DNA of 64,000 nucleotides, taken from contig NZ_KB912877.1 of the NCBI RefSeq assembly GCF_000383855.1, positions 4,917,091-4,981,090 of the forward strand, given 5' to 3'. Under the pieces are notes generated by a model that had not been told where the DNA came from, searched no databases, and was given only the letters and a program-made list of their open reading frames with translations. The position numbers were made by a program, and so were the translations under genes. The stretch comes from Methylobacter marinus A45 (GTDB taxonomy: Bacteria > Pseudomonadota > Gammaproteobacteria > Methylococcales > Methylomonadaceae). This document shows, in pieces, positions 1 to 64,000 of this stretch. The number at the start of each line of letters is the position of its first letter. Positions within the stretch are counted from its first letter, which is position 1.

Positions 1-578
1 GCGCGGAGGAATTGGTCGGCGAGCTGGATGGCTTGCTGGCGTTTGCGGCGCAGGCTGTCGGCTTTGTCGAGGATGGCGGCGATGCGTTTTTGTTCGGCTA
101 GGGGTGGGAGGGGGATTTGTAAATCTCTAATATTACTCAAAGATACAAATTTTTGAGTTCCACCACGTGAATTGCTATTAAATTGCCGTTCAGCCAAGGG
201 ACTGTTTAAAAAATGATAAATATATCTATTAAATACTTTCTCATTGTTAAACTTAAACAACGCCACGTTTTTTATAGAAAAATCACAAGATTTTTCAACA
301 ATTACGGGATTACCTATAGTCCCAATCATTGCATATAAAATATCTCCATCATCAACTGCAGAACGTTTTGAAATAGCATCATGATCTTCTTTAGAAATTA
401 AGTTACAAGTAGAAAAATCGATTTGCCCACTAACTAAGTTCTTGGAAGTAACTAATGGATAACCTTCAATAACATACTTTGGAGAATCATGTGTACCATC
501 TCTGACATCCATGCAATCCTGAGCTTTATACCATTTCCAGCTATTTGGTATGGAATCGTTACATCCAAGCTTAATCAA
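1..578 (-). CDS. hsdS: Type I restriction enzyme specificity subunit HsdS (3' part outside window)
   Basis: This is the DNA-recognition subunit of the type I restriction-modification complex. The minus strand reads open from a TTG at 578 to the window edge, about 192 codons. The first half is one target recognition domain (start [15 protein letters not shown]). It is followed by the conserved segment [20 protein letters not shown] and a coiled-coil spacer ([16 protein letters not shown]) typical of HsdS. The second recognition domain lies outside the window. TTG is the only plausible start I see, and it overlaps the hsdM stop (575-577), so translation is probably coupled. The recognition-domain DNA (about 118-560) is far more AT-rich than the conserved part (1-115), which fits exchange of the recognition domain. 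Confidence 0.9.
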
Positions 579-2086
579 AGCATCCCCTCCAACTCCTTCA
601 ACTCCCGCTGAATCTCATCCTCCAACGCCATCAACCGCTTCAGAATCTCCTTCGGCGGCTCATACTGCGCTTCCTCATGCACCACTTCCTTGTAGCGGTT
701 GATCGACAGATCGTATTTGTTGGCGCGGATTTCGTCCGCCGGCACGGCGAAGCAGGCGGCCGTGCGGTCGCTTGAGCCGGCGCTTTCCCGCTGCCGCCAT
801 TGCTGCAATACGTCCGGCAGGTCGTTGGCGGCAACCGGGTTGCGCTTGTCGTCCAGCGAGTAGCCGTCGGCCTTGACGTCGTAAAACCAGACCTGCTCGG
901 TCCGGCCGCCCTTGGTGAAGATCAGGATGCCCGTGGACACGCCCGCATAGGGCTTGAACACGCCGCTGGGCAGGCTGACGATACCTTCGAGCTGGTTGTC
1001 GTCGAGCAGGTGCCGGCGCAGCGTCTGGTGGGCCTTGGACGAGCCGAACAGCACGCCGTCCGGCACGATGGTGGCGCTGCGGCCGCCGAGTTTGAGCATC
1101 CGGAGAATATGGGCGATGAACAGCAGCTCGGTTTTCTTGGTTTTGACGATGCGCAGGATTTCCGGGTGGGTGCTGGTCTCGTCCAGGCTGCCCTTGAACG
1201 GCGGATTGGCGAGCACGACATCGAAATAATTCTGTTCCTGCCGCGGCCAGTGTTCGTTGATGTTCTTGTTCAGGCTGTCCTGATAATGGATGTTGGCGTG
1301 GCTGACGCCGTGCAGCAGCATGTTCATGCTGGACAGCCTGAGCATGGTGGTGTCGAAATCAAAGCCCCAGAACATGTTGCGCCGGATATGGTCGCGGTAC
1401 GGCTCCAGCAGGTCGCCGACATAGACGTCATGGCCTTCTTCGTCCTGATACAGCGCCTCGGCCGAGGTATGGGTGCGATTCAGGTATTCCATGCCGCGCG
1501 CCAGGAAGCCGGCGGTGCCGCAGGCCGGATCGCAGAGGGTTTCGTCGGGCCTGAGGTCGATCATGGCGACCATCAGGTCGATGATGTGGCGCGGCGTGCG
1601 GAACTGGCCGTTGATGCCGGCGGTGGTCAGCTTGGACAGCAGGTATTCGTACAGGTCGCCCTTGGTGTCTCCGGCCGTCAGCGGCAGTTTTTCGATCATT
1701 TCCACGGCCGCGACCAGCAGGGATTCGCTTTTGATTTCCATGTCGGCGTCGCGCATGTATTCGCCGAAATCGGTATCGGCCAGCGTGACCTTGGCAAAAT
1801 GCGGAAAGACGTTGGTTTTGACATGCTTGAGCATGTCTTTGCCGGCCAGATGGCGGAAGTTCTGCCAGCGCAGCAACTGCCCGTCCGGGTCTTCCGGAAA
1901 CAGGCGTTTGAACGGCCTGTTGCTGCGCGCGGCCACGCGTTCGTTGTTGGTTTCCTGGATGTCGAGCAGGCGCGCGAACATCAGGAAGGAGATTTGTTCG
2001 ATGACGGTCAAGGGGTTGGTAATGCCGCCGGTCCAGAATTTTTCCCAGAGTTGGTCGATTTGGTTGCGTAGTTGTCCGGTTATCAT
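575..2086 (-). CDS. hsdM: Type I restriction-modification methyltransferase subunit HsdM
   Basis: This N6-adenine methyltransferase subunit (503 aa) acts with HsdS to modify host DNA and with HsdR to restrict. An N-terminal helical HsdM_N region (about 1-135) precedes the catalytic domain. The AdoMet-binding motif DPACGTAGF is at about residues 186-194 and the catalytic NPPF at 294-297, both intact. The length is normal for the family. It lies 255 bp downstream of hsdR, and that gap holds a palindromic repeat cluster. Its stop overlaps the hsdS start. Confidence 0.97.
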
Positions 2087-2204
2087 GAGTTCCTGATTTT
2101 TTATATGGTTGACACAGAGCGGGCAGAGATAAAAATATCTAATTTATGTCTCTGTGCAGCCTGTGGTTTTGTAATCTGAGTCGTGTTGATGGCGCTTTTT
2201 TTAT

Positions 2205-2302
2205 GGTTCCCACGCTCCGGCGTGGGAACCCAGCCGTTGACGCTACGGCGTCACGCACCGCTGGAGCGGTGCCAGCGGCATTCCCACGCCGGAGCGTGGG
2301 AA
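2205..2302. repeat. BIME-like cluster of four palindromes between hsdR and hsdM
   Basis: Two inverted copies of one palindrome lie at 2205-2230 (arms GGTTCCCACGC/GCGTGGGAACC) and 2281-2302 (arms TTCCCACGC/GCGTGGGAA). Between them are two further hairpins: GACGC-TACG-GCGTC (2239-2252) and GCACCGCT-GG-AGCGGTGC (2255-2272). This is the layout of REP/BIME elements. Degenerate traces of the same GGTTCCCACG motif occur near 55.95 kb and 56.15 kb. The hairpins could attenuate or stabilise the transcript between hsdR and hsdM. Confidence 0.85.
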
Positions 2303-2341
2303 CGATGAAATGCGTGTCTGCGGCTGCGTAAATTCTGTCCA

Positions 2342-5300
2342 TTATACATTCCGCTCCGTTTGCTGCTGCAGCATAAACGGCTTCAACAAGGCGAACAGTT
2401 CATCGGCCTGTTCGATTTTGAAGATGCCGTCGATGCCTTCCGAATGCAGGTTGGAAAACGGGGCGTCGTAAAGTTTCTCGACGGTGATGAAGCCGTTCTG
2501 CGCGATGTAGCTTTTCAGCAGGTTCAGGAACCGGACCTGCAAGGCGGTCAATTGCGCGTGCTGGTGCAGAAATGCGGTGAAGTTCTGCTCGACTTTTTCC
2601 GGGTCCAGGCCGATCAGCGCGCGGATGGCCAGATGCAGGTTGCCGGCCGTGTCCGGGAAGAATGCCTGCAAGGTCGCCAGATCGACGCCGGGGTTCTGGG
2701 TCAGCACCAGGGATGTCAGCTGCTGCAGTTCGGCATCGGTGACCGGCTGGCCTTTGTGGATTTGCTGCAGGGTGGTGCTGCTTTCCAGCAGGTCTTGCAG
2801 GATGACCTTGAGTTTGAATTTATAGGCGATAGCTTCGGTGCCGGTCAGATTGGGCTTGATGTCGACGCTGTAGATGCCGTCCCGCTGTTCGATCACGTCG
2901 ATTTGCTTGACGCCCCCGCCCGGCTCGTTGATGCCCTGCTGGTATTTCATGAGTCCGCGCAGTTCCAGGCGCAGGTTTTCCAGGGCGTTGAAGTCGGCGC
3001 TGTCCCACCAGCCTTGCTTTTTTATGGCCTTGATGAGGTCGTCCTTGTCGCGCACGGCTTTGATGGTGATGGCGAGCCGGTCCACGCGGGCCAGCAGTTC
3101 CAGCTGCCGGTCCTGAAAACAGCTGGCTTTTTTGACGAAGCAGTCCTGCAGCTCGGCGGCCAGGCGGTCGAACTTGACGGCGTCGCTGTCGCTGAGCCGG
3201 CGGTTGCCCATCAGCGGCGCGATGGTTTTGCGCAGCAGCTGCCGGGTCGCCGGCGTGAACGCTTCCAGCACGCCGGGCTGCAGCAGCTGGTGGATGGTTT
3301 TGAGTTCGCTGCGGACCTGAACGCTGTTTTGCGGCAGATCGTTGATGTCCTGCCTGAGCAAGGCTATGGCGGTATCGAAGCCGTCCCGGTGGTTGTTGGC
3401 GACGGCGGTGTCGCACAGTTGCAGCCGGGCTTCGAACAGGTGCTGCAGCACCGATTTGCTCTCGCTGATTTCGGCTTCTTCGTATTCTTCTTCAAAATAC
3501 TTGAAGTTGCTGTAGTGGTCGAAAATCAGGAATGCCTGCTTGTCCTTGCCGGGACCGAACAGGTTTTCGCACAGCCGGGTGCCGCGGCCGATCATCTGCC
3601 AGAATTTGACCCAGGATTTCACCGGCTTGGCGAACACCAGATTCACGACTTCCGGCACGTCGACGCCGGTGTCGAGCATGTCGACGGAGATGGCGATGCG
3701 GAAGTTGCTCTTGCCCTGCTTGAATTCGTCGATCAGCGCTTCCGCGAGCGGTATTTTGTTGTGGATGACCTTACAGACCGCATCGCCGTATTGCGGGTAC
3801 AGTTCGGCGAAGGTTTCCTGCAGGGCCTCGGCATGCTTCTGGCTGCGGGCGAACAGGATGGTCTTGCCGACCAGCGAGCCGGTATCGTCCTTGATGCCGT
3901 TGGTCATCAGGTTTTGCAGGATCACGCGGTCGGTGTCCTTATTGAACACGGCCTTGCCGATGTCCTTGCCCTGGTAGTCGAAGGCTTCGGCCTCATCGTC
4001 CTGCTCCTGGAGCTGTTCGCGCTGGTCTTCGCTCAGGCTGGCCCATTTGATGCCTTCGCGCAGGAAGTGGGTGGTCAGGTCCTTGACCTTGAACGGCACC
4101 AGATAGGGCGGCACGTTGTTGATCGCCTGCTCCAGGCTGAACTGGAAGGTCGGGTCCTGGTTCTCGCATTCGAACAGCGCGTAGGTGTTGCGGCTGATGA
4201 ATTTGACCGGCGTGGCGGTCAGGCCGATCTGCAGGGCGTCGAAGTAGATGAACAGGTCGCGGTATTTGTTGTAGATGGAGCGGTGCGATTCGTCGGCGAT
4301 GATCAGGTCGAAAAAGCCGATGTCGAACTGCTCGAACCGGTTCATCATGGCCGGATAGGTGGACACGTAAACGCGGGCGTTGGCATCGACGGCTTTGGTT
4401 TCGCCGATGATGCAGCGCGGCTCGGAAGGCAGGTAGGTTTTGAAGGCGTCGGCGGCCTGCTTGCGCAGTTCGTTGCGGTCGCACAGGAACAGGATGCGCT
4501 TGGCCCAGCCGGTCCTGAGCAGCAGTTCCGCGAGCGCTATCGCCACGCGCGTCTTGCCGGTGCCGGTGGCCTGCACGAGCAGGGCTTTGCGGCGCTGGTT
4601 CTGAAAGCGTTCGGCGACGGCCTTGATGGCTTCTATCTGATACGGGCGGCCGGCGATGGCGGCGTCGGGGTTGAATTTTTCCGGTTCCGGCTGCCGGTGA
4701 AAGCGCTGGTACAGCAGGTATTGCAGGCTTTCCTTGCTGTAGAAGCCGTAAACGGTGCGCGCGCTGTTGTATTGCCTGTCGTCCCACAGGCCGATTTCGT
4801 AGCCGTTGGTGTAGAAAATGACCGGGCGCTGGCCATGGGTTTTTTCCAGTCCGTCGGCATAGATGCGGGCCTGCTCGCGGCCCAGGCTCAACTTCTCGGA
4901 GGCTTTCTTGGCCTCGATCACGGCCAGCGGCTTGCCGTCGTCGCCCCAGAGCACATAGTCGGCCTTGCCCAAGCCGCTGGCGGTCGGTTGATGTTGAACC
5001 TCCCATTCCAGGGTCACCTGGTTCCTGTTGCCGATGTCCCAGCCGGCTTTGGCCAGCAGCGCATCGATCATCAGTGCGCGGGTCTTGGCTTCGCTCCAGG
5101 CCAGCGCATCGCTGACCTGCCGGCTGCTGGCGGCCGAAGCCTGGCGCTCTTCGGCCGTGGCCTCCTGTAGTTTGGCGCCGGCCCGAAGCTGTTCGATTTC
5201 CTCCAACAAGCGTTCCAGTTCTTCGGTTTTTTGCTGGGCGATCTTTTTGTAATGCTGGCTGTCGCGTTGCAGCGCCGCCGTTTGTTTGTTGATATCGGGC

Positions 5301-5710
5301 GGCTCCTGAAAGGTCGGGATCTCGTCCCTGTCGACGGCGTAATAGCGCAAGGCCAGATAGGCCGTCACCTGTTGCGCGACGCCCAGGGCGATCATCGCCG
5401 TGCGCAAATCGCCGGATTCGCCGTGGGCCGGGCCATTGCCCTGGATGCGCAGGTAGTTGAGATTGGTTATCAGCGGTTTGCTGGCGACTTCCTGAAAGGC
5501 CGCATCGTTGATCAGGTCGATCAACTGCGGACGGTGCAGTTTCGGCAGGTGCTCCAGTTGATGAATGGTTTTGACGACCTGCTCGGCCAGCGTGCGCAGT
5601 TTCACCAGGCTGCTGCCGGGATCGACATACAGATGGTATTCGGCCAGGCCGCCCAGATCGGCCAGTTCGGGCCGGTGCGGCCTGATAAATTCGAAGTTCA
5701 GTGATTGCAT
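2342..5710 (-). CDS. hsdR: Type I restriction endonuclease subunit HsdR (EcoEI-like)
   Basis: This is the ATP-dependent translocase and nuclease subunit. Numbering from an upstream in-frame ATG at 5734, the order is: a DUF4145-like region (about 10-135); a coiled coil (150-200); an HsdR_N nuclease of PD-(D/E)xK type (D259, then E274-A-K276 in VIEAKKAS); a helicase with Walker A QATGTGKT (about 388-395) and an ADESH box; a second RecA-like domain (DMLDTGVDVPEVVN, IGRGTR); and an EcoEI_R_C-type C-terminus. In-frame ATGs lie at 5734, 5725 and 5710. I chose 5710 (MQSLNFEF) because the sigma-54 promoter at 5737-5753 places the transcript start near 5726, downstream of the first ATG. It follows the CARF-sigma-54 regulator directly. 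Confidence 0.95.
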   Translation of the reverse strand: MQSLNFEFIRPHRPELADLGGLAEYHLYVDPGSSLVKLRTLAEQVVKTIHQLEHLPKLHRPQLIDLINDAAFQEVASKPLITNLNYLRIQGNGPAHGESGDLRTAMIALGVAQQVTAYLALRYYAVDRDEIPTFQEPPDINKQTAALQRDSQHYKKIAQQKTEELERLLEEIEQLRAGAKLQEATAEERQASAASSRQVSDALAWSEAKTRALMIDALLAKAGWDIGNRNQVTLEWEVQHQPTASGLGKADYVLWGDDGKPLAVIEAKKASEKLSLGREQARIYADGLEKTHGQRPVIFYTNGYEIGLWDDRQYNSARTVYGFYSKESLQYLLYQRFHRQPEPEKFNPDAAIAGRPYQIEAIKAVAERFQNQRRKALLVQATGTGKTRVAIALAELLLRTGWAKRILFLCDRNELRKQAADAFKTYLPSEPRCIIGETKAVDANARVYVSTYPAMMNRFEQFDIGFFDLIIADESHRSIYNKYRDLFIYFDALQIGLTATPVKFISRNTYALFECENQDPTFQFSLEQAINNVPPYLVPFKVKDLTTHFLREGIKWASLSEDQREQLQEQDDEAEAFDYQGKDIGKAVFNKDTDRVILQNLMTNGIKDDTGSLVGKTILFARSQKHAEALQETFAELYPQYGDAVCKVIHNKIPLAEALIDEFKQGKSNFRIAISVDMLDTGVDVPEVVNLVFAKPVKSWVKFWQMIGRGTRLCENLFGPGKDKQAFLIFDHYSNFKYFEEEYEEAEISESKSVLQHLFEARLQLCDTAVANNHRDGFDTAIALLRQDINDLPQNSVQVRSELKTIHQLLQPGVLEAFTPATRQLLRKTIAPLMGNRRLSDSDAVKFDRLAAELQDCFVKKASCFQDRQLELLARVDRLAITIKAVRDKDDLIKAIKKQGWWDSADFNALENLRLELRGLMKYQQGINEPGGGVKQIDVIEQRDGIYSVDIKPNLTGTEAIAYKFKLKVILQDLLESSTTLQQIHKGQPVTDAELQQLTSLVLTQNPGVDLATLQAFFPDTAGNLHLAIRALIGLDPEKVEQNFTAFLHQHAQLTALQVRFLNLLKSYIAQNGFITVEKLYDAPFSNLHSEGIDGIFKIEQADELFALLKPFMLQQQTERNV

Positions 5711-5736
5711 GATGATTTTGTCCATGAGCTGCATTT

Positions 5737-5753
5737 AGCGAAAAGCGTGCCAA
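5737..5753 (-). promoter_or_regulatory. Sigma-54 (-24/-12) promoter driving hsdR
   Basis: The minus strand reads TTGGCACGCTTTTCGCT. The consensus is TTGGCACG-N4-TTGCW, so the -24 element is perfect and the -12 element (TCGCT) has one mismatch. GG and GC are separated by exactly 10 bases. The first base lies immediately after the stop codon (5754-5756) of a gene encoding a sigma-54 activator, and the promoter points into hsdR. Expected transcript start is about 5726. Confidence 0.85.
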
Positions 5754-7268
5754 TTACAGTTTTATATCGTATTTTTTTATCCAGTTGTTGAGCGTCTGGT
5801 AGTTGCTGAACTTGAGCAGTTCCGCAGCCCTGGTTTTGTTGTTGCCGGTCAGCTTGAGCGCACGGTGCAGATAGTGTTCGGCGACTTGGGAGATAACCGC
5901 CTGTAAATCAAAGCCTTCTTCGATGGGCTGATGCAGGATGGTTTCCGCCGCTGCGTCGGTCTGCCGCCTTTTCAGCAGCGCGTCCTGGATGTCCTGCTGG
6001 CCGATGATCTCCGCCTCGGACCAGAGTACGGCCCGGGTCAGGGTGTTGGCCAGTTCGCGTATATTACCAGGCCAGTCGTGATTGAGCAGAACGTTTCTTG
6101 CGGAAACAGAAAGTTTCTTATTGACCCAGGCCGGCTCCGCGACGCTCTCCTTGTTGATCCTGTCCAGCAAGGAATCGATCAGTAGATTCAGATCCCCGGC
6201 CCGGTCTTTCAGAGCGGGCAATTTGATGATGGCGACGGCCAGTCGGTAAAACAGGTCTTCCCGGAAGCGCCCCGCCGCCACGTCATCGATCAGTACGCGG
6301 TGAGTTGCCGCGATGATGCGCACGTTGAGTTTTACCGGTCTGCTGGCGCCGACCCTGACCACCTCGCCTTCCTGCAATACCCGCAGCAGCTTGACCTGCA
6401 TGGCCAGCGGCAATTCGCCGATTTCATCGAGAAACAGCGTGCCGTTGTCGGCGGTTTCAAAATGGCCGTGTCTGCTGCCGGCCGCGCCGGTGAAAGCGCC
6501 TTTCTCGTGGCCGAAAAATTCGGACTCGACCAGTTCCGGCGAGATGGCGCCGCAATTGACGGCGATGAAAGGCTTGTCCCGCCTGGGGCTGGTGTTGTGA
6601 ATGGCGCGCGCCAGCAGTTCCTTGCCGGTGCCGCTGTCGCCTTCGATCAGGACCGGCACGGATCGGGGCGCTACACGGTGGGCTTTGGCGACGACCCGCT
6701 TCATCACGTCGCTTTGATGGACGATCGCCGAGAACGCCGGCGCCTCATCCGGCAAACCGGCGCTCAGCCGGGCGATATCGGCATCGGCACGCTTGTAAAG
6801 ATCGGGGATATACTCGGCCGAGAGCTCAAAGGGTACCGTGGCGGTTTTGACGCCGTTCTCTTTCGAGGATTCGATCAGTTCCGCGGCAAAGCGGGTTTTT
6901 GCCAGAATGATCCAGACGGCCGCCATTGCCGGCGTGCCGGGACTCAGATGAAATGTCAGTTTCGCATCCTGATACGCCGGAATGTTTTCAATGCAGTGCG
7001 ATACCGCCTGGTAGATCTCGCCAAAATGCGTGGGGCTCGACAGTACAACGGGGTGGTACTGAATCGCGCTGCCGGTATGTTGCCCGAGCCAATCGATAAA
7101 GCCACGGGCTTCATTGTCGGGATAGCTGCTGAAAAGATAAATCTGATCGAAGGATCGCTGTAAGACAGCCTGCGCAATAGGCCCAATGCCCGCCGCCTCG
7201 ATATTTTCGGCGGCATTGAGGTCGGTTTTCCCTATCCAGCTTAGCAATATGCGTTGAGATTCAGCCAC
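5754..7268 (-). CDS. CARF-domain sigma-54 activator (RtcR-like architecture)
   Basis: A 504-aa enhancer-binding protein. Residues 1-150 look like a CARF (Rossmann-like) ligand sensor: strand RILLSWIG, then LTFHLSPGTPAMAAVWIILAKT at 104-125, where SPGTPAM resembles the nucleotide-contacting motif of Csm6/Csx1-type CARF domains. The same place in E. coli RtcR reads, from memory, ITTGTH. The AAA+ domain (about 180-420) has Walker A GDSGTGKE (210-217), the sigma-54 contact loop GAFTGA (257-262) and Walker B LFLDEIGE (278-285). A Fis-type HTH ends the protein (about 465-500). The start is GTG at 7268. No rtcA/rtcB genes are nearby; the next gene is hsdR behind a -24/-12 promoter. I infer it senses a nucleotide or RNA-derived ligand and activates the restriction operon. 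Confidence 0.88.
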   Translation of the reverse strand: MAESQRILLSWIGKTDLNAAENIEAAGIGPIAQAVLQRSFDQIYLFSSYPDNEARGFIDWLGQHTGSAIQYHPVVLSSPTHFGEIYQAVSHCIENIPAYQDAKLTFHLSPGTPAMAAVWIILAKTRFAAELIESSKENGVKTATVPFELSAEYIPDLYKRADADIARLSAGLPDEAPAFSAIVHQSDVMKRVVAKAHRVAPRSVPVLIEGDSGTGKELLARAIHNTSPRRDKPFIAVNCGAISPELVESEFFGHEKGAFTGAAGSRHGHFETADNGTLFLDEIGELPLAMQVKLLRVLQEGEVVRVGASRPVKLNVRIIAATHRVLIDDVAAGRFREDLFYRLAVAIIKLPALKDRAGDLNLLIDSLLDRINKESVAEPAWVNKKLSVSARNVLLNHDWPGNIRELANTLTRAVLWSEAEIIGQQDIQDALLKRRQTDAAAETILHQPIEEGFDLQAVISQVAEHYLHRALKLTGNNKTRAAELLKFSNYQTLNNWIKKYDIKL

Positions 7269-7445
7269 CCCGTCCCTTGTATAAATATTTTTATGTTTTT
7301 ATAAAGAATAGACTGTTTTTCAGGAAAGCAGGAAAAAATCTTACTTATTATTTAAACTTATAATTTTTAATATTATTATCAACAAGCTCCATATACCATT
7401 TAAACCCCATTTCCTTAACCCCTATGCACGCGGAATTTTGCCAAC

Positions 7446-7462
7446 TGGCACACAATTAGCTA
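7446..7462 (+). promoter_or_regulatory. Candidate sigma-54 promoter facing the response regulator-GGDEF gene
   Basis: TGGCACACAATTAGCTA on the plus strand has GG and GC exactly 10 bases apart. It keeps the TGGCAC of the -24 box and has TAGCT for TTGCW at -12. The expected start is near 7472, giving a leader of about 100 nt. It lies between the divergent CARF-sigma-54 regulator and the 7573 gene. The 7269-7445 stretch upstream is AT-rich and could carry activator sites; I found no further genes there. Confidence 0.6.
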
Positions 7463-7495
7463 TATACGCTAATGAAAAGGCAATATTTGGAAGAG

Positions 7496-7537
7496 CCTGG
7501 TGACCTATCCAGCAAAATGCAAAGGTCATTTGCCAGG
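7496..7537 (+). other. Inverted repeat in the leader of the response regulator-GGDEF gene
   Basis: CCTGG (7496-7500) and TGACCT (7501-7506) are complementary to AGGTCA (7523-7528) and CCAGG (7533-7537). This gives a hairpin with a small internal loop between the putative sigma-54 start and the ATG. It does not match a c-di-GMP riboswitch core that I know. It could be an operator or an RNA structure. Confidence 0.4.
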
Positions 7538-7572
7538 AAGAAACTTTTGGTAATTTTTACTCGGAATATCAA

Positions 7573-8523
7573 ATGCAAAATTCAAGGTACTGTGGGACGG
7601 ACGCTAATTTCGATATCGACACAAAAATTGAGCGTATTTTAATCATTGACGATAGTTCAGTCAGCATCGATCTATTGCGGGCCTCATTGGAACCTGAGTT
7701 TAAGATCTTCACTGCGCTTAATGGACAATCAGGGTATGAGATTGCCAAATTTGAGCAACCGGATCTGATATTGCTTGATATCAATATCCCGGAATTCAAC
7801 GGTTATCAAACCTGCAACCTTTTAAAAAGCGATCCTGATACGCAAGCCATCCCGATTATATTCATGACGGCCTTGATGACCGAGGAAAGCGAAGCCAGGT
7901 CTCTGATGCTGGGCGGCGCCGATACGATCAGCAAGAACACCAATGTCGAAATCATTAAGCTGAGAATAAAGAATCAGATTGAGCTTAAACGTTGCAAGGA
8001 TCTGCTTGAACGTCTGTCAACAACGGATGAATTAACGGGCCTGGCCAACCGGCGCCGGCTTAATGAGTTTCTGTATCAGGAATGGCGGAACATGATGCGC
8101 GCGAAGAATTTTCTCAGCGTCGTATTAATCGATATCGATTATTTCAAGGACTATAACGACCATTATGGTCACATCCTTGGCGACTGCTGCTTAAAGCAAG
8201 TTGCCCAAGTGTTCCAGGAAACACTGTCCCGTCCGGTGGATTTTGTTGCGCGATACGGCGGTGAAGAATTCATTTGCGTGCTCCCCATGACTGCCCCGGC
8301 GGGGGCTGAAATCGTCGGTGAAAGATTGCGCAATGCGGTCATGCGGCAAAGGATACCGCATCAACGGTCCAGTATTGCCGATGTTGTGACGGTGAGTCTT
8401 GGCACCGCGACGGCAATTCCTGGCCCTGGCATCGATGCCGGCGGATTGATCGATTGTGCCGACAAGGCGCTATATCAATCAAAAAACAACGGCAGAAACC
8501 GGGTGACTTGCATCAGGATTTGA
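7573..8523 (+). CDS. Response regulator with GGDEF (diguanylate cyclase) output domain
   Basis: A PleD/WspR-like 316-aa protein that makes c-di-GMP when phosphorylated. The receiver domain (about 20-140) has the acidic pair DD at 26-27 and phosphoacceptor D69 (ILLDINIPE). The GGDEF domain (about 150-315) has an intact GGEEF active site (RYGGEEFICV) and the DxDYFKDYND metal/substrate region. I see no RxxD inhibitory site just before GGEEF. The cognate histidine kinase is not adjacent. A candidate sigma-54 promoter lies 110 bp upstream. The stop is followed two bases later by the 3' end of a convergent tRNA gene. Confidence 0.92.
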   Translation: MQNSRYCGTDANFDIDTKIERILIIDDSSVSIDLLRASLEPEFKIFTALNGQSGYEIAKFEQPDLILLDINIPEFNGYQTCNLLKSDPDTQAIPIIFMTALMTEESEARSLMLGGADTISKNTNVEIIKLRIKNQIELKRCKDLLERLSTTDELTGLANRRRLNEFLYQEWRNMMRAKNFLSVVLIDIDYFKDYNDHYGHILGDCCLKQVAQVFQETLSRPVDFVARYGGEEFICVLPMTAPAGAEIVGERLRNAVMRQRIPHQRSSIADVVTVSLGTATAIPGPGIDAGGLIDCADKALYQSKNNGRNRVTCIRI

Positions 8524-8524
8524 A

Positions 8525-8601
8525 TGGTGGCGATGGGTGGGATCGAACCACCGACCTTGGGGTTATGAATCCCACGCTCTAACCGGCTGAGCTACATCGC
8601 C
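8525..8601 (-). tRNA. tRNA-Met (CAT), copy 1
   Basis: A 77-nt tRNA with acceptor stem GGCGATG/CATCGCC, encoded CCA, D-stem GCTC/GAGC, T-arm GGTGG-TTCGATC-CCACC and anticodon loop TTCATAA. The anticodon CAT could also be a tRNA-Ile2 that is modified to lysidine; the acceptor resembles elongator tRNA-Met. The anticodon stem TGGGA/CCCCA carries an A-C mismatch next to the loop. It is identical to the copy 153 bp away. Confidence 0.93.
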
Positions 8602-8677
8602 TTCGGACAGGTCTTTAGTTGCATAAGTCGATGACATCCCAAGGATGTTACGACAATAAAATTATCACCGAGGATAA

Positions 8678-8754
8678 TGGTGGCGATGGGTGGGATCGAA
8701 CCACCGACCTTGGGGTTATGAATCCCACGCTCTAACCGGCTGAGCTACATCGCC
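8678..8754 (-). tRNA. tRNA-Met (CAT), copy 2
   Basis: An exact duplicate of the tRNA at 8525-8601, including the A-C mismatch in the anticodon stem and the flank TTCGGACAGGTCTTTA on the 5' side. This points to a recent tandem duplication of the whole unit. As transcribed, this is the upstream copy. Confidence 0.93.
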
Positions 8755-8807
8755 TTCGGACAGGTCTTTACAAAGAACGGGCATTTTAAATACCCGCTCA
8801 GGTTTTG

Positions 8808-9899
8808 TCAAACGTTGAATCTGAAATGGATCACATCGCCATCCTTAACAATGTAGTCCTTGCCTTCAAGACGCCATTTTCCGGCATCCTTGGCGCCCTG
8901 TTCGCCTTTATGGGCGATGAAGTCCTCGTAGGCAATCACTTCGGCGCGAATAAAGCCTCTTTCGAAATCCGAATGGATGACGCCGGCGGCCTGAGGCGCG
9001 GTCGCGCCCGTCGGAATGGTCCAGGCCCGGACTTCCTTTACGCCGGCGGTAAAATAGGTGGACAGATTCAGCAATGCGTAGCCGGCCCTGACGACACGGT
9101 TCAACCCCGGCTCTTCCAGACCCAGATCATCGAGGAATTCTTTCTTTTCGTCATCATCCAGCTGGGCGATTTCCGCCTCTATCGCGGCGCAAATCGGTAC
9201 GACCACAGCTCCTTCCTTATCGGCAAACTCCCTGACCCTGTCCAGCAGGGGATTGTCCTCGAAGCCGTCATCCTGGACATTGGCGATGTACATGGTGGGC
9301 TTGATCGTCAGCAAGCACAAGTCTTTTATCAGCGCTTTTTCATCATCGCTTAATCCCATGGCCCGCACGGGCTCACCGGTGTCCAGATGCGTCGCGACTT
9401 TTTCCAGCACTTGTTTTTTCGCCTGTTCTTCCTTGTTGCCTGATTTGGCGGCTTTCGATACGCGCTGTAACGCCCGTTCTATCGTGGCCATATCAGCCAG
9501 CGCCAATTCCGTGTTAATGACTTCTATGTCTGAAACGGGATCGATCTTGCCGGCCACGTGGACGACGTTTTCATCATGAAAACAGCGCACAACATGAGCT
9601 ATTGCGTCGGTTTCACGTATATTGCCCAGGAACTGGTTGCCCAAGCCCTCGCCTTTCGATGCGCCCGCAACCAGGCCCGCGATATCCACAAATTCGATGG
9701 TCGTAGGCAGCGTGCGCTCGGGTTTTACAATTTCCGCCAGCTTTTCCATTCTATTGTCGGGTACGGGAACAACGCCCACGTTAGGATCGATCGTACAGAA
9801 TGGATAATTTTCGGCGGCGATCTTCGCCCGGGTTAATGCGTTAAACAGGGTTGATTTTCCAACATTGGGCAAACCAACGATTCCGCAATACAATGCCAT
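8808..9899 (-). CDS. ychF: Redox-regulated ATPase/GTPase YchF
   Basis: A ribosome-associated P-loop NTPase of the Obg/YchF family that prefers ATP. At 363 aa it has the standard length. The P-loop GLPNVGKST is near the N-terminus, then the switch segment [10 protein letters not shown] and DIAGLV. A coiled-coil insertion (about 130-200) and a C-terminal TGS domain ([32 protein letters not shown]) follow. Immediately downstream are the tRNA-Met genes on the same strand. Confidence 0.98.
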
Positions 9900-10000
9900 A
9901 GGGTTCTCTTAAATAGAATTTGATACAAGAAGGAGTACAGCGAGAGGTTCAAGCTGAAACAAACGGACAATTATACAATTTATCGCTTTAATCCAAAAAA

Positions 10001-11167
10001 CTATTTATTGCCCTGTCCTGCTTCGGTAAACAGCACTATTCTGTTTCTACCGGCCGCTTTCGCGGCATACAGGGCTTTGTCCGCGTAATGGATTAACAGG
10101 TCGATATTCAGGTCGTCTTGGTTCAGGTGCTCTTCGGCCAGGCAATAGAGCCCGATGCTGGCGGTTATCCGCACTGGCTGCTGCTTGCACAGACAACGCA
10201 GCGATTCGATTTTTTTCCTGATCCGCTCGGCGAACAATTGACCTTTGCTGTCATTCATATTGGTAAATACCATGACAAATTCCTCACCACCGAAACGCGC
10301 CAGAATATCCGACTCACGAATTTCCTCTTTGATGGCCCGCGAAACATCTTTCAGAACAGTATCGCCAAACCCATGGCCGTAAACATCATTAATTTCCTTG
10401 AAATGATCGAGATCCAAAACCATCAGGCAAAGCGCCTGACGCTGGCTCCTTGAGCGGGCCAGCGCCGTTTCGATTTGCGCGTAAAAATAGCGGCGGTTGT
10501 ATAGCCCGGTCAATTCATCGCGCATGGACATGTTTTCATGGTGTTCCTTTAGCAACCTGACATCTTCCAGAGCCCTTTCCAGATGCCGGGTCCGGACAGC
10601 AATCTGTTCCTCCATGCGTTGCAGTAACCGATAGTTGGCAATCAGTTCACCCATCATGTTCTTATAAATATGCAGAAGCCGGATATGCCATTCCGAGAAA
10701 TAATTGACTTCGGGATGGGAGATGTTCAGGACCCCTACCAATTCACCGGCGGCAAAAATAGGCCCGCTGATGACGGATCCCGGCGACACGTCTTCGGCCT
10801 GCTGAAAAAATCGCTTATCTTCCTTGCAATTCATGCATTGTTGCAATTCGCCGGTTTTCGCCGCCTGGCCGATGATACCCTGGCCCATTTTGAATTTTAA
10901 CGGCGCTCGTGCCGTTCTTTCCGCGCCGGAATATTCCTTGCTGCTGATGCCGGTCAGGTTCACCAGGCATTGTTCTTCATCGAGAATGAAAAACGAGCAA
11001 CGCTCCATGTCCTGGTTACAGATCAGGATGGATAACGCTTTGAAAATGAGTTCTTTTTCGCTAGCGGCCTGACTGTTTAATTCTGAAAGCCCCCTGATGG
11101 CGGATAACGAGTTCAATAAATCAATAATCACATCCGATACACTGAATTGCCCCTGGGCTTGTCTCAT
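10001..11167 (-). CDS. GAF-GGDEF diguanylate cyclase
   Basis: A 388-aa cytoplasmic c-di-GMP synthase. An N-terminal GAF domain (about 25-170) holds CMNCKEDKRFFQ, typical of the 'signal-induced' GAF family. A helical linker (about 180-215) leads to a GGDEF domain with intact GGEEF (RFGGEEFVMVF) and the DxDHFKEINDVYGH motif. Its start is only 3 bases after the stop of the HDOD gene, so it is the last gene of the run that begins at sdhC. Confidence 0.93.
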   Translation of the reverse strand: MRQAQGQFSVSDVIIDLLNSLSAIRGLSELNSQAASEKELIFKALSILICNQDMERCSFFILDEEQCLVNLTGISSKEYSGAERTARAPLKFKMGQGIIGQAAKTGELQQCMNCKEDKRFFQQAEDVSPGSVISGPIFAAGELVGVLNISHPEVNYFSEWHIRLLHIYKNMMGELIANYRLLQRMEEQIAVRTRHLERALEDVRLLKEHHENMSMRDELTGLYNRRYFYAQIETALARSRSQRQALCLMVLDLDHFKEINDVYGHGFGDTVLKDVSRAIKEEIRESDILARFGGEEFVMVFTNMNDSKGQLFAERIRKKIESLRCLCKQQPVRITASIGLYCLAEEHLNQDDLNIDLLIHYADKALYAAKAAGRNRIVLFTEAGQGNK

Positions 11168-11170
11168 TTA

Positions 11171-12033
11171 TTATTTTCCTGCGATTGCTAGCGCTGCTGT
11201 ATAAATATTGTTTTTTGCCGCGAGAAGATCATCAATAACCGATTGCGCCCGGGCCGCGGAAACCCCGAACGCTTCGAGCCGCTTGACGAATAAAGGCAAT
11301 TCGTCCTGTTGGCCGGACAGCATTTTCTTGGCTGTCGCGAAACATACCGCCAATAAGTCGATCATTCGCCTTTCACTCCCGGTGTAGTCGGTGTTTTTAA
11401 ACTCCCTTAAAGTAACCGAATAGATGCGCGGCAAATGCCAATGAGCCAGCAGCACGCTTCCGAGCTCATACTGATGCTCCCCCATGGCGGCCAGCATTTC
11501 CCGGGAGACCGAACTGCCGTTTGTATTGGCACTCAGTAAAACCTGGTTTAACTCTTCAGGCCACATATAAACCGCGGTAATCAGCCCGATATTAAGCAAT
11601 AAGCCGGCTGTATAGGCCGTGGAGGGCGTCAGATCTCATCGGAACTCAGCTGACTGAATTGCTGAGCCAATATCGCGGTCAACAAGGCATCCATCCAGAA
11701 ACGCTCACTGTCAAACTGACTGCATTTCTGGGTGTTCAATTCCAGATTCAAAACCACACCAACCGTAAGGCATTTAACCAGATTAAACCCGAGGACGCGT
11801 ATAATTGCAAATTTGAGATCGTTGACCTTGCCCGCATGGCCGAAATAAGCTGAATTGGCCAACCCTATCAGCCGGCCGACAAGCACCGGCGAAGTCGAAA
11901 GCACGGTTGCAAGCTCATCAATACTGATATCGGGATCGTTGACCGCCTGCAGGATTTTAATGCCGTCAACCGAAAGTGTGGGAAGATTTTTTATTCTTGA
12001 AACCTTCAGATTAATTTCATCCGCAACTGTCAT
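11171..12033 (-). pseudogene. HDOD-domain signalling protein, interrupted by a -1 frameshift
   Basis: Two adjacent reading frames encode the halves of one HDOD protein. The first (12033-11629) has the HDOD start PTLSVDGIKILQAVNDPDIS and stops after SQLSSDEI. The second, entered by a one-base shift near 11636-11640, continues DLTPSTAYTAGLLLNIG, the typical HDOD 'AGLLxxIG' core, and runs to 11171. One missing base in GATGAGATCTGA explains the break, either a real mutation or a sequencing error. Restored length is about 287 aa. HDOD proteins are non-catalytic HD relatives that act in signalling. It starts 4 bases after ygfX and is followed by the GGDEF gene. Confidence 0.85.
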
Positions 12034-12037
12034 ATTT

Positions 12038-12463
12038 TCACCTTGTTATGACGGTGGTTCTCAACTTCACGATAAGACGCCGATAATCATCTTCTAATAA
12101 AGCATCACTTAAAACAATAATAGTCTTTTTGCCTTGATCCTGCCTTGTGACATGCAGAAATATCGCGTACAGGGTAATCACCGTTGAATTTAAAATCCGG
12201 ACCGGTTCGAAGTCCTGGCCCTCCGAGATTTCCCAGCCCGCTGCCTCAGTGAATTTGATTGTCGGCCGCGTGTCAGTCAAACGCTTGACGGCAACCCACA
12301 GATGCAGGCAAATGCCGGTCAACAAACTGACCTTGATGACTGGCGGCAAGGCATTGGCCAGACAGGCGCCCATCGCAAGCACGTGCATGGATATCAGCAC
12401 TCGTTTTAAACGCCCGGAATGCTTAAGCGTCAGTAGCAGAGAGGGCTCGTATTTTTTTGACAA
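12038..12463 (-). CDS. ygfX: YgfX (CptA)-family membrane protein
   Basis: A 141-aa small inner-membrane protein. Two close transmembrane segments (about 20-60, VLISMHVLAMGACLANALPP and IKVSLLTGICLHLWVA) precede a cytoplasmic beta-rich tail, the YgfX layout. In E. coli ygfX sits next to sdhE and has been described as a toxin-like partner affecting cytoskeletal proteins. Here it directly follows sdhE and overlaps it by about 40 bases if the first ATG is used; a later start is possible. Confidence 0.8.
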   Translation of the reverse strand: MSKKYEPSLLLTLKHSGRLKRVLISMHVLAMGACLANALPPVIKVSLLTGICLHLWVAVKRLTDTRPTIKFTEAAGWEISEGQDFEPVRILNSTVITLYAIFLHVTRQDQGKKTIIVLSDALLEDDYRRLIVKLRTTVITR

Positions 12464-12671
12464 GCGTGGCCATTCCTTTTGCCTCAGGCAATTGTTCGCC
12501 CACCAGAAACGTTAACAGCTCCGCATCGCTGTAATTCAGCAATGCCTGAAACAGCGTTTGTTCATCCTGTCCCGCCGTTAAATAGACGCGGTCCAGATAG
12601 CGCCCGAGCATGATATCCAGCTCTAGTGTTCCGCGCCGGCAGAGCCATTTCAGTTTTTCCCGATGAATCAT
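12423..12671 (-). CDS. sdhE: FAD assembly factor SdhE
   Basis: An 82-aa protein of the SdhE/YgfY/CptB family that promotes covalent FAD attachment to SdhA. The family signature RRGTLELDIMLGRYLD is at residues 12-27, including the RGxxE motif, and the acidic C-terminal half is typical. It sits directly behind sdhB with stop and start overlapping (TGATG), so assembly factor and enzyme are co-translated. Confidence 0.95.
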   Translation of the reverse strand: MIHREKLKWLCRRGTLELDIMLGRYLDRVYLTAGQDEQTLFQALLNYSDAELLTFLVGEQLPEAKGMATLVKKIRALSATDA

Positions 12672-13456
12672 CAGCCTTGTTGACGGATTAACAGCATTTT
12701 TTTAATTTCAGCGATCGCTTTGGCAGGGTTCAGGTTTTTAGGACAGGTATCGGTACAATTCATGATGGTATGGCAGCGATACAGCTTAAAGGGATCTTCC
12801 AGATCATCCAGTCGTTCCCCCGCGTTTTCATCGCGACTATCCGCCAGCCAGCGGTAGGCCTGCAGTAAAACCGCCGGCCCGAGAAAGCGGTCGCTGTTCC
12901 ACCAGTAACTCGGGCAACTGGTTGAGCAGCAGGCACACAGAATGCATTCATAATAGCCATCGAGTTTTTGGCGGTCCTCTTTGCTCTGCAACCGCTCCAT
13001 GTCGGCCGGCGCGGGCGTTTGCGTTTCGATCCATGGTTTGATCGAGGCATATTGAGCAAAAAAATGACTCATATCGCCGACCAGATCCTTTATCACCTCC
13101 AGATGGGGCAGCGGGAAAATTTTTATCGTGCCCGGATAATCTTCAATGGCATTAATACAGGCCAGCGTATTCTTGCCGTTGATGTTCATCGCGCACGAGC
13201 CGCAGATGCCTTCCCGGCACGAACGCCTGAAGGTCAAGGTGCTGTCGATGTCGTTTTTGATCTTGATAATCGCATCGAGCACCATGGGGCCGCAATCATC
13301 GAGATCGATTTCATAGGTATCGATCCTGGGGTTTTCCCCCGATTCGGGATCCCATCGGTAAACCTGAAATTGTTTGATGTGCCTGGCGTGCTCGGGCGCT
13401 GAAAAAAAGTTGCCTTTCTTAAGCACTGAATTTTTAGGCAAGGCAAATTCGACCAT
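12671..13456 (-). CDS. sdhB: Succinate dehydrogenase iron-sulfur subunit
   Basis: This subunit carries electrons from FAD in SdhA to quinone through three Fe-S clusters. The plant-type [2Fe-2S] ligands are in [21 protein letters not shown]. The [4Fe-4S] and [3Fe-4S] ligands are in [12 protein letters not shown] and CTDTCP. At 261 aa it is slightly longer than E. coli SdhB (238 aa). The start overlaps the sdhA stop by one base. Confidence 0.98.
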
Positions 13457-15240
13457 TAGTAAACCCTCTTTTTAGGTGGAATGGCTTCAACTTCATCCGT
13501 CAAGGTATACAGATGCACGGGCCGGTAATCGATTTTAATCCGGCCTTTATCCAGCCAGAGCAGCGAATGCTTCAACCAGTTTTGGTCATCGCGCTCGGGA
13601 TAATCTTCCCGGGCGTGCCCGCCTCGGCTTTCCGTTCTGTTCGCCGCGCCGATTATCGTCACCATCGCCAGACTTAGCAGATTGTCCAGTTCCAGTGTTT
13701 CCACCAGATCCGTATTCCAGATCAAGGATTGATCCTTGACCATGATATCGCCAAACGAATCGCTGACTTGCTTTAGTTTTTCAATGCCTTCATTAAGCAC
13801 GGGACCGGTTCTGAAAACCGAGGCATGCGCCTGCATGGTTTTCTGCATATTTAAACGCACATCGGCCGTTTTTAACGTGCCTTTACCGTGCCGGATTCGG
13901 TCGAAGCGCGCGATCGCCTGATCGCAGGCGCCCTGTTTCAAGGGGACGTGCGGCGTTCCCGGCTCGATCAATTCGGCGCAGCGGATGGCTGCCGAGCGAC
14001 CGAAAACGATCAGATCGAGCAATGAATTCGAACCCAGCCTGTTAGCACCGTGCACCGACACGCAGGCCGCCTCGCCGACCGCCATCAATCCCGGCACCAC
14101 GGCTTCGGCATCATCGCCGTTCTTGGTGATCACCTCGGCCTTGTAATTAGTCGGAATGCCGCCCATGTTGTAATGTACGGTCGGCAAAATCGGAATCGGT
14201 TCTTTGGTGACGTCGACACCGGCAAAAATCCGGGCCGTTTCGGATATGCCGGGCAGGCGTTCCTTGATGATGGCCGGATCCAGATGTTCGAGATGCAGAT
14301 AAGCATGGTCTCGGTCCTTGCCTACGCCCCGTCCTTCCCTGATTTCCAGGGTAATGGCACGGCTGACGACATCGCGGGAGGCCAGATCCTTGGCATTGGG
14401 CGCATAACGCTCCATAAACCGCTCGCCTTCCGAATTGGTCAGATAGCCGCCCTCGCCTCTAACGCCTTCGGTGATCAGACAGCCCGCGCCGTAAATGCCG
14501 GTCGGGTGAAACTGCACGAACTCCATGTCCTGCAGCGGCAGACCGGCCCGCAGCACCATCGCGCTGCCGTCGCCGGTCACGGTATGGGCGGACGTGCAGG
14601 AGAAAAAGCAGCGCCCATAGCCGCCCGTGGCCAGCACGGTCATATGCGCCCGGAACAGATGCAGGTTGCCGTCTTCCAGGTTCCAGGCCAGCACGCCTTT
14701 GCAGACGCCGTCTTCCATGATCAGATCGAGAGCGATATATTCGACAAAAAACTCGGCCTGATGCTTGAGCGATTGCTGATACAGGGTATGCAGGATGGCG
14801 TGCCCGGTCAGGTCGGCGGCGGCGCATGTGCGCTGGGCCGTGCCTTCGCCGAAATGCGTGGTCATGCCGCCGAAGGCGCGCTGGTAAATTCTGCCGTCCG
14901 GCGTTCTTGAAAACGGCACGCCGTAATGCTCCAATTCCAGGATGGCCGGAATGGCCTCGCGGCACATGTATTCGATGGCATCCTGATCGCCGAGCCAGTC
15001 GGAGCCTTTGACGGTATCGTACATATGCCAGCGCCAGTCGTCCTCGCCCATATTGCCCAGGGCCGCGCTGATGCCGCCCTGCGCGGCGACGGTGTGGCTG
15101 CGGGTCGGGAAAACCTTGCTGATGCAGGCCGTCTTCAAGCCCTTCTCAGCCATGCCCAGCGTGGCGCGCAAACCGGCACCCCCAGCGCCGACGACCAGGG
15201 TGTCGTAGCGATGCTCAATCATTTTATAATTATTCGACAT
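13456..15240 (-). CDS. sdhA: Succinate dehydrogenase flavoprotein subunit
   Basis: This is the catalytic subunit of complex II, oxidising succinate to fumarate. The 594-aa protein starts with the FAD Rossmann motif ([11 protein letters not shown]). It has the covalent FAD histidine in SHTVAAQGG and the substrate-site segment [15 protein letters not shown]. The C-terminal fumarate-reductase domain ends with the conserved region [18 protein letters not shown]. It follows sdhD by 3 bases. Confidence 0.98.
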
Positions 15241-15243
15241 GCT

Positions 15244-15624
15244 TTATACCATTCCCCTTATTGCAAGGATTGCCAAGACAGCGGCCAGCGCCAGAAGAAA
15301 AAATGCCAGTTTGACGACCCATACGGAAACAATCTTCAGCCATTCGGTATGCACGTAATCTTCTATGACTACTTGCAATCCCAGGCCGGCATGATAAAAA
15401 ACGGCGATAATCCAGGCGACCATGAGCACGCCGTTTAAAGGCTCGGACAGCCACTCCACCGTCTGTGCATGAGGTGATCTCAGTAACTGGCCGATAAACG
15501 CCAGCCACCATAGCGACAAAGGAATAAGAGCGACAGCCGTGACTCTCTGCATCCACCAATGAACGGTTCCCGTTTTTGCGGACCCGAGGCCGCGGGCCTT
15601 GGCAATCGGTGTGCGGTACTCCAT
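15244..15624 (-). CDS. sdhD: Succinate dehydrogenase membrane anchor subunit SdhD
   Basis: A 126-aa hydrophobic anchor with three predicted transmembrane helices (about 27-47, 60-85 and 100-125). The segment HAGLGLQVVIEDYVH contains the likely heme b histidine and the quinone-site residues. Its place between sdhC and sdhA is as in E. coli sdhCDAB. Confidence 0.93.
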   Translation of the reverse strand: MEYRTPIAKARGLGSAKTGTVHWWMQRVTAVALIPLSLWWLAFIGQLLRSPHAQTVEWLSEPLNGVLMVAWIIAVFYHAGLGLQVVIEDYVHTEWLKIVSVWVVKLAFFLLALAAVLAILAIRGMV

Positions 15625-15636
15625 AACACCTCCAGG

Positions 15637-16017
15637 TTAAATTAAGAAAAAACTGATAACAGTCAGTATGACCGCCGCGATCAACTCGATATAGATATTC
15701 CTGTCCATGTGCTCCCGCTCGAACCCGCTGCCCGCATCCCAGATCAGATGGCGGACGCCGTGGCATAAATGAAAGAACAAGGCAAAAATGAAAAGCCATA
15801 GCACTAAAGTGCCCAGGGCATGGTGAAGGATATTCTGCATCACGGCATAGGCCTCAGCCCCTGAAGCGAGGGCCAGCAGACTGCCGGCAAACAGCAGTAG
15901 CCCTATCGACAATATGACCCCGGTAATGCGGTGAGCGATGGAGGCAACTGCATTTAAAGGCAACTTGTAAACTTGCAGATGAGGTGAAAGAGGTCTGTTA
16001 CTTTTCTGTTGGTCCAT
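15637..16017 (-). CDS. sdhC: Succinate dehydrogenase cytochrome b556 subunit SdhC
   Basis: A 126-aa membrane anchor with three transmembrane helices. RPLSPHLQVYKLPLNAVASIAHRITG holds the conserved serine and arginine of the quinone site. HLCHGVRHLIWD carries the heme ligand histidine. It is the first gene of the sdhCDAB-sdhE-ygfX run. The 177-bp gap to the divergent ygfZ gene must hold promoters for both; I see no standout operator there. Confidence 0.95.
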   Translation of the reverse strand: MDQQKSNRPLSPHLQVYKLPLNAVASIAHRITGVILSIGLLLFAGSLLALASGAEAYAVMQNILHHALGTLVLWLFIFALFFHLCHGVRHLIWDAGSGFEREHMDRNIYIELIAAVILTVISFFLI

Positions 16018-16194
16018 AACACGTCACAATTAAGCCATAGTGAGGGTTGATAATACCTTGTCATCGCTCGCTAAGCCAATACAAAATAATACCTATTTCA
16101 ATCGTGACAGCCTGTTGAACCGGCTGATTTATTGTCTTTGTCTAAACCGCGCTATAATCGGCGCCCGCCCTCAAACCCTTAATTGATCGTATTT

Positions 16195-17193
16195 ATGAAC
16201 CCGAACTGGAAAACCTTTTTAAGCGCCGAACAGGCGGCATTCAACAATGATGGCGACATTGTTTTTCCCTCTATATCGTCCGACAGCGACAAACAAATTT
16301 TTGCCGTCTCCGACCTGGCGGTGCTGACCGTTACCGGAAAGGATGCGGCCAAATTCCTGCAGGGACAGATCACCTGCAATATCAGCGATATCAGCGAAAC
16401 CCAAAGCAGTCTAGGCGCCTTTTGCAATCCGAAAGGCCGGGTCATTACGACTTTTTTGCTGGTTAAAAAAGCCGACGCGTTCCTGTTGATTTTACCGGCG
16501 ACGCTACTGGAACCGGTTAAAAAACGGTTGCGGATGTATGTTCTGCGATCCGACGTACAGTTGACCGACAGCTCGAATGAATTATGCCTGATCGGCCTCG
16601 GCTATCCTGCCGGACAGACAAGCGGACCCGCCTTGCCGGAACCGTTATTCGCCACCGTCCAGCAAGATGCGGTCTTTATCAATCTTTCAACCAAACAAAA
16701 CCGCTGCCTGGTGATTTCGGAACCGGAAACGGCCCAGGCGCTTTGGCGGACCCGGGTCGGCACTCAAGGTTTTCAGCCTCAGGATTCGGCTCAATGGCGT
16801 TATCTCGACATCCTGTCAGGCTTGCCATGGCTGACTCCCGAAACCTCGGAAGAATTCATTCCGCAAATGCTCAATCTTGATAAATTGGGCGGCATCAGTT
16901 TTAACAAGGGCTGCTATACCGGCCAGGAAATCGTGGCCCGAACGCATTATCTGGGTAAAACCAAGCGGGAAATGTTTCTGGCCGAATGCGCCTCATCAGC
17001 CGCGCCCGAAGCCAATACCGCCATCATCGATAACAGTACCGGTACGGAGCAAAGCATCGGCACGGTTCTCATGGCGCAATCTTGGCAAAATGTTTGTAAA
17101 ATGCTCATCGTGCTGCAGGTGTCTGACACGAATGATTATCGCCTTGCGTTAAAAAACCGCGATCAGGACAAAGTTACATTATTAACGCTATAA
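16195..17193 (+). CDS. ygfZ: tRNA-modifying/Fe-S cluster protein YgfZ
   Basis: A folate-binding protein of the GcvT-like family needed for maturation or repair of certain Fe-S enzymes such as MiaB. The family signature KGCYTGQEIVAR, with the functional cysteine, is at about 235-250 of 332 aa, and the GcvT-like N-terminus has FLQGQITCNI. I chose ATG 16195 (MNPNWKTF) over an in-frame TTG at 16183. It is divergent from sdhC, a sensible neighbour for an Fe-S maturation factor. Confidence 0.95.
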   Translation: MNPNWKTFLSAEQAAFNNDGDIVFPSISSDSDKQIFAVSDLAVLTVTGKDAAKFLQGQITCNISDISETQSSLGAFCNPKGRVITTFLLVKKADAFLLILPATLLEPVKKRLRMYVLRSDVQLTDSSNELCLIGLGYPAGQTSGPALPEPLFATVQQDAVFINLSTKQNRCLVISEPETAQALWRTRVGTQGFQPQDSAQWRYLDILSGLPWLTPETSEEFIPQMLNLDKLGGISFNKGCYTGQEIVARTHYLGKTKREMFLAECASSAAPEANTAIIDNSTGTEQSIGTVLMAQSWQNVCKMLIVLQVSDTNDYRLALKNRDQDKVTLLTL

Positions 17194-17222
17194 TTCATCC
17201 CTTTAATAAAGGTTCACCACGC

Positions 17223-18065
17223 ATGCAATTTTCTACTGTTCAAGGTTTCCTCGATTATGTTCAGGAGGAACTTGATGCCAACCGTCTGGTTTTGCCTACA
17301 TTGCCCGAGATTGCTTTAAAAGTCAGAGATGCGGTTTCCCAAGGAGACGCATCAGCTCGGGAGCTGGCCGATATGATAGTCACCGACGCGGCACTTTCCG
17401 CACGCCTGATCCGCGTCGCCAACAGCCCTCTCTATCGCGGCGCCGTTGAAATCAACAATATCCAGATGGCTGTCGCCCGGCTGGGTAATTTAACCATACG
17501 GACATTGGTGACCAGCCTGGTCATGCAGCAGATGTTTTGCCCGACGACCCAGGTTCTGGAACATCATTTCCGCAAGACCTGGGAGGAAAGTGTCAACGTC
17601 TCGTCCATCAGTCGGGCGCTGACGATATTCGCGCCGCATCTCAATGCCGATGAGGCGATGCTGGCGGGCTTGATACATCAAATCGGCAAACTGCCTATCC
17701 TGATGCTGGTCGAGAACATCCCCCAATTTAGGGAAAGCCCGACACTGCTGGAAAAACTGCTGGAAAAGGCCCATCCTGCCGTCGGCAAAATGATCATGGA
17801 AAGCTGGAATTTTCCGCACGATTTAAAACCTGTAGCCTCGGAGTATGTCAACTTTCAATACGATTCAGGCCCTAAAGCGGATTATGTCGATATCGTGCAG
17901 GTCGCTTTCCTACAGAGCATCACGGGAACCGATCATCCGGCATGCCGGATTGATTACTCTACGGTTCCCGCTTTCGGCAAGCTCGGTCTTGCAACCGATG
18001 CTGAAATGCTGGAAATTGAAAGCATTTCAGATGAAATTGAATTAGCAAAGAGCATGCTTTCATAA
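17223..18065 (+). CDS. HDOD-domain signalling protein
   Basis: A 280-aa HDOD protein, intact, unlike the one at 11.2-12.0 kb. LPTLPEIALKVRDAVSQGDAS begins the domain. The segment RLIRVANSPLYRG and the core EAMLAGLIHQIGKLPILML are diagnostic. HDOD proteins lack the catalytic HD metal site and usually relay signals in motility or stress responses. The gene begins 30 bp after ygfZ on the same strand and 22 bp before ctaA. Confidence 0.92.
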   Translation: MQFSTVQGFLDYVQEELDANRLVLPTLPEIALKVRDAVSQGDASARELADMIVTDAALSARLIRVANSPLYRGAVEINNIQMAVARLGNLTIRTLVTSLVMQQMFCPTTQVLEHHFRKTWEESVNVSSISRALTIFAPHLNADEAMLAGLIHQIGKLPILMLVENIPQFRESPTLLEKLLEKAHPAVGKMIMESWNFPHDLKPVASEYVNFQYDSGPKADYVDIVQVAFLQSITGTDHPACRIDYSTVPAFGKLGLATDAEMLEIESISDEIELAKSMLS

Positions 18066-18087
18066 ACAGCTGTACCCTGATAGAACC

Positions 18088-19080
18088 ATGATGAATACAC
18101 AAGCCGCCTTACGTTTCCGCCGCCTGGGCACCTTAACCATTTTCGCCGTCTACTTTGTCATTCTCGTGGGCGGCATCGTAAGAGCCTCCGGCGCGGGCAT
18201 GGGGTGCCCCGACTGGCCGACCTGCTTCGGGCAATGGGTGCCGCCTACCGACGAATCCCAGCTGCCGGCCAATTACCATGAAATCTATGCCGAACGCGGC
18301 TATGAAAACACGCAATTCAACCCGGTAAAAACCTGGACCGAATACACCAACCGGCTGGTCGGTGTGACGATTGGATTCCTGATCTTCCTGACCGCCTGGT
18401 CATCGCGCATTTACCTGAAAACCGACAAGACCGTCTTTTATTTATCGTTAAGCGCTTTTTTCCTGGTCGGCTTCCAGGGCTGGCTGGGTTCGACCGTGGT
18501 CGCCAGCAATCTGAAGCCCATCATGATCACGCTGCATATGCTGCTGGCTTTGTTTATAGTGGCCTTGCTTATTTATACGATTGCCCGGTCGCAACGCGAT
18601 TTTATCGGCCGGATTGACACGCACGGACTGCCCGACAAATTCAAGACAGTCTTGATCGCGGCCATGGCCATGACTTTGATACAAGTCGCCATGGGCACCC
18701 AGGTGCGCGAAACGGTGGACTTCATCATGCATGAACACGCCTATATCGACCGCCAATACTGGCGCGAGGACTTTCCGATCATTTTCTATGTTCATCGGTC
18801 ATTTTCATCGATCATTTTATTTACCAACCTCTGGCTGGTCTGGAAAATTTACCGGTCAGTCGACAGAAACAGCATCCTGATGCGCACCGGTTTCGCGCTG
18901 ATCGGACTGATTGCGACCGCCATCATCGCCGGCATCACCCTGGACAGACTGGGCATGCCGCCGGTGGCTCAACCCATTCATTTACTTATGGCCAACCTGA
19001 TTTTCGGCGTCCAGTTCTTCCTGTATATCTGCCTGAGTTATGCGTCCAACAAACCGGTGGTTTTACAACCTAATGTGTAG
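18088..19080 (+). CDS. ctaA: Heme A synthase (COX15/CtaA family)
   Basis: An inner-membrane enzyme that oxidises the methyl group of heme O to heme A for aa3-type cytochrome oxidase. The 330-aa protein has seven to eight predicted transmembrane helices and conserved histidines: HMLLALF, the HEHAYIDRQYW region, YVHRSFSS and QPIHLLMANL. The N-terminal GGIVRASGAGMGCPDWPTCFGQWVPP is typical of proteobacterial CtaA. The first two codons are both ATG; either could start. Confidence 0.93.
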   Translation: MMNTQAALRFRRLGTLTIFAVYFVILVGGIVRASGAGMGCPDWPTCFGQWVPPTDESQLPANYHEIYAERGYENTQFNPVKTWTEYTNRLVGVTIGFLIFLTAWSSRIYLKTDKTVFYLSLSAFFLVGFQGWLGSTVVASNLKPIMITLHMLLALFIVALLIYTIARSQRDFIGRIDTHGLPDKFKTVLIAAMAMTLIQVAMGTQVRETVDFIMHEHAYIDRQYWREDFPIIFYVHRSFSSIILFTNLWLVWKIYRSVDRNSILMRTGFALIGLIATAIIAGITLDRLGMPPVAQPIHLLMANLIFGVQFFLYICLSYASNKPVVLQPNV

Positions 19081-19090
19081 AAGTTATGCA

Positions 19091-19127
19091 GGGGCGAATT
19101 CATTCGCCCCTGGCGACTAAAGTCGCC
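19091..19127. terminator. Double palindrome after ctaA (terminator and/or dispersed repeat)
   Basis: Two hairpins lie side by side: GGGGCGAAT-TC-ATTCGCCCC (19091-19110) and GGCGACT-AA-AGTCGCC (19112-19127). A TTTTT run follows at 19135. The position 11 bp after ctaA fits a terminator, but a related palindrome (GTGCGAAT-GA-ATTCGCAC) recurs at 23719-23736, so this is also a dispersed repeat. Confidence 0.6.
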
Positions 19128-19455
19128 CCCACAGTTTTTACTTGTCAAACTTCAGGAAAGTCATTTTTCGACTTATCCTTAATGAATAATAAAGCTTGAA
19201 CATTCGCCAAGGATGAAGCCATGCCCTGCCCCGCTGGCATGGACAAAACCGGACAAGCTGTTGCCAATCCACCCTGAGTGGCCTGGTTCACGCCCACCCG
19301 GCCATCAATTCCAATACCATGGCCCCCAAGTGGTGAATGTCGGTTTTTGAGAGAGGCGAAAAGGAGCTGTCGGCCCAAATCGCTCTTCTATCCCATTTGC
19401 CTGACCAACTGCTTATTGCTGGATAACTGAACAGGCCATCATAAAGATAAAAGGA

Positions 19456-19491
19456 AACCGTATATCATCCGACACAGGAAGATATACGGTT
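19456..19491. repeat. Perfect 11-bp inverted repeat before the cassette cluster
   Basis: AACCGTATATC (19456-19466) and GATATACGGTT (19481-19491) are exact inverted copies around a 14-base spacer. No T-run follows. It lies in the otherwise gene-poor stretch 19128-19587, where I see only a doubtful 77-codon minus-strand frame. It could be an operator, or the remnant of an element edge at the left boundary of the cassette region. Confidence 0.5.
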
Positions 19492-19587
19492 AAGGTTTTG
19501 ACGTACCTATTGAGTTTTATTGCCCAGGTTGAGTTAATCAGGGATGATATACAAAAAACTATTTAAATTACTTGTTCGGTTTCGCGG

Positions 19588-19941
19588 ATGGGTCCTTTCA
19601 TAGATGGCTGGGAAATTGAAGATGTTGAGGCCGTGATAGCGCATGGCATTCCGGAAGAGTTGCTGTACGTCCCTATCGTGGTATCTCTGGCCCCTCCTGA
19701 TTGTGAGTGGGCGCAAGAGGTCTGCATTGGCCTCTCGAATCATCCGCATTTCAATGTACGCGGTAACGCCATTCTCGGTTTTGGACATCTCGCTCGTACA
19801 TGCCGTAGGCTCGACTTGGAGCGAGTCCTTCCAATCGTATCGGCAGCGTTGAAGCACGAGCATGAGTATGTCCGAGGGCAAGCCGAGGATGCGGCGGCCG
19901 ATATCAACCATTACCTGAAAACAATGGTGCCAAGCCCATGA
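19588..19941 (+). CDS. Small HEAT-like hypothetical protein (cassette 1)
   Basis: A 117-aa protein with helical, HEAT-repeat-like character (HFNVRGNAILGFGHLARTCRR and HEYVRGQAEDAAADINHYL). This style is common in cassette-borne and immunity-like proteins. No signal peptide or catalytic motif is visible. The stop lies two bases before an attC-like site, as expected for an integron cassette gene. Function unknown. Confidence 0.65.
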   Translation: MGPFIDGWEIEDVEAVIAHGIPEELLYVPIVVSLAPPDCEWAQEVCIGLSNHPHFNVRGNAILGFGHLARTCRRLDLERVLPIVSAALKHEHEYVRGQAEDAAADINHYLKTMVPSP

Positions 19942-19942
19942 A

Positions 19943-20027
19943 ACCGAACAATCGCGTCAACAAGCACGGGCGCCGGAAAACCACCCTAAGCCCCGCGTTC
20001 TGCCGCCGGTTACGCAAATCGTTAAGC
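19943..20027 (+). other. attC-like recombination site A
   Basis: The left half begins ACCGAAC-AATCGCGTCAAC. The right half ends GTTACGCAAATC-GTTAAGC, with the core GTTRRRY. The halves fold back on each other (AACAATCGCGTCAAC against AACGATTTGCGTAAC) with small bulges, as in integron attC sites. It follows the cassette 1 stop directly. Confidence 0.6.
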
Positions 20028-20041
20028 ACTTTGGAGACCTC

Positions 20042-20836
20042 ATGAAACATCTATTGCTCCCCTTGTTGATCCTGATGGTTGTAACCGGGTGTGCCGAGAA
20101 TGAAGAATCAACAGCGATGGCACTGGCCCCATCCATTACGCAGGCACCAGCGGGAAAAGCATCCTCGTTTTTGGCTTATGAACACTCACTGTCGGTAGAC
20201 ACGGAGGAACAGAAGGTTGCCGAGGCCTTCGAAGCGGCGCAGGCCGCCTGTCGTGGAGCTGCCGACGAGCTTTGCACCATTTTGGAGTCTCGCGTCAGCT
20301 CAGGACGGGCAGCGTCGGCTTCACTGAAATTCCGCGCCAAGCCAAACGGAATCAGGAAGATTGTTGCTACGCTAAGCAAACAGGCCGAAGTTACGAATCA
20401 ATCGACCACCGCTGAAGACCTGGAAGCTCCAATTGCGGATGCCGAAAAGAAACTGGCTATGCTCAAGGACTACCGATCAATGCTTGAAGCGCTTCGTGGC
20501 CGCGCCGGCAATGATATCGATGCTCTCATCAAGGTCAATCGAGAGCTGGCGCAAGTCCAGAGCGAACTTGAGGCCAGTGGGGGTACGCATGCCCATCTTG
20601 TTCAGCGTGTGGAGACAGAAATCCTCAATGTGTATATCCACTCGGTTGAACATCGAGGCTTCTGGAGGCCGATCGGTTTCGCAATTTCAGACTTTGGCCG
20701 CAATTTGTCAAAAGGGATTTCTATTGCAATTACTAGCCTTGCCTTTTTGATTCCCTGGGTCATCGTGCTTGCCCTTGTTGTCTGGGGCGGCCGTAAGCTG
20801 TGGAGTCGCCGGAAAAGGGCAGAAACAAGTGCCTAA
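20042..20836 (+). CDS. DUF4349 lipoprotein (cassette 2)
   Basis: A 264-aa DUF4349-family membrane protein of unknown function. The N-terminal lipoprotein signal is MKHLLLPLLILMVVTGC, with lipobox VTGC and acylation at Cys17. A periplasmic region follows with a coiled coil (about 125-185), then a C-terminal transmembrane helix (AITSLAFLIPWVIVLALVVWGG) and a basic tail. It begins 15 bp after attC-like site A. I find no clear attC downstream; 20837-21040 holds instead a stretch (about 20935-20966, TTTACTCTGACCCC) that resembles a dispersed fragment seen in many environmental genomes. Confidence 0.85.
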   Translation: MKHLLLPLLILMVVTGCAENEESTAMALAPSITQAPAGKASSFLAYEHSLSVDTEEQKVAEAFEAAQAACRGAADELCTILESRVSSGRAASASLKFRAKPNGIRKIVATLSKQAEVTNQSTTAEDLEAPIADAEKKLAMLKDYRSMLEALRGRAGNDIDALIKVNRELAQVQSELEASGGTHAHLVQRVETEILNVYIHSVEHRGFWRPIGFAISDFGRNLSKGISIAITSLAFLIPWVIVLALVVWGGRKLWSRRKRAETSA

Positions 20837-21042
20837 ATCATATAATCAGGGAATGAACGGTTTAAAGCGCAAATCTAGAAACTGACCGGCCAACCAAAAA
20901 AGCGGACTGCCTTGTCGATTGGTGGAAAGAGAGGATTTAAATTTACTCTGACCCCAACTATTATTGATTAAGAATAAACAACTGGAGTTATACGACAAAT
21001 GCATTATTGGGTTATTGGACGCCTGATGTCATATATTACGTT

Positions 21043-21930
21043 ATGCATAAGATGGAGAAACCTTTGAAATTTAGTCGGTTCGGCTCCGACAATGGACACA
21101 TAGTAGTCTATTTTCATGGCGCGCCTGGAGCGCCGGAAGAATGTAGCATTTTCGATCTGGAAGGAAAAAATCACGGCCTGACGTTTATTTGTTTAGACCG
21201 GTTTTCGGCCGATCCGTCCATCAATGGGGAAGCGTATTTCAAACTTCTGGCTGCGGAAATTTCAAGAATAGCCTCCGGAAAACAAGTGGATGTTGTTGGA
21301 TTTTCAATCGGTGCATTTATTGCGCTACAGACCTTCCGTTACATGACCAATGGGGTCGGAAGTTTGCATTTGGTTTCTGCGGCTGCGCCGCTAGAGGCTG
21401 GCGATCATCTTGAAACCATGGCTGGCAAGCAAGTTTTTAAGTTGGCAAAAGTGGTACCTGCCTTGTTCGTTTTGTTGTCTTACTGGCAAGGATTGCTCGC
21501 ATGGCTTTCTCCCAATGCCTTATTTCACTTGTTGTTCACCAGCGCCGCTGGCGAAGATAAGGCATTGGCTGCCGACCGTGAATTTCGCGCTGGCATCACT
21601 AAAGTATTGAAGGCCTGCTTTATTGGCCACGTCCAAGGCTACGCAAGAGATATTGGGCATTATGTGCGGCCATGGAAAACGACGCTCACTGAGATATCCG
21701 TCAATACTTATATTTGGCACGGTGCCGAGGACAACTGGTCTCCACCGCTGATGGCTGAGTACTTGAAGTCAGCGATTCCTGGTTGCACCTCGACCAAAAT
21801 ATTCAATGGACTGTCACACTATTCATGCCTGTACCAAGCGGCACCTGGAATATGCAATCTTATTAGGCAAGGCATAACATTGCGATCGAGTGAGACACTC
21901 CTATCGTCGCGCCCTTCACCTCTACGTTAG
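21043..21930 (+). CDS. Alpha/beta hydrolase (cassette 3)
   Basis: An alpha/beta-hydrolase fold protein of about 295 aa. The oxyanion motif is HGAPGAPEE. The nucleophile elbow is GFSIGA. The acid lies in HGAEDNWSPP and the histidine in LSHYSC. The substrate cannot be predicted. A longer frame starts at a TTG (21007), but ATG 21043 or 21052 (MEKPLKF) is more likely. The last codons (GITLRSSETLLSSRPSPLR) run through attC-like site B, which is usual for cassette genes that end within attC. Confidence 0.85.
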   Translation: MHKMEKPLKFSRFGSDNGHIVVYFHGAPGAPEECSIFDLEGKNHGLTFICLDRFSADPSINGEAYFKLLAAEISRIASGKQVDVVGFSIGAFIALQTFRYMTNGVGSLHLVSAAAPLEAGDHLETMAGKQVFKLAKVVPALFVLLSYWQGLLAWLSPNALFHLLFTSAAGEDKALAADREFRAGITKVLKACFIGHVQGYARDIGHYVRPWKTTLTEISVNTYIWHGAEDNWSPPLMAEYLKSAIPGCTSTKIFNGLSHYSCLYQAAPGICNLIRQGITLRSSETLLSSRPSPLR

Positions 21931-21932
21931 CC
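21872..21932 (+). other. attC-like recombination site B
   Basis: It begins GCATAAC and ends GTTAGCC, with CGAGTGAG opposed to CTTCACC inside, about 61 bp in all. The pairing is weaker than at site C. It overlaps the 3' end of the hydrolase gene and lies 16 bp before the next start codon, as in cassette arrays. Confidence 0.55.
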
Positions 21933-21948
21933 ATTACGGAGAACTCAC

Positions 21949-22785
21949 ATGCTATGCATTCCTGACGCACCCCAATCAATACAGAAAGGGGTACCCTTGA
22001 AAAATGTATTGGGTTTGGAGGCCGTCGACTGCTTAGCGAACAATATCGCATATGTTTATTCAGAATTCCGCGCGGATGAATTTCGAAAATGCGCATTGGA
22101 CAACCTGGATTCCATGGAGTTTATGGAGAGAGGCACGCATATTGCCCGAGCGCTTCGAAACCATTTGCCGGAAAAGTACGAAAAGGCTGTTGAAGTCATT
22201 CTCGCTTCGCTCACCCCGCCGAATGCTGCAACAGAAGGGCTTGGTCTCGCGGTATTGTTTTATCAGCCTCATAGCTGTTTTATTTCTACATATGGCCTGG
22301 ATAAGGAATACAACGGAGGCGACGACCCTTTCGATATCTCGATGAAGGCGCAGTATGAACTCACAAAACGTTATACGTCCGAGTTTTCCATTCGGCCATT
22401 TCTAATGATGTATCAGGAGCGTACGCTGTCACGGTTGGAAGAATGGATTTCCGATCCAGATCCTCATGTTCGGCGCCTCTGTTCCGAAGGGTCTCGCCCC
22501 CGGCTTCCATGGGCTCCACGAATTCCTGCTTTTGTGGAAGATCCCTCTCCAATACTCCCAATATTAGAATCGCTAAAAAACGATCAAAGCATCTATGTGC
22601 GTCGCAGCGTTGCAAATAGTCTAGGGGATATCGCGAAAGACCATCCCGACTTAGTCCTTGAACTATGTGAGAGCTGGCTCAGCATTGCCTCCAAGGAAGT
22701 TAAATGGGTTATCCGCCATGCGTTAAGGCACCCTGCGAAAAGAGGAGACAAGGTTGCTCTGCAACTCAGAGCTAAGGCGAAATAG
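21949..22785 (+). CDS. AlkC-like DNA alkylation repair protein (cassette 4)
   Basis: A 278-aa HEAT-like-repeat protein of the AlkC/AlkD alkylpurine DNA glycosylase superfamily. The segment DPDPHVRRLCSEGSRPRLPWAPRIP (about 160-185) is characteristic of the AlkC group. DQSIYVRRSVANSLGDIAKDHPD is a further HEAT-like repeat with the phosphate-contacting Arg pattern. Such enzymes excise 3-methyladenine and related lesions without base flipping. The gene lies between attC-like sites B and C. Confidence 0.8.
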   Translation: MLCIPDAPQSIQKGVPLKNVLGLEAVDCLANNIAYVYSEFRADEFRKCALDNLDSMEFMERGTHIARALRNHLPEKYEKAVEVILASLTPPNAATEGLGLAVLFYQPHSCFISTYGLDKEYNGGDDPFDISMKAQYELTKRYTSEFSIRPFLMMYQERTLSRLEEWISDPDPHVRRLCSEGSRPRLPWAPRIPAFVEDPSPILPILESLKNDQSIYVRRSVANSLGDIAKDHPDLVLELCESWLSIASKEVKWVIRHALRHPAKRGDKVALQLRAKAK

Positions 22786-22802
22786 GGGCAAATGATGGTT
22801 AT

Positions 22803-22895
22803 GGCTAACAATCGCATTCACTCGGACAGCAAAAAGCGGCGCTCCCCGTTCCTCGTCGCTGTGCTTTTTGCTGCCGGCGATGCGAAGCGTTGGGC
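22803..22895 (+). other. attC recombination site C (strong)
   Basis: Starts GGCTAAC and ends GTTGGGC. The left L-box GGACAGCAAAAAGC pairs with the right half, which read in reverse is GG-CAGCAAAAAGC. One unpaired A remains, the extrahelical base expected of an attC hairpin. About 93 bp with a variable centre. This is the clearest integron site in the window. Confidence 0.82.
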
Positions 22896-22910
22896 CTAGA
22901 AGGAAACGGT

Positions 22911-23262
22911 ATGAGCGAGCACGAGCCGAAGGTAAAAAGTGCACTTTGGCAAACCGTTTTTTTTCTTGCTTATCGCCATCTCTTCACTTCTACTGGTATT
23001 TATATGTACCCTCAAGCTAGAAGGGGACGCTCTGAAGATGAGTTTATTGTGGAGTGGCGCTGCTATGGCAATCGCTGCGCTCGTTGCGCAAAACAGGTAT
23101 AGCCATTTCAACGCGCTACTCACACCAAATACATTTGTCTCTTCCGAATTTGTTACCGTTCTGCTCAAGTATCGCGAGTATCAACAAGACGGTAGTTGGG
23201 TACTTCTACTGCTGGCAGTTCTTGGGGTTTTTATTGGTGTCTATGGCTCTCTTGTCGGCTAA
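22911..23262 (+). pseudogene. Small membrane protein with a frameshift in a T8 run (cassette 5)
   Basis: The ATG at 22911 starts MSEHEPKVKSALWQTVFF, but the frame is lost at eight T's (22957-22964). The next frame continues FLLIAISSLLLVFICTLKLEG and on to YGSLVG at 23262. It has three hydrophobic segments (about 17-37, 45-62 and 90-108). With seven T's one continuous protein of about 116 aa results. Either a homopolymer sequencing error or slippage explains it. It begins 15 bp after attC site C and ends 25 bp before site D. Function unknown. Confidence 0.7.
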
Positions 23263-23287
23263 ATACGGCAATGTCCAGCCAAGCCAG

Positions 23288-23354
23288 GCCCAACCCGGCA
23301 GTCAACAGGACCTCCGCGAAAAGCCGATTAGTGCGGTTACTTTCTACGTTGAAC
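23288..23354 (+). other. attC-like recombination site D
   Basis: Starts GCCCAAC and ends GTTGAAC. CAGTCAAC on the left pairs with GTTACTT on the right, leaving one extra C as an extrahelical base. About 67 bp. It closes the last recognisable cassette. The following 23355-23804 holds no gene that I can support. Confidence 0.65.
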
Positions 23355-23718
23355 GGCTGCTTTCTGACTTTTACCTGCTATTCCCTTGAAATTCTTGAAT
23401 GCCTCTGATTGGTCAAACTCGGGCGGTTCAATATCTAACCGGATTCGTATCGGAATTGATGGCTGTTTTCAAATCGGGAAACCTGATTGGTTTTCGACCG
23501 GAATCAGTGGTGGGTTTCATCAAAATCCACAATGAGTAGCACAAAAGCTTTAGATTTCTCTGGCCCCATGTTTTATACAGCCGAGTTTCCTGAGCAATCT
23601 GAAAACAGCTTAGGAATGGGTATAAAATAACTTCCTCAAGGAGTCGGAGGATTTTCCGGTGTAAGCGCGGATTTATTTATGCCCTATGGGTACTTGTGCC
23701 CTAGAGGGTATCCGCGCA

Positions 23719-23736
23719 GTGCGAATGAATTCGCAC
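23719..23736. repeat. Palindrome GTGCGAAT-GA-ATTCGCAC
   Basis: A perfect 8-bp-arm palindrome related to the one at 19091-19110 (core CGAAT/ATTCG). The two bracket the cassette cluster. It could serve as a terminator for the SPOR gene (minus strand, stop at 23805). Confidence 0.5.
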
Positions 23737-23804
23737 CTACAATTTTCTGATTTATTCCATGCTCATTACTTAGTATTCAAACTTTATTACCTCTACACAC
23801 CTGA

Positions 23805-24767
23805 TCATTCGCATTGCTCCATTTGCCTGACGGCAATGGCCGGGTAAGTTTGCCGCATGACATTCAAGCGCTCCAACACCTTGCCGTTGCCTTTAATCCG
23901 GGCATATTTTCGAGGCTTAATGATGTATCGGGGCCTGACTTCGACCTGAATGCCCTTGGCAAGCAACTGGCTCCTGAGTATCGAGGCCCGGCTTTCATTT
24001 TTGAATATGCCTAACGAAATCAGCCCCTTGTCATCACCCTTGCGAAACAGCCAGAGATCCTGGACACCTTTTTCCCTGAGCATTTTCACGTTGGCCTCAG
24101 CCTCCTGCATGGTTTCCGGCGCCGGGTAATAAACCAGGTAATCATTGATCACCTCGCCATCCCGGGTTAACGGTTCAATCGCCTTCCTGGCCACGTTTAG
24201 CTCGTTTTTCCAAAGCTGATAGGCATTACCATTGACGAAAGGACCGACTTCATAACAACTCACCGGCTCTATTGCCTTGTCGCTGTTCCGGGGTTTCTCG
24301 GCCGCCGCAATCGCTAACTGAGCGGGTTTGGCTTCAGGCGCGGGCTGGCTTGCAGTCACCTTTCCAAGCGGAGCAGGGGCATTGGCGGCTGGTTCCTTTT
24401 TGTTCTGCCCGGCCGGAAGCGCGGGGCCAATGTCAGCCAACGGAGTCGGCTCGATCCGCGGCTTTTCCGTGGCGGGCGAATCAGGCTCCGCCGCCGGCAA
24501 CCGATCGTCATGCTGCTCCAAACCTTCAGGCAATACGGGCTCGGCCTCGGCGGTTATCGTCGGCGCCGCCGCCGCAGGCTCCGGTTTTGGTTCGGCTGCC
24601 TGGGGCCGAGGCGGCTCTTTCAGCTCGCTGACCAATAGAATCCGTTCCTGATCCGGTGAAATTTGCTGCTCGGCGCTGACAATCGAAGGAGCGAAAGCGC
24701 CCTGTTTGTATTCCCACATGAACAGACCGACATTGGCCAACGCCACTAAAAACAATAAGATCTTCAC
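23805..24767 (-). CDS. SPOR-domain membrane protein
   Basis: A 320-aa inner-membrane protein. One N-terminal transmembrane segment (ILLFLVALANVGLFMWEY) is followed by a long Ala/Pro/Glu-rich periplasmic linker (about 50-165) and a C-terminal SPOR-like region (CYEVGPFVNGNAYQLWKNEL to ISLGIFKNESRASILRSQL). SPOR domains bind denuded peptidoglycan at division sites. Its start overlaps the coaX stop (ATGA), so it is the third gene of birA-coaX-SPOR. Confidence 0.85.
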   Translation of the reverse strand: MKILLFLVALANVGLFMWEYKQGAFAPSIVSAEQQISPDQERILLVSELKEPPRPQAAEPKPEPAAAAPTITAEAEPVLPEGLEQHDDRLPAAEPDSPATEKPRIEPTPLADIGPALPAGQNKKEPAANAPAPLGKVTASQPAPEAKPAQLAIAAAEKPRNSDKAIEPVSCYEVGPFVNGNAYQLWKNELNVARKAIEPLTRDGEVINDYLVYYPAPETMQEAEANVKMLREKGVQDLWLFRKGDDKGLISLGIFKNESRASILRSQLLAKGIQVEVRPRYIIKPRKYARIKGNGKVLERLNVMRQTYPAIAVRQMEQCE

Positions 24768-25495
24768 ACACTACCCTTCAAAACGATGGACAGCCCACGC
24801 AACACGATATCGGTATCGATGATGGGCTTGAAAACCAGCTGTTCGGCGATGAGTTCGGCATCGCCGCCCGTCAAAATCACTCGCGCATTTTCCGGCAACC
24901 CGGCCACCACATGCTCTATCAATCCGACCGCAGCCGACAACGTGCCGCTATGGATTGCGGCTTCGGTCCCTGTTGCCAATCCGAATGCATGGTTAGCTTC
25001 ACTGAATTGAAGTTGTTCGGTGCCCTGGGAGAGCGATTTTTTCATCAGCAGCAATCCGGGGCTGATCAGGCCGCCCTGATGTCTGCCGCGGGCATCGAGC
25101 ACATCCACGGTTATTGCCGTGCCGCAATCGATCACGCAGGCAGGCCCCGTATAATCGTGCCGGGCCGCCACCAGCGATAACCAGCGGTCAACACCGAGCT
25201 TCTCCGGTTGTGCATAGGCATTCCGCACGCCGAATGCCTGCGCCTGGGATTTGACGGACCGGACGTCCACGCCCGGCCAAAGTTCAAGCGCCGCCGACCG
25301 GACCTGCTCGAACAGATGCCCGGCACTGACACAGGCGACGGCGATATGTCGCGGCGGAACAAGATGCTGCCAGAGCTCGACCAGCGCATGCTGCGTCACC
25401 TGATCGTGAACGAGCGGCTGCCCGGCAATGAGCCGATGGTCTTCGGCCGCGCCCCACTTCAGCCGGGTATTGCCTATATCGATCAATAAATTCAT
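24764..25495 (-). CDS. coaX: Type III pantothenate kinase
   Basis: Catalyses the first step of coenzyme A synthesis, pantothenate to 4'-phosphopantothenate. The 243-aa protein begins MNLLIDIGNTRLKWG (ATPase phosphate loop). It has LGVDRWLSLVAA, the DCGTAITVDVL motif and the late glycine motif VILTGGDAEL, all typical of CoaX. It overlaps birA by 4 bases. The birA-coaX order is common in gammaproteobacteria. Confidence 0.97.
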   Translation of the reverse strand: MNLLIDIGNTRLKWGAAEDHRLIAGQPLVHDQVTQHALVELWQHLVPPRHIAVACVSAGHLFEQVRSAALELWPGVDVRSVKSQAQAFGVRNAYAQPEKLGVDRWLSLVAARHDYTGPACVIDCGTAITVDVLDARGRHQGGLISPGLLLMKKSLSQGTEQLQFSEANHAFGLATGTEAAIHSGTLSAAVGLIEHVVAGLPENARVILTGGDAELIAEQLVFKPIIDTDIVLRGLSIVLKGSV

Positions 25496-26487
25496 TGCGA
25501 CGAACCGCTAAAACTGACTTCCCCGGAAGCGAACGCCTGAAGGCTGCCGTCAGACCGCTTGATCAACAGCGTGCCGTCATCATTGATGCCTTCAACAATA
25601 CCGTCGAATGGCTGCGTGCCGATAAACAGTGTCGCCGCTTTGCCTTTCAGACTGTCATAAGCGCGCCACTCATCGACGTAGGCTTGAATGCCGGCGCCTT
25701 CGAAATCCGCGATAACCGGCAACAGATGCTCCAGCAGCAAACCGGCCAGCCTGTTCCTGGATAACCGGTGGCGGCCGGTCACCTTGCTCAGATCGGTCCA
25801 TGCCTGATCAATATTTTCTGTTTCGGCTTCCGGCAAGAACAAATTCAGCCCCAGGCCGATCACCGCCGAACACGGGCCATCGGTTTCGCCTGAAACCTCA
25901 ACCAGAATGCCGCCCAGTTTTTTACCCTGGCTGTAGATGTCATTAGGCCATTTCAGACCGATATCCTCGACATCATGCTGTTTTAAAGCCCGCATGACCG
26001 CGACGCCGATAGCCAGGCTCAAGCCGGAGATAGCGGCCGGCCCCTGCTGAAAGCGCCATAGGATCGACAGGTAAATATTGCTGCCGTAGGGCGACACCCA
26101 CTGCCGCCCGCGCCTGCCCTTGCCCGCGCTCTGATGTTCCGCGAAGCAAACCGCGCCCGAGCGCGCGTCTTGCCGGGCGCGTTCCACCAGATAACTGTTC
26201 GTGGAATGGATCCGGTCATGGATCTCGAGCGATGAGATCAAGGCGCGGACCCGCTCGCTCAGGACTGCCTCGATTTCGGCATGAGCCAGCAGCTCAAGCG
26301 GTTTATCCAGCCGATAGCCCCTGCCCCGGACCGCTGAGTGTTGCAGGCCCAGTTCGGCCAGATGGTTCAATTGCTTCCATATCGCTGCCCGGCTGAGCCG
26401 CATGGTGTCGGCCAGTTCGGTTCCGGAATGAAATTGGCCGTCTGCCAAAATAGCCAGGAGCTTTTTTTGTGTTTCGGAAATGACCAC
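25492..26487 (-). CDS. birA: Bifunctional biotin ligase / biotin operon repressor BirA
   Basis: The 331-aa protein has an N-terminal winged HTH (about 1-65; FHSGTELADTMRLSRAAIWKQL) that can repress bio genes. The central ligase domain has the biotinyl-AMP loop (GKGRRGRQWVSPYGSN) and KWPNDIY. An SH3-like C-terminal domain ends it. It transfers biotin to carboxylase carrier proteins. First gene of birA-coaX-SPOR. Confidence 0.97.
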   Translation of the reverse strand: MVISETQKKLLAILADGQFHSGTELADTMRLSRAAIWKQLNHLAELGLQHSAVRGRGYRLDKPLELLAHAEIEAVLSERVRALISSLEIHDRIHSTNSYLVERARQDARSGAVCFAEHQSAGKGRRGRQWVSPYGSNIYLSILWRFQQGPAAISGLSLAIGVAVMRALKQHDVEDIGLKWPNDIYSQGKKLGGILVEVSGETDGPCSAVIGLGLNLFLPEAETENIDQAWTDLSKVTGRHRLSRNRLAGLLLEHLLPVIADFEGAGIQAYVDEWRAYDSLKGKAATLFIGTQPFDGIVEGINDDGTLLIKRSDGSLQAFASGEVSFSGSSQ

Positions 26488-26549
26488 GTCGCTAGCCCCC
26501 GAACGACCGTTGATTTATGTTAAAAGCCAAAATGTTCGATACCTCTTTG

Positions 26550-27143
26550 TCATGACTGATGACCCGCTTCTTTTTTATCACGGATCTGCTGCAATTGCCT
26601 TTTGACCACATGCTTGATCAACAATTCTCGGTCCTGCTCTTCCATGCCGATATAATCAACGCCGATTCTATAGGGATACCGGCCGTCAGCGGCAGGCTGT
26701 TCATTGCAGTAAATCACCTTGCCGTAGGTCACGATCATGGCCATGCAGGAGACCAGCCACATTTTGATTTCCAGAAACTCACCGGGCTTAAGCGCTTCTT
26801 CACTTTCAAAAGCCAGGCCGGCCGCGCTGAGGTTTACGTTACGCGCATTTTTTTCTCTAAAGGCGCTATCCTGCGTGATGATGGCCTGCGCCAGCAGGCC
26901 AATTTTACGATCGATCAATTTCAAATAATTGACGACGTCAGGCTGGCTCTTTTCCAGCCGGCGCAAAAGCACGGTCGATTCCTGCGACAGCATTTCCAGG
27001 GCAGCGGACAGCGAGTAATGCGTCAAGACATTATTTTCGGCCGGCCCCGCTCCCGCCGCCTCGTGTTGATCGATTTTCCTGTAGAACAGATCAACTTCAT
27101 CATCAATGCGAAAAAATCGCCGTTTCTCTTTAGAACCCGTCAT
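26550..27143 (-). CDS. PilZ-domain c-di-GMP-binding protein
   Basis: A 197-aa cytoplasmic protein. The N-terminal RRFFR motif (residues 8-12) and NVNLSAAGLAFES (about 104-116) resemble the RxxxR and D/NxSxxG motifs of PilZ domains, although the first is unusually far from the second. A helical region lies between. It starts 20 bp after motB, so it probably links c-di-GMP to the flagellar motor, as YcgR does in E. coli; that role is inference. Confidence 0.75.
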   Translation of the reverse strand: MTGSKEKRRFFRIDDEVDLFYRKIDQHEAAGAGPAENNVLTHYSLSAALEMLSQESTVLLRRLEKSQPDVVNYLKLIDRKIGLLAQAIITQDSAFREKNARNVNLSAAGLAFESEEALKPGEFLEIKMWLVSCMAMIVTYGKVIYCNEQPAADGRYPYRIGVDYIGMEEQDRELLIKHVVKRQLQQIRDKKEAGHQS

Positions 27144-27163
27144 GTCCCCTACCTTGATAGCCT

Positions 27164-28039
27164 TTAATTTATTTTGTCCGTGTCGACTAACGAATCGGCG
27201 CCAGCCAGCTTTTTTCGTTCCAAGTCCAAAGTGGGGTCCGTCTCAACGATGACAACTTCCACGCGTCTGTTTCTGGCCCGGTTTTCTTCGGATGTATTGG
27301 GCACCAACGGTTGAGTATCCGCATAACCTTGTACAACCACACGCTCTTTGTCGATACCGTTGTTATGGAGCATGTGCAGCGCCACCGTCACCGCGCGCGA
27401 TGACGCCAATTCCCAATTGGAGCGGTAGCTGCTGTTGGTAATCGGCACATCATCGGTATGCCCGGAAATCTGCACCAGGCCGTTTGCTTTCGCGGCGGCG
27501 GCGGTGATTTTATCCATGACGGCGGCAAATCCGCCCTGAAGCTCGGCGCTGCCGGAGGGAAACGAGCCCTTTTCCTGAATCCGCATGACGATTTTTAAGC
27601 CGTTGGCTTCTACCGATACCAGACCTTGGCGAATCTCCTCTTTCAACAGTTCCCTGATTCTTTCCGCTTCATCTTCAATTTCAGCCAGCTTGGCTGCCAT
27701 AACCTGTTTTTTAAGCGCTTCAATATCAGTATCCCGGGTTAGCGTTTGCTCGGGCATTGCCTGTCTGGCTTCGTCCAGCATGGCGGGGTCCGCCAGTGAC
27801 GGCGAAAAGTTCTGCTCAATAACGCTGGTGCCCATGGGCGTATCGGTCTGGAAGACTTCGTTCTGCACGCCAAACGCGCTTTTCATGGAACCGGCTATCT
27901 GCTTGAATTTCCTGATATCCTGGGTAGCCGATGAAAGCAGCAATACAAAAAAGCACAGCAGCAACGTGCAAAGATCGGCAAATGTCGCCAACCAGGCCGG
28001 TGCGCCAGGCCGACACTTGGAACGACGTTGATCAGCCAT
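27164..28039 (-). CDS. motB: Flagellar motor stator protein MotB/PomB
   Basis: A 291-aa stator subunit. One transmembrane helix holds the ion-binding aspartate (WLATFADLCTLLLCFFVLL), preceded by a basic N-terminus. A plug/linker region follows, then an OmpA-like peptidoglycan-binding domain (ISGHTDDVPI, SSRAVTVALHML, NRARNRRVEVVI). The DLCTLLLCFF segment looks closer to Na+-type PomB than to E. coli MotB; the ion is not decidable here. Co-oriented with motA, 6 bp apart. Confidence 0.93.
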   Translation of the reverse strand: MADQRRSKCRPGAPAWLATFADLCTLLLCFFVLLLSSATQDIRKFKQIAGSMKSAFGVQNEVFQTDTPMGTSVIEQNFSPSLADPAMLDEARQAMPEQTLTRDTDIEALKKQVMAAKLAEIEDEAERIRELLKEEIRQGLVSVEANGLKIVMRIQEKGSFPSGSAELQGGFAAVMDKITAAAAKANGLVQISGHTDDVPITNSSYRSNWELASSRAVTVALHMLHNNGIDKERVVVQGYADTQPLVPNTSEENRARNRRVEVVIVETDPTLDLERKKLAGADSLVDTDKIN

Positions 28040-28045
28040 GTTGCA

Positions 28046-28804
28046 TTACTCTCCGTCCTTTTTGCGGTCTTTATCGGAAATATACGACATCAATAACGCT
28101 TCCAGTATTTTTGGATTCATGCCTTCCTGGATGCTATTAATGGTTTCAAGAATCAGCTCCATGTTGGTTCTCTCATATAACAGTACGGTCGACAGTTTAT
28201 CGACGATAGGCAATGCGAAACAGTTGGCGATCATGGCACCGTACAGCGTCGTTAACAGCGCCACCGCCATGGCGGGCCCGATGCTGGACGGATCGGACAT
28301 ATTGGCCAACATCTGCACCAAACCGATCAAGGTACCGATCATGCCCATGGCCGGCGCCAGATCGGCAACCCCTTTCCACATGTATTGGCCGACTTCATTG
28401 CGGGCAATCATTTGATTGATTTCCTGAGCGAGCATCTTCCTGACGAAAACAGGATCGTGGCCGTCGACACATAAATTGATCCCCTTTTTCAAAAAAGCAT
28501 TGGAAATATCTTCATCTTCCAACGCCAGCAAGCCGTTTTTTCTTGCTATATTGGAAAGGCGCACCGCATCTTCAATTAAATCCAGAGGGTTTTCTTTTTT
28601 ATTAAAGAAAGCTTTCGCCACCACATGAAACGAGCGAAAAAAATCCGTAATGGGAATCCGCATCAATGAGGTGCCAAAGGTTCCGCCGATCACAATCAGT
28701 ATAGACGGCAGATCGACAAATAACATGATATCGCTGCTGGTGGATATGGCGGCAACGATAATGCCCACGCCGAGCAGAAAGCCGATCAGGGAAGCGACAT
28801 CCAT
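28046..28804 (-). CDS. motA: Flagellar motor stator protein MotA/PomA
   Basis: A 252-aa protein with four transmembrane helices. N-terminal MDVASLIGFLLGVGIIVAA and FVDLPSILIVIGGTFGTSLM resemble PomA. The helices 3-4 region (ADLAPAMGMIGTLIGLVQML, GPAMAVALLTTLYGAMIAN) is the conserved MotA/ExbB-like pore segment. No other flagellar genes are in the window. The 28805-29200 gap upstream has no gene that I can support and must contain the promoter. Confidence 0.94.
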   Translation of the reverse strand: MDVASLIGFLLGVGIIVAAISTSSDIMLFVDLPSILIVIGGTFGTSLMRIPITDFFRSFHVVAKAFFNKKENPLDLIEDAVRLSNIARKNGLLALEDEDISNAFLKKGINLCVDGHDPVFVRKMLAQEINQMIARNEVGQYMWKGVADLAPAMGMIGTLIGLVQMLANMSDPSSIGPAMAVALLTTLYGAMIANCFALPIVDKLSTVLLYERTNMELILETINSIQEGMNPKILEALLMSYISDKDRKKDGE

Positions 28805-29213
28805 CAGTTGCCCCGATACGTGGTCGAATCCATACAGCAGCGAAACCTGTTTCTTTTCAAAAAGTCTCTTTCATCCAGTCTCTCTTTAACGAGAACAAAT
28901 CCATCGATACACATAAATTCAATTGATCAAAAAACAATAAAGATAAAAACCGGTTCCGGCAGCATGTTGCGTGACGAAATTCAACAACGGAAGCCCATCC
29001 ATAAAAGTCCGGCGAATTATACTGCATATGGCACGATTAATAACCGGTGTTGCGGAACGGCTGGCTGTTTACCCTTGTCGCTTAAACCATTCTCTCCGGC
29101 CTCACCTCTATAAGCCTAGCTGAATTTTTAATGACTTACTGATGTTACACAGTCAGTTGAAGTTAGATCGATTTAATTTAAGGTGTCGCTAGCGCGACGG
29201 TTTTATTTAATCG

Positions 29214-29440
29214 GGTTTATCGCACCCGAAGGCGAGTTACTTTCTTTTGCGCGGCCAAAAGAAAGTAACCAAAGAAAAGGCCGCCCGGTTGCCGCTTGCA
29301 TCCTGTGCTCCTCGCTTTCGCCGAGGGTTGCCAAAAGGGACTCCTGTCCCTTTGGCAACGCGCTTCATCCCTGAAGCGCCCCTTCGGGCTATTCTCGGCG
29401 AAAGCTGCGGTGCTCGGCGCGGCAAACGGGATGAAACCAC
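29214..29440. repeat. Dispersed palindromic element
   Basis: A non-coding block of nested inverted repeats: GTTACTTTCTTTTG/CAAAAGAAAGTAAC (29236-29269), GTTGCCAAAAGGGAC/GTCCCTTTGGCAAC (29327-29359), and the longer-range GCTTTCGCCGAG (about 29314-29325) against CTCGGCGAAAGC (about 29395-29406). The first hairpin motif recurs in many proteobacterial genomes as an intergenic repeat (from memory). Short frames run through it on both strands, but I do not regard them as genes. Confidence 0.7.
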
Positions 29441-29553
29441 TCATGCGTAACATCAGTGACTTATATTCAGCATTAAATTTTTACTTAACGCCGGTTTCAT
29501 GTATATTTCAAACGACCATTTGAAATCGTTATTAGAAATCTATCTTTTCTCTC

Positions 29554-30210
29554 ATGCCCGATCCTGTAAAACAGCCGTTAAAAACGCGCCAGCGCCTGCT
29601 GGTCGCGGCCAGCCGCATCTTTGCCGAGAAAGGTTATCAGGACGCCACGATTGCGGAAATATGCGAGCAGGCCCAAACCAATATCGCTTCGGTCAATTAT
29701 CACTTCCACGACAAGGAAAACCTCTATCTTGAAGCCTGGCGCCATGCCTTTCAGGAGGACCTGAAAGCCCATCCGTCCGACGACGGCCTTGCTGCCGACA
29801 CGCCGGCCGAGGTCCGCCTGGCCGGCCGCATCAAATCATTGATCGCGCGCATCGCCGATCCCGATTCGCATTTTTTTGCCATCGTGCACAGGGAAATGGC
29901 GCAACAGACCAGCCTGCTGCAACAAATAATGGCGCAGGAAATCAATCCGGAACGCCAGGCGTTAAATGAGCTGATTGGTGAATTATTAGGGCCTGATGCG
30001 ACCGCCAGACAGATCCAGTTTTGCCATGCCAGTATCGTCGGGCAATGCTTCCATCTGTTAACGGTCAAGCATATCAGGTTCAACGAGGAAAACCGCCGCT
30101 ATGTCATGGATTTGAAAGATGCAGACGCATTTGCCGACCATGTCGTGCGTTTTTCGCTGGCAGGCATTGCCGCTCTTCGCGACGCCAACAAGCGCAGGCC
30201 ACAGGCATGA
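29554..30210 (+). CDS. TetR-family regulator with CecR-like C-terminal domain
   Basis: A 218-aa repressor. The N-terminal HTH has RIFAEKGYQDATIAEICEQAQTNIASVNYHF (about 20-50). The C-terminal part (HFFAIVHREMAQQTSLL, then FCHASIVGQCFHLL) is of the DUF1956/CecR type often found with efflux operons. The efflux genes 145 bp downstream on the same strand are the likely target. Confidence 0.9.
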   Translation: MPDPVKQPLKTRQRLLVAASRIFAEKGYQDATIAEICEQAQTNIASVNYHFHDKENLYLEAWRHAFQEDLKAHPSDDGLAADTPAEVRLAGRIKSLIARIADPDSHFFAIVHREMAQQTSLLQQIMAQEINPERQALNELIGELLGPDATARQIQFCHASIVGQCFHLLTVKHIRFNEENRRYVMDLKDADAFADHVVRFSLAGIAALRDANKRRPQA

Positions 30211-30354
30211 CTGCCGTTATCACCGGCCTGCAAGAACCGGCGTTTAAAACTTCCTTATTGTTTGCACAATTGCTGCATATTGTTTGAGCTATTTACCGCT
30301 ATAGTCGGAGCCCAAAACAACAAGGCCGCGTTTGACAAGCACAAACCTTAATCA

Positions 30355-31812
30355 ATGATAAAACACCCCATCCAAAAAGAAAAAATGCCAGGCGGACGAA
30401 AACCGGCCGCTTCCGTCAGCCCTGCAAGATTGCTGGCATCCTTGTTGGTCATGACAACCCTTTCCTGCTCTGTCGCAGTCAAAGACGTGCCTGCGCCGGT
30501 CAGTCTGCCGGACACGTTTTCAGCCAGCGGACAAACGCCCTTGCCCGAAAAGTGGTGGCTGGCTTTTAATGATGCCGCCCTGAACCGGCTCATCGATCAG
30601 GCGCTGAGCGAAAACTTCACGCTGTCGGCCGTCTTCAACCGCCTTGAACAGTTCAGAGCGATCGCAAAAATAAACGGCGCCGAACTCATTCCGCAGCTAA
30701 ACGGCGAATTCAGCGCTTCGGAAAGATCCGATACACGCCTATCCACCAATAACTATCTTTTCGGCCTGGCGGCCAGCTATGAACTGGATCTTTGGGGCCG
30801 CATCCGCGCCAATATTCATGCCGCGGAGCTCGATGCCAACGCCGCCCGGGAAGATGTAGACAGCATCGCGATTTCGCTGACCGCCGAAATTGCCAGCACC
30901 TGGTACCGCCTGATCGAACAGCGCAATCAACTCCGACTGCTGGAGCGCCAAATACAAATCAACCGCGACAATGCCGATCTCGTCATCACGCGGTTTCGCA
31001 GCGGCCAGGCGACAGCCGCCGATGTCTTCCAGCAAAACCAGCTGCTGGAATCCGTGATCGGCGACAGACATACCGTCGTCGCCAACATCAAGGTCCTGGA
31101 AAATGCCCTGGCGGTACTGATCGGTAAAGCGCCCGGCACGGTCGAGATTCCTCCCCAGGACAGTTTTCCCGCGCTGCCGCCTATCCCCGACACCGGCTTA
31201 AGCGCCGCGTTGATGCAGCGGCGGCCGGATGTACGCCGGGCCTATTTCCTCGTGCAAGCGGCCGACCAACGCATTGCCTCGGCCATTGCCGACCGTTTCC
31301 CCAAACTCAGCCTGTCCGCGAGCGTGAACACCTCCGCGCCGGACCTGCAATCGCTGTTTAACAACTGGATGGCGACCATCGCCGGCAATCTGGTCATGCC
31401 GTTAATCGACGGCGGACGCCGTACCGCCGAAGTTGAACGTAACCGGGCCGTCTCGGCCGAAGCCCTGGATGATTACGCAACCGCCCTGCTCCAGTCGGTT
31501 CAGGAAGTGGAGGATGCGCTTATTCAGGAACAGCAGCAACACCGGCTGATCGAACGTCTTGACAATCAGGTCGAGCTCTCACGCAAGGCCACCGAACAAA
31601 TCCGTTTACGTTACAGTTACGGCGCCATGGATTTCCTGCGCGTATTATCGGCCCTGCTGAGCCAGCAAGGCCTGGAACGCAGCCGCTTGAGCGCGCAGCA
31701 GCAGCTGATCGATTTTCGCATCAGCCTTTACCGGGCACTGGCCGGCGGCTTTCCTATCGGCGATACCATGGCAAAAGCCGATGACTACAAGGATAATAAG
31801 CAGCATGAATAA
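30355..31812 (+). CDS. Outer-membrane efflux channel (NodT/OprM family)
   Basis: A TolC-type channel of the NodT lipoprotein family, 485 aa. The N-terminus has a hydrophobic stretch ending TTLSC, a candidate though imperfect lipobox. Two outer-membrane efflux repeats follow; LPEKWWLAFNDAALNRLIDQAL and the repeat core AAYELDLWGRIR-like segment (SYELDLWGRIRANI) are diagnostic. Its end overlaps the next start by 8 bases. Confidence 0.93.
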   Translation: MIKHPIQKEKMPGGRKPAASVSPARLLASLLVMTTLSCSVAVKDVPAPVSLPDTFSASGQTPLPEKWWLAFNDAALNRLIDQALSENFTLSAVFNRLEQFRAIAKINGAELIPQLNGEFSASERSDTRLSTNNYLFGLAASYELDLWGRIRANIHAAELDANAAREDVDSIAISLTAEIASTWYRLIEQRNQLRLLERQIQINRDNADLVITRFRSGQATAADVFQQNQLLESVIGDRHTVVANIKVLENALAVLIGKAPGTVEIPPQDSFPALPPIPDTGLSAALMQRRPDVRRAYFLVQAADQRIASAIADRFPKLSLSASVNTSAPDLQSLFNNWMATIAGNLVMPLIDGGRRTAEVERNRAVSAEALDDYATALLQSVQEVEDALIQEQQQHRLIERLDNQVELSRKATEQIRLRYSYGAMDFLRVLSALLSQQGLERSRLSAQQQLIDFRISLYRALAGGFPIGDTMAKADDYKDNKQHE

Positions 31813-33001
31813 ACATCTGATAAAACTACTGCCCGCACTGCTGATTATGGCGGTGGCCGGCGGCTTGTCTTTTTACTGGCTGACCCATCAGGCCCGTGCC
31901 AGCCGCATACCGCCTCAACCGGTTACGCCATTGGTCGAGGTCATGCAGGGAACGGTTATCGATCATCAAACCGCCGTCTATGCGATGGGCAATGTCATCC
32001 CTTCGCAAAGCGTCAATTTGACGCCAAGAATCAGCGGCATGGTAATCAGGGTCAGCCCCCATTTTATTGAAGGCGGCATGCTCAAGGAAGGCGAGGAACT
32101 GGTCGAGCTGGATCCGACCGATTACCGGCTGGCCATCAAGCAACGGGAGAGCGAGCTGGCCAAGGCGCAATTCGATCTGAAAATGGAACTGGGACAGCAG
32201 GCCATTTCCAAACGCGAATTCCAGCTGCTGGGCGGCGAACTGGCGCCTCAGGAGCAGGAACTGGTATTGCGCAAGCCGCATCTGAATGCCGCCAAAGCCA
32301 AGCTGGCCGCAGCCGAAGCGGCGTTAAAACAGGCGCACCTGGATCTGGAACGCACGCGTCCCGTCGCGCCGTTCAATGCCATCATCACCACCCGCAACGC
32401 CAACGTGGGCGCCTGGATGTCGGCTTTTTCAACCGGTACGCCGCTGGCGAAACTGGTTGGCACGGATACCTTCTGGATCAACGCCTCGATACCGGTCGAT
32501 AAGCTGGGCTGGATTCAAATTCCGGGCATCAATAGCGAGCAAGGCTCGCCGGTCAAGGTATCGTATGAAAAAGGCTGGGGCAAAGACGTTTACCGGACTG
32601 GCGTCGTCAAGCGCCTGCAGGCTGAAATCGAGCAGGAGGGGCGCATGGCAAAGGTGATCATCGAAGTCGATGACCCGCTGAGCCAGAAGCCCGCCAACAA
32701 ACTGGCGCCGCCATTAATGCTGGGCACTTATGCGCGCGTCGAGATCGAGGGCAAAACGCTGCACGATGTCATCCGCCTGCCCGAAACCGTCTTGCATGAC
32801 GGCCGGCAAATTTGGTTGATGACCGATCAGCAGACCCTGGACATACGCACGGTCAATCCGGCCTGGATCGAGCAAGGCTATATTTATCTCGATAAAGCGC
32901 AACTTCCGGACAATGCCCGCATCATCACCAGCGATTTGGCCACCCCGGTACAGGGCATGCGTATCCGCGCCGAAGAACCGGACAGTTCAGACAGGCAATA
33001 A
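31805..33001 (+). CDS. RND efflux periplasmic adaptor (membrane fusion protein)
   Basis: Links the inner-membrane pump to the outer-membrane channel. The start is ATG 31805 (MNKHLIKLLPALLIMAVAGG), an uncleaved signal anchor, rather than an in-frame ATG at 31781. A lipoyl/barrel-sandwich domain (about 60-95) surrounds an alpha-hairpin (KQRESELAKAQFDLKMEL to LAAAEAALKQAHLDLERT). A beta-barrel and a membrane-proximal domain follow. Second gene of the tripartite system. Confidence 0.93.
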   Translation: MNKHLIKLLPALLIMAVAGGLSFYWLTHQARASRIPPQPVTPLVEVMQGTVIDHQTAVYAMGNVIPSQSVNLTPRISGMVIRVSPHFIEGGMLKEGEELVELDPTDYRLAIKQRESELAKAQFDLKMELGQQAISKREFQLLGGELAPQEQELVLRKPHLNAAKAKLAAAEAALKQAHLDLERTRPVAPFNAIITTRNANVGAWMSAFSTGTPLAKLVGTDTFWINASIPVDKLGWIQIPGINSEQGSPVKVSYEKGWGKDVYRTGVVKRLQAEIEQEGRMAKVIIEVDDPLSQKPANKLAPPLMLGTYARVEIEGKTLHDVIRLPETVLHDGRQIWLMTDQQTLDIRTVNPAWIEQGYIYLDKAQLPDNARIITSDLATPVQGMRIRAEEPDSSDRQ

Positions 33002-33006
33002 TCCTT

Positions 33007-36000
33007 ATGCAATCAAAAAAAATCGAATACACCGGATCGATCAGCTGGATGGCCGGCCACCCGGTAGCGGCCAATCTGCTCATGCTGGCATTTATCCTGG
33101 GCGGCCTGATGTTCTTAACCAAAATCAAGCAGGAGGTCTATCCCGAATTTGAAATCGATGCTGTCAGCATCAGCATCGCCTACCCGGGCGCCAGCCCTGA
33201 AGAAGTTGAAAAAGGCATGCTGCTCGCCATCGAAGACGCCGTCAGCGGCCTGGACGGCATCGATGAGGTCCGGTCCGTCGCCAGCGAAGGCAATGGCACC
33301 GTCACGGTCGAGGCCATGGCGGATGCCGATTTGCAACGCCTGACCCAGGAAATTCAAAAAGAAGTCGAACGCATCACCACCTTTCCGGTCGATGCCGAAG
33401 AGCCCAAGATCACCGTGATGACACGCAAGCGCCAGGTTTTGACGCTGGTCATTCATGGCCATGCCCAGGAGCGTGTCCTGCATGAAGTCGCCGAACAATT
33501 CCGCGACCGATTGCTGCAGGATCCCGGCATTACCCAGGTGGAACTGGAAGGCGTCAGGCCGCTGGAAATCAGTATCGATGTGCCTCAGGAAAACCGGCGC
33601 CGTTACGGTCTGTCTTTAGCCGAGATCGCCCAGCGCATCCAGAACGCCAGCGTTGAGTTGCCGGGCGGCAGCGTCAAGACCAGCACCGGGGAGATCCTGA
33701 TCCGCATGAAAGAGCGCAAGGATTACGGACAGCAGTTTGCACACATCCCCATCATTACAGCCGCCAACGGCAGCCAGGTGCTGCTCGGCGATATCGCCAC
33801 CATCACCGACGGCTATGAGGATACCGATTACACCGCCGATTATAATGACGAACCGGCGGTCATGGTGCAGGTTTACAGTGTCGGCGAGCAAACTCCGATC
33901 CAGGTCTCGGAAGCCGTCAAGCGCCATATTGACTGGGCCAATGTGCAGCTGCCGGACGGCCTGAGTGCCGACATCCGTTACGATGCCTCCGAGCAATACG
34001 CCCAACGGGTCGACCTGTTGATGCGCAACAGCGCCATGGGCCTGGCATTGGTCTTTATCGTCCTGGCCCTGTTCCTGGAGCTGCGCCTGGCGTTCTGGGT
34101 CATGATGGGCATCCCTACCGCGTTTCTCGGTTCGTTTCTGATCTTGCCGGCGCTGGGCGTGTCGCTGAACATGATCTCGCTGTTCGCCTTTATCATCGCC
34201 TTGGGCATTGTCGTCGACGATGCCATCGTGATCGGTGAAAATATCTATCACTACCGCCAACAGGGCATGCCTCCCCTGTTGGCCGCCATACAGGGCGCGC
34301 GCGATCTGGCCGCGCCGGTCACGTTCAGCATTCTGACCAATATCGCCACTTTTATGCCGTTGTTTTTTATCCCTGGCATGATGGGCAAGATATTTTTCAT
34401 GATTCCGATGGTCGTGATCGTCGTTTTTCTGCTGTCGCTGTTTGAATGCCTGTTTGTGCTGCCCAATCACGTCGGCCATTTAAAGGATGTCGAAAAATCA
34501 GGCGTGATGTATTGGATTCACTGTCAGCAGCAGCGATTCAGCCGCGCCTTCAAGCATTGGGTGCAGGAAAGCTACGGACCGTTTCTGGATTTGCTGCTGA
34601 GGCACCGCTATTTAACCCTGATTGCCGCGTTTTCATTATTGGTCGCGACACTGTCTTATGCCCTCAGCGGCCGCATGGGCATGTCCATGTTTCCCAAAAC
34701 CGAGGCGGATTTCGCCCGCGTCACGGTCATGATGCCGTATGGCACGCCGATTGAAAAAACCCAGGCGGTGGCGCAAAAAATCGTCGACGCCGCACGCGCG
34801 ACGACTGCTGATATCAAAGACGGCGATAAACTGATACGCGGTATTTTTAAAGAAGTGGGCAAGGACGGCGAAAGCCACAAGGCCCTCATCAGAGCCTATC
34901 TGGCCGCGCCGGAAATACGGGAAAAGATAATCAGTACCGAGCAGTTCAACCTGCAATGGCGCGAGCGGGTCGGCGACATCGTCGGGGTCGACTCGTTATT
35001 GTTCGAATCGGATGCCGGCGGGCCCGGTTCCGGCTCCAGCCTGACCATAGAATTGAATCATCAGGACATCACACTGCTCCAGAAAGCCAGCAACCAGCTG
35101 GCCGATGCGCTACGCGCCTACCCGATCGTGAAAGATGTCGACAATGGCTTCAGTCCGGGCAAGCAGCAGCTGGATTTCACCATTTTGCCGGAAGGCAAAA
35201 GTCTGGGTCTGACCGCCCAAAGCGTGGCAAGGCAGGTGCGCAACGCCTTCTATGGCGCCGAAGTGCTGCGCCAGCAACGCGGGCGTAATGAACTCAAGGT
35301 CATGGTCAGGCCGCCCAAGGAAGAACGCATTTCCGAGCGGAATATCGAGAACCTGCTGATCTGGACCAGCACGGGCAAGGAAATTCCCCTGCGCGAAGTC
35401 GTGCATATCGAGAGAGGCCATGCCTATATGGAGATTAACCGGCACCATGGCCGCCGGAATGTGCAGGTCAAAGCCAATGTCACCCCCAGAAGCAAGGCCG
35501 GCGAGATTTTAAACGATCTGAAAGCAACCGAACTCCCCCGGCTTCTGGAACAATATCCGGGTTTGCAATACAGCTTTGAAGGACAGCAGGCGGATATGGC
35601 CGAAAGCATGGGCAGCCTGAAGTTAAGTTTCGTCTTCGCGATACTGGCTATCTATGCCTTGCTGGCGATACCGCTGCAAAGCTATGTCCTGCCGCTTATC
35701 GTCATCGTCAGCATACCTTTCGGCGTTATCGGCGCCATTTTCGGCCACTTGTTGATGGATTATGACTTGAGCATTATCAGTGTATTGGGCATCGTGGCCC
35801 TGTCGGGCGTCGTCGTCAACGATTCGCTGGTCTTGATCGACCATGCTATTTACCTGCAAAAAGGCAGCAGCAAAACAGCGGCCGAAATCATCAAGGCGGC
35901 GGCCATTCAACGGTTCCGGGCCATTATCCTGACCACGCTGACCACTTTTTGCGGCATCATGCCAATGATATTTGAAACCTCGAGACAGGCACGCATGCTG

Positions 36001-36141
36001 ATCCCGATGGCCATTTCCATGGGCTTCGGCATCCTGTTCGCCACGTTGATCACGCTGATCCTGATTCCGTCCTTGTATCTGGTGGTTGACGATATACGCA
36101 AACTGATTCGCCCGAAAGAGCTCGAGATGGTGAAAGAGTAA
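33007..36141 (+). CDS. RND efflux pump, inner-membrane permease
   Basis: A 1044-aa proton-driven exporter with the 12-helix RND layout and two large periplasmic loops. The proton-relay aspartates are in TM4 (IIALGIVVDDAIVIGENIYHY). The TM11-12 region ends normally. It begins 5 bp after the adaptor gene. The substrate cannot be deduced; sequence features (N-terminal GSISWMAGHPVAANLLMLAF) place it in the AcrB-like branch without a heavy-metal (CusA) motif that I can see. Confidence 0.95.
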   Translation: MQSKKIEYTGSISWMAGHPVAANLLMLAFILGGLMFLTKIKQEVYPEFEIDAVSISIAYPGASPEEVEKGMLLAIEDAVSGLDGIDEVRSVASEGNGTVTVEAMADADLQRLTQEIQKEVERITTFPVDAEEPKITVMTRKRQVLTLVIHGHAQERVLHEVAEQFRDRLLQDPGITQVELEGVRPLEISIDVPQENRRRYGLSLAEIAQRIQNASVELPGGSVKTSTGEILIRMKERKDYGQQFAHIPIITAANGSQVLLGDIATITDGYEDTDYTADYNDEPAVMVQVYSVGEQTPIQVSEAVKRHIDWANVQLPDGLSADIRYDASEQYAQRVDLLMRNSAMGLALVFIVLALFLELRLAFWVMMGIPTAFLGSFLILPALGVSLNMISLFAFIIALGIVVDDAIVIGENIYHYRQQGMPPLLAAIQGARDLAAPVTFSILTNIATFMPLFFIPGMMGKIFFMIPMVVIVVFLLSLFECLFVLPNHVGHLKDVEKSGVMYWIHCQQQRFSRAFKHWVQESYGPFLDLLLRHRYLTLIAAFSLLVATLSYALSGRMGMSMFPKTEADFARVTVMMPYGTPIEKTQAVAQKIVDAARATTADIKDGDKLIRGIFKEVGKDGESHKALIRAYLAAPEIREKIISTEQFNLQWRERVGDIVGVDSLLFESDAGGPGSGSSLTIELNHQDITLLQKASNQLADALRAYPIVKDVDNGFSPGKQQLDFTILPEGKSLGLTAQSVARQVRNAFYGAEVLRQQRGRNELKVMVRPPKEERISERNIENLLIWTSTGKEIPLREVVHIERGHAYMEINRHHGRRNVQVKANVTPRSKAGEILNDLKATELPRLLEQYPGLQYSFEGQQADMAESMGSLKLSFVFAILAIYALLAIPLQSYVLPLIVIVSIPFGVIGAIFGHLLMDYDLSIISVLGIVALSGVVVNDSLVLIDHAIYLQKGSSKTAAEIIKAAAIQRFRAIILTTLTTFCGIMPMIFETSRQARMLIPMAISMGFGILFATLITLILIPSLYLVVDDIRKLIRPKELEMVKE

Positions 36142-36158
36142 AGGCCGCGGGGCGCCGC

Positions 36159-36503
36159 CTAAGGTATCGACAAATAAATCGCCCCGTCCACCACCCGAAC
36201 CGGAACCGGCTTTAATTGTTGTCTGACGCAAGGGCCGAAAACACACAAGCCGTCCTCGAGCCTGAACAAGGCGCCATGAATGGCGCAGCTGATATGCGTC
36301 CGCTCCGGATTCAGAAATTCATGCGGCTGCCAGTTCAACTCCACCTCCCAATGCGGACAGGCGTTTTGATAGGCCCTGACCGTGCCGGCCGTTTTTACCA
36401 GCAGCGCTTCAATCAGGGTGCCCGAGGCGTCGGTATAATTAAATTGCCGGCACAAGCCGGGTTCAAGATCGGCGAGTGTGCAGATTTTATGTAAAGCCGG
36501 CAT
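36159..36503 (-). CDS. Rieske [2Fe-2S] ferredoxin-like protein
   Basis: A 114-aa soluble protein made of a single Rieske domain. Cluster ligands are CPH (ACPHWEVELNW) and CxxH (SCAIHGALF). Such small proteins supply electrons to oxygenases or reductases; the partner is not evident. It is convergent with the RND gene and divergent from the interrupted DsbA-family gene, with 26 bp between their starts. Confidence 0.88.
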   Translation of the reverse strand: MPALHKICTLADLEPGLCRQFNYTDASGTLIEALLVKTAGTVRAYQNACPHWEVELNWQPHEFLNPERTHISCAIHGALFRLEDGLCVFGPCVRQQLKPVPVRVVDGAIYLSIP

Positions 36504-36529
36504 GTTTCCTAACTGTCAGGGGAATGAAA

Positions 36530-36981
36530 ATGAACGCAATTTTATATTATATACACGATCCATTGTGCAGTTGGTGTTACGCTTTCAAAACCAGTCTGGC
36601 CGGCCTGAAGCGGGCCTTGCCGCCGGAAACAGATTTTCAAACACTGCTGGGCGGACTGGCCGCCGACTCGACAACGCCCATGCCGCCTACCTTGCAACAA
36701 AGCATACAACAAACCTGGCAGCGCATCGAACAAACGGTGCCGGGCGTCAAATTCAATTTCGACTTCTGGCGCGACAACACGCCAATCCGCTCGACCTATC
36801 CGGCCTGCCGGTCATTATTGGCGGCGAGAAAACAAGGCGTGGAATTTGAGGATAAACTGCTGGCCTGTATTCAGGATGCCTATTATCAACATGCTCAAAA
36901 TCCGGCGCTCGATACCACATTACTGGCATGCGCGGCTCAGGCGGGCCTGGATCGGACACAATTTGAGTGCGACTACCGTAG
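36530..36981 (+). pseudogene. DsbA-family thioredoxin-fold protein, 5' part (split by IS)
   Basis: Begins MNAILYYIHDPLCSWCYAF with an intact CSWC redox motif near residue 13, like the FrnE/DsbA-family proteins of the cytoplasm; no signal peptide is present. I chose ATG 36530 because AGGGGA lies 7 bases upstream. The frame continues into the IS and soon stops (37006). Together with the piece at 38568-38742 it makes one open frame of 208 codons once the IS and one copy of the 4-bp duplication are removed. Confidence 0.9.
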
Positions 36982-38563
36982 CCCGGATATTTCATCAGCC
37001 CCATGAAGCCGCCCCTCAGAGGCACTCGACGACCAGAAACGACTGATATTTTTTGGAGGTGAAGTTCAACGGGCTATTTTCAGGGTCGATTGCCGATTTT
37101 CAGGCACAGCTCCCCCTTACCCCGTTGTTTATAGCGTGCCGGGTACAGCACTTACCGAGCGCTAATCAGGGCACAGGCGCTGGCAGACAGATCGAAACAG
37201 GGACTGGAAGGGATAATGACTGCTCAGCAGCAGCCGAATACGGCGGGTATTGCGGATGACTACGGCGCCGATCTTAAACAGTTTCAGGCGAATGGTGGCA
37301 CAGGTGGCCTGCGCCAGTTCGGTGTTGTTCAGGGCGATCCGGCGGATGGCCTCGATCAGCGTATAGGCCAGCGTCGACAGCAGCAGGCGGAACTGGTTCG
37401 GCCACCACAGACTGCAGCTGGTACGGTCGGCAAACAGATCCAGTTGTTGCTCTTTAATCCGGTTTTCCATCTCGCCTCGGGCACAATAGACTTGTTCGTA
37501 AAGCGTTTGCGCCTCGCCTGCCAGGTTGGTCACGACATAGCGCGGGTTGCTGCCTTGACTCATGTGTTCGGCTTTGAGGATGACTCGGCGCCGGCATCGC
37601 CAGGTGCCGGCTTTATAGTGCAAATCGGTGAACACGCGTTGTTTCTGTTGTGTTGCCTCATATTGTGTCCGGGCTTGCTCAATCCAGGGTTGACTCAAAC
37701 GCTTCAAGCGCTGGTTTTTGGCCAAACCAACGATATAGCGGACGCCCTTCCGCTCGCACCAGTTCAGCATCCGATGCCGACAAAAGCCGCTATCGCCACG
37801 GAAGATAATCTGAACGTCCGGCCAGACCTGACGCAGGCGTTTGACCAGCAAGGCCAGGATCGCCCAGCTGTGCTTGGCCCCGTCAATATTGCTGGGGCGC
37901 AAATAGCTGACCAGGCACTGATTACCGCAAAAGACATACAAGGGCAGAAAACAGTAATTCCGGTAATAACCGTGGAAAAAACGCCCTTGCTGTTCACCGT
38001 GAACCGGATCATCGGTGGCGTCGAAATCCAGAATGAGGGACTTCGGCGGCGTCTTATAGGAGGCGATGAACTGCGCCAGTAGTTCCTCATGCATCCGCCA
38101 CATCAAGCCTCGGTCCGCCCGCTGTTCGAACCGGCACAAGGTGGAGCGGCTACCCAATGCCTGATCCTTTTCCACGGCCGTCTGAAAGGCGATATCGTTT
38201 CGGAGTGTATCGTGATCGTTCAAATCCTCATAGCCGCAGGCCAGACCATAAACCCGTTGTCGCAGCAAGTCGACTACCGGATGCCGGATGCGCTCAGGAT
38301 CCCTGGGATCGTGCATCTGTTCCGCAATCCGTTGGGTTAACTGGAGCTGTTGGTCAATGGTTCTTAACAACAGCACACCACCATCACTGGTGATGGCTCC
38401 GCCGCTGAATTGGGCTTGTATTTTGCGGCGTTTAAAGGCAGGAAAATCTATTTGAGCTGCGGTACAATTTGGCACGGGCAAATCCTTGTTCAAATTCAAT
38501 CTAAGCAACTGAATTTTATCGAACTCTACGGGATTTGCCCGCTTTTTTTATGAAATATCCGGG
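36982..38563. mobile_element. IS1380-family insertion sequence, 1582 bp
   Basis: Terminal inverted repeats CCCGGATATTTCAT (36982-36995) and ATGAAATATCCGGG (38550-38563). It is flanked by the 4-bp direct repeat GTAG (36978-36981 and 38564-38567), the target duplication size usual for IS1380. It contains one transposase gene on the minus strand. The intact ends, intact transposase and exact duplication point to a recent insertion. Confidence 0.95.
37162..38508 (-). CDS. IS1380-family transposase
   Basis: A 448-aa DDE transposase of the IS1380 group. The N-terminal segment FSGGAITSDGGVLLLRTIDQQLQLT and RIRHPVVDLLRQRVYGLACGYEDLNDHD are characteristic. The catalytic region includes LILDFDATDDPVHG, IIFRGDSGFCRHRML and, near the C-terminus, YCARGEMENRIKEQQLDL, which supply the DDE acids. 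It looks full-length, so the element may be active. Confidence 0.96.
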   Translation of the reverse strand: MLRLNLNKDLPVPNCTAAQIDFPAFKRRKIQAQFSGGAITSDGGVLLLRTIDQQLQLTQRIAEQMHDPRDPERIRHPVVDLLRQRVYGLACGYEDLNDHDTLRNDIAFQTAVEKDQALGSRSTLCRFEQRADRGLMWRMHEELLAQFIASYKTPPKSLILDFDATDDPVHGEQQGRFFHGYYRNYCFLPLYVFCGNQCLVSYLRPSNIDGAKHSWAILALLVKRLRQVWPDVQIIFRGDSGFCRHRMLNWCERKGVRYIVGLAKNQRLKRLSQPWIEQARTQYEATQQKQRVFTDLHYKAGTWRCRRRVILKAEHMSQGSNPRYVVTNLAGEAQTLYEQVYCARGEMENRIKEQQLDLFADRTSCSLWWPNQFRLLLSTLAYTLIEAIRRIALNNTELAQATCATIRLKLFKIGAVVIRNTRRIRLLLSSHYPFQSLFRSVCQRLCPD

Positions 38564-38567
38564 GTAG

Positions 38568-38742
38568 CCGTGAAATTGACTTACAGTTGCAACAGGAGAT
38601 AAAAACGGCAAGAAGCCTTGGCGTTTGCTCTTATCCGTCGCTGGTCCTGGTGAGAAACGGCAGGATTTCGCCTGTAGCCGTCGATTATCTCGACTACAGA
38701 ACCATGATTGACGACATTGAACAGTTGCTAATAGACCGTTAG
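38568..38742 (+). pseudogene. DsbA-family thioredoxin-fold protein, 3' part (split by IS)
   Basis: Continues the frame of the 36530 gene: after removing the IS the codons read through DYRS-REIDLQLQQEIKTARSLGVCSYPSLVLVRNGRI to a TAG at 38742. The 'SYPSLVL' segment carries the cis-proline of thioredoxin folds. Its end overlaps the convergent DUF255 gene by 15 bases. Confidence 0.88.
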
Positions 38743-41007
38743 GTTCACCGTTTCCGGCGGCAGGCAGGCTTCCTGGCTGCAGGCCTGAAGCTGCAGGCTC
38801 AACTTAAGCGGCTCGCGGGTTTCGCTGTCATGACGCGACAGTTCGGCTCGTATCCGTACCTGTCCCTGATAAAGCGCCAGGGTATCTTTGTCGAATGCCA
38901 GCGTCTTTAGGACCGGATCGGGATAAGTCACGGTATCGACAGTCCATGCTGAATCGTTTAACAGCTTGACTTCCGTAGCGATCAGCGCTTGCCGCGCGGG
39001 TTGATGGGCATTGATATGCCAGCCGTCCCTGATATTCAGATCGATTGCCACCGTGCTTTTGCCCTGTTGTTCGACCGGCCTTGCTTCAATTTTAACGGCC
39101 CCGCGCGCGGCGTATTGGCGCGGCCCGATCTCGCCATTCCGCATCTCATCGAGTTGCGCCAACAGATAAGCATACGCCGAAGGCTGTCGATTGATATTGT
39201 CGGCAAACGCCTGCACAATTTTTGCCGCATCGTCGGCATAGGCCGTCTCTCCCGTACGTCTGGCCAGTCTTGACAGCACACGCACGGCAACCGCATTGCC
39301 GGAAGGCAGCGCCCCGTCGTAACTGTCCTTAGGATGCCTGAATAACAGCCGCTCGCGTCCCATGACCAAGGCCCCGGAAGCACTGTCCAAAAACTTGTCC
39401 AGCATTTCGTCGGCCAGCGCCTGGGCCTGCAACAGAAACATCGGCTCGCCGGTCACGTCATAAAGCGCCAGTAACGCTTCGCTAAAATGCACATAGTCGT
39501 CCTGGCGGGCGGGAATCGATGCTTTGTTATCGAGACTGACCCGCCATAGCACGCCGTCCCTGGGCCGTTGTTTCTTCCAGAGCGTGCCGGCCGCATGCCT
39601 GGCGGCATCGATATAGCGCGGCTCGGACAGTCTGTCTCCGGCCTCGGCCAGCGCGGTAATCAGCATGGCGTTCCAGGCGACAATGATTTTATTGTCGGTC
39701 AGCGGCGGTATGCGTTGCGCGCGGTGTTGCCTGAGTTTTTCCAGCAGCGGATCGAGCCGGCGGAACAAGTGTTCTAGACTAACGCCCTCTTCCCTGGCGA
39801 CTTCCTCCCACGGACACTGCAAATGCGGAATGTTCTTGCCTTCAAAATTGCCCTGCGGCGTCAGGCCGAAGGTGTGAATGACGAACCAGGCATCGTCAGG
39901 CGGCAGCAGAGCCTTGATTTCATCCGGCGTCCAGATAAAAAACGCGCCTTCATGGCCTTCGCTGTCGGCATCGGTCGCGGAATAAAACACGCCTTCGGCG
40001 GTTGTCATTTCGCGCAATACATAATCGAGCGTCTGTTTGACTATGCGGACATGCAGCGGGTGGCCGGTTAAATCATGGGCTCTGACATAGACCCTGGCGA
40101 GATAAGCCTGGTTGTAGAGCATTTTTTCAAAATGCGGCACCAGCCAATGACTGTCGGTGGCATACCGGTGAAAACCGCCGCCGACCTGGTCATAAATCCC
40201 GCCCTGCGCCATCGCCGACAGCGTGTGATTCAAGGCGGCAATCAGCGCCGGTTCCGGCCTGCGTTCATAGGCATGCAGCAACAGCAACAGGACCGGCTCA
40301 TTCGGAAATTTCGGCGCCGGGCCAAAGCCGCCATCCTGTGCATCGTAACGTTCCATCAACTGATCGACCGCCGCCTGCATGGCCGAGGATTCCAATGTGC
40401 TGAGCTGGTGCTCCGCGGCCGTGACACGGTCCACCGCCTCGGCTAATTGTTCGGCCTGGTCAATCAGCGTCTGTTGCTGGCTGTTCCAGACTTTCATGAT
40501 TTGCAGCAACAGGTCGGCAAACGTTTCCGCCGGATAATAAGTGCCGCCGAAAAAAGGTTTGCCTTGCTGGGTTAAGAAGGTCGACATCGGCCAGCCGCCG
40601 TGACCTGTCATCAAGGTGACGGCCGTCATGTAGATCTGATCGATATCGGGGTACTGCTCCCTGTCCACCTTAATGGAAATGAAATTGTCATTCAGGATTT
40701 TGGCAACATAAAGGCTTTCAAAGCTTTCCTCTTCCATGACATGGCACCAGTGACAGGTGGCGTAGCCGATCGAAAGAAAAACCGGCCTGTTTTCCAGCCG
40801 GGCCTTGGCAAAGGCCTCATCGCCCCAGGGAAACCAGTCCACCGGATTATGGGCATGTTGCAACAGATAGGGAGAGTCTTCGAAAATCAGCCGGTTGATA
40901 TAAACCGGCTTGCCGTTTTCCAGATGATGCGTGCGAGGTTGGTAATTCGGGCCTTTAGCTTCCAGGGCGGCGGCTAGTCTGGCTTGTAGTTCGGCGTTGG
41001 ATGGCAT
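38728..41007 (-). CDS. DUF255/YyaL thioredoxin-domain protein fused to a DsbD-alpha-like domain
   Basis: A 759-aa protein. The N-terminal DUF255 thioredoxin-like domain (about 35-200) has [17 protein letters not shown] and the [14 protein letters not shown] active site. A large (alpha/alpha)6 barrel (about 210-620), as in YyaL/SSP411, follows. The last 120 residues ([19 protein letters not shown] to [19 protein letters not shown]) match the N-terminal domain of DsbD, including the paired cysteines CSQEAC. No signal peptide is visible, odd for a DsbD-alpha-like domain. The family's function is poorly defined. Confidence 0.88.
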
Positions 41008-41333
41008 GATAAAGTCCCGTTGGTTGCTCGATATGAAACAATAAAAAAACGTGTCTGTAACACGTTTGTGTTAAATACCGAATTGGACTTTATTTTTTTG
41101 AAATTACTCCGCGCTTTAAGCTCAAAAAAGACATTATTCCCGATAACGGGTATCGGACCTCTCAGACCGGTAATTTAACCTCAATTAATAATTAATCACA
41201 GAGGACACAGAGAACACGAAGTAAATCAAGATGTTGCCATTTTCTCCCGTCACGTCATGAATTCCTACGGAAACATTGGCAGGCATTTGAATTTTAAAAC
41301 CTTCGCGCTCTTCATGGTGTAATATTCAGAAGT

Positions 41334-41373
41334 GCATCGCCGTGCGGCGCTATATTGCGCTTCACGGCGATGC
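41334..41373. terminator. Hairpin after the GH17-like gene
   Basis: Arms GCATCGCCGTG (41334-41344) and CACGGCGATGC (41363-41373), 11 bp and perfect, four bases beyond the stop of the minus-strand gene. There is no T-run, so it is a weak intrinsic terminator or a transcript-stabilising structure. The rest of 41008-41333 has an 8-bp hairpin near 41050 and a fragment of a CACAGAGGACACAGAG-type repeat near 41200, and no gene. Confidence 0.5.
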
Positions 41374-41377
41374 CACG

Positions 41378-42604
41378 CTATTTTTTCGAAGGGCTGGCGT
41401 TTGAAGGACTGATCTTTAATTCCTTGGCGCAAGCATAAGGCGGCGTTCCTTCACAAATGCCCCAGTAGCTGCCGAAACTGCCTTCATTGCTGGGCTTCCA
41501 GTTTTCCGAAAATGCTTCAAAAACCACGCCCGACCAGTTGTTTTTAGCCAGCTTTTTAAAGGTCTGCTCGACGACGCTCAGCTGATTTTTCTTACCGGCC
41601 ACACCGCAATGCTGCCGGGTATGAATATTGTATTCCGTGCCGCCTGCCGGTCCATTAGGCCAGCCAAATTCGGTCAAAATCACGTCTTTTTTGGGATAGG
41701 TTTTCCGCAGTTCCTTAAGCCGCGCAATATGAAAATCGGGCGCTTTTTTCGCTGTCGTACAAGGGAAGATGGCTGAATGTTTATTTTCCCACCAGGGAAA
41801 AATATTAGTGCCTATCCAGTCCACGGTTTTGCCGAAACTGCTGGGTCGACAAGGCCGTGACCGGTTGCACCATTCCCACCAGGTATCTATCGTCGTGATA
41901 GGCTGAGTCACGCCGGCCTGGCGCAGGCTGTCGATACAGCGTGTGATCTCACCGTCAAAGGCATTGCCGTGCCGCGTTCTGACTTCGGAACCGCAGCTCA
42001 GTTTTACGATCGTTTGCGGAAAAGCCCGGGCGACTTCTATACCGCTGTGAATGGATTGCGTATTGACATCCACATCATCATCCAGCCAGATGATGGCAAT
42101 GACTTTGATATTTCGCGCCTCGGCTGCGGCAAAGACATACTCCAATCCATTCATCACGCCGTATGTCATGATGCATCGGAAGGGCGTTTCCTCGACCAGT
42201 TTGTCGAGCAACTCATTGATTAATTCCCGGGACGGATGAGCGCCGTAATCGGGGCTGAGCTCTCCTACATAGGGACTGAAAGCCGCGCATTGCAATCTTT
42301 CATTGAACGGGATAGCGGGCGCATTCTCCTTATGCTGAAGCTCTGCTATCGGCTTATCCGTGTTTTCCGCCTGGCCCTCGGCTGCTGGCTGATCTTCGGT
42401 TTCCGGCTGATCCGAACCCCCCGGCTGATCTGTTTGTGCCGGTTTATCCACGGCTTTCGGCTGATCCGTGCTTGCCGGTTTATCCACGGCTTTCGGCTGA
42501 TCCGCAGTTGCCGGTTTATCCACGACTTTCGGCTGATCCGCGGCCATTGCCTGACCGCTCATTAACAACACGGAAAACCAAATCCATAACAGCAACTGCT
42601 TCAT
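41378..42604 (-). CDS. Secreted GH17-like beta-1,3-glucanase-type protein with 12-residue repeats
   Basis: A 408-aa exported protein: signal peptide MKQLLLWIWFSVLLMSGQAMA, then about 70 residues of Asp/Pro/Lys-rich repeats (DQPKAVDKPAST-like, three close 12-residue copies plus degenerate ones), then a TIM-barrel domain of COG5309/GH17 type (LQCAAFSPYVGELSPDYGAHPSRE, ILTEFGWPNG with the probable catalytic glutamate, GVVFEAFSENWK). Probable roles are beta-glucan cleavage or synthesis in the envelope; the substrate is inferred from the family only. Confidence 0.85.
   Translation of the reverse strand: MKQLLLWIWFSVLLMSGQAMAADQPKVVDKPATADQPKAVDKPASTDQPKAVDKPAQTDQPGGSDQPETEDQPAAEGQAENTDKPIAELQHKENAPAIPFNERLQCAAFSPYVGELSPDYGAHPSRELINELLDKLVEETPFRCIMTYGVMNGLEYVFAAAEARNIKVIAIIWLDDDVDVNTQSIHSGIEVARAFPQTIVKLSCGSEVRTRHGNAFDGEITRCIDSLRQAGVTQPITTIDTWWEWCNRSRPCRPSSFGKTVDWIGTNIFPWWENKHSAIFPCTTAKKAPDFHIARLKELRKTYPKKDVILTEFGWPNGPAGGTEYNIHTRQHCGVAGKKNQLSVVEQTFKKLAKNNWSGVVFEAFSENWKPSNEGSFGSYWGICEGTPPYACAKELKISPSNASPSKK
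42441..42548. repeat. 36-bp tandem repeat within the GH17-like gene
   Basis: Units start at 42441, 42477 and 42513 (GGTTTATCCACGGCTTTCGG on the plus strand) and encode the DQPKAVDKPA repeats. The first two are 36 bp and nearly identical, so copy number may vary by slippage. This is the linker between signal peptide and catalytic domain. Confidence 0.85.
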
Positions 42605-43036
42605 GAAATCCTCTTAAAATCAAATAATATCGATTGGTAGGCTTGCGCTCACTTCTCACCAGTGAACGATATGATAGCGATTTCTATATAAATGTTGTGA
42701 ATTTTATTTTTGTTAATTTTTAGATGAGCGGAATGCTTCATTCTGTTTATAAACTGATGTTACGCGAACAACTGATTCAGACACCTGATAGAGGCGGATT
42801 CGGCTAAAAATAACACCCTATATCCCTTCAGGTTAAGGCCGTTTCCGTGGGAGTGATGCCCATTAAGCAGGAGCGCGGGAACGAGTAAAACCTATGAAAG
42901 TCTCCCCGGCATAGTCGAGGGTTTACCAAATGATTAATTACGACCAGGGCTTACATATCGGCATGCCGCAAAGCAGTCCTCGGGAATGGACCACTGGCTT
43001 GTATCGGTGTTGAACGACAGCCTTCGAAATGGCCTG

Positions 43037-43063
43037 TTCGGTGCGCCGGCAAGACGCACCGAA
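43037..43063. terminator. Hairpin downstream of the L,D-transpeptidase gene
   Basis: TTCGGTGCG (43037-43045) and CGCACCGAA (43055-43063) form a perfect 9-bp stem 20 bp after the minus-strand stop, without a T-run. The remaining gap 42605-43036 shows no gene or other structure that I can support. Confidence 0.45.
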
Positions 43064-43083
43064 TAATCAAGACGCAATAACCG

Positions 43084-44133
43084 TTATAAGGAAGGCGGAT
43101 TTTGCGGGCCGCGATAATACTTGGTCATAACCGGATGATTACCGAGGTCTTGCTGCACGGTTACATCCTCCTCTCCCGGCAGGAACGGCAGTCTTTCATA
43201 AATGGCTACCGGGTCGCCGACCAGTCGGGTAAGCGCGTCGTTCAGGATTTGCTGATCAAACTCGGGCAACTCGCCGTCATTGGCTTTCCGGATAAGGTCC
43301 AGCGCCATATCAAAACGCTGATCACGCGTCATTTCCTCGCCCTCCAAATCAGGATGCGCCTCAATATAGAGTTTGTTCTCCAGCCATCCCACTTTAATCG
43401 GCTGTTTAACAATGTAAACCGGCGTACCTACCGGCACCTGATTGTACAGTTCCTGTATATCCTCGGGATAGGTGCGTACACAACCGTGCGTGATCTGCAT
43501 GCCGATGCCGAAAATTTTATCGATATCGGTACCGTGTATGCGGTATTCGCCGGGCAACGCCAGATACAGCGCATACTGGCCGAGTGGATTGTGCGGCCCC
43601 GGCGGCACGACTGCCGGCAAAGGATCGCCGTTGGCCGCGTGTTCGCGCCGGATCGATTCAGGCGGATACCATGAGGGATCTTTAACCTTGCGGGAAACCT
43701 TGGTTTCGCCCAACGGCGTTTTCCAGTCCTGCCTGCCGACACCATGGGCATAAGACATTACCTGTCTTGGCATGCCCTTTACTGCCGGCGGATAATAATA
43801 CATGCGGTATTCGGAGATATTCAGCGTAATGCCCTTGTGTGGTGAATCCGGCAGAATACGCCTGTCGGAAATACGGATAATATCGCCTTTTTTGACATGC
43901 CAGCGATCGAGGTCCGGATTCAGGCGTACGATTTCGGTTTGTCCCAGATGAAAGCGCCTGGCCACGTCCAGCAAGGTCTCGTCTTGCTCCGCCCGGGTTA
44001 AAGGCACGCCATCGGGATACTCGGTAATGACAGTATCGTTCGGATTTTCCGGCCAGTTATAGGTCGTGGCATTGGCCTTGCCGCCGATGACTGATAATGC
44101 AATCGATAAGGCAAATAATATACGCAATTTCAT
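43084..44133 (-). CDS. L,D-transpeptidase (ErfK/YbiS family) with LysM-like domain
   Basis: A periplasmic peptidoglycan cross-linking or lipoprotein-attaching enzyme. The start at 44133 (MKLRILFALSIALSVIGGKANA) gives a signal peptide; an ATG at 44154 adds seven residues. A LysM-like region (ETLLDVARRFHLGQTEIVRLNPDLD) is followed by the YkuD catalytic domain with HGTDIDKIFGIGMQITHGCVRTYPED, holding the catalytic HGC-R. About 349 aa. Confidence 0.94.
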   Translation of the reverse strand: MKLRILFALSIALSVIGGKANATTYNWPENPNDTVITEYPDGVPLTRAEQDETLLDVARRFHLGQTEIVRLNPDLDRWHVKKGDIIRISDRRILPDSPHKGITLNISEYRMYYYPPAVKGMPRQVMSYAHGVGRQDWKTPLGETKVSRKVKDPSWYPPESIRREHAANGDPLPAVVPPGPHNPLGQYALYLALPGEYRIHGTDIDKIFGIGMQITHGCVRTYPEDIQELYNQVPVGTPVYIVKQPIKVGWLENKLYIEAHPDLEGEEMTRDQRFDMALDLIRKANDGELPEFDQQILNDALTRLVGDPVAIYERLPFLPGEEDVTVQQDLGNHPVMTKYYRGPQNPPSL

Positions 44134-44227
44134 TATGATAATTTTCTCAAGCACAAAATAAATCTAACATCGCTTTTTTAATTTAGGCTTAACGTATAAA
44201 CGTACAGCGAAAATAGCCGGATTAATA

Positions 44228-44250
44228 AAATCAGGCATCAGGCCTGATTT
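44228..44250. terminator. Candidate terminator of the esterase gene
   Basis: AAATCAGGC (44228-44236) and GCCTGATTT (44242-44250) form a perfect 9-bp stem. Read on the minus strand it is followed by TTATTAAT, so it could end transcripts from the esterase gene about 200 bp upstream. On the plus strand a run of seven A's follows. Confidence 0.45.
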
Positions 44251-44446
44251 AAAAAAACGGCAGATTTTATCATGCCAGGAGTATTTGAGCCTAGTTTTAG
44301 CGAGGCGTATGCTTGAATAAAGGCAAGCCTGATTAAATACGATATCGAGAGAAAATTAATAGTGCCTGTATTAATATAGGGCTTAAGTATCGACTGACTT
44401 TGCTATTTAAAATGGATAGCCTGAGTTAATTAATCATGACTATTTA

Positions 44447-45388
44447 CTATCCATGGGTTAATACGGTTTTGCAGGATGCGTACGGCTGCGCATAATAACC
44501 GATAAATTCGATAATATCCGGCAAAACCGGCTCCATGCCCTGTAACGGCAAGGCCAGCGCCGCCAACAGATCGATATGATCGAGGTCATCATATAAGCGT
44601 GTCTCCACGCAACCTGCCGCGCCCCTGACTTTATCGCTCAGGCTTTTGATATTGATCGGTTTTACCGTGGCATCATTGTTGCCATACAGTAAAAGCAAGG
44701 GCGGTTCCGTGCCCTGGACAAAATTGACCGGTTGCGAAGCGGGATATTTTTCCTTCGGACCAAACACTGCCTTTTGATAAGCTTCGGTAAAGGGTAAAAA
44801 ATCGTAAGGCCCCGCCAGGCCGATAAATCCTTTCAGGCTTTGATAGGTTTCAGGCGACAAATAGTCCTCGTTAAGCGTCAACATGGCGCCCAGATGCGCG
44901 CCGGCCGAATGCCCCATCAGAAAAATAGAGTCGGAATCCGCGCCGTACTCAGTACCATTCGCCTTGAGCCATTCGACAGAGCGCTTGGCATCGTCAATAA
45001 TCCGGTCAAATTTGACTTCCGGATAGCGCCGATAATCCGGTATCACCACGGCATAGCCGTGCGAGGTCAGGGCCTGGGCGACGAAGACATAGTGCTCTTT
45101 GTTCTTGGTCTCGCATCCGCCCCAGCAGCCGCCATAGAAAAAGACCACCGTGGCACGTGGCGCCTGGTCCTCACCGGGCAAATACATATCGAGCCGGTTC
45201 ATCGGGTGCCGGCCATAGGCGATATCTTCGACTAAGGCAAAGTTATCGGTTCTGGCCAGTGAATTCACTGCAAATAGAGCGGATTCGGTACATGCGGCCA
45301 ATAAAAGCAGAGCAACCATCCCGGCGATGCGTTTACCCGTCCGGCCGATGCACGACCTTGTCCCTGAATCGTTCATATTGATATCCAC
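44447..45388 (-). CDS. Alpha/beta hydrolase lipoprotein (carboxylesterase-like)
   Basis: A 313-aa exported esterase. A lipoprotein signal (IAGMVALLLLAAC) is followed by an alpha/beta hydrolase of the BD-FAE/COG0657 type. The oxyanion loop is FFYGGCWGGC and the nucleophile is in GHSAGAH. The likely acid lies in LLYGNNDATV and the histidine in DLDHIDLL. The first ATG (45388) and the one at 45376 are both possible starts. Substrate unknown. Confidence 0.88.
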   Translation of the reverse strand: MDINMNDSGTRSCIGRTGKRIAGMVALLLLAACTESALFAVNSLARTDNFALVEDIAYGRHPMNRLDMYLPGEDQAPRATVVFFYGGCWGGCETKNKEHYVFVAQALTSHGYAVVIPDYRRYPEVKFDRIIDDAKRSVEWLKANGTEYGADSDSIFLMGHSAGAHLGAMLTLNEDYLSPETYQSLKGFIGLAGPYDFLPFTEAYQKAVFGPKEKYPASQPVNFVQGTEPPLLLLYGNNDATVKPINIKSLSDKVRGAAGCVETRLYDDLDHIDLLAALALPLQGMEPVLPDIIEFIGYYAQPYASCKTVLTHG

Positions 45389-45518
45389 ATTGCCGAAATA
45401 CGATCAAGCCTTTGGTTAAACGATAACCCGGGCAGAACGTTTCGCATCGGGATGACGGGATAATGGCGAGGTTAAAACCCGCCACTGATATTCGCTAATC
45501 CTAACTGAAAAGTTATAC

Positions 45519-45962
45519 CTAGTCTTCATGTCCGGCTGCCAAGGCTTTTTCTATATTCGCCAGCACGCCGAACAAGATATGCGATAAACCGATATATAAA
45601 AAAAACAGCGGAAAATCCGGATCAATCGGTATATTGTTGATTTGTCCATAAAACTCCAATGATCCGGTAATCAAAACCAGGAAAAAGCCGGTCAGAATAA
45701 TCGCTTGAAACTTTTTTCTTAAAATACCGTAGACACAAATTCCTATTTCGGAAATAGCCATATAAATCATCATGATGCGCAGATTATTAAGCAGTGGATT
45801 ATAAAAATCCGGACTAAAATCGAAAATTACATCGCTGCCCGATAGTGATGAAATACTCCCCATCATTAGCACAATCACGGAAAGATAAAAATTAGCCGTC
45901 AGGAGAAATTTAACGCCTTGAAATATTTTTGATGGAATACCATTACTCATCTGCTTCGCCAT
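45519..45962 (-). CDS. Hypothetical membrane protein, four transmembrane helices
   Basis: A 147-aa protein with four hydrophobic segments (about 17-40, 62-82, 88-107 and 117-137). I do not recognise the family. The start MAKQMSNG at 45962 lies close behind a strong hairpin with a T-run (45972-46007), which could hold its ribosome-binding site. It shows neither a signal peptide nor catalytic motifs. Confidence 0.7.
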   Translation of the reverse strand: MAKQMSNGIPSKIFQGVKFLLTANFYLSVIVLMMGSISSLSGSDVIFDFSPDFYNPLLNNLRIMMIYMAISEIGICVYGILRKKFQAIILTGFFLVLITGSLEFYGQINNIPIDPDFPLFFLYIGLSHILFGVLANIEKALAAGHED

Positions 45963-45971
45963 TCATAGAGT

Positions 45972-46007
45972 AAAAAAATACCCTCCTTAAAGGAAACCAA
46001 GGAGGGT
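45972..46007 (-). promoter_or_regulatory. Hairpin plus T-run directly upstream of the membrane-protein gene
   Basis: On the minus strand ACCCTCCTT and AAGGAGGGT form a perfect 9-bp stem (45980-46007), followed one base later by seven T's (45972-45978), then ACTCT and the start region. This is the form of an intrinsic terminator. The right arm AAGGAGG is also a full Shine-Dalgarno sequence, so the structure could be an attenuator or a sequestered ribosome-binding site. Confidence 0.6.
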
Positions 46008-46026
46008 TTATCGAGGAGGATTGTTT

Positions 46027-46196
46027 AAGGAACGTGAATTTTATAACTCCCGCAACTGACTTGTCTTTCTGTCCCTCTTCGGCGTTGCGCAAACAGTTAC
46101 ATAGCTTGCTATGCGCCTGTTTGCGCGCCTTGAATATGAACAGAAATCCTGCCTCAATTGCGGGTCTTATTTCATTCCCGTTCCTAAAGTTCTTTA
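46027..46196. repeat. Palindromic MITE-like element, about 170 bp
   Basis: The left arm begins AGGAACGTGAATTTTATAAC, then CCGCAACTGA. The right arm read in reverse is AGGAACGGGAATGAAATAAG, then CCGCAATTGA. The centre is a strong nested hairpin, GCGCAAACAG (46087-46096) and CTGTTTGCGC (46117-46126), around CATAGC-TT-GCTATG. There is no coding capacity worth reporting. The rest of the gap to 46515 is AT-rich and appears empty. Confidence 0.65.
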
Positions 46197-46515
46197 AATC
46201 CAAGAACATAATAAACAAGACGAACCAATCAATCGGGCGTTTGACGTGCCCTGAAAATTCGACCCTTGTTCACAACAAAAAATCCTCACTCGGCCCCAAT
46301 CCTGAATAAAAAATGAGCCTCATAAAGTCGAAACTTAATAAATTACCGACCTGCCCAACTTTTTGTCAATCCATATATGAACAATAGGTGAACAATATTA
46401 TTACACCGACAGGCAGTGTATTTAAGAGATTAAACAAGCAATTTATCCGATTTTATTGACTCTATTAACAAAAGCCATACCCGTTTAAAACAGAAAAGAC
46501 TATGAGGACAGGACC

Positions 46516-47418
46516 ATGAACGTATTGATCACAGGCGGAACCGGCTTTATCGGCCGCGCATTGGCGCAACATTTGACCCGGCAGGGGCATGCCGTCACCG
46601 TTTTAAGCCGCAATCCCGACAAAGTGGCCGCGATCTGCGGCCCCGGCGTAGCGGCGCTGGGCGATCTGAAGCAGCTTAAAGCCGAAGACGCCTATCAGGT
46701 CATCATCAATCTGGCCGGCGAACCCATCTTTGACGCGCGCTGGACCGAGGCCAGAAAGAAGCTGATCAGGGACAGCCGCATCAATCTGACCGGACAGCTT
46801 ATTGACGGCATTGAACGCATGGCGGTCAAGCCGGATGTGCTGATCAGCGGTTCGGCTATCGGCTATTATGGCGATCAGGGCGATACCGTGCTGACCGAAC
46901 AATCGGCGCCGAACCCGGATTTCTCGCACCGGCTTTGCGCCGACTGGGAACAGGAGGCGCAAAAAGCCGAACAGCTCGGCGTCAGGGTCTGCCTGATCAG
47001 GACCGGCCTGGTTATCGCGGCAGGCGGCGGCCTGCTGAAACGCCTGTTGCTGCCGTTCCGCCTGGGATTGGGCGGCCGCCTGGGCAGCGGCCGGCAATGG
47101 ATGTCCTGGATACACCGCGAGGACTGGATTGCGATAGCCCAGGCCATGATCACCGACACCTCCATGCAAGGCGCCTATAACGCAACCGCCCCCCATCCGG
47201 TCAGCAATCTCGAGTTTACGCAAACCCTGGCGCGCTGCCTGAACCGCCCCGCCCTGCTTCCGGTTCCGGCCGGGCTGTTAAAAGTCTTGTTGGGGGAAAT
47301 GTCGGAACTGGTACTGGGCAGTCAACGCGTCATGCCGGAACGCCTGCTGGCGCAAGGTTTCGGGTTTCAATACCCTGACCTGGCGTCGGCATTACGTCAG
47401 GCACTGGGCCGGACATAA
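46516..47418 (+). CDS. TIGR01777-family NAD(P)-binding epimerase (YfcH-like)
   Basis: A 300-aa short-chain dehydrogenase/epimerase-fold protein. The N-terminal nucleotide motif is LITGGTGFIGRAL. The segment VLISGSAIGYYGDQGD holds the SxxGYYG of this family, and the C-terminus has the DUF1731 domain (ELVLGSQRVMPERLLAQGFGFQYP). The physiological substrate is unknown; E. coli YfcH/SulA-like relatives are likewise uncharacterised. Confidence 0.93.
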   Translation: MNVLITGGTGFIGRALAQHLTRQGHAVTVLSRNPDKVAAICGPGVAALGDLKQLKAEDAYQVIINLAGEPIFDARWTEARKKLIRDSRINLTGQLIDGIERMAVKPDVLISGSAIGYYGDQGDTVLTEQSAPNPDFSHRLCADWEQEAQKAEQLGVRVCLIRTGLVIAAGGGLLKRLLLPFRLGLGGRLGSGRQWMSWIHREDWIAIAQAMITDTSMQGAYNATAPHPVSNLEFTQTLARCLNRPALLPVPAGLLKVLLGEMSELVLGSQRVMPERLLAQGFGFQYPDLASALRQALGRT

Positions 47419-47436
47419 ACTTACCAGCTCGACGAC

Positions 47437-47877
47437 TCACTCAATAACGCCAACTTCCCGCAAGGCATGCCGCAGCTTCTCTACCCGCTTGCGGTTGACG
47501 CCCAGATCGCTGTAGCCGATGCGCGAGGCGGAACGGACATGAATCAGCCCGGCCTCGGCATCGAGCAGGACATCGATATCATCGACAAAACGGAAAACCA
47601 GGCTGGTCGCCTGCGCGTGCAGGGTATGCTCGGTTTCATCGGTAATAACCGTGCGGCTCTGGCTGGTAAGCGCCTGTTTCAATGCCGCCCAGGCATTGTC
47701 CGCTTTACCGTCGATTTTAAACGGTTCGATAAAATGCGCCTCATCCGCGGCCTGGCTTGACACGCAGTTTGGGCTGTTCGGACAAGGGGCCAATTTTTTC
47801 CCGGAGGCGCCGGCATGGCTGGCTGTAAGTAAAGTCATCGTGATAAAACCCGCATGAAAAAGTGATTTGATGGTCAT
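47437..47877 (-). CDS. DUF1499 secreted protein
   Basis: A 146-aa protein of the DUF1499 family. The start at 47877 (MTIKSLFHAGFITMTLLTASHAGA) gives a signal peptide; the frame is open up to 48099, but that part overlaps the divergent tautomerase gene. Family motifs are CPNSPNCVSS near the mature N-terminus and RSASRIGYSDLGVNRKRVEKL near the end. Function unknown. Confidence 0.88.
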   Translation of the reverse strand: MTIKSLFHAGFITMTLLTASHAGASGKKLAPCPNSPNCVSSQAADEAHFIEPFKIDGKADNAWAALKQALTSQSRTVITDETEHTLHAQATSLVFRFVDDIDVLLDAEAGLIHVRSASRIGYSDLGVNRKRVEKLRHALREVGVIE

Positions 47878-48023
47878 CGGTTTACCTAAGTATGTATGAA
47901 ACAGAGCATCGCATTTATCGGACATAAAAACCAGACGGATTGGCGAATCATATTCACTAACCGGCTTTTTAAGATAAACTTTAGTCCAGAATTTATAACG
48001 CAAACACTTTCGGAGCCAGAGCC

Positions 48024-48371
48024 ATGCCCTTGCTGAAATTAAACACCAACAAAACCATCCCTGATCAACAAGCGCCGCAATTGCTGGATCAATTATCAAA
48101 ACTGATGGCGCAACAGACCGGCAAACCGGAGCGCTATGTCATGGTGCAAATAGAAGGCGGCAAGGCCATGCTTTTCGCGGGCAGCGATCAGACACTGGCG
48201 TATGCCGAGTGTAAAAGCATCGGCCTGACGTCGGCGCAGGCCAAGGCCATCTCGTCATCGCTCTGCCAGTTATTGAACGATGCCTTACAGATCCCGGCCG
48301 ACCGTGTTTACATCGAATTCAGCAATTGTCCGGCCGAATACTGGGGCTGGAATGGCTCGACTTTCGGCTAG
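48024..48371 (+). CDS. MIF/phenylpyruvate tautomerase-family protein
   Basis: A 115-aa tautomerase-superfamily protein. Pro2, which becomes the N-terminal catalytic proline after Met removal, is present (MPLLKLNTN). The length and segments PERYVMVQIEGG and RVYIEFSNCPAEYWGWNGSTFG match the MIF group. The cellular substrate is unknown. Confidence 0.93.
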   Translation: MPLLKLNTNKTIPDQQAPQLLDQLSKLMAQQTGKPERYVMVQIEGGKAMLFAGSDQTLAYAECKSIGLTSAQAKAISSSLCQLLNDALQIPADRVYIEFSNCPAEYWGWNGSTFG

Positions 48372-48452
48372 TCAACCGGCTGAACACATCATATTACAGT
48401 GCCGAGCTACCGGCCAAGCTGTAAACACAACGCTTAAAACGGAGATATAACC

Positions 48453-49457
48453 ATGGCTAATCGTATCACTCTGACCCAGTTCATCATCGAACAGCAGCGC
48501 GAGTTGCCGGGCGTATCGGGCACCTTCACTTTATTGCTCAACGATATCGTAACCGCCTGCAAGAAGATATCGCATCTGGTCAACCGGGGCGACCTGATCG
48601 GCGTGCTGGGCAGCGCCGAATCCGAGAATGTGCAGGGCGAGGTTCAGAAGAAACTGGACATCATCACCAACGACATCATGATCAACGCCCTGAACTGGAC
48701 CGGGCACCTGTCTGGCATGGCATCGGAAGAGGTCGACGATATCATCAAAATCCCGGGCCAGTATCCCAAAGGCAAATACCTGGCCCTGTTCGATCCGCTG
48801 GACGGCTCTTCCAACATTGACGTCAACCTGACCGTCGGCACCATTTTCTCGATACTGCGCTGCCGGGAAGGCGTCGATCCGACCCTGGAGGATTTTCTGC
48901 AAAAAGGCAGCGACCAGGTTTGCGCCGGCTTCGTGCTCTACGGTCCGTCGACGATGATGGTGCTGACCACCGGGCACGGCGTCAACGGCTTCACCCTCGA
49001 CCAGGACATCGGCGAATTCATCCTGACCCACCCGAACATGACCATTCCGAACGAGACCTGCGAATTTGCCATCAACATGTCGAACCAGCGTTACTGGGAA
49101 GCGCCTGTGCAGCGTTATATCGATGAATGCCTGCAAGGCGAGGAAGGCCCGCGCGGTAAAAATTTCAACATGCGTTGGGTCGCATCCCTGGTTGCCGAGG
49201 TCTACCGGATTCTGACCCGCGGCGGCGTATTCCTGTATCCATTCGATTTACGCGATCCCGCCAAACCGGCCAAATTGCGCCTGATGTACGAGGCCAATCC
49301 GGTCGGTTTTATCATCGAACAAGCCGGCGGCGCCTGCTCGACCGGACGCGAGCGCATACTCGACCTCAAACCGACGGGACTGCATCAGCGCGTGCCCGTG
49401 GTTTTAGGATCGAAAAGCGAGGTTGAGCGGATTGTGGAATACCACAAGGCGGATTGA
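48453..49457 (+). CDS. fbp: Fructose-1,6-bisphosphatase class I
   Basis: Hydrolyses fructose-1,6-bisphosphate to fructose 6-phosphate in gluconeogenesis and C1 sugar recycling; fructose 6-phosphate is also a substrate of the sucrose-phosphate synthase encoded at 60-62 kb. The 334-aa protein has the metal site [14 protein letters not shown], preceded by an SEE-type motif (MASEEVDD), and [15 protein letters not shown] near the C-terminus. Confidence 0.97.
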
Positions 49458-49475
49458 CCGGTCAGCGAGGCTCAA

Positions 49476-49509
49476 AATACGGCCGGCCTGTTCCAACCGG
49501 CCCCGTATT
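49476..49509. terminator. Hairpin downstream of fbp
   Basis: AATACGG-CCGG and CCGG-CC-CCGTATT form a GC-rich stem with a two-base bulge 18 bp after the fbp stop. There is no T-run, so a terminator is likely but unproven. Confidence 0.45.
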
Positions 49510-49611
49510 GCCCATGCAAAGCGTTTTTGAATCCAGCGCATTCACAGCCATTAATCATTTTAAAACCATGCCGAGGGCGGCTCTTGCTCATCGACTGATT
49601 ACAATAAAAAA

Positions 49612-50058
49612 ATGAAATTATTACTGACACTCCTCTTATCGATATTCACTCTGAACGTTCACGCCGCTTATAAATGCGTCGTCAACGGCAAAACGATCTA
49701 TTCAACCTCGAAATGCGCCCAGGACGCAGAACAGTTTTCAATAGACAAGGACTCGGACTGGACCATGAAATTAAAGGCCAGAACCGCGCCCCGGGAAGAT
49801 GCGAGCCTTAATGCCATCAGATCCCTGCCTTTGCCTGACGAAACCGCTGGCGAAACGTCATCTCAAATAGCCGCTGCGGACCGTCATGCCGATACCGGCG
49901 CATCATCGAAAAACTCCGGATTCACCTGCGACGGCCGGAACCGTTGCCCGCAAATGACTTCTTGCGAAGAAGCAACTTTCTTTTTGCAAAATTGCCCAAA
50001 TCAGGAAACGGACGGCGACCATGACGGCGTCCCGTGCGAAGATCAATGGTGTCAATGA
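49612..50058 (+). CDS. Secreted protein with DUF4124-like and excalibur domains
   Basis: A 148-aa exported protein. The signal peptide MKLLLTLLLSIFTLNVHA is followed by AYKCVVNGKTIYSTSKC (DUF4124-like). A low-complexity linker leads to a C-terminal excalibur Ca2+-binding module (FTCDGRNRCPQMTSCEEATFFL, then DGDHDGVPCEDQWC). Probably a cell-surface or periplasmic protein; function unknown. Confidence 0.85.
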   Translation: MKLLLTLLLSIFTLNVHAAYKCVVNGKTIYSTSKCAQDAEQFSIDKDSDWTMKLKARTAPREDASLNAIRSLPLPDETAGETSSQIAAADRHADTGASSKNSGFTCDGRNRCPQMTSCEEATFFLQNCPNQETDGDHDGVPCEDQWCQ

Positions 50059-50144
50059 CAATCGGAGACCTAAGCCGGATTGGCTAGGCCGGCCTGCCGA
50101 AATCCCTTGCCGATTTACACCGCTCCCCCGTCCAGGCTATTTGA

Positions 50145-51092
50145 ATGATAAATGTCATGAAAAAAATTCCCATCGGTATCAGCAGTTGTTTACTCGGTCA
50201 CAACGTCCGTTATGACGGCAGTCATAAACGGGATGCCTATATCACCGGCACGCTCAGCGAATATTTCGACTTCCGGCCGTTCTGCCCGGAAGTCGAGATC
50301 GGCCTCGGCACGCCGCGCCCGACGATTCACCTGGTCAGGGTCAATGGCGAGATACGCTGCATCGGTATTAAAAACCCCGAAATCGACGTGACGGAGCGAT
50401 TGCGCGACCATGCCGGGCAATTGGCCGCGCAGCATGCCGATTTATGCGGCTATATTCTGAAAAAGGATTCGCCAAGCTGCGGCATGGAGCGGGTCAAGGT
50501 GTATGCCGACAATATCCCCAGACGGGACGGCGTCGGCATTTATGCCGAAACCATGATGCGCAATAATCCGCTGCTGCCGGTGGAAGAAGAAGGCCGGTTG
50601 GGCGACGCCGGCCTGCGCGAGAATTTCATCCAGCGCATCTATGTGCTGTACCGCTGGAAACTGATGCTGGCGGAAGGGTTGACGGCACGCAGCCTGACCC
50701 GTTTTCATGCCCGGCATAAGCTGATCATCATGAGCCACGGCGATTACCGCGAACTGGGCCAGTTGCTCGCCGGCGCCGCCCAGGACAATATCGAACAGGT
50801 TGCCGACCGGTATATTCTGCTGTTGATGACGACGCTCCGGAAAGTCGCCAGCCGCAGCAACCATGTCAATGTCCTCCAGCATATCCAGGGCTATCTGAAA
50901 AAAGAGCTGAGCGCCGACGACAAAGCCGAGCTTTGCGAAATCATCGAACGATACCGCCAGGGCGAACTGCCGCTGATTGTGCCGTTGACGTTGCTGAAGC
51001 ACCACTTCCGTAAAACGCCCGATCCCTATATCGATGAATCCTATTACCTGTCGCCCTACCCTCAGGAATTGCGGCTGATCAATCAGCTATAG
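50145..51092 (+). CDS. DUF523-DUF1722 two-domain protein (YbgA-like)
   Basis: A 315-aa protein with an N-terminal DUF523 (ISSCLLGHNVRYDG, FCPEVEIGLGTPRPTIHLV, KKDSPSCGMERVKVY; conserved cysteines suggest an Fe-S or metal site) and a C-terminal DUF1722 (RFHARHKLIIMSH, the long helical part to KTPDPYIDESYYLSPYP). In other bacteria the pair lies near photolyase genes; no photolyase is nearby. Start ATG 50145 or 50157. The next gene begins 2 bp after its stop. Confidence 0.9.
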   Translation: MINVMKKIPIGISSCLLGHNVRYDGSHKRDAYITGTLSEYFDFRPFCPEVEIGLGTPRPTIHLVRVNGEIRCIGIKNPEIDVTERLRDHAGQLAAQHADLCGYILKKDSPSCGMERVKVYADNIPRRDGVGIYAETMMRNNPLLPVEEEGRLGDAGLRENFIQRIYVLYRWKLMLAEGLTARSLTRFHARHKLIIMSHGDYRELGQLLAGAAQDNIEQVADRYILLLMTTLRKVASRSNHVNVLQHIQGYLKKELSADDKAELCEIIERYRQGELPLIVPLTLLKHHFRKTPDPYIDESYYLSPYPQELRLINQL

Positions 51093-51094
51093 CC

Positions 51095-51937
51095 ATGGCC
51101 AAGTTACTGATTGTCGGCTGCGGCGATTTGGGTATGCGCCTGGCTCATGTGCTGTCCGATCAAGGCCATCAGGTGACCGGCCTCAAACGCCGCCCGCCAT
51201 CCCATGACCACCGAATCCGTTTTGCAGCTGCCGACATCGCGACCGGCGCCGGGCTCGATGCGCTGGATGCGGATTTCGACCAGGCGTTTTTCATCGTCAC
51301 GCCGGATGGCCGCACTGAGTCGGACTATCGCGCCGTATACGAGACCGGCCTGAACCGCCTGCTGACGAGGCTGCCCCGGTGCCCCTGGTTTTTTGTCTCG
51401 TCCACCGGCGTCTACGCGCAGACCGGGGGCGAATGGGTCGATGAAGACTCGCCGGCCGAACCGAGGGCGATCACGAGCCGGCTGATCCGGGGGGCCGAAC
51501 AACGGCTGATCGCATCAAGCCCCGATTCGGTCATCGTACGCTTTTCCGGCATTTACGGTCCGGGCCGCGAATCGCTGCTGAGAAAAGCCGCGCAATCCCC
51601 CGTCATTCAAAAAGAGCCGCCCTATTTCACCAACCGCATCCATCAGCAGGATTGCGTGGACGTGTTGGCTTTTCTTCTGAATCAACGACTGGCGGGCCGC
51701 AGACTGGAACCCTGTTATCTGGCCAGCGACGATGATCCCGCGCCGCTATGGGAAGTCGTCTCATGGCTGGCGGAACGCCTGCATTGCGCGCCGCCTGTCG
51801 CCGGGGCGACAGGCGGCGATGCGGTCATGAACAAACAGTGCCGTAACCGGCGCCTGAAAGAGCTGGGCTACCAGTTCCGCTATCCCGGCTATAAAGAAGG
51901 CTATGCGGAGTTGATCGATGCGCGCGGGACCGGCTGA
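51095..51937 (+). CDS. NAD(P)-dependent epimerase/dehydratase (YeeZ-like)
   Basis: A 280-aa Rossmann-fold protein beginning MAKLLIVGCGDLGMRLA, with SSTGVYAQTGGEWVDEDSP and the segment VIVRFSGIYGPGR typical of the extended SDR group. Substrate unknown. It is tightly coupled to the DUF523 gene. Confidence 0.9.
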   Translation: MAKLLIVGCGDLGMRLAHVLSDQGHQVTGLKRRPPSHDHRIRFAAADIATGAGLDALDADFDQAFFIVTPDGRTESDYRAVYETGLNRLLTRLPRCPWFFVSSTGVYAQTGGEWVDEDSPAEPRAITSRLIRGAEQRLIASSPDSVIVRFSGIYGPGRESLLRKAAQSPVIQKEPPYFTNRIHQQDCVDVLAFLLNQRLAGRRLEPCYLASDDDPAPLWEVVSWLAERLHCAPPVAGATGGDAVMNKQCRNRRLKELGYQFRYPGYKEGYAELIDARGTG

Positions 51938-52031
51938 CCGGCTCTTTTCTCGAATTTGCCGTCTTCAGTAACCTGACTATTTCACCACAAAGGACACGAA
52001 CGACCGCATTCGCGGGGTCGTCTTTGGTTTC

Positions 52032-52046
52032 ATGAAATATCCGGGG
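52032..52046. repeat. Solo copy of the IS1380 terminal motif
   Basis: ATGAAATATCCGGGG matches the right end of the IS at 38550-38564 over 15 bases, but no transposase or second end is nearby. Just before it is a fragment of a CCACAAAGGACACGAACG-type repeat (about 51984). The 315-bp gap 51938-52252 contains nothing else that I can support. Confidence 0.6.
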
Positions 52047-52252
52047 CAACATCAGTAAATATGTTGGCCTGTTTGTTCACATTCGCGACCTCCTGTCACA
52101 GAAATTGCGAATGCCCGACAAGTCCCGTCTGCTTCATTTTTTACCTGAACGGGCTGTTTTTATTCCCGGTCTGGAGGCGGACAAAGGTCAAAACATCATT
52201 TTTATCCTATACTTTTAAGTTCCTATTTTTGTGCAAGACAAATTCCTCCGCC

Positions 52253-52948
52253 ATGGGCTACCTGAATATTTATTTTAACGACGAACTCAAATCCAAACAT
52301 CAAGTGAGCGCCCTCATCACTCGTATCGGCCGTCATCAGGACAATGACGTGGTCATCGATAACGCCGGCGTCTCAGGCAATCATGCCGAGATCATCAAGA
52401 ACGGCGATCAATACACCATTCATGACCTCGACAGCAAAAATGGCGTTTATGTCAACGGCGAGCGAATCTCGAAGAAAGAATTGAAGTTCGGCGATGAAAT
52501 CATTATTTTCAAGCACAGGCTGCGCTTCATAGGGGTGGATTTGCCGGTCGCCGTCGTAACGCCGGATTCGACAGCCAGCATCGAAAAAAGCAATCAGTCG
52601 GCTACGGTGGAAGTCGATGTTTCCAAACTGGAAACCCTGCTCAAGGAGAAGGAGGCTAATAACGCTTGCCTTGAAGTTTCAAGCGGCGCCATGGCCGGCC
52701 GGACATTCAGATTATCAAAACCCCGCTTCAGCGTCGGCAAATCTCCGGATTGCGACCTCCAGACCGGCGGCTGGTTTGCGCCTCAAATCGCCGCCAAAAT
52801 CGTTCGTCAAAGCGACGGTTATTATCTGGTTCCGGAAAAACGTGGCAAAACCCGCCATAACGGCACCCCGATCAAAGGCAGGGTAAAACTCAAGCCCGGC
52901 GACTCCATCGAAATCCGCGGCATAAAGCTTCACTTCACCAATAAATGA
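52253..52948 (+). CDS. FHA-domain protein
   Basis: A 231-aa cytoplasmic protein that binds phosphothreonine peptides. The first FHA domain (about 1-85) is intact: RIGRHQDNDVVIDNAGVSGNHAEI with the conserved Arg, Ser, His and HDLDSKNGVYVNGERI. A second, divergent FHA-like region (about 130-230; FSVGKSPDCDLQT, KTRHNGTPIKGRVKLKPGD) lacks some of these residues. Start ATG 52253; the frame is open further upstream, but that part is unlikely to be coding. It is followed by a Ser/Thr kinase and a PP2C phosphatase, its likely partners. Confidence 0.9.
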   Translation: MGYLNIYFNDELKSKHQVSALITRIGRHQDNDVVIDNAGVSGNHAEIIKNGDQYTIHDLDSKNGVYVNGERISKKELKFGDEIIIFKHRLRFIGVDLPVAVVTPDSTASIEKSNQSATVEVDVSKLETLLKEKEANNACLEVSSGAMAGRTFRLSKPRFSVGKSPDCDLQTGGWFAPQIAAKIVRQSDGYYLVPEKRGKTRHNGTPIKGRVKLKPGDSIEIRGIKLHFTNK

Positions 52949-53002
52949 TGAGTCGCCAATCAAGGGCGTTAACTCCTTTTATGCAACAGTGAAAACCCGA
53001 CA

Positions 53003-54592
53003 TTGACTATCCAGGTTCCCGGTTACACGATCCAGACGCTGTTAGGCGAAGGCGGCATGGCTTCTGTTTTTTTAGCGACGCAGAAATCCCTTGACCGTCC
53101 CGTCGCGTTAAAAATTCTGAAAAAATTCGATACTGCCGCGCAGATCAAGCGGTTTTTCAATGAAGGCCGGATCATCGCCTCATTGAATCACCACAACATT
53201 ATTACCATTCATGACCTGGGCGAGGTCAATGGCCAATGCTTTCTGGCCATGGAATATATCGATGGCGGGGATCTCAAACAGCGCATCGCTGCCGGTTTGC
53301 CGCCGGATGAAGCGATACGGCTGATCAAACTGATTGCGCATTGTCTCGATGTTGTACACCAGAAAGGCATCATCCACCGGGACATCAAGCCTGAAAACAT
53401 CCTGTTCAGAAAAAACGGCACGCCGGTCCTGACGGATTTCGGCGTGGCCAAACAGCTACAGGCCGATGCCTCACTGACGATGGACGGCTCGGCTATCGGC
53501 AGCCCTTATTATCTGAGTCCGGAACAAGCCGGGCAGAAGCCCCTCGATTCGAGAACGGATATTTATAGCCTCGGCATTATTTTTTACGAAATGCTGACCG
53601 GCCAGAAACCGTTTCTGGGCGACTCCCCCATTGAAATCATCATCGCGCATTTGACGACCGAGGCCCCGCCCCTGCCTAAAAACCTGGCAAAATACCAGCC
53701 GTTATTGGACTTGATGATTGCCCGGGATGCCAATGACCGGTTTGGCTCCGCCGCCGAGCTGGTCAGTTTTCTTGAACAACGCCGGAACCCTGCCTCCCCT
53801 CAAGCGCTGACCCGAAAGCTCGGCAACCTCATTGCCGCCGCTGAGAAAAAAGCCAAGGCACAGGTTGACAGCCCGCTGTCCGCAACCTTATCAAGCAAAC
53901 GCCTGTACAAGGCCCTATGGCCAGGCCTGACAGGCGTTGTCCTGTTATCGGCCGCGCTCTATTTTTATGCTTATCCTGATACCAGGCCGGCCTCGCCAGA
54001 GCTCGCTTTAGCCGATACCGCCCCGGATGAAAGCGCCACACCCGAGACGGCTCCCGTTTTGTTGGACGAAAGCAGGATTCAACAGCTGCTGGCGCAAGCG
54101 GAAATGCTGCTGGGCACGCCGGATTTGTCCCTGCCAACGCTGAAACAGGCATACGACGTATACAATCAGGTAGTTGATCTGGACCCTGATAACACTATCG
54201 CAAACCAGGGAAAACAACGCGCCGCTTCCTTGTTCGCGGCTATGCAAGGGAAGATAGAGAGTTATCTCTCCGAAGCGCAAAAGGCGCTGCGCACTTTCAG
54301 GCTGACTTCACCTTCAAGACATAACGCCATGTTCTATTTTCATGAAGCCCTGCTTTTGGACCCCAACAATTCCGAAGCACAGCAGGGCCGCTTTAAAGTC
54401 GCGAATGCCTATGCGGATCTGGCTGAGTCCAATCTGAACCGTTTTGATTACAGTTCGGCCAGAACAAATATTAATAAAGGTCTGGCTATTAATCCGACGT
54501 CATCCCGATTATTAGCGCTCAGAAAAAAAACCAATGCCTTCAAGGACGCCCCCGGGCGCCTGTTCGGAAAAATCAAATCCATCTTTGATTAA
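53003..54592 (+). CDS. Membrane Ser/Thr protein kinase (PknB/Hanks type)
   Basis: A 529-aa eukaryotic-like kinase. Kinase domain (about 6-265): glycine loop GEGGMASVF, VALKILKKF lysine, HRDIKPEN catalytic loop, DFG, and SPEQAG. One transmembrane helix (about 303-322; WPGLTGVVLLSAALYFYAY) precedes an extracytoplasmic TPR-like helical region (about 350-520). The start codon appears to be TTG at 53003; I see no in-frame ATG near it. It lies between the FHA and PP2C genes. Confidence 0.93.
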   Translation: MTIQVPGYTIQTLLGEGGMASVFLATQKSLDRPVALKILKKFDTAAQIKRFFNEGRIIASLNHHNIITIHDLGEVNGQCFLAMEYIDGGDLKQRIAAGLPPDEAIRLIKLIAHCLDVVHQKGIIHRDIKPENILFRKNGTPVLTDFGVAKQLQADASLTMDGSAIGSPYYLSPEQAGQKPLDSRTDIYSLGIIFYEMLTGQKPFLGDSPIEIIIAHLTTEAPPLPKNLAKYQPLLDLMIARDANDRFGSAAELVSFLEQRRNPASPQALTRKLGNLIAAAEKKAKAQVDSPLSATLSSKRLYKALWPGLTGVVLLSAALYFYAYPDTRPASPELALADTAPDESATPETAPVLLDESRIQQLLAQAEMLLGTPDLSLPTLKQAYDVYNQVVDLDPDNTIANQGKQRAASLFAAMQGKIESYLSEAQKALRTFRLTSPSRHNAMFYFHEALLLDPNNSEAQQGRFKVANAYADLAESNLNRFDYSSARTNINKGLAINPTSSRLLALRKKTNAFKDAPGRLFGKIKSIFD

Positions 54593-54631
54593 AGAACGGA
54601 TGACAACTTTACAATTAAGGAGACGTCACTG

Positions 54632-55417
54632 ATGTCCTGGAAATTCGGACAAGCAATCAACATAGGTAAGCGAAGCGAGCAACAGGATCGCATAGGCCTA
54701 TTCCATGCCAAAAACGGCAAAAGGCATCTGCTGGTTGTCGCTGACGGCATGGGCGGAATTGCCAATGGCGATCAGGCCGCGCAAATTGTCGTGGACACCG
54801 CTGAACAGGCGTTCAAAAACAACAAAATCCGCGACCCCGAACGGTTTCTCGAGGACATCTGCAGTCACTCCCATGACCGGATTAACCAGCTTGGGACGGA
54901 TGCTTCTTCAGCACCCGGCACCACCTGTGTCCTGCTATATATCGACAAGCTTCGGGCCTATTGGTCCCATGTCGGCGACTCGCGCCTGTATCATTACCGG
55001 CAAGGCCGGTTGATCCATCAGACGCTGGATCATTCAGTGCGGCAATTGATGATCGATCAGGACGCCATAAAGGAAAATAGCCTGGAAGCCAGATCTTTAC
55101 AAAATCAGCTCTATAAACGCCTGGGCGGCATTAAAAAACAGGCCCCCGATATTCATGCCGACACCCTGGAACCTGGCGACATGTTTCTGCTCTGCAGCGA
55201 TGGCCTCTGGCCCGCCATTGCAAAAGATCAGATCCCGGCCATTCTTCAGGCGCATCCAGTGGATCAGGACGGCCCTGAGCAACTCGTGAACATGGCTTTG
55301 CAGCATGGAGGGCGGCATTGCGACAATATCAGCGTTGCATTGGCTCAATGGGAAAAAACGCCGACCAAGCCAAGTAATTTAATCCTAAAAATACTCAGCT
55401 TTTTTAACAAGGATTAA
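54632..55417 (+). CDS. PP2C-type Ser/Thr phosphatase
   Basis: A 261-aa metal-dependent phosphatase (Stp/PppA type) that should reverse the adjacent kinase. Metal-binding motifs VVADGMGGIANGDQ, WSHVGDSRLYHY and LLCSDGLWP, and the final DNISVALAQW, are intact. It is soluble, with no transmembrane segment. It begins 40 bp after the kinase gene. Confidence 0.94.
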   Translation: MSWKFGQAINIGKRSEQQDRIGLFHAKNGKRHLLVVADGMGGIANGDQAAQIVVDTAEQAFKNNKIRDPERFLEDICSHSHDRINQLGTDASSAPGTTCVLLYIDKLRAYWSHVGDSRLYHYRQGRLIHQTLDHSVRQLMIDQDAIKENSLEARSLQNQLYKRLGGIKKQAPDIHADTLEPGDMFLLCSDGLWPAIAKDQIPAILQAHPVDQDGPEQLVNMALQHGGRHCDNISVALAQWEKTPTKPSNLILKILSFFNKD

Positions 55418-55466
55418 CCTGAGCGGTTATCCGTCAGCCCGTTTCCATTCATTTGACTAATAATTT

Positions 55467-55916
55467 ATGCAAAGCAAGAGCCCTTTTTTTAAGCAACCGC
55501 TGTTATTGATTTTGATTTTTCTTGCAAACACCAGTTCCGCTCAAGTTTATAAATGGACGGATGCTTCGGGAAAAACGCATTTCAGTGACGCCCCGAGCAG
55601 AAGTCACGATGTTGAGGAAGTGTCGATCACTGTCAAACGCGCCGGATCTATCACTCCATCAGCCCATGAACCCGCCGCCGATGAAACAACCGAGGACGTC
55701 ATCATGTATGCCACGAGCTGGTGCCCTTACTGCAAAAAAGCGCGTAATTATTTTCGAGACAATGGCATCGCCTTTACGGAATACGATATTGAAAAAGACC
55801 AACGCGCCAAGCAGATGTATGATCGGCTTGGCGGTCACGGAGTCCCGGTTATTCTGGTCGGCAACAAGCGCATGGACGGATTCAATGTCGCGGATTTCGA
55901 ACGCATGTATCACTAG
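55467..55916 (+). CDS. DUF4124-glutaredoxin fusion, exported
   Basis: A 149-aa protein: a signal-like N-terminus (LLLILIFLANTSSAQ), a DUF4124 domain (VYKWTDASGKTHFSDAPS) and a C-terminal glutaredoxin domain (VIMYATSWCPYCKKA, with GVPVILVGNKRMDGF). The CPYC active site is that of dithiol glutaredoxins. Export of a glutaredoxin domain is unusual because the periplasm lacks glutathione reductase. It is the last gene of the kinase cluster, 49 bp after PP2C. Confidence 0.88.
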   Translation: MQSKSPFFKQPLLLILIFLANTSSAQVYKWTDASGKTHFSDAPSRSHDVEEVSITVKRAGSITPSAHEPAADETTEDVIMYATSWCPYCKKARNYFRDNGIAFTEYDIEKDQRAKQMYDRLGGHGVPVILVGNKRMDGFNVADFERMYH

Positions 55917-56003
55917 CAGGAGCATGGGAACGAGGAGAGAGTAGCGCTTGCCCTGGTTCCCACGGTCCTGAGACTGTGAAAGTATTCAATTTAAAGGATT
56001 TAA

Positions 56004-56084
56004 CCACGAAGGACACGAAGAGCACGAAGTTTTAAGCTATTGATTAACTTAATTTTTTCTTCGTGTCCTTCGTGATCTTCGTGG
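56004..56084. repeat. Inverted repeat of CACGAAG units
   Basis: CCACGAAGGACACGAAG plus AGCACGAAG (56004-56029) is inverted at 56059-56084 (CTTCGTGTCCTTCGTGATC, then TTCGTGG), about 22 of 26 bases matching, around a 29-bp AT-rich centre. This type of CACGAAG repeat is common in environmental genomes. The rest of 55917-56280 holds degenerate GGTTCCCACG palindromes and no gene. Confidence 0.7.
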
Positions 56085-56280
56085 TGAATAAGGCTTTTTA
56101 TGACGTTTTTCACTAATTCTTTCACAGCCTCTCCTCCGTGGGAACCCATACGGAGACTGAGCTGGGTACAACTCTATATTAATATGGAACACCTGCCTGC
56201 ATAGACCGAGTCCCTGGCTCCCATGCCCCTCCATGGGAACCGATACCGATTCGCCTCCGCCTTATCTTATTGCCGATCCC

Positions 56281-58242
56281 TCAATATTCATTCAACCAGT
56301 AAAACTGGAACGGCTGCAGAATCAGCTTGTCATCCTCTATGGTCGGCCGTTTGCCCGAGTATAAATCGGTCAACTGGCCGGACGAGCCGAAGCCCGTGTG
56401 AGCCAGGGTTTGCAGATCAAGAAACTGCGGTTCGGTGCTGAAATTGCTCAGTACCAGGATGCGTTCCGACGGGCGGTGGTGGTCGAAACGAATGAAACCG
56501 AACAGGTGTTCGTTGTCCGTATCGACCAGATAGCGATTGTTGAAATCGGCAAAGGCGGCGGTTTCCTTGCGTATCGAGATCATTTTCTTTAACGCCGTGA
56601 ACAGCGTGTACTCTATAGTGCCCTGCTTCTTGCGCAGCTCCGCGCGCTCCCAGTCGATTTTGGGCCGGTGTATCCAGCGGCTGTCGCCTGATTTCTCGGG
56701 GTCATTGAGATAACTGTAATCATTGAATGTCGCGATCTCATCGCCATAATACAGCAGCGGAATGCCGCCGAAGGACAGGATCAGGTTATGCAGCAGCAGG
56801 ATTTTATCGATCGCGGCCGCGATTTCCTGTTCATTGCCGGTCCGGGTTGCTTTTTCAAGTCCAGCCAGCGAAGCCAGTGAGCCTGAAATGCGCGCATCGC
56901 CGGTTTTGCCATTGCGCATGAACGGAGCGCCGCTGGCGAAAGAGCTTGGATAATTGCCGGTATAAAATTCGATTAAAAACCGCCGATGCGCGAAAGGCTC
57001 ATAGCCGGCTGCGACAATATCCGCATCATCAAATCCCAAGCCGATATCGTCATGGCAGCGCACATAGTTCAACCAGGTTGCGCGCTCGAGCTTGTCTGGC
57101 AGACTTTTCAGGCCCTGATGCAGCAATTTGACGTTCTGGGTGGCGACCGCATCCCATAGCAGCGCCATCAATGTGGCGTTATAGGCGATCTCGCATTCCT
57201 TGGCGATGATGGCGTCTTCGCCGAAATACTTGATGATTTCCACCGGCGCGACGATGGCTTCTGCGATAAACAGCGTGCCCGGCGCCGCGACCTGACAGCA
57301 GTCCTTCATCAATTGCAGCAGCAGATGGGCTTCGCGTTCATTCTGGCAAGTGGTGCCCATTTTCTTCCACAAAAAGGCCACCGCATCAAGCCGTATGACA
57401 TCGGCGCCCTGGTTGATCCAGAATAAAATGACATCAAGCATCTCGATAAAGACGGCAGGATTGCTGTAGTTCAGATCCCATTGGTAATCGTGAAAGACCG
57501 TCATGACCCATTTTTGCATGGCCTCGTTCCAGGTGAAATTGCCCGGACTGGATTCCGGAAAAACCTCCGGCATGCTCTGCTCGAACATGTCGGGAATTTC
57601 GCGGTTGTCAAAAATGTAGTAGTAATCCTGATATTTTTTGTCGCCGGCCATGGCCTTCTGCGCCCATTCGTGTTCTTCGGAAGTGTGGTTAAGGACCACG
57701 TCCAGCACCAGCAGAATGTCACGCTTGCTGAATTCGTCGGCGATCAGCTGCAGATCGGACAGCGAGCCGACCCGATCGTCGATTTCACGGAAATTGCTGA
57801 CCGCATAGCCGCCGTCGCTTTTACCGACCGGACACTTCAGGATCGGCATGATATGCACGAGATTGACGCCCAGCTCCTGAAAATAAGCCGTCTTCTCGGC
57901 CAGATTGTGTAAATTGCCGGCGAAGCCGGCGCTGTAAAGCGCCATGCCGACCCATTGCTGGCTTAAAAACCAGTTGTGATCCTTTTCCCGGGCAAGGTCA
58001 AGCTCCTTCAGCTTTCTTGAACGATTCATGTATTTCTTCACCAACGTCTCAACCAGGCGCGTCATCTGGTATTTAAAATCATCCCGCTGGCCGTAGAGAA
58101 GCTCGAAAAGAATATGGATGGCGTAGAAATTGGCACCTAGGCGCGTATAAAAATGCTGCAGTTCCTGTCGTCGCTCGTGAATATTCGGCTCCAGTTCGCT
58201 AAGAATTTCATTCAGTAATGAATGGGAAATCTGTTCGTACAT
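56281..58242 (-). CDS. ams: Amylosucrase
   Basis: A GH13 enzyme that transfers glucose from sucrose to a growing alpha-1,4-glucan (or hydrolyses sucrose). The 653-aa protein has the amylosucrase N-terminal helical domain (about 1-90). The GH13 barrel follows with VLNHTSEEHEWA, the nucleophile region GADVIRLDAVAF, the acid LFIAEAIVA and the transition-state aspartate RCHDDIGLG. It closes a four-gene sucrose operon, linking sucrose to glycogen-like storage. It starts 20 bp after the fructokinase gene. Confidence 0.95.
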   Translation of the reverse strand: MYEQISHSLLNEILSELEPNIHERRQELQHFYTRLGANFYAIHILFELLYGQRDDFKYQMTRLVETLVKKYMNRSRKLKELDLAREKDHNWFLSQQWVGMALYSAGFAGNLHNLAEKTAYFQELGVNLVHIMPILKCPVGKSDGGYAVSNFREIDDRVGSLSDLQLIADEFSKRDILLVLDVVLNHTSEEHEWAQKAMAGDKKYQDYYYIFDNREIPDMFEQSMPEVFPESSPGNFTWNEAMQKWVMTVFHDYQWDLNYSNPAVFIEMLDVILFWINQGADVIRLDAVAFLWKKMGTTCQNEREAHLLLQLMKDCCQVAAPGTLFIAEAIVAPVEIIKYFGEDAIIAKECEIAYNATLMALLWDAVATQNVKLLHQGLKSLPDKLERATWLNYVRCHDDIGLGFDDADIVAAGYEPFAHRRFLIEFYTGNYPSSFASGAPFMRNGKTGDARISGSLASLAGLEKATRTGNEQEIAAAIDKILLLHNLILSFGGIPLLYYGDEIATFNDYSYLNDPEKSGDSRWIHRPKIDWERAELRKKQGTIEYTLFTALKKMISIRKETAAFADFNNRYLVDTDNEHLFGFIRFDHHRPSERILVLSNFSTEPQFLDLQTLAHTGFGSSGQLTDLYSGKRPTIEDDKLILQPFQFYWLNEY

Positions 58243-58261
58243 GCTTCTCTCTTTAAATGAA

Positions 58262-59149
58262 TTAGGTTAACGCCCAGGCATCGATAAATGGCTGGTAGAA
58301 ATTATTATCCTGAACCGTAGCGCCGCGCCGGCCGACCAATGCCGAAGCAAAACTCTGCGCACGTTCCATCGTCAGCCGCAAGTTCCAGCCCCGGTTAATC
58401 CCGAGCAGCAAAACCGCCGCAAAGGCATCGCCGGCACCGACCGTATCGACGACCTGTAAGGCCGGCGACGGCGCCACATCGACCTGGTTTCCCGCCGCAT
58501 CAATCGCCAGCGCCCCCTGCTCCCCGCAAGTCACGATCAGCCCCTCCAGGCCATGAGCCGACTGAAACGCGCGCATATCGATTTTAATATCGCCCGAAAC
58601 CGCTTGCAGCGCCGCCAGTTCGTGATGATTGAGCTTGACCCAGTCGGCATCGTCAAGCAGCCGCAGCACCTCGGCCTTGTCCCACCACGGCGCGCGCAGA
58701 TTGACATCCAGAAATACCTTGCCGCGATGCCTGGCTTTCAAGACCGCCAGCGCCTGTCTGGAGACTTCGTGCCGTACCGCCAGCGTGCCGTGGTATAGCA
58801 GGCCGCCAAAGTGTTCGGTATCGAGCTCATCGGCGGCAATGAAGTCATAGGCTTGGGCCGGCAGGATCGCATAACGGGGTTCACCGTCGTCAATCATGAC
58901 CTGCACCGACCCGGTAGGGTGCTCGCTGTCGCGTTGCAGGCCCGACAAATCCATGCCCCAGGCCTGCATGGCCGTTGCGATCGCATCGCCCAGCGGATCC
59001 TTGCCGACCCGGCTGATAAAATGCGGCGCCTGGGCAAAAGCCTGCAGATGCCAGGCGACGTTGAACGGTGCACCGCCCAGTACACAGCTGCCGTCGGGAA
59101 AATGGTCGAACAGCACTTCGCCGAACAGGTTAATAGGTTTGTTAGTCAT
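58262..59149 (-). CDS. Fructokinase (PfkB/ribokinase family)
   Basis: Phosphorylates fructose released by amylosucrase, returning it to the fructose phosphate pool. The 295-aa protein has INLFGEVLFDHFPDG near the N-terminus (PfkB type), FNVAWHLQAFA, and the ATP/active-site signature VDTVGAGDAFAAVLL with the catalytic aspartate. It overlaps the sucrose phosphatase gene by 8 bases. Confidence 0.94.
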   Translation of the reverse strand: MTNKPINLFGEVLFDHFPDGSCVLGGAPFNVAWHLQAFAQAPHFISRVGKDPLGDAIATAMQAWGMDLSGLQRDSEHPTGSVQVMIDDGEPRYAILPAQAYDFIAADELDTEHFGGLLYHGTLAVRHEVSRQALAVLKARHRGKVFLDVNLRAPWWDKAEVLRLLDDADWVKLNHHELAALQAVSGDIKIDMRAFQSAHGLEGLIVTCGEQGALAIDAAGNQVDVAPSPALQVVDTVGAGDAFAAVLLLGINRGWNLRLTMERAQSFASALVGRRGATVQDNNFYQPFIDAWALT

Positions 59150-59990
59150 CAGTTTTCATCCATTGTTCCGTATGCGGCAAATAATGCGCGACACCTTCTA
59201 AAATACCGGCGCCGTAATTGCCGTTCATGCCCATAAAACCGCCTTTGGCCAGATAAAGCGCGCTGTCTGTCGAGTGTTGCCTGGCCAGTTCCCGCGCTTG
59301 CTTGCGCACTTCGTCGCTGGCGTTGGCCACCAGCACCGAGCGGATGGGGCTGGTCAACACCGGCAGGTCGTTGCCGCTGTCGCCGGCGAAGACGGTATTT
59401 TCGATACCGAATCCCAGTTCCCGCATCAGAAATTCGATGGCATGGAATTTGGTGGCGCTGGCCGGCAACACATCCAGCAATCCGATGTTCGCGGCCTCGT
59501 CGACGCTGTAAATCAGATCGGCCCTAATGGCCTGTTGCGCCAGCAGGTCGCGCATGGCCGCCAGTAACCGGGGTAAATCGATCTCGATCGGCACATAGTA
59601 ACTGAGCTTGAAGCGGTTTTGCTTGGCGCTTTCCTGCAATGTCAGGCCGGCCAAAGGCTCAAACAACCGTTGCATATCGTCGTGCTCCCGGCCGGCCCAA
59701 TCGGGCGCGATGGCTTCCGCCCACTGCGGCCATTCGCGCCAGCCATCTGCGGTTATCGCATAAATGCTGGTGCCGACATCGCCGATGACGAAATCGGGCC
59801 GCGGCAGCCGGTAGTCGGCCATCGCCTGCTCGACCAGGGCCTTGTGCCGGCCCGAGACATAGGCCAGCACGACTTCCGCGCGCTCAGCCAGGACCTTGAA
59901 CAGCGCTCTGGCCGAGGCCGACTCCGGCGCGCTGCCATTCGGCAGCAGGGTGCGGTCCAGATCGGTACAGATTAACAGTCGTTCAGTCAT
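59142..59990 (-). CDS. Sucrose-phosphate phosphatase-like HAD hydrolase
   Basis: A HAD-superfamily phosphatase of the Cof/SPP type that should release sucrose from sucrose 6-phosphate. The nucleophile motif is CTDLDRTLLP; the late motif is VFAGDSGNDLPVL. Start ATG 59990 (MTERLL), overlapping the synthase stop by 8 bases; an ATG at 60008 is also in frame. About 282 aa. The function is inferred from the operon; mannosyl-phosphoglycerate phosphatases look similar. Confidence 0.9.
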   Translation of the reverse strand: MTERLLICTDLDRTLLPNGSAPESASARALFKVLAERAEVVLAYVSGRHKALVEQAMADYRLPRPDFVIGDVGTSIYAITADGWREWPQWAEAIAPDWAGREHDDMQRLFEPLAGLTLQESAKQNRFKLSYYVPIEIDLPRLLAAMRDLLAQQAIRADLIYSVDEAANIGLLDVLPASATKFHAIEFLMRELGFGIENTVFAGDSGNDLPVLTSPIRSVLVANASDEVRKQARELARQHSTDSALYLAKGGFMGMNGNYGAGILEGVAHYLPHTEQWMKTDD

Positions 59991-62127
59991 TATTGTTGAA
60001 GAAGTCATAGTGTTCTATCGCTTCGATAATGCCCAAGGCATGAGGTTGTTGTGCAAAATAGATCCGTTCCAGTTCATCGAGCTGCGACAGTTCCTCGCGA
60101 TGCCGGTTGGCCACGACCACGGCCAGCGTGTTGCCGCGCATCATGTCCTCGTCGGCGCCTGAGCCGCCGGCGACCAGTATCTTGCCCAGCGGAATATTCC
60201 ATTGCTGGGCGAAATAGCGCAAAGCCAGGCCCTTGGAAGCGCGCACCGGCACGATATCGAAATATTGTCCGAAAGACAGCTGGGCGTTGACGACTTGTTC
60301 CTCATGACGCAGCCGTGCATTGATCTCATCCGGGGGCGGCGCGATGTCGGAATTGTATTGGAATGAAATCTTGTAGCGGCTTTGTTCGCTCTTCGGCTGC
60401 AGGGTCAGCCCGGGTATTTCGCCCACAATCCTGCGAATGGCGCCCGGATTCCAGTAATGATCGATATGCCGGGCCCAGGCCGTGTCGGCGGTGATATGCG
60501 GCGTGTAATAAATCTCCGTGCCGAGACTGGTAATCAATACGTCCGGCGTCGGAATACGGTGTTTCTTCAGCACCGCCAGGGCCGAATCGAGCCGGCGCCC
60601 GGTCGCAATGCCGAAAAAGAAGTGCCGGCGCTTGTCGCGGATATAGCGGGCGAACTCCTGCAAGCCTTCCGGATTTCCGAGCAGGCTCTGGTCGATATCA
60701 CTGAAGATGGCCCGGTCCTGGTAACGCAGGGAAATACGCGGCCGGGAGATTTTGGGCAGCGGCATCTGCTGGCCGAGCAACGGCTTGATGGCATTCAGGT
60801 AATTTTCGGCATGGGCCTGCCAGGAATAATATTGGCGCACATTGGCCAGGCCGTTTTCGGAAAAGGTCTGCCACTGCTGCCGATCGCTGATGATCGTCAT
60901 CAGCGCTTCGGCCAGCGCCTGCTTATCGAGCGGATCGATGAGCAGGCCATTATGGCAATTGCCGATAATATCGACCGGGCCGCCGTTTTCAGTCGCGACT
61001 AACGGCAGGCCGCAGGCGGCCGCTTCCAGCAGGGTCAGGCCGAACGGCTCGGTCAATGCCGGGTTGACGAATACGCCTTTTGATGAAGCCGCCAGACGGT
61101 AGATAGCCGGCACTTCTTCCTGGCTGTGATGTTTGGGGATGGCGATACGCCCATAGAGATCGTAATAATCGATCAGGAGTAAAATGTCCGTCAACACGGA
61201 CTGGGCGCCCTCGTCCATTTCACGGATATCATCACGGTTCCCGGCCACAATGACCAGATTGGCCAGTTGCTGCAAGTCCGGGCATTCGCCGTACGCTTCG
61301 ATCAGTGTGGTGATGTTTTTGCGCACGTCGGGGCGCGAGAGCGCCAGGATCATGGGATTTTCGGGTTTGTTTAAAAAGCGCGCCAGACTGTCGTTAAACG
61401 CCGTGTTTTCCTCCGAGCCGTTCGGCGGATGAAACTGGTCCAGATCGGTGCCGGGCGGAATGACCACCATGCGCTCAGGGTGGTAATAATCGTAAAGCTC
61501 GTATTGTTCGGCGATTTCGTTGTGCGTGCTGGTAATGACCAGCTCCGCATTGGCCAGAATATCTTCCTCGGCATTGATCCGGCGGGACAGATGGTAACGC
61601 TGCTCGATCATGTCGCCGTGCAACCCCATGGCCAGCAGCCTGCCGCGCTTGTCGCGCCCCAGCGAATGGCCGGTATGAATCAACGGGATACCGGTCAGGT
61701 GGGCAATGCGTATGGCCACATAGCCGGCATCGGCGTAATGGCTGTGCAGCACATCGGGCATGCGCGGCTGTTGATGCAGCCATTGCAGCAGATTGTCGGC
61801 GAAGATATCCAGATAATCCCAGAGTTCCTCTTTTCGGAAATATCCGTCCGGACCGGCGGCAATCCGGATGATATTAGCCTTGCCCTGAAGCGTCTCAGAC
61901 GGTTCGCCGTAATCGGCGCTGAGATTGGGATCGATAATTTGCCGGGTTACCAGATCGACACGCTCGACATCTTCCCGAAGCGCCAGAGCACGGGCCAGGT
62001 CGACGACATATTTGGTTTGTCCGCCAGTGTCGGCATCGCGGCCGAGTTCTAGATCATGACCTCGAATCAGGCCGTGAACACTGATCAAAAGTAGATAAAG
62101 AGGATCTGTTTTGCCTGTCATAACCAT
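59983..62127 (-). CDS. sps: Sucrose-phosphate synthase with C-terminal phosphatase-like domain
   Basis: Makes sucrose 6-phosphate from UDP-glucose and fructose 6-phosphate. The 714-aa protein has a GT4 fold: VHGLIRGHDLELGRDADTGGQ near the N-terminus (substrate loop), PLIHTGHSLGRDKRGRL, and the NDP-sugar motif PALTEPFGLTLLEAAACGLP. From about residue 465 an SPP/HAD-like domain follows (AIFSDIDQSLLGN, then VAGGSGADEDMM); its second-aspartate motif DxDxS differs slightly from the DLDRT of the separate phosphatase. ATG 62121 is an alternative start. First gene of the operon; sucrose is a compatible solute in methanotrophs. Confidence 0.95.
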   Translation of the reverse strand: MVMTGKTDPLYLLLISVHGLIRGHDLELGRDADTGGQTKYVVDLARALALREDVERVDLVTRQIIDPNLSADYGEPSETLQGKANIIRIAAGPDGYFRKEELWDYLDIFADNLLQWLHQQPRMPDVLHSHYADAGYVAIRIAHLTGIPLIHTGHSLGRDKRGRLLAMGLHGDMIEQRYHLSRRINAEEDILANAELVITSTHNEIAEQYELYDYYHPERMVVIPPGTDLDQFHPPNGSEENTAFNDSLARFLNKPENPMILALSRPDVRKNITTLIEAYGECPDLQQLANLVIVAGNRDDIREMDEGAQSVLTDILLLIDYYDLYGRIAIPKHHSQEEVPAIYRLAASSKGVFVNPALTEPFGLTLLEAAACGLPLVATENGGPVDIIGNCHNGLLIDPLDKQALAEALMTIISDRQQWQTFSENGLANVRQYYSWQAHAENYLNAIKPLLGQQMPLPKISRPRISLRYQDRAIFSDIDQSLLGNPEGLQEFARYIRDKRRHFFFGIATGRRLDSALAVLKKHRIPTPDVLITSLGTEIYYTPHITADTAWARHIDHYWNPGAIRRIVGEIPGLTLQPKSEQSRYKISFQYNSDIAPPPDEINARLRHEEQVVNAQLSFGQYFDIVPVRASKGLALRYFAQQWNIPLGKILVAGGSGADEDMMRGNTLAVVVANRHREELSQLDELERIYFAQQPHALGIIEAIEHYDFFNNND

Positions 62128-62275
62128 TCCGTTCAGCTAAAGGTTGATAGGTTTTTCGCATTCCTTTTTCATCTTACCTGTTTTTGGCATGGAAATTGAA
62201 TTTTTTGCCGTTGCTAAAACGACCGAGCATGCCTTGATTTCGTCCGGAAGCACTGATTTTCCCTTGCCTCCGAGT

Positions 62276-63145
62276 CTATTCCTTTTTTTGAATCAGCCAG
62301 TAAGTGACGCCCAATGCAACGACAACCAGGGCCGACGCGCTGACATACTCGCTGGACAGGTGTTTATAATCGAAAACAATGACTTTTCGCGAAATCGCCA
62401 TCAAAGCGGTTGCCACCACCAGCTTGACGGGAATCACATCGCTGCGGATATACAAGGTAATATTCAGAAAAATTTCAATGGCGATCAACACGGCCAGGAA
62501 GGCGCCGAAAGTATCCAGGATGTCATCGATGGTCATCAGCAAAAAAGGCGGCGATATCATTTTCTCGTAAATTACATAAATGACATCGACAATACCGAGC
62601 AGAATCACAAAAACCATCAATAACGCCAGAAACTTGACCCCTGAGCGAATCGTGCGGTGCAATAATTGAATGACCGGATCCTCATGATCCATGGGCAATT
62701 CTTCGTGCTTTACCTCACTCACATGCCGGATCAGTTTGCCGCGCAAAAGATGGATTAACGGGCTGATAATGCCCTTGTTTAAAGCGATGCCCTCCGGGGT
62801 AAAATCCTTGTCGAGAATGTGGCTGAAGCCCTTGATACTGGTCAAATCGAAGTCGTCCAGCTTTTCGAACCCCATGCTCCAGTAAGGAAACTCCCGTTCA
62901 TCAATGGTTCTTTTTTCCAGCAGGGTAACGTCTTTATGGCGTTTATCATTCCGGATTTTTTCAAAAACATCGTTGACAGTTTCATCCTCGCCTTCCAGGA
63001 TCTGAAAAAAAGTCCTGCGTAAATAAATAAGGACACCGGTGATATCCCGGGCACTGTTATTGGTACGACAGGTTTTCAAAAGCCCTAACAGGTCTTCGGC
63101 ACTCCAGTCCTTTAACGCTGTGCTTGCATAAATCAATCTGATCAT
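62276..63145 (-). CDS. BLUF photoreceptor fused to a PsiE-like membrane domain
   Basis: A 289-aa protein. Residues 1-95 form a BLUF blue-light FAD sensor: flavin-site Tyr in MIRLIYAS, Asn in ARDITGVL (preceded by NN), Gln in FFQILEGE and the Trp/Met pair in YWSMGFEK. After a linker (about 95-155), four predicted transmembrane helices (about 168-285; FLALLMVFVILLGIVDVIYVIYEK to LVVVALGVTYWL) resemble PsiE, a phosphate-starvation membrane protein of unknown function. The start at 63145 was chosen because MIRLIYAS is the usual BLUF N-terminus; ATG 63160 adds five residues. A fusion I do not recall as well described. Confidence 0.87.
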   Translation of the reverse strand: MIRLIYASTALKDWSAEDLLGLLKTCRTNNSARDITGVLIYLRRTFFQILEGEDETVNDVFEKIRNDKRHKDVTLLEKRTIDEREFPYWSMGFEKLDDFDLTSIKGFSHILDKDFTPEGIALNKGIISPLIHLLRGKLIRHVSEVKHEELPMDHEDPVIQLLHRTIRSGVKFLALLMVFVILLGIVDVIYVIYEKMISPPFLLMTIDDILDTFGAFLAVLIAIEIFLNITLYIRSDVIPVKLVVATALMAISRKVIVFDYKHLSSEYVSASALVVVALGVTYWLIQKKE

Positions 63146-63164
63146 ATTTACCTTCCTCATAGCG

Positions 63165-63315
63165 CTAGGAGACTGTCGGATTATGATTCATCAGGATTAG
63201 TAAGACATTGAAATAATTTGAAAAATATTTTCCTAACAAAAAGCTGTTAAAAAATTTATTTTTCAAAATCAATGTCTTACGTTTTTTTTGCTTTTTAAAT
63301 CCGACAGGTTCCTAG
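63165..63315. mobile_element. MITE-like inverted-repeat element, 151 bp
   Basis: Ends CTAGGA-GACTGTCGGATT and AATCCGACAGGT-TCCTAG are inverted copies, with GTAAGACATTGA (about 63200-63211) and TCAATGTCTTAC as an exact inner pair, and similar AT-rich flanks. There is no coding capacity. It lies 20 bp upstream of the BLUF-PsiE start and may carry its promoter. No target duplication is evident to me. The remaining 63316-63530 is AT-rich and apparently empty. Confidence 0.7.
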
Positions 63316-63601
63316 ACTTTAATTATCGTACAAGATTCCTGGAGCTAGAGGGTCATATTCAAGCAGTCCCGCATTTTTCTGTTTTCACAGCAGAATAGAC
63401 AACCGATAGTTGGCTGCGTCATGCTTGTTGAATCATTTGCGATAGAAGCATTTAGACAATTACCCTTTTTAAATTGCCGAATTTGAGCTAGACTAAAAAA
63501 CGCTATCGACCCGAACCTTATGGACAACACGTGATGGACAACACCTCTCGGACCTCCCCAAACGCCCCGCTCAATAAGCTCTTATTCCCGACCGCTCCCG
63601 C

Positions 63602-64000
63602 ATGCTGACGATCCAACCCCATCAGCTCAGCCTGCTCGACCAGCACCAGGAACAGCGATTCCGCGCCACCCTGTGCCGGCATATCCAGCAGACCTATCCG
63701 GCCTATGCCCGGCTGTCGCCAATCACGCTGACCCGCCTGATCGGCTTCGGCCTGGCGCGGGCGCGCTGTTACGGCTTCACCTGGCAAGCCAGCCTGGGGG
63801 CGTTCGTCTACCTGATGGCGGCCGTCGCGCCGGACTTTGATCGGCACCCGGCCATCCATGCGCTGCTGGTCAATACCGCGCTGCCGGTCGAAGGCCGTCT
63901 CGCGGCCCTGACCGAGCGGCTGCCCCCGGGCGTTTGGACGGAAGCTGGCCGCGCAGCTGGCACGATAGGCTGGTTTCTCAGCCAGGACAGCTTCGGGCTG
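63602..64000 (+). CDS. Unidentified protein, N-terminal part (runs off window)
   Basis: Open frame of 133 codons from ATG 63602 to the window end, GC-rich, with good codon periodicity. It begins MLTIQPHQLSLLDQHQEQRF. It faintly resembles small helical proteins encoded beside type VI secretion VgrG/effector genes (aromatic YGFTWQASLGAFVYLM followed by FDRHP), but I cannot confirm this. Its start overlaps the stop of a short frame that begins at 63534 (MDNTSRTSPNAPLN), preceded by a 14-bp tandem repeat (ATGGACAACAC at 63520 and 63534). Confidence 0.6.
   Translation, partial: MLTIQPHQLSLLDQHQEQRFRATLCRHIQQTYPAYARLSPITLTRLIGFGLARARCYGFTWQASLGAFVYLMAAVAPDFDRHPAIHALLVNTALPVEGRLAALTERLPPGVWTEAGRAAGTIGWFLSQDSFGL

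What the first reader, a model, noticed from the sequence alone, without database searches (positions are those of the whole stretch)
5737..7268. CARF-sensor sigma-54 activator placed to switch on a type I restriction operon
Seen: a protein with a CARF-like N-terminus, an intact AAA+ domain with GAFTGA and a Fis HTH is followed by hsdR-hsdM-hsdS in the same direction, with a -24/-12 promoter between regulator and hsdR. Known: CARF domains bind cyclic oligoadenylates in type III CRISPR systems, and RtcR (CARF plus sigma-54 AAA+) controls RNA repair. Inference: restriction and modification here are induced by a nucleotide or RNA-end signal, perhaps one produced during infection, rather than made constitutively. 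That would be an inducible restriction system with a second-messenger input. No CRISPR locus or rtc genes lie in the window, so the ligand source is open.
Basis: partly seen in the sequence, partly recalled or inferred. Interest (0 to 1): 0.93.

Follow-up and report, generated by a model that had tools for sequence, protein, structure and literature searches.

The report
CARF-sensor switch for restriction genes
A sensor-activator gene lies directly in front of a DNA-restriction operon with a sequence matching sigma-54 promoters between them, a layout repeated in dozens of bacteria and also in front of other antiviral genes, so the defence is predicted to be switched on when the sensor binds a signal, likely one arising from RNA damage or infection.

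Summary
Window 5754-7268(-) encodes a sigma-54 activator (PADLOC family RtcR_PspF2: CARF-AAA+-HTH). Its N-terminus models as a CARF fold. A -24/-12 site (5752-5737), the best in the 64 kb, starts one base after its stop; hsdR-hsdM-hsdS follow. The promoter is conserved: in 78 evaluable relatives, 55 of 66 with a same-strand next gene carry it (38 of 41 before hsdR), against 7 of 621 control gene ends. Four loci with a converging neighbour lack it and carry a site facing the divergent gene instead. A palindrome TACAAG-N4-CTTGTA, often doubled 20 bp apart, precedes the regulator in about half the relatives; in the window it is weak. Cargo is swapped: type I RM, Gabija, Druantia-like, DISARM-like, OLD-ATPase genes. 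Cas10, RtcA and CD-NTase are not obligate partners, so the ligand stays open; the strand-4 motif favours an RtcR-type ligand over cyclic oligoadenylate. The idea is not new: a 2014 paper predicted sigma-54 control of restriction by RtcR-like CARF proteins, and a 2024 paper saw type I RM directly after such genes. New here, as far as my searches reach, are the promoter/operator anatomy and part of the cargo range. Induction itself is untested.

The parts
5754..7268 (-). CARF-AAA+-HTH sigma-54 activator (RtcR_PspF2 family), 504 aa, GTG start
6756..7268 (-). CARF domain, residues 1-171; motifs W-I-G-x-T-D after strand 1 and H-L-S-P-G-T-P after strand 4
   Evidence: AlphaFold2 pLDDT 87.5; Foldseek and VIA matches to CARF proteins; conservation
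6225..6725 (-). sigma-54-interacting AAA+ domain (residues 182-348)
   Evidence: PF00158 E 2e-70
6483..6500 (-). GAFTGA loop (residues 257-262)
   Evidence: translation
5808..5873 (-). Fis-type HTH (residues 466-487)
   Evidence: PF02954 E 0.0054, below its cut-off
5737..5752 (-). -24/-12 sigma-54 promoter sequence TGGCACGCTTTTCGCT, one base after the regulator's stop
   Evidence: best of the window; conserved in relatives; chance estimate
2342..5734 (-). hsdR; longest ORF starts at 5734, likely real start ATG 5725 or 5710
   Evidence: PADLOC REase_I 1197 bits; start geometry
575..2086 (-). hsdM
   Evidence: PF02384, PF12161, PADLOC MTase_I 611 bits
1..578 (-). hsdS, cut by the window start, overlapping hsdM by 4 nt; whole gene at L009 10479-11669(-)
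   Evidence: Methylase_S, E 2e-26
7280..7295 (-). weak candidate operator CATAAAAATATTTATA at -27 of the regulator start
   Evidence: family matrix score 9.7, p 0.015 in the -60..0 band, 0.07 over the whole region: suggestive only
7446..7461 (+). second -24/-12-like site TGGCACACAATTAGCT facing the divergent response-regulator-GGDEF gene (7573-8523 +)
   Evidence: score 14.06, third best in the window; about 0.004 expected in the intergenic region

Best explanation
This is a sigma-54 activator with a predicted CARF sensor domain whose gene abuts a -24/-12 promoter sequence in front of hsdR-hsdM-hsdS, and it is predicted to switch that type I restriction operon on when the CARF domain binds a ligand, likely an RNA-end or related nucleotide signal. 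Shown by sequence: the domains, the gene order, the promoter site and its conservation at a near-fixed place in relatives, and a shared palindrome upstream of many family members. Inferred from RtcR: without ligand the CARF domain would hold the AAA+ domain inactive; ligand would let dimers bound at the palindrome assemble into a hexamer, loop to the promoter and open sigma-54 RNA polymerase. Inferred from the layout: transcription would start at or just before the hsdR start codon and run through hsdM and hsdS, so modification would rise together with restriction. The module is portable: relatives carry the same kind of regulator and promoter in front of other defence genes.
For: Family and fold. 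Promoter conservation: score >=12 in 55 of 66 loci with a same-strand next gene, 38 of 41 with hsdR next, against 7 of 621 other gene ends in the same loci; site 0-4 nt after the stop (score >=10) in 47 of 66 against 0 of 621; 0 of 78 on the opposite strand. The site follows the cargo: L012, L015, L016 and L017 (converging neighbour, no downstream site) and L014 (contig ends) have a site of 12.3-17.6 facing the divergent gene at 147-149 nt from the regulator start. Reverse sites >=12 in 20 of 55 loci with a divergent upstream gene, 1 of 35 with a tandem one (Fisher p 2e-4, loci taken as independent). Palindrome: matrix >=12.8 in 44 of 89 regulator upstream regions against 6 of 690 others (22 of the 89 trained the matrix; of the 67 others 25 have p<=0.01); twin at exactly 20 bp in 22 of 44 loci, 0 of 6 in controls. 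Plasmid copies: 5 of 5 precede defence-type genes, 3 of them type I RM; site score 13.8-16.1 within 20 nt of the stop in 4 of 5. rpoN in 56 of 57 genomes. RtcR lacking CARF is constitutively active (PMC9650030, passages); RtcR CARF binds tRNA halves ending in cyclic phosphate (PMC7790460, passages).
Against: No expression, binding or phage data. 11 of 66 same-strand loci score below 12. Four loci with an opposite-strand neighbour (L013, L035, L079, L111) show no site >=12 on either side. The window's own palindrome is weak. Regulator and hsdR run in the same direction with no terminator-like site found on that strand, so basal read-through is possible. In tandem loci the palindrome lies about 1.5 kb from the promoter, long though possible for an enhancer. 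The ligand claim rests on motif likeness only: BLASTP finds no similarity between this CARF domain and that of the genome's own RtcR, and the nearest folds bind cyclic oligoadenylate.
Confidence: 0.74

Rival explanations
1. The CARF domain senses cyclic oligoadenylates made by a type III CRISPR Cas10 (or by a CBASS CD-NTase), so restriction is a second arm of that signalling.
For: Nearest solved structures are CARF domains of Csm6, Can2, Cad1 and Card1, many bound to cA4/cA6; 25 of 57 genomes with the regulator have a Cas10 above cut-off.
Against: Own genome has no match to Cas10 (two models) or SMODS; 32 of 57 genomes have no Cas10 above cut-off and 48 of 57 no SMODS; 20 of 57 have none of Cas10, SMODS, RtcA (many are draft genomes). 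The K/R after strand 4 is replaced: position 113 is P in 57 and S in 3 of 60.
Confidence: 0.15
2. The hsd operon is essentially constitutive, read through from the regulator's own promoter; the sigma-54 promoter only tops it up under a house-keeping stress such as RNA damage and not specifically infection.
For: Tandem layout with no minus-strand terminator-like site found; own genome holds rtcRBA, the RNA-repair pathway; a constitutive base would keep the chromosome methylated.
Against: The divergent arrangements allow no read-through and still carry the promoter; recognised cargo in relatives is largely antiviral.
Confidence: 0.3
3. The regulator acts elsewhere and its place before hsdR is chance or defence-island clustering.
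For: Defence genes cluster; the CARF domain is rare in the order (15 of 301 genomes) and absent from the 3 other genomes of the genus listed there.
Against: Promoter placed at the stop codon in relatives from several phyla, 47 of 66 against 0 of 621.
Confidence: 0.04

Closest known systems
RtcR, activator of the rtcBA RNA repair operon
   Same: CARF-AAA+-HTH order, sigma-54 activation of an adjacent operon, H-x-[ST]-x-G-T after strand 4 (own RtcR)
   Different: Different target; 352 bits against the NCBIfam RtcR cut-off of 650, while the genome's separate RtcR scores 797; no BLASTP match between the two CARF domains
RtcR_PspF2 CARF-AAA-HTH proteins (PADLOC PDLC01995); RtcR-like proteins linked to R-M systems in the 2014 CARF/WYL paper (PMC4012209)
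   Same: PADLOC family match 678 bits; the paper says such proteins are often associated with R-M systems and predicts sigma-54 activation of DNA restriction on a phage-related ligand (passages)
   Different: 'promoter' and 'operator' have 0 occurrences in its main text; non-R-M cargo wired to the same promoter was not in the passages seen
CoCoNuT superoperons headed by RtcR homologs (eLife 2024, PMC11090510)
   Different: I did not test the window's locus for CoCoNuT genes and named none there; no -24/-12 site or sequence of an operator is given in the passages seen; Gabija has 0 occurrences in its main text
RptR, repressor of a type I RM defence island (PMC12255303, abstract)
   Same: Dedicated regulator next to type I RM with a conserved binding site
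   Different: Small repressor, not a sigma-54 activator with a CARF sensor
Csa3, a CARF transcription factor
   Different: No AAA+ or sigma-54 step (recalled)

Membership tests
Sigma-54 activator (bacterial enhancer-binding protein) | Sigma54_activat AAA+ domain with GAFTGA and C-terminal HTH | tested here: met
   (HTH below its Pfam cut-off; whole-length PADLOC match)
CARF superfamily | CARF Rossmann-like fold | tested here: met
CARF superfamily | K/R in the [DN]x[ST]xxx[RK] signature after strand 4 (PMC4012209) | tested here: not met
   H-x-S-x-x-x-P: H107 in 59 of 60, S109 60 of 60, P113 57 of 60; the paper says RtcR mostly lacks the K/R too and still counts it as CARF
CARF superfamily | cyclic oligoadenylate binding | not testable with these tools
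   needs binding assay
RtcR (RNA repair activator) | NCBIfam NF038308 equivalog cut-off of 650 bits | tested here: not met
   351.8 bits; the genome's real RtcR 797.3
RtcR (RNA repair activator) | gene beside rtcBA | tested here: not met
   neighbours are hsdR and a GGDEF gene; rtcRBA is at C1:2.56 Mb
RtcR_PspF2 CARF_AAA_HTH family | full-length match to PDLC01995 | tested here: met
   678 bits, profile 1-481 of 481
Type I restriction-modification system | hsdR, hsdM, hsdS together | tested here: met
Sigma-54 regulated operon | -24/-12 promoter before the first gene | tested here: met
   (sequence only; no transcript mapped)
Sigma-54 regulated operon | dependence on rpoN and regulator | not testable with these tools
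   needs mutants

The most novel reading that the evidence does not exclude
A single portable command module, one CARF sensor-activator with a doubled TACAAG-N4-CTTGTA enhancer and sigma-54 promoters on either side, puts interchangeable antiviral systems (type I RM, Gabija, Druantia-like, DISARM-like, OLD-ATPase pairs, TerY-P-like clusters) under one RNA-end or nucleotide alarm, in two Magnetococcales loci firing Gabija one way and restriction the other; in the restriction case modification is induced together with the nuclease, making restriction an alarm response and not a standing barrier.
Probability: 0.5. Interest if true: 0.87.

Novelty: new member of a known kind. Interest (0 to 1): 0.62.

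Why it matters
How antiviral systems are regulated before and during infection is far less known than how they act (so says the RptR abstract). A sensor of nucleotide-type signals wired by a recognisable promoter to restriction genes would make restriction inducible and would join RNA-damage sensing to DNA defence. The near-fixed promoter, the palindrome and the two-way layouts give immediate reporter assays, and plasmid-borne copies in Azotobacter and Polaromonas give possible carriers. It also raises a clear puzzle: if hsdM is induced only together with hsdR, how is the host chromosome protected?

Tried and rejected
Palindrome search near the tandem promoter (last 300 nt of the regulator gene): 1 of 76 regions with <=2 mismatches, none supported; 5-mer dyads that recur there may reflect the conserved coding sequence of the C-terminus and were set aside untested. 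Palindrome in the closest relative L011: none; its regulator ORF is short (415 aa) and was dropped from the promoter counts. A ligand partner by co-occurrence: Cas10 25, RtcA 13, SMODS 9 of 57 genomes above cut-off, no obligate partner; many of these are draft genomes, and weak matches below cut-off exist. Other type I loci of the same genome as controls: score 11.8 before one hsdR (L124) and low values in L125, no activator of this type beside them. Other activators of the genome: 1 of the 6 measured has a site >=12 after its stop (L005, 13.2 at +56). Phage records: no match to the CARF domain. Structure search for the ~310-aa partner of the OLD-like ATPase: nothing at E<=1e-3, weak PLD-like and PIN-like rows. 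BLASTP between the window's CARF domain and that of the genome's own RtcR: no alignment. Papers: the 2020 CARF classification that I recall as the source of the PspF2 name did not appear in the listings and was not read. In the listings no title describes sigma-54/CARF control of Gabija or mapped promoters of this family; the listings of 68, 89 and 90 were capped (15 of 224, 8 of 2,168, 8 of 342) and most subscription journals are not in that library.

Dropped rows: 15 of 93 loci were left out of the promoter count (regulator ORF under 450 aa, cut at the contig end, or under 200 nt downstream). 5 of 93 loci (L033, L043, L063, L071, L117) were left out of the palindrome count (89 regions are 88 loci plus the window). 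Some loci are near duplicates (L115/L116) or share a genome, and p-values treat loci as independent. Gene calls in scripts are greedy longest-ORF calls, and fragmented hsdR genes inflate some R-M gaps.

Full report
1. What is in the window. The ORF at 5754-7268(-) is a 504-aa sigma-54 activator. PADLOC places it in RtcR_PspF2--CARF_AAA_HTH at 678 bits over the full profile, far above its matches to the PspF1 (246) and RtcR (202) models. hsdR (2342-5734), hsdM (575-2086) and hsdS (from 578 beyond the window start; L009) follow on the same strand. The protein search for residues 1-165 found 3398 relatives, the best one from Methylobacter sp. BBA5.1 at 100% over the searched region.

3. The promoter. 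TGGCACGCTTTTCGCT at 5752-5737 begins one base after the regulator's stop and is the best sigma-54 match in 64 kb on both strands. The matrix is hand-made from a consensus that I recall. In 93 loci (80 named genome contigs; 13 from the order), 78 could be evaluated. A site >=12 lies after the regulator in 55 of 66 with a same-strand next gene; in 47 of 66 a site >=10 starts 0-4 nt after the stop. For 621 other gene ends of the same loci the numbers are 7 and 0. With hsdR next it is 38 of 41. Of the 12 with an opposite-strand or no called neighbour, 3 have a site >=12: two have no gene of 150 aa or more called in the short stretch left on the contig (L021, L065), and in L064 the opposite ORF overlaps the place where the operon would start, with hsdM after it. 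In 32 of 41 hsdR loci an in-frame ATG or GTG lies within 2 nt of the predicted transcription start, often with a second ATG 9-18 nt on; the window fits this pattern (ATG 5725 and 5710).

4. The site moves with the cargo. In L012, L015, L016 and L017 the gene downstream converges and no site follows the regulator; in L014 the contig ends. All five have a site (12.3-17.6) facing the divergent gene, 147-149 nt from the regulator start. Against this, L013, L035, L079 and L111, also with an opposite-strand neighbour, have no site >=12 on either side. Over all loci, 20 of 55 with a divergent upstream gene have a reverse-strand site >=12 against 1 of 35 with a tandem one. Several loci have both, among them L027 (12.2 and 13.5) and L038 (13.7 and 17.0), where Gabija genes gajA-gajB lie on the divergent side and the hsd genes on the tandem side (L027 assigned by 83-87% identity to L038).

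5. The palindrome. Enumeration of inverted repeats upstream of the regulators gave ACAAG-N4-CTTGT in 7 loci, against a shuffle maximum of 3 for any dyad. The extended pattern TACAAG-N4-CTTGTA occurs with <=2 mismatches in 22 of 89 regions, 1.1 expected. A matrix from those 22 scores >=12.8 in 44 of 89 against 6 of 690 upstream regions of other genes. Of the 44, 39 lie within 60 nt of the regulator start, and 22 have a second copy exactly 20 bp away, while other spacings from 10 to 40 bp occur once each at most. In the five divergent loci this puts the site about 100-120 nt from the -24 box, a usual enhancer distance. In tandem loci it would act over about 1.5 kb and may also control the regulator itself; both are inferences. 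The window's best site (7280-7295) is AT-rich and weak (p 0.015 in the band, 0.07 overall); the relatives from the same order are mixed (whole-region p 0 to 0.285, <=0.05 in 5 of the 11 printed).

6. Cargo. In 46 of 78 loci an hsd gene is among the next genes on the same strand. Other cargo next to the regulator: gajA-gajB (L027, L038); ARPP-1, an MkoA-like helicase and a DrmD-like helicase (L014); a DruE-like helicase as second gene (L070) and an MkoA-like protein further down (L109); an OLD/AAA_15 ATPase with a ~310-aa partner. No PADLOC match was found for the first genes of L020, L025, L070, L085 and L109, so part of the cargo is not recognised as defence. The five plasmid copies precede type I RM (Azotobacter, where the gene table lists nothing for 3.5 kb and then a split hsdM and hsdS; P. 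luteola; Vitreoscilla) or a VWA-phosphatase-kinase-AAA cluster (Polaromonas, Rhodoferax), which I read as TerY-P-like.

7. Ligand source. In 57 genomes holding the regulator: rpoN 56, Cmr2-type Cas10 12, Csm1-type 16 (union 25), RtcA 13, SMODS 9, none of the last four 20, all above cut-off. The own genome has rpoN, two rtcA and rtcR (797 bits) with an RtcB-like gene, and no Cas10 or SMODS match. No dedicated maker of the ligand is shared, which fits a signal that any RNA-cleaving event can produce. RtcR itself is repressed by its CARF domain (PMC9650030 passages) and oligomerises on 5' tRNA halves ending in 2',3'-cyclic phosphate (PMC7790460 passages).

8. Modification. Between hsdR and hsdM the gap is <=60 nt in 21 of 36 relatives (10 of them the 4-nt overlap; >100 nt in 14) and between hsdM and hsdS <=30 nt in 26 of 32. 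So M and S would often be induced with R. In the window the R-M gap is 255 nt with a REP-like palindrome (read by eye); the sigma-70 scan found no minus-strand site there. Either basal read-through keeps the DNA methylated or induction meets an unmethylated chromosome; this is open.

9. What is known. What I did not find in print, within the listings (some capped), is the conserved promoter at the stop codon, the doubled palindrome and the two-way wiring.

10. Verdict. Observation confirmed; interpretation supported in its core, weakened on cyclic oligoadenylate, and largely anticipated in print. The locus is accessory: 15 of 301 genomes of the order, the own one included, have the CARF domain at E<=1e-20, and none of the three other genomes of the genus in that partial listing.

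Noticed in passing
window 7446-7461(+) and 7573-8523(+): A response-regulator-GGDEF gene divergent from the regulator has its own -24/-12-like site (score 14.06); it may be a second target or belong to another activator. Whether relatives keep this gene was not tested.
   Followed up: partly
L066 17651-20244, L087 7001-12515, L089, L023, L035, L047, L064, L073, L084, L086: A two-gene module, OLD/AAA_15-type ATPase plus a ~310-aa partner with FIDPY and FHNRYxLSNLGG motifs; the partner (two tested) has no Pfam or PADLOC match and no PDB fold at E<=1e-3 (weak PLD-like and PIN-like rows). It often follows hsdS or the regulator directly.
   Followed up: partly
L027 and L038: Gabija (gajA-gajB) divergent and type I RM tandem to one CARF activator, with sigma-54 sites on both sides.
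   Followed up: partly
L012, L014, L015, L016, L017, L018, L019, L022: Homologues of an ARPP-1 (PF20208) protein are the first divergent gene in 8 loci (Pfam run on L014 and L022 only, the rest by BLASTP, 27-92% identity); its role in defence is unknown to me.
   Followed up: no
window about 2195-2310: REP-like palindromic element between hsdR and hsdM, read by eye.
   Followed up: no
G000:C1:4420918-4421862 (L126): A second rtcA gene in the genome; the genes called around it in L126 carry no FTGA motif, so no activator of this type was seen beside it.
   Followed up: no
L009 8242-9708(-) and L108: A 488-aa Schlafen-AlbA_2 / HATPase_c_4 protein follows the operon in the window's genome, and an ORF of the same length follows hsdS in L108.
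   Followed up: partly
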